Part shown: one piece after another, positions 1 to 17,026 of the stretch
Numbering within the stretch: the first letter of the stretch is position 1
How the letters are laid out: every line of letters starts with the position of its first letter
From: Pseudobdellovibrionaceae bacterium
GTDB lineage: Bacteria; Bdellovibrionota; Bdellovibrionia; Bdellovibrionales; JAMPXM01
Assembly: GCA_913776405.1 (NCBI GenBank)
Contig: CAJYOV010000018.1
Coordinates: 1-17,026, forward strand
Direction of reading: 5' to 3'
DNA length: 17,026 nt
Notes under the pieces: generated by a model
The model's database searches: none
What the model was told of the DNA's origin: nothing
Seen by the model: the letters and a program-made list of their open reading frames with translations, nothing else
Position numbers and translations under genes: made by a program

Positions 1-170
1 ATCTTCAAAAGATCGACTACGCTCTTGGCAAAATTGACGACGGTACGTTTGGTCTCTGCGAGCAGTGCGAAGAGGAACTCGAAAAGAAACGCCTCATCGC
101 ACGTCCAGTTGCAAATCTCTGCATCGCTTGCAAAGAAGAGCAAGAATCGAAAGAACGCGTTCACGCGTAA
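1..170 (+). CDS. DksA/TraR-family C4 zinc-finger protein (3' part only)
   Basis: The window opens inside this gene; the reading frame begins with the codon at base 3 and runs 55 residues to TAA at 168-170. Four cysteines form a C-x2-C, 17 residues, C-x2-C zinc finger (visible residues 19, 22, 40, 43), the same spacing as in DksA. The flanking words (KIDDGTFGLCEQC, then RLIARPVANLCIAC) match the DksA/TraR C-terminal signature. Proteins of this family bind in the RNA polymerase secondary channel and modulate transcription, in DksA together with ppGpp. The coiled-coil N-terminal part that would decide between true DksA and a shorter relative lies outside the window, so no gene symbol is given. 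A strong terminator follows 64 bases downstream, so this is the last gene of its transcript. Confidence 0.85.
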   Translation, partial: LQKIDYALGKIDDGTFGLCEQCEEELEKKRLIARPVANLCIACKEEQESKERVHA

Positions 171-209
171 GCGAGCCCGCGCTCGCTCGAGAATCGAGAA
201 TTTGAAAAT

Positions 210-230
210 GGGTCTGTGATGGCAGAGCCC
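210..230 (+). other. 3'-UTR hairpin with TGATGG loop
   Basis: The left arm GGGTCTG (210-216) pairs with CAGAGCCC (223-230), with one bulged G, around the loop TGATGG. It sits three bases before the terminator stem. A similar hairpin with compensating stem differences and the loop TGATAG sits in the same place after lon (3319-3338). Function is unknown; a post-transcriptional or 3'-end stability role is inference. Confidence 0.45.
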
Positions 231-233
231 AAT

Positions 234-269
234 AAAAAAGCCGGGATTAAACCCGGCTTTTTCGTTTTC
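234..269. terminator. Bidirectional Rho-independent terminator
   Basis: A GC-rich core GCCGGG (240-245) pairs with CCCGGC (252-257) around the 6-nt loop ATTAAA. It is flanked by A-runs (235-239) on the left and T-runs (258-262) on the right. Read on + it ends the DksA-like transcript; read on - it also ends in a U-run, which suits a convergent - strand gene at 247-554. Confidence 0.88.
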
Positions 270-554
270 TGCGAAGATCAATTCCAAGGTGTGTTGAAGT
301 CCATGCGGTCTGCGCTTGCGTGTAAAGCGCACGGCCCGTGTAGGTGCGCTCGCACTCTTCACGATTCATCGGCACCCAACCAGCACTTCAACCAAAACAA
401 GACCGTGAAGTTCCGCATTTGTTGCTTTCAAATTTGGAGAAAGAACTCTGAATTCCATGTTCGAGATCTTACGAACGGACGTCGAGTTCTGCGCAACAGC
501 GAAAGCCGGGAGAAGGGCCAGGAGAGCCGATAAGCCAGGGACCGTGATTTTCAT
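247..554 (-). pseudogene. Small exported protein, probably frameshifted
   Basis: The - strand reading begins with ATG at 552-554 and encodes a convincing type I signal peptide: a Lys near the start, a Leu/Ala-rich core (GLSALLALLPAFAVA) and an AVA-Q cleavage site around residue 21. That frame stops at 366-368 after 62 residues. An ATG overlapping the stop as ATGA (367-369) opens a second frame of 40 residues, beginning MNREECERTYTGRALYTQ, which ends at 247-249 inside the terminator loop. Adding one base to the three-C run at 375-377 (+ strand) joins both into about 102 residues. This suggests loss of one G from a homopolymer, a sequencing error, or a programmed frameshift. A weak SD (GGGG) lies about 7 bases before the ATG. 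I do not recognise the protein. The signal peptide is the strong part; that both halves belong together is inference. Confidence 0.42.
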
Positions 555-584
555 AAAGCCCCAAAACGGGTCTAGTTTGGTGAT

Positions 585-608
585 GTTGGAGTCTCATACC
601 AACACTCC
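585..608. repeat. Nested inverted repeats, possible operator
   Basis: GTTGG (585-589) is inverted as CCAAC (599-603), and overlapping it GGAGT (588-592) is inverted as ACTCC (604-608). The two arms interlock, so only one hairpin could form at a time in RNA; as DNA they could be an operator between the divergent genes. No regulator is recognised. Confidence 0.3.
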
Positions 609-697
609 GTCTAGTGCTCTACGCTTTGCCATTTCTCGGAAATCTCTACGCCCAGAGCTGGGCCTACGTCGCCTCCAGGCGGGCACACCCTCACGTT

Positions 698-726
698 TTG
701 ACAGGCTAGGAGCCTCGGCCTACGTG
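698..726 (+). promoter_or_regulatory. Weak candidate lon promoter
   Basis: A perfect -35 hexamer TTGACA lies at 698-703. A 17-base spacer leads to TACGTG (721-726), a poor -10 match. The -35 overlaps the left arm of the 694/743 inverted repeat, which would suit a repressor-controlled promoter. If used, the lon leader would be about 130 bases long. Confidence 0.25.
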
Positions 727-864
727 CGGAAACCATCAAAACGCCTAGGAAAAATTCGTGATATCAGGACTATTTTTAGGGCTTCAGCTCTTAAAGAGAT
801 TCAAGGGCGACACCGAAGAGTTAGTACGAGCAATGGATGCTTAAGCCTTCTCAAGAGGAACCAC

Positions 865-3285
865 ATGGCCTTTGACGATAAATCAACTGAACTTCCTGAA
901 ACACTCCCGATGCTTCCTGTCCGTGACATCGTAGTGTTCCCGTACATGATTCTTCCGCTCTTCGTTGGCCGTGAGGCTTCGATTCGTTCGGTTGAAGAAG
1001 CATTGGCAAAAAACCGCCTTATCTTCCTTGCTTCACAAAAAGACATCACTGAAGAAAACCCGACTGAAGAGACAATCTACCAAGTCGGTACAATCGCTCG
1101 CATCATGCGTATGCGTAAGCTTGCTGACGGTCGCGTAAAAATCTTGATCCAGGGTGAAGCCAAAGGCCGCATCAAGAAATACGCAAAGTCGTCACCGAAC
1201 TTCGAAGTGTCGGTTGAAAAGCTTGTTGAACCAGAGACGGCCGGACAGCCGCTCGAGTTCGAGGCAATGATTCGTAACGCCCGCGAGCAGCTCGAAAAGA
1301 TCATCGCTCTCGGTCGCATGCTCTCTCCAGATATTCTTTTGATCCTTGATGACGTCACAGATCCAGGCCGCTTGGCTGATCTCATCGCATCGAACTTGGG
1401 TCTTAAAGTTGGCGACGCTCAACGCGTTCTCGAAACTTCGGATTCGAAAGAGCGTTTGAAACTCGTAAACGAAATTCTCGCGAACGAACTCGAAGTTCTT
1501 CAAATGCAAGCTCGTATCCGTACGACTGCAAAAGACGAAATGTCGAAGTCTCAGCGTGAATACTTCCTCCGCGAGCAGATGCGCGCTATAAAGTCCGAAC
1601 TTGGCGAAGGCCAGGACTCGAAGACAGAAGAGCTCGACGAAGTCCGCGAAAAGATCATGAACTCAGGTATGCCTGAGACAGTCTTGAACGAAGCCTTGAA
1701 GCAACTCGCTCGCCTTGAGCGCATGCACCCAGACGCATCAGAAGCTTCAATGGTTCGCACGTACCTCGATTGGATGGTCGATCTTCCATGGAACAAATCG
1801 ACAACGGACAATCTCGACATCGTTCGCGCTCAAGCGATTCTCGATGAAGATCACCACGATCTCGAAAAGGCGAAAGGCCGTATCCTCGAGTTCTTGGCGG
1901 TTCGTAAGCTGAAGCCAAACGACATGCGTGGCCCGATCCTTTGTTTCGCAGGCCCTCCAGGTGTAGGTAAAACTTCACTCGGCAAGTCGATCGCGCGTGC
2001 GATGGGTCGTGAATACTTCCGTATCGCACTCGGCGGCGTGAAAGACGAAGCGGAAATCCGCGGTCACCGTCGTACGTACGTAGGTGCAATGCCAGGTAAA
2101 ATCATCCAGGCGTTGAAACAGATCAAAACAAACAACCCAGTTATCGTACTCGACGAAATCGATAAGCTTGGTTCTGACTTCCGCGGCGATCCTTCGGCAG
2201 CAATGCTTGAAGTTCTCGATCCAGAACAGAACTCATCGTTCCGCGATAACTACTTGAACGTCGACTTCGATCTCTCGAACGCGTTGTTCATCGCAACTGC
2301 GAACGTGATCGAAAATATCCCAGCCGCTCTCCGCGATCGTATGGAACTCATCCACGTCTCTGGTTACACAGAGAACGATAAGCTCCTAATCACGAAGAAA
2401 CACTTGCTCGAGCGTCAGATGGAACAAAATGGTGTTCTTCCGACTGAGATGGAGTGGACTGATGAAGGTTTGAAATACCTCATCGCTCACTACACTCGCG
2501 AAGCAGGTCTTCGTAATCTCGAGCGTGAAGTGGGTTCGGTTTGCCGCAAAGTTGCGAAATTGAAAGTCCTCGGTAACAAAGAAAAAGTTGTTATCACGGG
2601 CGAGAAAGTTTCAGAATTCCTCGGCGCACCTCGGTACATCCGCGAAGACGCATTGAAAGAGAATCGCGTTGGTATCTCGACGGGTCTCGCGTGGACACAA
2701 GCCGGTGGCGAAGTGCTCTACATCGAAACTCTCAAGATGAAAGGTAAGGGCGGCCTCGTTCTTACGGGTCAAATGGGCGATGTCATGAAAGAATCTGCGA
2801 CAGCAGCGATGAACTACGCTCGCGCTAACGCAGAAGATTTCGGTATCCCAGAAGACTGGTGCGACAATCACACGGTTCACATCCACATGCCAGCAGGCGG
2901 TATCCCGAAAGATGGCCCTTCTGCAGGTATCACGATGGCAACGGCGTTGATCAGCTTGATGACAGATACTCCGGTCCGCGCTGACATCGCGATGACAGGC
3001 GAAGTGACACTCCAAGGTCGCGTTCTCCCGATCGGCGGTATCAAAGAAAAGGCGCTCGCAGCTTTGAACCTCGGAATCAAGACGGTCATCGTTCCATTCG
3101 CGAACAAAAAAGACGTTGTTGATATTCCTGAGCAGTTCAAGTCGCAGATCAACTTCATCTTCGTAGAGCATTTGGACGAAGTTCTCGCCCTCGCTCTCGA
3201 AGAAAAAGTGGGTCGCGGTAAGCGCACGGGTTCTGCACCGAAGTCAGGTAAGAAATCGAAAGACTCTCCTGCGGCTGCAGCTTAA
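865..3285 (+). CDS. lon: ATP-dependent protease Lon (La)
   Basis: A cytoplasmic AAA+ serine protease that degrades misfolded and regulatory proteins. The chosen start is ATG 865, preceded by AGAGGAA at 854-860, giving 806 residues (E. coli Lon has 784). The N-terminal substrate-binding domain begins at residue 14 (LPMLPVRDIVVFPYM). A coiled-coil linker occupies about residues 215-290. The ATPase has Walker A GPPGVGKT at 363-370 and Walker B VIVLDEID at 426-433. The C-terminal protease domain carries catalytic Ser686 in PKDGPSAG and Lys729 in GGIKEK, at the same 43-residue spacing as the E. coli dyad. The tail is Lys/Ser-rich and ends in four alanines. It is a single-gene unit with a long upstream region and its own terminator. 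The frame is open upstream to 457, but that extension is not Lon-like. Confidence 0.98.
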   Translation: MAFDDKSTELPETLPMLPVRDIVVFPYMILPLFVGREASIRSVEEALAKNRLIFLASQKDITEENPTEETIYQVGTIARIMRMRKLADGRVKILIQGEAKGRIKKYAKSSPNFEVSVEKLVEPETAGQPLEFEAMIRNAREQLEKIIALGRMLSPDILLILDDVTDPGRLADLIASNLGLKVGDAQRVLETSDSKERLKLVNEILANELEVLQMQARIRTTAKDEMSKSQREYFLREQMRAIKSELGEGQDSKTEELDEVREKIMNSGMPETVLNEALKQLARLERMHPDASEASMVRTYLDWMVDLPWNKSTTDNLDIVRAQAILDEDHHDLEKAKGRILEFLAVRKLKPNDMRGPILCFAGPPGVGKTSLGKSIARAMGREYFRIALGGVKDEAEIRGHRRTYVGAMPGKIIQALKQIKTNNPVIVLDEIDKLGSDFRGDPSAAMLEVLDPEQNSSFRDNYLNVDFDLSNALFIATANVIENIPAALRDRMELIHVSGYTENDKLLITKKHLLERQMEQNGVLPTEMEWTDEGLKYLIAHYTREAGLRNLEREVGSVCRKVAKLKVLGNKEKVVITGEKVSEFLGAPRYIREDALKENRVGISTGLAWTQAGGEVLYIETLKMKGKGGLVLTGQMGDVMKESATAAMNYARANAEDFGIPEDWCDNHTVHIHMPAGGIPKDGPSAGITMATALISLMTDTPVRADIAMTGEVTLQGRVLPIGGIKEKALAALNLGIKTVIVPFANKKDVVDIPEQFKSQINFIFVEHLDEVLALALEEKVGRGKRTGSAPKSGKKSKDSPAAAA

Positions 3286-3318
3286 GGCTCTGCGCTAGAA
3301 GATTAGAAATTAGAGATT

Positions 3319-3338
3319 GGATCTGTGATAGCAGGTCC
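3319..3338 (+). other. 3'-UTR hairpin with TGATAG loop
   Basis: GGATCTG (3319-3325) pairs with CAGGTCC (3332-3338), with one G-U pair, around the loop TGATAG. It lies three bases upstream of the lon terminator stem. It matches the hairpin at 210-230 in loop, inner stem and position, with stem changes that largely keep pairing. Confidence 0.45.
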
Positions 3339-3341
3339 ATC

Positions 3342-3379
3342 AAAGAAGCCACCCGGTAAAGGTGGCTTCTTTGCGTTTA
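3342..3379 (+). terminator. Rho-independent terminator of lon
   Basis: A perfect 12-bp stem AAAGAAGCCACC (3342-3353) / GGTGGCTTCTTT (3361-3372) closes a 7-base loop. The T-tract is interrupted (TTCTTTGCGTTT). It begins 56 bases after the lon stop codon. Confidence 0.85.
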
Positions 3380-3388
3380 CGTTCTCTC

Positions 3389-3401
3389 GAGGCAGAGCCT
3401 C
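3389..3401 (+). repeat. Short GAGGC/GCCTC hairpin
   Basis: GAGGC (3389-3393) and GCCTC (3397-3401) enclose AGA. The central octamer GCAGAGCC is also present in reverse complement just after the lon stop (3286-3293), so the two copies flank the lon 3' hairpins. Role unknown. Confidence 0.3.
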
Positions 3402-3539
3402 AATCGACACGCATCGATTTTAAAACGACAAAATCTTAAGGGCGCTTAACCTTCTTTAGTGCTCTTAATCAATTCCATCTCATCCAAGAAAAAGTTGAAT
3501 GAGAATTTAGTTTTTTTGAAGATCTCCGAAACGAGTGCC

Positions 3540-4244
3540 ATGGATCTTCGTCTAGTCCTATTCACTCCATCTCAATTTGACGGAAAAGAATCGCAGTCGA
3601 TCGCAATCGAAAATCGAAGCTTTGAATTTTGGCGAGCGCGATGGCAAAAGCTCTACGACGATATCGGCGCTTCTCAGGCGTTCAAACTTGATGACTTCTA
3701 CCGACAGAGCTTGATCGGAACGATACTGAATGGAGACGAGCCAATCGCGTTGTGGGCGCATTCAAGATTTCACACGAGCAGTCTCGCTTGCCGCGCGCAT
3801 TCCTATTTTAAATTCTATGACCAGCAATTTCTCGATTGGCTAAACGAGCGCAAGCTCCCTCAAGTCATGTCCCTCGAGTTTTTCACCGTAGCAGAAGATT
3901 TTATTAAGAGAGATAAATCACAAGCCTCTTTCGCAAGAGTGATGGCTGGCTTAGCACATAAGATCTTTCTTGAATCAGATGCCGATGCACTGATTGCACC
4001 CGCTCGCGTAGATGTTGGTGTTGCCCACTTAGCTTATGAAATAGGTTACGAGTGCGTACGAGCCTCGACGCAACAGCGAGGATTTGAATGTGATCTGATC
4101 GCGTGTCGTCGAGAGAATGTTCGAAGCACTCCCCACGAAGCATCTCGACTTTTAATCGAGAGCTTATGGGAAAACCGAAATCAGATCACCACTCGAACTC
4201 AAGAACGCCAGCCTGAAATAAACCCGCTACCTCGCGTAGCTTAG
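3540..4244 (+). CDS. GNAT-like (possible N-acyltransferase) protein of unknown substrate
   Basis: 234 residues from ATG 3540. A GTG at 3459 in the same frame would add 27 Lys-rich residues, but neither start has a strong SD, so the start is uncertain. There is no signal peptide or membrane segment. The middle reads like a GNAT fold: a basic/aromatic entry helix (KLDDFYRQSLIGTI), a beta strand (EPIALWAHSRF), a core strand (VMSLEFFTVAEDF), a long helix, then an APARVDVGVAHLAYEIGYEC segment resembling the late GNAT motif that ends in a glycine-aromatic turn. FeeM-type N-acyl amino acid synthases are one family it could resemble, but no diagnostic residue was confirmed. The TAG stop lies three bases before the next possible ATG, so it is surely co-transcribed with the diiron-protein gene. 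The acyltransferase reading is inference; that it is a real gene is well supported. Confidence 0.7.
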   Translation: MDLRLVLFTPSQFDGKESQSIAIENRSFEFWRARWQKLYDDIGASQAFKLDDFYRQSLIGTILNGDEPIALWAHSRFHTSSLACRAHSYFKFYDQQFLDWLNERKLPQVMSLEFFTVAEDFIKRDKSQASFARVMAGLAHKIFLESDADALIAPARVDVGVAHLAYEIGYECVRASTQQRGFECDLIACRRENVRSTPHEASRLLIESLWENRNQITTRTQERQPEINPLPRVA

Positions 4245-4247
4245 GAG
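4243..4247 (+). promoter_or_regulatory. SD that decides the start of the diiron gene
   Basis: AGGAG at 4243-4247 overlaps the TAG stop of the preceding gene. It directly abuts ATG 4248 (zero spacing, unfavourable) but stands six bases before GTG 4254 in the same frame. GTG 4254 is therefore preferred as the start. Confidence 0.6.
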
Positions 4248-4253
4248 ATGACT

Positions 4254-4892
4254 GTGTCTAATTTAAAAAAGGTGTACGCAGAATCTGTAGAGCAACTGAC
4301 AAAATCGATGATGGCGTTCCCATGGGAAGATCCTGCAATGTACGCAGGCTTTCTTGCTCAAACCTACTACTACACTCGACACTCGACGAAACTTCTAACC
4401 CTGGCCTCGAGTCGTTTCAGTTTTGACGACTATGATCTTCATCGACGTTTCCTCGTGCACGCACAAGAAGAGCGTGGGCATGAGTTTATGTGCGAAAAGG
4501 ACATGCAATTTCTTGGCTACTCGATCAAGCAGTTTGACGAACTTATCGCAACCGCCGCGTTCTATCAGCGCCAGTATTATCTTATAGAACACGTCGATCC
4601 CGCTTGCTTCCTCGGGTACGTGCTCTGTTTAGAAGGATTATCGGCAAAAGGCGCAGGCCCGGCGCGCGCAAAGGTCCTTGAGCATCACACCGAGAGATCA
4701 ACTCTGTTCCTACGAGCTCACTCAGATGAAGATCCCGATCATATCGAGAAAGCCTTCAAAGCATTAGACGCTTTATCGCCATCACGCCAAGCCTTCGTAA
4801 GAGAAAATCTTCTGGCAAGTAGCGAGTTGTACGACCGAATGATGAAAGGCGTAAGAGATCTGGGAAAGGTCGGTATCAAGAAAGCATCTTGA
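4254..4892 (+). CDS. Heme-oxygenase-like diiron (HDO/TenA-like) protein
   Basis: 212 residues from GTG 4254 (214 if ATG 4248 is used). The protein is almost wholly helical and has no signal peptide. It carries the full metal-ligand pattern of heme-oxygenase-like diiron oxygenases such as UndA and relatives. E73-x2-H76 lies in a QEERGHE helix, E127 lies in CLEG, and H156-x3-D160-x2-H163 lies in AHSDEDPDH. Family knowledge: these proteins bind two Fe(II), activate O2, and oxidise fatty acids or amino-acid-like substrates; non-catalytic relatives exist (TenA-like, CADD-like). It directly follows the GNAT-like gene, suggesting one small-molecule pathway or one modified substrate. The substrate cannot be read from the sequence. 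The fold and metal site are confident from the ligand spacing; the oxidase activity is inference. It converges on the - strand gene 12 bases downstream. Confidence 0.75.
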   Translation: MSNLKKVYAESVEQLTKSMMAFPWEDPAMYAGFLAQTYYYTRHSTKLLTLASSRFSFDDYDLHRRFLVHAQEERGHEFMCEKDMQFLGYSIKQFDELIATAAFYQRQYYLIEHVDPACFLGYVLCLEGLSAKGAGPARAKVLEHHTERSTLFLRAHSDEDPDHIEKAFKALDALSPSRQAFVRENLLASSELYDRMMKGVRDLGKVGIKKAS

Positions 4893-4904
4893 TCGACCGG
4901 GATG

Positions 4905-5612
4905 CTAGCTTTCCAGCACGCTCACAGTCGCTGAATACAACGGACCGACTACGCGCCCGCTTTGATCAGAGACTCGTGCGAGAACTTTTGATTCTACCCA
5001 GAATTGCTTCCGTTTCTGTGAAAAAGTCTCCTGAACGAGATGCGGAGGCCCGAGGTCAGTAATGATCTCGGCCTCTCCGCTAGCGAGCGTCGGCCAGTGT
5101 TTCATCAAACCCTCTGCAATCTTCGAGTCCCTCGAAAACAATTCAAAAAATTCGTGCGTCAGGATTTCTTCTAACGTGTAGGAGCAGACCTGCAAAAATC
5201 TGATGTTCGCTGTCTTCAGAGAAAAATCCGTACCGTAAATTTCAATGGTGTCGTCTTTGCCTATGAGTTCATAGACATCCGGAGGGACGCTCCATCCGAA
5301 TTTTTTCAGAGATGAACGGAGATAGAAGTGACCGGGATGTGTCCCGAGGATTCGTACTGAGTTGTCGAGAACCTCGTTAAGCAGGGACAAACGCGAAATC
5401 AATTTCCAGCGGCAATCTTCGTTCAAAGCCGCAAATCGCTCGTGATTCTTTCCATCAATCCTGGTCGCTAAATCGAGGCGACCTTGAAGCGCAGCCTTCT
5501 CGAAGCGTTTAAGCTCATCGCTATATGATGCAAACGAGGCTTTCGGCATTTCGTTCTTTGCAAAGTCCATGAAAGCCTTTCTATTCAGCGAGAGTACCTC
5601 GGTGAACGGCAT
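4905..5612 (-). CDS. Protein of unknown function with a possible C-terminal PAS domain
   Basis: 235 residues, ATG at 5610-5612, with a good SD (GGAAG) upstream. The N-terminal half (about 1-110) is charged and helical and is not recognised. Residues about 122-232 read like a divergent PAS sensor domain. They contain an IEIYGTDFSLKTAN opening, a YTLEEILTHEFFELF segment like the usual GYS-EEL-G words, and a closing QFWVESKVLARVSDQSGRVVG strand pair. PAS domains sense small molecules, redox or light, or mediate pairing. No kinase, cyclase or DNA-binding output domain is attached. It is the second gene of a two-gene operon, 12 bases after an HTH/coiled-coil protein, so it may feed a signal to that partner. 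The PAS call is by eye and moderate at best; the gene itself is solid. Confidence 0.65.
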   Translation of the reverse strand: MPFTEVLSLNRKAFMDFAKNEMPKASFASYSDELKRFEKAALQGRLDLATRIDGKNHERFAALNEDCRWKLISRLSLLNEVLDNSVRILGTHPGHFYLRSSLKKFGWSVPPDVYELIGKDDTIEIYGTDFSLKTANIRFLQVCSYTLEEILTHEFFELFSRDSKIAEGLMKHWPTLASGEAEIITDLGPPHLVQETFSQKRKQFWVESKVLARVSDQSGRVVGPLYSATVSVLES

Positions 5613-5624
5613 CTCGTCTTCCGA

Positions 5625-6140
5625 TTAAGCAGAGCCCCATTTTTGAAGAATTCCGCGCATGCGATCGTTATCGCTTTCGAGCACGCGAACGAGCGTTTTT
5701 AAATCGGCGACTTCTTCTTTTAGAAGAATCATCTGTTCTTCTTTTTCTTGAAGAATATTGGTGTACGCGCGTTTGAGTTCATTCAACAAGCGAGTCGCTG
5801 TCGAAAGAAGCGGCGCTTCGCCTTCAGCCTGGCCAAGCTCTTTGATCTTGCCTTCAGCTTCGAGCGTTTGCGGCGTGCTCTCAACAGGAGCGGCTTGTGC
5901 CATCTGGTGAGCGAGCGAAGGCGTGTGAGCCTGAGACTGCGTTTGAGGCTCAGCTTGAATGCGCGCTGTGGGCACGCCCGGGTGCGGGGCAACCGCTTCA
6001 GACGGAGCTTCATCCAAAATCAGATATTTCCCGTTATCGAAGCGGAACTGAATCTGGTTGTTTTTGATCCGCCGACGAAGGGTCGAGACGCTGATCTTAT
6101 ATTTGCTCGCATAGTCCGTAAGTATCAGCCAGTCAGTCAT
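5625..6140 (-). CDS. HTH DNA-binding protein with Pro/Gln linker and C-terminal coiled coil
   Basis: 171 residues from ATG 6138-6140, chosen because AGGAG stands 6 bases upstream; an in-frame ATG 15 codons earlier lacks this. Residues about 1-45 form a MerR/excisionase-type helix-turn-helix (ILTDYASKYKISVSTLRRRIK, then a short wing around FDNGKYLI). Residues about 46-110 are a flexible Pro, Gln and Ala-rich linker. Residues about 113-165 form a heptad-like coiled coil (NILQEKEEQMILLKEEVADL and onward). This layout, with no ligand domain, is like RacA-type chromosome-anchoring proteins or simple dimeric regulators; which one is not decidable here. It leads the operon with the PAS-like gene. 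Confidence 0.75.
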   Translation of the reverse strand: MTDWLILTDYASKYKISVSTLRRRIKNNQIQFRFDNGKYLILDEAPSEAVAPHPGVPTARIQAEPQTQSQAHTPSLAHQMAQAAPVESTPQTLEAEGKIKELGQAEGEAPLLSTATRLLNELKRAYTNILQEKEEQMILLKEEVADLKTLVRVLESDNDRMRGILQKWGSA

Positions 6141-6157
6141 AAGTGCTCCTGGAAGGA

Positions 6158-6185
6158 TTTGTAGCACAGGTGCCTGACTACTCAA
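6158..6185 (-). promoter_or_regulatory. Candidate promoter of the HTH/coiled-coil operon
   Basis: On the - strand TTGAGT (6180-6185) and TACAAA (6158-6163) are separated by 16 bases, each a 4-of-6 match to the sigma-70 consensus. Transcription would start almost at the SD, leaving a very short leader, which is a weakness of this call. Confidence 0.33.
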
Positions 6186-6367
6186 CTTTAAATTGGATAT
6201 CCACGGTTCTTTCCTAAACCCTTAAAACTTCGGTGGAAGTTGTGAACAGACTCCGGCATTCGCCTTCTTCCTAAGCAGAGGGTTTGAAGGCCAACGGTAG
6301 ACGGCTGCACGGCTAGCTGAATTCCGAATTTCTTCTTATTTCTAATGGGTTATGCAAAGATTGAAGG

Positions 6368-7573
6368 ATGCGTCTGAGCGAGAAAAAGAAAATTGCCCTA
6401 GTTCTTAGTGGTGGCGGTATCAAGGCCGCAGCCTTTCACTTGGGCGTCTGCTTAGCCCTGCGCGAAAAGGGCTTCTCGTTTGCCGGCGGCTCCGCCGAAG
6501 ACGTCCACATGAAGTATTCGGACGATAAGTTAACCTTTAAAGTTTACGTAGGCTCTTCGGCCGGCGCGGTCATCTCGACGTTCTTGGCGAGCGGCTACAG
6601 CATCGAAGCGATTATTGATGCCTTCGAAAGGGGTGCCGCTTCCGATCTGAATCGCCTGACCCAACGGAAGAAAGTCTACGCACGTCTTAAGCCCCTGTCG
6701 TATCGAGATATGTTCGCGCTTAACGGCGGCAACTTTATGGATGTCGTGCCGAACTTCTTGCGCCGACGTTCAATCATGACAGGCGGCTTAGAGTCGCTCA
6801 TTAAAAATGGTTTTAAAATCAACGGTCTCTTCACCACCAAAGGGATCGAAAAGTATCTGCGCACTCACGTCGTGAAAGAGAATAGCTTTGCGAGCCTTGG
6901 CGTAGATCTCTTCATCGTCGGCACGCAGCTCAATCACTCTCGAAAAGTCATCTTCGGAAATTTCCCAGAGACTCGAAAAGATAAGAACATCAAGTACGCA
7001 GGCTTCGCGACGATTAGCGAAGCGGTGGCTGCAAGCGCGTCTTTGCCGCCCGTGTTTGCGCCTTACGGAATTCGAAACGAAAAGGGTAAAGAGATCTTCT
7101 TCTTCGATGGCGAAATTCGCGAAACGCTCTCAACTCACATTGCGGCCGACGCCGGAGCCGACCTCGTGATCTCAAGCTATTCCGTTCAGCCTTATCACTA
7201 CACGCCTGAGATGGGTTCGCTTCACAACTACGGAATTCCGTTGATCATCAACCAAGCGCTCTACCAGGTGATCGAACAGAAGATCGCAAAGCACATCGAG
7301 CATCAGCAAAATATCTCGGCGATCATGAGCGCGATCGACGGCTATTTCAAACAAGCTAATTTGCCGGATGAACACCGCGAAAAGCTGCTCGACATTGTTT
7401 CAAAGCGTGTGAATCACAAGCCCGGCGTCGACTACATCTACATCCACCCGAGCCCACAGGATCATGAGATGTTTTTCGTCGATCACTTCAGTCTCAACCC
7501 TGAGATTTTAGGCAAAATCGTACACATTGGCTTCAAAGCTGCACTTCAGGTGCTTCGCAAGATTGATCTCTAG
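6368..7573 (+). CDS. Patatin-like phospholipase
   Basis: 401 residues. A lipid acyl hydrolase with a Ser-Asp dyad. The oxyanion-hole motif GGGIKA is at residues 15-20, the nucleophile elbow GSSAG at 62-66 with Ser64, and the DG motif at Asp247-Gly248. All three catalytic elements are therefore intact. There is no signal peptide or transmembrane start, so it acts in the cytoplasm or leaves by a route that needs no Sec signal. The C-terminal 150 residues, after the patatin core, are helical and not recognised. The start is odd: GAAGG at 6363-6367 abuts ATG 6368 with no spacing, an in-frame stop lies at 6362-6364, and a CTG six bases downstream (6374) would have normal spacing. It stands alone, divergent from the HTH operon and convergent with the lipoprotein gene. 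Patatin-like lipases are common both in membrane turnover and as toxins or effectors. Confidence 0.93.
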   Translation: MRLSEKKKIALVLSGGGIKAAAFHLGVCLALREKGFSFAGGSAEDVHMKYSDDKLTFKVYVGSSAGAVISTFLASGYSIEAIIDAFERGAASDLNRLTQRKKVYARLKPLSYRDMFALNGGNFMDVVPNFLRRRSIMTGGLESLIKNGFKINGLFTTKGIEKYLRTHVVKENSFASLGVDLFIVGTQLNHSRKVIFGNFPETRKDKNIKYAGFATISEAVAASASLPPVFAPYGIRNEKGKEIFFFDGEIRETLSTHIAADAGADLVISSYSVQPYHYTPEMGSLHNYGIPLIINQALYQVIEQKIAKHIEHQQNISAIMSAIDGYFKQANLPDEHREKLLDIVSKRVNHKPGVDYIYIHPSPQDHEMFFVDHFSLNPEILGKIVHIGFKAALQVLRKIDL

Positions 7574-7609
7574 AGCGCGCTCACGCCGACTTCGTGTCTC
7601 GCAAATGAA

Positions 7610-7900
7610 TTAGAAGCCGCGGCGTTGCACGCCCGAATTAGAGATGATGAAGTCAGCCATCGCGTCGTGCGTGTACGAGTGCATGAGCTGGCCCTGAATC
7701 TGTGACGATGGCTCTTCAAGACCCCCAACAGCCGTTTGGACTGGAGACGCAGAAGCTAATTCGCCAGGCGCGGCTTGAGCCGAATTCATCGACACCTGCA
7801 CGTTGCAGCCTGAGAGTAACGCGAGCGTCGAGAGAAGGCTCGCAGCGACGAAACCCAAATCTAAACCCCTCTTTTCGCCTCTCAAATTTTGATTTTCCAT
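7610..7900 (-). CDS. Small lipoprotein of unknown function
   Basis: 96 residues. A basic N-region (NLRGEKRG) is followed by a hydrophobic stretch and a lipobox LSGC with the lipidated Cys at residue 32. Processing by lipoprotein signal peptidase would leave about 65 residues. The mature part is rich in Ala, Ser and Gln and has no recognised domain. The SD AAAGGAG lies just upstream of ATG 7898-7900. Residue +2 after the Cys is Asn, not Asp, which favours outer-membrane sorting by the enterobacterial rule; applying that rule here is an assumption. Its stop is 36 bases from the convergent patatin gene, with no clear terminator between them. Confidence 0.82.
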   Translation of the reverse strand: MENQNLRGEKRGLDLGFVAASLLSTLALLSGCNVQVSMNSAQAAPGELASASPVQTAVGGLEEPSSQIQGQLMHSYTHDAMADFIISNSGVQRRGF

Positions 7901-7959
7901 GCTGCTCCTTTCTCGCTCTCGACTGCCCCAGCCTAGAACTACGTTGATCTTGTGCTCTT

Positions 7960-7988
7960 ATTTGACGAGCGCTGCTTGAAGGTGTCAA
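7960..7988 (-). promoter_or_regulatory. Candidate promoter of the lipoprotein gene
   Basis: On the - strand a perfect TTGACA (7983-7988) is followed by a 17-base spacer and TCAAAT (7960-7965), a 4-of-6 match to the -10. The predicted leader is about 50 bases and carries the AAAGGAG SD. Confidence 0.5.
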
Positions 7989-7993
7989 CGCAC

Positions 7994-8016
7994 GTTGGCC
8001 GATCGCCAACATGTTG
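7994..8016. promoter_or_regulatory. Two overlapping palindromes upstream of the -35 box
   Basis: GTTGGC (7994-7999) is inverted as GCCAAC (8005-8010). Overlapping its right arm is the perfect 10-base palindrome CAACATGTTG (8007-8016). They lie just upstream of the lipoprotein -35 box, a position typical of activator sites. The binding protein is unknown. Confidence 0.4.
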
Positions 8017-8042
8017 AGCGAACTAACACAAGGGAGTGAGTT

Positions 8043-8081
8043 CGAAAGAAAAAAGGCCCTGCCGTTGAAGCAGAGCCTTTT
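8043..8081 (-). terminator. Rho-independent terminator of the nuo operon
   Basis: Read on the - strand, AAAAGGCTCTGC (8081-8070) pairs with GCAGGGCCTTTT (8062-8051), including one G-U pair, around a 7-base loop and runs into TTTTTTC. On the + strand the same position is a C/A mismatch, so it works better for nuo. It begins about 22 bases after the nuoN stop. Confidence 0.88.
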
Positions 8082-8102
8082 AGAGAGTCGAGTCTTATCT
8101 AA

Positions 8103-9599
8103 TTAGAAAAGATTTACGACGGACTTTTTCACGAGAGCGTAGACCGGTGAAGAGAGAAGACCGAGAACCACGACAGCAACGGCTGCGAGAATAACCGCAC
8201 CACGCGTGAGAATATGCATCGGCAGAACTTCCGCTTCTTTGTCTTCACTCATGTACATGACGACGATTGGGCGGAGGTAGAAGTAAACGCTGATCACAGA
8301 GTTGATCACACCCCAGAACGCGAGCCAGTACATGTCTTGCTCGATCGCTGCCGAGAAGACGAAGAACTTACCGAAAAAGCCCAAAGTTGGCGGGATACCG
8401 GCAAGTGACAACATAAGAACTGTCAACGCCATGCCAAGCCATGGATACTTGCGACCCATGCCGCGAAGGTCTGTTACTTCAAGCGACGTGTTTTCGTTCT
8501 TCTCGAAAAGGGCTACGAGGCCGAATGAGCCAAGGGTCATGAGCGTGTAGCTGAAGAGGTAGAAGAGAACGCTCGTTGCGGCACCGTTGTAGTTCGCGCC
8601 GAAGCCGGCCGCGATCAGGCCTACCATCGCGTAACCTGAGTTCGAGACTGACGAGTACGCAAGGACACGTTTGAAGTTGCTTTGCATAATGGCCGCAACG
8701 TTACCGATGGTCATCGTCAGCACTGCAAGCCACGTCATGACTGTCAGGAGCTGCGGCGCCTGAGCGTAGCCTTCCGAATTCATGAAGCGAAGGAAAGAGA
8801 CAAACGTCGCTGCCTTCACCGCTGTCGACATGAACGCTGTCACTGGCGTTGAAGCACCTTGGTAAACGTCTGGTGTCCAAGCATGAAGCGGGAAGATTGA
8901 AACCTTAAACGCGAAGCCCAAGATGACAAGAACGATGCCTGTTAAGAACATGCGGTTCGTCGTGATCATCTTTGTGACGCCGACCCAGATGTCTGGGTAG
9001 TAAGTCGTGCCGACTGTACCGTAAAGCAGAGCCACACCGTAAAGCATGATCGCCGAGGCGAACGAACCCAAGACGAAGTACTTAAACGCAGCTTCTTTCG
9101 AGAGAACTTGTTCTTTCGACATCGCGACGAGGATATACAAGCAAAGAGACATCGTCTCGATGCCGATGAACGTCACGATCAAGTCATTCGACATGATCAA
9201 GATCAACATGCCGATCGCCGAACTCATCATCAGAAACGCGAACTCGGTAAACTGACGGCCACGTGTCGCTACGTGATCGTAAGCAAGCATGAGCGGCACA
9301 CCCGTTACCAGGTAAACAAGGTAGCTCATCCAAACTGTGATGCCGTCGATCACGATCGCGTTAGCGAATGCGGTCGACTTGCCACCGAAGCTTGGTCCGA
9401 AAATCGTCGTTGTCATGAATGCCGCGACAATCACCGCGCCGACATTATAAAGAAGAACCGTCTTTGGATTCAGCTCGCGATTGCCGAGAAGCGGCTTCAT
9501 CAAAAGCGGAATCATCGAGATCAAGAACATGACCGCCATCGGCGCGATGGAGAGCATGTCTTTTAACGTTACGAAGTCCATTGGAGTTGTCGGGTTCAT
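8103..9599 (-). CDS. nuoN: NADH-quinone oxidoreductase subunit N
   Basis: A 498-residue antiporter-like proton-pumping subunit of complex I in the inner membrane (E. coli NuoN has 485). It has about 14 membrane helices. The conserved charged residues of the half-channels are present: Glu148 in FIGIETM and Lys232 in FAFKVSIFPLHAW. The family signature FPLHAWTPDVYQGAS follows. It is the last gene of the membrane-arm operon. Its ATG overlaps the nuoM stop as TAATG, and AGGT stands upstream for translation. A terminator follows. Confidence 0.97.
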   Translation of the reverse strand: MNPTTPMDFVTLKDMLSIAPMAVMFLISMIPLLMKPLLGNRELNPKTVLLYNVGAVIVAAFMTTTIFGPSFGGKSTAFANAIVIDGITVWMSYLVYLVTGVPLMLAYDHVATRGRQFTEFAFLMMSSAIGMLILIMSNDLIVTFIGIETMSLCLYILVAMSKEQVLSKEAAFKYFVLGSFASAIMLYGVALLYGTVGTTYYPDIWVGVTKMITTNRMFLTGIVLVILGFAFKVSIFPLHAWTPDVYQGASTPVTAFMSTAVKAATFVSFLRFMNSEGYAQAPQLLTVMTWLAVLTMTIGNVAAIMQSNFKRVLAYSSVSNSGYAMVGLIAAGFGANYNGAATSVLFYLFSYTLMTLGSFGLVALFEKNENTSLEVTDLRGMGRKYPWLGMALTVLMLSLAGIPPTLGFFGKFFVFSAAIEQDMYWLAFWGVINSVISVYFYLRPIVVMYMSEDKEAEVLPMHILTRGAVILAAVAVVVLGLLSSPVYALVKKSVVNLF

Positions 9600-11182
9600 T
9601 ATTGACCTGCCTTCGCAACCGAGTCCGACTTCACGTCGAAGGTCGCTGCCGATTTTTCACTTGTCGCTGGCGCGTCGAGAACGAGGCGGTAGTTGTCACG
9701 GTTCTCAACGAAGTTTGCGATCGATGCTTTCGAGTAGTTCAAGAAGTGGTTCGGGAAGAGACCCATCCAGAAGATCAAAACGATCAAAGGCGCCATCACG
9801 ACGAGCTCTCGAACTGAAAGATCATGAAGAGGGTGATGTTCGTCTTTCACAAGTTCACCTTCAGGTCCGAAGAACACCCGTTTCACCATCCACAGCATGT
9901 AGACCGCACCCAAAACAACACCTGTAACCGCTGCGATCGCGAACGGACGAGACGCTTCGAATGTGCCCATCAAGATCATGAACTCCCCGATGAAACCGTT
10001 CGTCATCGGAACGGCGATCGAAGACATCGTTACGATAATGAAGAGGATCGTGTAGATCGGCATCGCTTTCGCGAGACCGCCGTACTTCGAGATTTCGCGA
10101 GAGTGCGTGCGCTCGTAGATCATGCCGACGAGAAGGAAGAGTGCGCCTGTGCTCACACCGTGGTTGAGCATCTGGTAAACGCTACCTGTTACGCCGTACA
10201 TGTTCATCGCGAAGAGACCGATCATCACGTAACCCATGTGGGAAACGGACGAGTAAGCGACGAGCTTCTTGATATCCGGCTGAATCATCGCAACCAAAGC
10301 GCCGTAGATAATTCCAACGACACCGAGGAAGAGGAAGACCCACGCATAGTACTCAGCCGCTTCTGGGAAGAGCGGAAGAACGAAACGAAGGAAGCCGTAA
10401 GAACCCATCTTCAGCATAACGCCTGCAAGGATCACAGAGCCTGGCGTCGGCGCTTCGACGTGGGCATCCGGCAACCAGGTGTGAACCGGGAACATCGGAA
10501 CTTTTATCGCGAATGCGAGAGAGAACGCGAAGAAGAGAAGTGTCTGCGGGTTCAAGAACGAGCCAGCTACGAATGGAATCTTGAGCGTGTAGAGATCAAG
10601 AAGTGACGCCGTCATCATGCCGAGCGTGTCGCGTGCTGTGAACATCAGATAGATGATCGCAAGAAGCATCATCAGCGAGCCCGCCATCGTATAGATGAAG
10701 AACTTCATCGTTGCGTAAATGCGGCGTGTGCCGCCCCAGATACCCACCATGAAGTACATCGGTACGAGCGAAAGCTCGAAGAACACGTAGAAGAGGATCG
10801 CGTCCATCGCGAGAAACGAGCCGATCATCGACGTTTGAAGGACGAAGACCGCAGCGTGGAAGCCCTTGATGCGGTTATCGATCGATGTCCAGCTGCCTAA
10901 GATCGCAATCGGCGTCAGAAGCGTCGTCAAGAGCACGAGCCAGAACGAGATGCCGTCGATCGCCATGAAGTAGGTGATCCCTGCTTCTGGAACCCAAGCC
11001 ATTCTCTCGATGAGTTGAACGCCCGGAGCTGCCGGGTCGAACACTTTAAAGAGGTAAAGGCTGACTGCGAACTCGACGAGTGCGAGGACGAGAGCGACCG
11101 GACGGATCCACGAGTCTTTGGGGACCAAGCAGATCAGAAGCGCGAAAACGAGCGGTAAGAATGTAATCAGCGATAGCAACAT
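9599..11182 (-). CDS. nuoM: NADH-quinone oxidoreductase subunit M
   Basis: A 527-residue antiporter-like membrane subunit of complex I (E. coli about 509). Key residues are Glu136 in VFFELSLVPMYF and Lys227 in FAIKVPMFPVHTW, followed by LPDAHVEAPTPGSV, the NuoM/ND4 signature. The C-terminus has a short polar tail rich in Lys, Asp and Ser after the last membrane helix, accounting for the extra length. It starts 6 bases after the nuoL stop, with GAGG in the nuoL end as SD. Its stop overlaps the nuoN start. Confidence 0.97.
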   Translation of the reverse strand: MLLSLITFLPLVFALLICLVPKDSWIRPVALVLALVEFAVSLYLFKVFDPAAPGVQLIERMAWVPEAGITYFMAIDGISFWLVLLTTLLTPIAILGSWTSIDNRIKGFHAAVFVLQTSMIGSFLAMDAILFYVFFELSLVPMYFMVGIWGGTRRIYATMKFFIYTMAGSLMMLLAIIYLMFTARDTLGMMTASLLDLYTLKIPFVAGSFLNPQTLLFFAFSLAFAIKVPMFPVHTWLPDAHVEAPTPGSVILAGVMLKMGSYGFLRFVLPLFPEAAEYYAWVFLFLGVVGIIYGALVAMIQPDIKKLVAYSSVSHMGYVMIGLFAMNMYGVTGSVYQMLNHGVSTGALFLLVGMIYERTHSREISKYGGLAKAMPIYTILFIIVTMSSIAVPMTNGFIGEFMILMGTFEASRPFAIAAVTGVVLGAVYMLWMVKRVFFGPEGELVKDEHHPLHDLSVRELVVMAPLIVLIFWMGLFPNHFLNYSKASIANFVENRDNYRLVLDAPATSEKSAATFDVKSDSVAKAGQ

Positions 11183-11188
11183 TTTCGA

Positions 11189-13120
11189 TTACCTCAAGAT
11201 CAAGAACATCGTTACGGCTACACCCAGTGCGATGTACATCGCGTACTGCTGGAGGTTTCCGTTTTGGAAAGACTTCGCGGCTGAACCCATGCCACGAACA
11301 ACATCGGAGACGGCGTAAGTCGTCTTATCGATGAAGTTCACGTCGATGTAAGCCCACATGCCTTTGCTCGCGTCGATCAATGGATTGATGATGCGGGCGA
11401 AGTAGAACTCGTCGACGAAGTACTTGTTGTAAACAAGCTCGTAGAGGCCACGGATCTTCGAGACGAACTGAGCTGGACGCTCTGGGTTCGTAACGTAGAA
11501 ATTGTAAGCGAGAAGCGCCGAGAGAGCTGCAAGCGAAACCGAAACTCCCATGAGCGCTAGTTCAAGAGTCGCAGACGGGTGAGCACCGTGAGCGGCTGGC
11601 TCGAGGATCACGCCGTGCAACCAGTGCTCAAGCCAGTTGCCTGGATGACCTGGAAGGATCGCACCGAGAGCGTGCGGAATGCCGATCCAACCACCGACGA
11701 CAGAAAGAACTGCGAGGATGATCAGCGGAATCGACATGCTCGGCGGTGATTCATGTGGGTGAACCGACTCAGGAACGCGGCTCTTACCCCAGAACGTGAG
11801 CGCCATCAGACGAGTCATGTAGAACGCTGTGCAAACTGCGCCGATAACGCCTGCGAGCCACAAGAGAATGTGGCCGTGAGGGGATGTGAACGCTTTCCAG
11901 AGGATTTCATCTTTTGAGAAGAAGCCGGCAAATGGCGGCATCCCGATGATCGCAACCCAGCCGATAAAGAAGGTTGCATGCGTGATCGGAAGGTACTTTT
12001 TCAAGTGGCCCATCTTGCGGATGTCTTGCTCGCCTTCCATTGCGTGGATGACCGAACCTGAACCCAAGAACATGAGAGCTTTAAAGAAAGCGTGAGTCAT
12101 TAAGTGGAACATCGCCGCGCCGAACGCACCCACACCACACGCCAAGAACATGTAGCCGAGCTGCGAAACCGTCGAGTAAGCGAGAACCTTTTTAATATCC
12201 CACTGCGTGAGGCCGATGGTGGCTGCCATGACAGCAGTCGCCGCACCGATGATTGCGATCACGTTCAACACGTTCGGCGCCATCAAGAAGAGCGGGTTCA
12301 AACGGCAGATCATGTAGACGCCAGCAGTCACCATCGTCGCCGCGTGGATGAGCGCCGAAACCGGAGTCGGACCCGCCATCGCATCTGGAAGCCAAACGTA
12401 GAGCGGAATCTGTGCTGACTTACCCGTCGCCCCGATAAAGAGGAACAAGCACGCAAGCGTGACCGGCCCTGTCCAAGTGAGATCCGGTACGCCCGAAACA
12501 CGGCCGATAATTTCTTGGAAGTTCACAGTACCGAAGAGGAAGAAGATCGTGAAGATTCCGAGCAAGAAGCCCGCATCACCAATCCGGTTCGTGATGAACG
12601 CCTTCATGCCCGCTGCCGCTTTTTCAGAATCCGAGAACCAGAAACCGATCAAGAGGTACGAGCAGAGACCCACACCTTCCCAGCCGACGAACATGAGAAG
12701 CAAGTTCTCGCCGAGGATGAGAAGAAGCATGTTGAACAAGAAGAGGTTCAAGTACGCGAAGTACTTCGACGGGCGTTCGTCATGCGACATGTAGCCGATC
12801 GAGAACAAGTGGATCAAAGTACCGACACCCGTTACGACCAGAACCATGATCGCTGAGATGTGGTCGATGACAAAGCCAGCCGTGACGTTGAAGCCGCCGA
12901 TAGCCATCCACTCATAGAATTTCGCGCTGACAGCAGGGACCGCGCCTTCGCCGAACAGTTTTGAAACCAAAACCACCGAACAAAGAAACGAGATGCCCGC
13001 AGCAACTGTTGCAACGGTGCCCGCGAGGTATGCGTTGTGGCTCTTCCAACGGAGGCCGTTGAACAAGAAGCCGATCAGGGGGGCAAGAAGAAGGATTGCG
13101 AAGAGTACGGTGTTGCTCAT
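11189..13120 (-). CDS. nuoL: NADH-quinone oxidoreductase subunit L
   Basis: The largest pump subunit at the tip of the membrane arm, 643 residues (E. coli 613). Key residues are Glu148 in FVGWEGVG and Lys234 in ATGKSAQIPLYVW, then LPDAMAGPTPVSALIHAATMV, the NuoL/ND5 signature. The C-terminal part carries the amphipathic lateral helix region and a final membrane anchor (YAMYIALGVAVTMFLIL). A His/Pro-rich loop lies around residues 455-520. It follows nuoK by 6 bases with only a weak SD, so translation may be coupled. Confidence 0.97.
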   Translation of the reverse strand: MSNTVLFAILLLAPLIGFLFNGLRWKSHNAYLAGTVATVAAGISFLCSVVLVSKLFGEGAVPAVSAKFYEWMAIGGFNVTAGFVIDHISAIMVLVVTGVGTLIHLFSIGYMSHDERPSKYFAYLNLFLFNMLLLILGENLLLMFVGWEGVGLCSYLLIGFWFSDSEKAAAGMKAFITNRIGDAGFLLGIFTIFFLFGTVNFQEIIGRVSGVPDLTWTGPVTLACLFLFIGATGKSAQIPLYVWLPDAMAGPTPVSALIHAATMVTAGVYMICRLNPLFLMAPNVLNVIAIIGAATAVMAATIGLTQWDIKKVLAYSTVSQLGYMFLACGVGAFGAAMFHLMTHAFFKALMFLGSGSVIHAMEGEQDIRKMGHLKKYLPITHATFFIGWVAIIGMPPFAGFFSKDEILWKAFTSPHGHILLWLAGVIGAVCTAFYMTRLMALTFWGKSRVPESVHPHESPPSMSIPLIILAVLSVVGGWIGIPHALGAILPGHPGNWLEHWLHGVILEPAAHGAHPSATLELALMGVSVSLAALSALLAYNFYVTNPERPAQFVSKIRGLYELVYNKYFVDEFYFARIINPLIDASKGMWAYIDVNFIDKTTYAVSDVVRGMGSAAKSFQNGNLQQYAMYIALGVAVTMFLILR

Positions 13121-13126
13121 GATGTC

Positions 13127-13453
13127 TTAACCCTTCAAGTGCTCGAAGAAACGGATGTTAACTTCACGGAACTTCTTGAAGACCGTAACCGCGAGAGCGA
13201 GGCCGACTGCGGCTTCAGCTGCGGCGATTGTCATAACGAAGAAGACCATGACTTGGCCGTTTACGTTTTCTGCGTAACGGCTGAACGCAACAAACGAGAT
13301 GTTCACGGCATTCAACATCAACTCGATACACATCAAGATGACGACGACGTTTCGGCGCATCATCACGCCGATCATGCCGAGGACGAACAAAACCGCTGAC
13401 AAGTAAAGGTAGTGGTCGAGACCGACCTTCAATGCGCCATCAAGAATCGGCAT
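13127..13453 (-). CDS. nuoK: NADH-quinone oxidoreductase subunit K
   Basis: 108 residues from ATG 13451-13453, chosen because GGAGGA stands 8 bases upstream; a start at 13492 would add 13 polar residues and overlap nuoJ more. Three membrane helices carry the two buried glutamates essential for pumping: Glu44 in MCIELMLNAVN and Glu80 in TIAAAEAAVGLA. Length is close to the family's usual 100. The first 14 bases overlap the 3' end of nuoJ, which indicates coupled translation. Confidence 0.96.
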   Translation of the reverse strand: MPILDGALKVGLDHYLYLSAVLFVLGMIGVMMRRNVVVILMCIELMLNAVNISFVAFSRYAENVNGQVMVFFVMTIAAAEAAVGLALAVTVFKKFREVNIRFFEHLKG

Positions 13454-13982
13454 GGTGTGTTCCTCCAGTGATGCGAGAGAGTGTGACTGCACCGACGGCG
13501 ATGATCAGAAGCAAAGCTCCGATCGCTTCGAAGGCGAAGATGTAGTCAGTAAAGAGCGATGTCGCCAGATCCTTCGTCGCTTTGATGCTTGAAGTGGCTG
13601 CCGGTGGAAGCGGCTTGAACGTCGGCTCAGTTGCGTAAGTGGACCAGATGTAAACGAGAAGCATACCGAGAGTCACACCCGAGGCGATGAGCTTTACGCC
13701 GTTACCGAGTAGGCCTTTCGAGAACGTTTTCATCTCGTGTTTGAGATCGAAAAGCATGAGGACCATGACGAAGAGAACCGTCACCGCGCCTGCGTAAACG
13801 ATCAATTGGACACCCGCCAAGAACCAAGCATCGAGTGCTCCGAAGAGGAACGCGACGCTGATCATTGTGATGACCAAAGACATCGCCGAGTAGATCGGGT
13901 TTCTAGCGATCACGACAGCAGCGCCGAAGAAGACGCTGATGAAGGCCAGGACATAGAAGAGGAAGTCAGTCGAAGTTAGCAT
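13440..13982 (-). CDS. nuoJ: NADH-quinone oxidoreductase subunit J
   Basis: A 180-residue membrane subunit of complex I at the junction with the quinone site. It has five predicted membrane helices. The third contains the pi-bulge region of the family (VQLIVYAGAVTVLFVMVLML). A soluble Pro/Thr-rich loop (about 117-140) precedes the last helix. SD AAAGGAA stands just before ATG 13980-13982, 17 bases after nuoH. In many bacteria nuoI lies between nuoH and nuoJ; here it is absent. Confidence 0.96.
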   Translation of the reverse strand: MLTSTDFLFYVLAFISVFFGAAVVIARNPIYSAMSLVITMISVAFLFGALDAWFLAGVQLIVYAGAVTVLFVMVLMLFDLKHEMKTFSKGLLGNGVKLIASGVTLGMLLVYIWSTYATEPTFKPLPPAATSSIKATKDLATSLFTDYIFAFEAIGALLLIIAVGAVTLSRITGGTHHADS

Positions 13983-13999
13983 CTTTATTCCTTTACGCT

Positions 14000-15157
14000 T
14001 TAGCGCCAGCTAAACGCGATCCAAGCCGCGGTCAAAATCGTGTTGAAAAGCGCCCATGGAAGCATCGTTTTCCAGCCGAGATCCATCAAGTGATCGTAGC
14101 GGAAGCGCGGAAGCGTCCAACGAACCCAGATGAAGACCCAGAGAAGGAGCATCACTTTTACGAGCATCACGAGAGCGAAGACGACGCCCGTGAGAAGGCT
14201 CGCCCAGTTCGGATGCATGCCGCCGAACCAAGCCTGCTGCACGTAAGCCGGCGTGATTTCGTAGAACGGCATCGTGTAACCACCAAGATAGAACACAGTC
14301 ACAAGCGCGCTTGCGACCATCATGTGGCCGTATTCGCCGATGTAGAACATGAGAAGGGCGAAGCCGCCGTACTCTGTGTGGAAGCCGGCAACCAATTCAC
14401 CCTCAGCCTCTGGAAGGTCAAACGGAAGACGGTTCGATTCAGCAAACGTCGCACAGAAGAAGATCAAGGCGCCAAGTGGGTTATAGAAAATGCCCCAGTT
14501 TGGAAGCCAAGAAATCACGACCTCTTTACCGAGAGCATTGAAGTGAAGCGCCTGACCCAGCTGTTGATTGATCATTTCTTGGAACGAGAATGTTCCGTAG
14601 ATCATCAAGATACCAACGAGCGATAGACCGAGTGCGAGCTCATACGAGATCATCTGAGCTGATGCGCGAACCGCACCAAGAAGCGAGTACTTGTTCGATG
14701 AGCCCCAACCGGCCATCAAAAGTGAGTACGCACCGAGTGATGAAATACCGAGAACCATCACGATGCCGACGCCAAAGTCGTAACCTTGCGCAAGAAACGT
14801 GTACGGACCGAATTCGCGACCGAGCCATTGGAATGGCTCAACGATCACAGCAGATGAAAGCGGAATCGCCGCAAGCGCCAACGCACCTGGGATCAACGCC
14901 ATCACCGGTGCTGCGTGATACATCGCCGCGACACCTTTTGCTGGGAAGAACGGTTCTTTGAACAAGAATTTTACGGCGTCGGCCAAAAGCTGCATCAAAC
15001 CCAGAGGGCCGATACGGTTTGGACCAAAGCGGTTTTGCATGAAACCAGAGACGCGGCGTTCGGCCCAGACAAGAACCGGAACGAGCTGAACCATCACCAA
15101 AAAGATGAGGATCATTTTTACGATGTTTAACGTGATCTCGAAAGCGTCTTTACCCAT
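14000..15157 (-). CDS. nuoH: NADH-quinone oxidoreductase subunit H
   Basis: 385 residues, longer than the E. coli protein (325). It forms the membrane side of the quinone chamber. Signatures: WAERRVSGFMQNRFGPNRIG at 31-50, and ESNRLPFDLPEAEGELVAGF at 240-259, the charged quinone-entry loop. Extra length comes mainly from loops around 100-120 and 195-225 and from a segment at about 295-320. Eight or nine membrane helices are expected. Its ATG lies 3 bases after the nuoA stop. The genes nuoB to nuoG that usually separate nuoA from nuoH are not here. Confidence 0.97.
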   Translation of the reverse strand: MGKDAFEITLNIVKMILIFLVMVQLVPVLVWAERRVSGFMQNRFGPNRIGPLGLMQLLADAVKFLFKEPFFPAKGVAAMYHAAPVMALIPGALALAAIPLSSAVIVEPFQWLGREFGPYTFLAQGYDFGVGIVMVLGISSLGAYSLLMAGWGSSNKYSLLGAVRASAQMISYELALGLSLVGILMIYGTFSFQEMINQQLGQALHFNALGKEVVISWLPNWGIFYNPLGALIFFCATFAESNRLPFDLPEAEGELVAGFHTEYGGFALLMFYIGEYGHMMVASALVTVFYLGGYTMPFYEITPAYVQQAWFGGMHPNWASLLTGVVFALVMLVKVMLLLWVFIWVRWTLPRFRYDHLMDLGWKTMLPWALFNTILTAAWIAFSWR

Positions 15158-15160
15158 TTC

Positions 15161-15532
15161 TTAGTTCCAATCCAGTGCTTTGGATTTTACTTCCCAAATC
15201 AAACCGACAACGAAGAGCAGAACGAAAACGCCCATGCCGCCCAACATGTACATGCCCTGACCTGACTTCACGAAATCCATGAACGTGATCGCCCACGGAT
15301 ACATGAAGATGATTTCAATATCGAAGAGGATGAAGAGAATTGCGGTGAGATAGAACTTCACCGACATCCGTGAGTCTTTTTGCTCAGTACCTACAACACC
15401 GCTCTCGTACGGCATCGCTTTCGCTTTTGAAACTTCTGGTTTCGGACCGAGGGCACTCGTGCCGACGATGATGAAAATGCCGAACGCAGCGAGGAACGCT
15501 ACGAAAATTAGGAGAGCGAGCAGGCTGGACAT
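15161..15532 (-). CDS. nuoA: NADH-quinone oxidoreductase subunit A
   Basis: 123 residues from ATG 15530-15532, chosen because CGGAGGA stands 4 bases upstream; an in-frame ATG 14 codons earlier has no such site. Three membrane helices. The family words PYESGVVG (41-48) and KFYLTAILFILFDIEIIFMY (59-78) are intact; the acidic residues in the second helix take part in coupling. It is the first gene of the seven-gene operon, so the promoter must lie in the 218 bases shared with mfd. Confidence 0.97.
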   Translation of the reverse strand: MSSLLALLIFVAFLAAFGIFIIVGTSALGPKPEVSKAKAMPYESGVVGTEQKDSRMSVKFYLTAILFILFDIEIIFMYPWAITFMDFVKSGQGMYMLGGMGVFVLLFVVGLIWEVKSKALDWN

Positions 15533-15554
15533 CTGTCCTCCGACAAAAGCTGAT

Positions 15555-15581
15555 GCAAAGCGCGCGTGTGACACGCAAAGC
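15555..15581. promoter_or_regulatory. Palindrome and direct repeats upstream of nuoA
   Basis: GCGTGT (15564-15569) is inverted as ACACGC (15571-15576) around a single G. Two direct copies of GCAAAGC (15555-15561 and 15575-15581) bracket it with a 20-base period, about two helical turns. It lies 23-49 bases upstream of the nuoA start, so it is in the leader or core promoter. It looks like a regulator site; the regulator is unknown. Confidence 0.4.
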
Positions 15582-15750
15582 TAGTTCATACGCTGAATGA
15601 TTCTCAATGCAGTTTCACTTGTACCAACCGCCCACAAACGAGCCAACAAGATTCAAAAGATATTCAAGAGATTCTGTACGGTTAAAGCTCGACCACGATC
15701 GTCGGAAGATGTTGGTTAATGCACCGCACGAGTGTCAGTATGTGTGTCTT

Positions 15751-17026
15751 ATGAAGACCGCAGAGCAGCTCTCTCTCAGATTCGAAAAAGCACTTGAGCG
15801 CGCAATCTCTCTCGGTCGAACGGAAATTGAGGTCGTCGGTACCGATTCGACCCTCGCCTTGGCACTTTTGCTAACACAATCGCAAGGCATCGAGCTTCAG
15901 AGACTTCCAAATCTGATCATCGTTCCAACTCTCAAAGACGCAGAAGAACTCGAACAACACTTATGTTTCTTCGGTAAAACGGAAGGCACTTATATCCTTC
16001 CGGGCTTCGACGTTTCGCCTTATTCGGGGCTTTATCCGAACGCACGCTCAATTTCTGCGCGAATTCGTTGGCTTCATTACGCCGCTAACTCTGCGGTAAC
16101 TGTCGGGAAAAATTTAACTGTCGCAAAAACTGGCAGCCTTTTCATCGCGACGCCCGAATCTTTGATGCAGCGAACATTGCCGCCGAAAGTTTTGAGAGCG
16201 CACACGCTGACGTTCATGAAAAACGAAGACCTACCTTCGAATCTTTCGAAGGCACTCGGTCGCTTGGGCTATCAGTCGGCACCCGTTGTTGAAGATGAAG
16301 GCACTTTTGCGATTCGCGGCGGCATTGTCGATATCTGGTCGCCGGCTCATGAACGCCCGGTTCGGATTGAACTCTTCGGCGACACGGTCGAATCGATTCG
16401 CTTTTTCGACCCAGAGACGCAAAGGTCCGAGGGCCAGACCGATTCGTTCACGGTCCTTCCGCCGCGGGAAGTCTTATACGACGACGAAAATCGAATGCGC
16501 GCGAGCACCCGGTACCGGACAAATGTCGAGGGTCGTGAGGTCGATGAGATCGATCGCGATTCAATTCAGTCCTCTTTGAGCCAAGGTCAGAACTTTCCTG
16601 GCTTAGACTTTCTTGTCGGCGATTTCTACGAATCGTTTGCGACACCGCTTGATCATTTTAGTTCGCAAGTCGTCGCTTGGTATGTGAACCCCATCGAAGT
16701 TGCGCGAAACGCCGATGTCTTGATCGAAACTCTTAAGAAAGAATTCAAAGAGTCGACTGAGCACGCGATCCGCCCTGCCGTGCAGGATCTCTTTGTTTCT
16801 CTCGATCAAATTCCAGAAGAAAAGATTGCGCGCTCAATTGAACTCTCAAAAATCGAAGTTCAAGACGCTCCTTTTACGGAAGTTGATCAAGCCTCGCACA
16901 TTCCTTATCCCGTTTTAGACCTGAAGTTCACCGGGCCTTCCGCCGCAAATCCCGCAGAGCAGCTCGACTCGATGCTAGGAAAAGTGAAAGCCTGGCGCGA
17001 GGCGGGCCTCACTGTTTTGATCTCTG
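15751..17026 (+). CDS. mfd: Transcription-repair coupling factor Mfd (5' part)
   Basis: An open frame from ATG 15751 to the window end, 425 residues of a protein usually about 1150 long. Mfd removes stalled RNA polymerase and recruits UvrA to damage on the transcribed strand. The visible part is the UvrB-homology module. An N-terminal domain has SPYSGLYPNARSISARI and LFIATPESLMQR. A strongly conserved segment GTFAIRGGIVDIW at residues 184-196 is followed by RIELFGDTVESIRFFDPETQR. The RNA-polymerase-interacting and helicase domains lie beyond the window. The start is uncertain: ATG 15751 lacks a good SD, and an in-frame ATG at 15709 preceded by GGAAG would add 14 residues. It is divergent from nuoA. 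Confidence 0.93.
   Translation, partial: MKTAEQLSLRFEKALERAISLGRTEIEVVGTDSTLALALLLTQSQGIELQRLPNLIIVPTLKDAEELEQHLCFFGKTEGTYILPGFDVSPYSGLYPNARSISARIRWLHYAANSAVTVGKNLTVAKTGSLFIATPESLMQRTLPPKVLRAHTLTFMKNEDLPSNLSKALGRLGYQSAPVVEDEGTFAIRGGIVDIWSPAHERPVRIELFGDTVESIRFFDPETQRSEGQTDSFTVLPPREVLYDDENRMRASTRYRTNVEGREVDEIDRDSIQSSLSQGQNFPGLDFLVGDFYESFATPLDHFSSQVVAWYVNPIEVARNADVLIETLKKEFKESTEHAIRPAVQDLFVSLDQIPEEKIARSIELSKIEVQDAPFTEVDQASHIPYPVLDLKFTGPSAANPAEQLDSMLGKVKAWREAGLTVLIS

Follow-up and report, generated by a model that had tools for sequence, protein, structure and literature searches.

A putative FeeM-like acyltransferase paired with a heme-oxygenase-like diiron protein and linked to sensor-like genes in Bdellovibrionota

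Introduction

In LuxI/LuxR systems, the gene for the synthase lies beside the gene for the receptor. Another signal cluster, for valdiazen (ham), includes a heme-oxygenase-like protein, HamA (PMC5878181; we cite this paper, and those below, from excerpts). The heme-oxygenase-like diiron (HDO) enzymes bind O2 at a diferrous site, and this is often triggered by a carboxylate of the substrate, which ligates Fe1 (PMC13108848). The substrates of UndA and MboA both ligate Fe1 in this way (PMC13108848, PMC13185094), and MboA has an extra ligand, Asp90, after the first ligand histidine (PMC13185094). In the TyzA-TyzC pathway, an amino acid is N-acylated and then desaturated in an O2-dependent step (PMC10404671). 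Our searches of open papers listed neither a signaling pair made up of an HDO and an acyltransferase nor an autoinducer synthase from Bdellovibrio (including in the excerpts of PMC8461301); most subscription papers were outside the scope of these searches.

Here we analyze a stretch of 17,026 nucleotides (the window) that comprises contig C18 of the genome of a Pseudobdellovibrionaceae bacterium (G000; 3.3 Mb, 84% complete). The list of open reading frames (ORFs) includes p1, a putative FeeM/GNAT-like acyltransferase of 234 amino acids (3540-4244, + strand), and p2, an HDO of 214 amino acids if it begins at ATG 4248 (4248-4892, + strand). Clustering of neighboring genes added p3, a PAS-like protein of 235 amino acids (4905-5612, - strand; E = 5.5e-36), which is convergent with p1-p2: 12 bases separate the stops.

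The locus and its two enzymes

A reading of the sequence alone had placed p1 and p2 at these positions, at most nine bases apart, and both statements hold. The stop codon of p1 (TAG, 4242-4244) is 3 bases from ATG 4248 and 9 bases from the other candidate start of p2, GTG 4254. The ATG immediately follows an AGGAG, and the GTG is 6 bases past it. Upstream of p1 is an ORF that we named lon from its sequence, without a family search, and between lon and p1 is a terminator-like hairpin (3341-3373, + strand) with 13 pairs, a 7-base loop, and a T-rich tail. Since the region contains 3 hairpin sites of the terminator type, and 3.7 are expected from shuffled sequences, there is no excess of such sites. 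A promoter scan found 0 sigma-70 sites, compared to 2.7 expected from shuffles, and we do not claim a promoter.

On the other side of p3, the window encodes a patatin-like phospholipase (6368-7573, + strand; PF01734, E = 2.1e-22), which has a weak match, far under the cut-off, to a model of anti-phage phospholipases. The short ORF directly upstream of p3 (5628-6140, - strand) matches in 57 of 58 relatives and is thus an uncharacterized core gene of the order; its only Pfam matches are weak and coiled-coil-like. We considered whether this ORF encodes a DNA-binding partner of p3 and rejected the idea, as those matches include genomes without p1 or p2 and its listed places differ from those of p1 and p2.

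No curated family matched the p1 of the window above its cut-off, and a single-sequence search of a large database found 2 proteins, one of which is a 98% copy. We compared profiles to profiles, using a profile of 40 p1 members, positive controls, and five unrelated alignments as negatives. The p1 profile matched FeeM (96.3%, E = 1.6e-9, over 125 columns) and GNAT (87.1%, E = 4e-6). The match to FeeM is much like that of FeeM to GNAT (96.8%, E = 2.4e-10), and the unrelated alignments reached at most 1.42%. These comparisons support the view that p1 is a FeeM-like GNAT acyltransferase. Unlike the FeeM synthases, p1 is not recognized by the FeeM model (PF21926), and it is about 10% identical to FeeM across the aligned columns; because it falls under that family's cut-off, we file it as FeeM-like rather than as a member of FeeM. 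Among the 40 members, one touches Acetyltransf_1 (E = 0.069). The assignment of p1 to a GNAT or N-acyl-synthase type, as made in the sequence-only reading, stands at the level of profiles and finds no counterpart among single-sequence models. Profile matches in the PDB to an oomycete RxLR effector (E = 0.03 and 0.04) were taken as chance. Unlike LuxI, p1 matches no autoinducer-synthase model in our family scans, and the unit contains a predicted O2-dependent oxidase.

This oxidase, p2, matches PF14518 with E = 1.1e-10 (42 bits, with a cut-off of 28.9). Its profile also matches PDB 3dde, an unassigned HDO (Sden_3740 of Shewanella), and MboA, which is the best match of known activity (E = 1.7e-7). 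A confident structure model predicts a heme-oxygenase-like helical fold. Counting from ATG 4248, the six predicted metal ligands are E75 (codon at 4470-4472), H78 (4479-4481), E129 (4632-4634), H158 (4719-4721), D162 (4731-4733), and H165 (4740-4742), all on the + strand, which gives the spacing E75-x2-H78, E129, H158-x3-D162-x2-H165. The sequence-only reading had recognized this as the spacing of diiron HDO enzymes and had listed the same residues, numbered from GTG 4254, as E73, H76, E127, H156, D160, and H163. All six are invariant in 53/53 aligned sequences. Among 77 unique members of the p2 family, including the window's, the first five are each conserved in 77/77 and H165 in 76/77; the exception, L107, has Q. 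Given the match to PF14518 and the invariance of the ligands, the spacing is more than chance. Together, these results support the assignment of p2 to the HDO family with a predicted diiron ligand set.

With the HDO superfamily (UndA, CADD, MboA, and 3dde), p2 shares the fold and the six-ligand 3H/3C set, with the UndA/CADD motif ExxH, E, HxxxDxxH (PMC13108848). It resembles MboA in particular, in that the first ligand histidine is followed by E or D in 73/77 members, at the place of MboA's Asp90 (PMC13185094). Unlike MboA, p2 has no MboB-type reductase labelled among the conserved neighbor clusters, and unlike these HDOs, it is linked to both a sensor gene and a gene of the GNAT type.

Conservation of the gene pair

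The main check suggested by the sequence-only reading was whether p1 and p2 remain adjacent in related genomes, and they do. Of 59 genomes (including the source genome), 43 have p2 (at E 0.001) and 44 have p1 (at E 0.01), and p1 is present at 29 of the 30 p2 loci. The only locus without it is L003, where the contig stops roughly 0.5 kb past p2. Across 290 genomes of the phylum, p1 was found in 106 and p2 in 130. Among the matches listed (150 for p2), p2 lies within 2.5 kb of 107 of 134 p1 matches. In 92 of these 107 pairs p1 precedes p2; 11 are reversed, 3 are divergent, and 1 is convergent. In two genomes, from different families, the two domains are fused in a single frame (G003:C39 and G289:C130). 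The source genome has a second p1-p2 pair, on contig C368, and G038, a genome of the same order, also carries the pair.

Conversely, among the matches listed, p1 adjoins 105 of 110 strong p2 matches. The five strong matches without p1 were kept in the denominator, although the gene call did find p1 beside one of them (L220), and those in G202 and G248 start near a contig end. Genes were called as longest ORFs, and p1 or p2 was lost in this way at L141, L223, L086, and L088. The weaker HDO matches from other branches (57-122 bits, versus 145-282 bits for strong p2) are adjoined by p1 in 2 of 40 cases among the matches listed, both of them fragments, and we excluded them from the unit.

The pair also occurs outside of the phylum. 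Among records of named organisms, a set that overlaps the other genome sets, p1 adjoins p2 in 26 of 31 loci (L081-L111), including those from Methylocystis, Methylosinus sporium, and Microbulbifer taiwanensis. A further 22 loci with HDO matches (L112-L133; 20 from Streptomyces, one from Acidobacteria, and one from Rhizobiales) had no p1 (0/22), and we do not consider the Streptomyces proteins to be part of a p1-p2 unit.

Sensor genes beside the pair

The profile of the p3 family matches PAS_9 (90.9%, E = 1.1e-6), whereas no control exceeds 1.2%. By Pfam, no family is over its cut-off, and the closest is PAS_4 (E = 0.019, 15.6 bits versus 23.1). We describe p3 as PAS-like by profile; judged by Pfam alone, it would not count as a PAS protein. 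The p3 of the window has L132 and A135 where over 90% of the family keep Q and R.

In the 290 genomes, p3 is found in 96 and p1 in 106, and 87 genomes contain the two together. A Fisher test, which ignores kinship and leaves out p1 matches under 40 bits (4 of 134), gives an odds ratio of 89 (p = 5e-44). A listed p3 lies within 3 kb of 62 of 104 paired p1 genes. Of the remaining 42, we re-fetched 40: 12 have p3, 26 have a kinase-like gene within two genes, and 2 (L276 and L277) have neither, although a HisKA protein adjoins L277. As for the last two, L235 has an adjacent kinase, and L140 has a frame that we judged by eye to be p3-like. Overall, at least 101 of the 104 p1 genes with a p2 partner have p3 or a kinase-like gene beside them. 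This recalls the LuxI/LuxR arrangement, in that the putative synthase genes adjoin a gene of the regulator or receptor type, and the linked p3 and kinase genes would then encode receptors. Unlike LuxR, these putative sensors are PAS-like or histidine-kinase-like, and the signal itself is conjectural.

Viewed from p2, 35 of 76 unique loci have p3, 33 have a kinase-like gene within two genes, and 8 have neither (L088, L092, L107, L109, L111, L221, L236, and L277). Both kinds of gene are concentrated next to the pair: with duplicates removed, p3 occupies 30/145 first-neighbor places versus 0/270 places at distances of 4-10 genes, and kinase-like genes occupy 29/145 versus 7/270. The kinase profile, built from eight kinases that adjoin the pair, picks up histidine kinases in general through its kinase part; its match at L259 is a frame of 245 amino acids without a Pfam domain. 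All six of the adjacent kinases that we scanned contain HATPase_c and three contain HisKA, and their N-terminal halves, as judged by eye, are membrane parts.

Other regulators are found nearby as well. A small XRE-type HTH gene (p4) is within two genes at 20 of 35 p3 loci (identified by Pfam HTH matches on examples); none is labelled near p3 in the window. A GerE (LuxR-type) regulator is divergent beside the Microbulbifer pair, where it has a sub-threshold match to PAS_3, and another is divergent beside a FeeM-HDO pair in a Zetaproteobacterium. Among the p3 matches listed, 71 of 150 are over 2.5 kb from p1 or a strong p2; these could be either orphan receptors or unrelated sensors.

Exchange of partners

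Five of the loci from named organisms lack p1. At L092, from Zetaproteobacteria, a FeeM gene (E = 1.3e-29) replaces p1 beside an HDO of the same clade, and at L107, from Photobacterium sanctipauli, the p2-clade HDO adjoins a GNAT that is over the cut-off for Acetyltransf_5. (In the order that contains Photobacterium, HDO matches are found in 37 of 197 genomes.) The neighbors of p2 at L097 and L098 are short. The fifth locus, L089 from Myxococcales, is a misfit to the pairing with an acyltransferase: no GNAT was found near the HDO, which sits in another kind of biosynthetic setting, next to an O-methyltransferase gene and one that resembles tryptophan halogenases (L089:5403-8549).

The oxidase can be exchanged too. 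Among 26 fetched loci with p1 and without p2, 9 encode a membrane FA_desaturase (assigned to this family at L142, L144, and L145, and by sequence cluster at the others), and 3 encode a FAD_binding_4 oxidase, one of which is fused to p1. A desaturase is present in addition to p1-p2 at L246. When 90 p1 proteins are placed on a tree, there are 15 switches of the oxidase label and 11 of the type of sensor; this was a quick tree with long branches, and 33 of 87 forks are open. L144 (G266:C58) has two tandem copies of a module with p4, p3, p1, and a desaturase. In one p1 subfamily of Bdellovibrio-like genomes, six p1 genes (L199, L201, L202, L203, L207, and L209) have no HDO, desaturase, or sensor nearby.

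That a desaturase or FAD oxidase can take the place of the HDO, and that FeeM can be the partner, points to the synthesis of an acyl amide.

Proposed function

Because HDOs often bind the carboxylate of their substrate, FeeM-type enzymes produce N-acyl amino acids, in which such a carboxylate is preserved, and TyzA-TyzC act in this order, we infer by analogy that p1 makes an N-acyl amino acid and that p2 desaturates or oxidatively decarboxylates it. In our proposal, p1 would acylate an amine, most probably an amino acid, with acyl-ACP or acyl-CoA as the donor. The resulting N-acyl amino acid would retain a free carboxylate, which would bind one iron of p2. The diiron site would then activate O2 and modify this substrate by desaturation, oxidative decarboxylation, or hydroxylation to give an oxidized acyl amide. 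This product, presumably exported, would be sensed by the PAS-like p3 here (which many relatives combine with the small XRE-type HTH protein) or by a histidine kinase in other relatives, and the module would work like a quorum-sensing or self-regulating metabolite circuit. We give just short of an even chance to this reading of p1-p2-p3 as a compact synthase-plus-sensor module, in which an acyl amide is oxidized and sensed by a linked receptor.

The proposed chemistry is like that of the tyz and trz systems, in which a FeeM-like N-acyltransferase makes an N-acyl amino acid that an O2-dependent enzyme then desaturates (PMC10404671, PMC12856293); in trz, the tailoring enzymes are fused (PMC12856293). 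Unlike in p1-p2, oxidation in tyz/trz falls to a flavoenzyme from the nitroreductase superfamily, with a ThiF-like cyclase and no HDO, and the excerpts describe no linked sensor (PMC10404671, PMC12856293). The ham cluster, with HamA, offers another precedent for a heme-oxygenase-like protein beside signal genes, but it uses an NRPS (PMC5878181).

Since the relatives nearly always have a sensor gene beside the pair, its product may be an undescribed bacterial signal. The sequence-only reading had suggested "a modified lipid, amino acid or signal," and the neighborhood (a PAS protein, an HTH protein, or a histidine kinase) favors the last of these; activity and substrate stay predictions. The linkage to sensors is also consistent with a metabolite that acts on the expression of its own genes. 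More broadly, and tentatively, we propose a new system of cell-cell signaling, to which we give somewhat less than an even chance. A FeeM-like GNAT, working with an oxidase that can be an HDO, a fatty-acid desaturase, or an FAD oxidase, would make a family of oxidized acyl signals for exchangeable sensors (PAS with HTH, or a membrane histidine kinase). The system would be widespread in Bdellovibrionota and present in a few Proteobacteria.

Alternatively, the acylated and oxidized metabolite might have a job other than signaling, as a membrane aminolipid, an antimicrobial, or a metallophore, and the PAS protein or kinase might merely tune its expression to stress, oxygen, or the metabolite itself. 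The same enzyme and linkage data apply, PAS proteins and histidine kinases respond to a wide variety of cues, and the N-acyl amino acid derivatives of tyz, trz, and stieleriacine have no stated signaling role in the excerpts (PMC10404671, PMC12856293, PMC12479983). But the sensors swap between two kinds and yet nearly always stay, and a third kind of regulator lies beside the pair in other phyla, so they seem more receptor-like than ordinary regulators. Also, the conserved neighbor clusters include no export gene. We consider a non-signal role to be somewhat unlikely.

It is improbable that p2 acts first, in the manner of UndA, on a free or activated fatty acid whose oxidized acyl chain is then used by p1. 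MboA, the closest match of known activity, acts on a peptide (PMC13185094), and the products of FeeM carry a carboxylate of the kind bound by HDOs.

Redox or oxygen sensing is common among PAS proteins, and this would suit a unit for stress protection. Although the HDO-like DtpC of Acinetobacter is in an operon with katE and is required for desiccation tolerance (PMC13232832), we think it very improbable that p2 likewise limits oxidative stress, with p1 acting on proteins or small amines and the PAS or kinase genes sensing oxygen or redox, as no catalase or other stress gene is among the conserved neighbor clusters listed and the partner exchange described above indicates acyl-amide synthesis.

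If the synthase-plus-sensor proposal is correct, then a little-studied phylum, which includes the best-known bacterial predators, has its own language of acyl signals, and p1, with its changing oxidases and sensors, offers a natural experiment in the chemistry of signals. The pair also gives a handle on a large uncharacterized part of the HDOs, the PF14518 proteins that travel with N-acyltransferases, for which N-acyl amino acids are a candidate class of substrates.

Other associations of HDOs

We searched for FeeM in 114 genomes and found HDO matches from other branches of PF14518 within 4 kb of it at six places (G066:C55, G017:C144, G108:C3, G034:C79, G091:C3, and G136:C103). Judging from these sequences, this is apparently a second association between acyltransferases and HDOs. 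PMC11072679 was rejected as a link between the two families, as its excerpts mention heme oxygenase and N-acyl synthase separately.

Finally, HDOs of the 3dde branch occur in long frames of 690-770 amino acids at L155 (G417:C1) and also at L157, L159, L160, L161, and L165. The one that we ran through Pfam, from L155 in the order that contains Photobacterium, joins an AMP-binding ligase and an HDO in one protein and has an SDR gene next to it. Fusions of this type could hint at the function of PDB 3dde.
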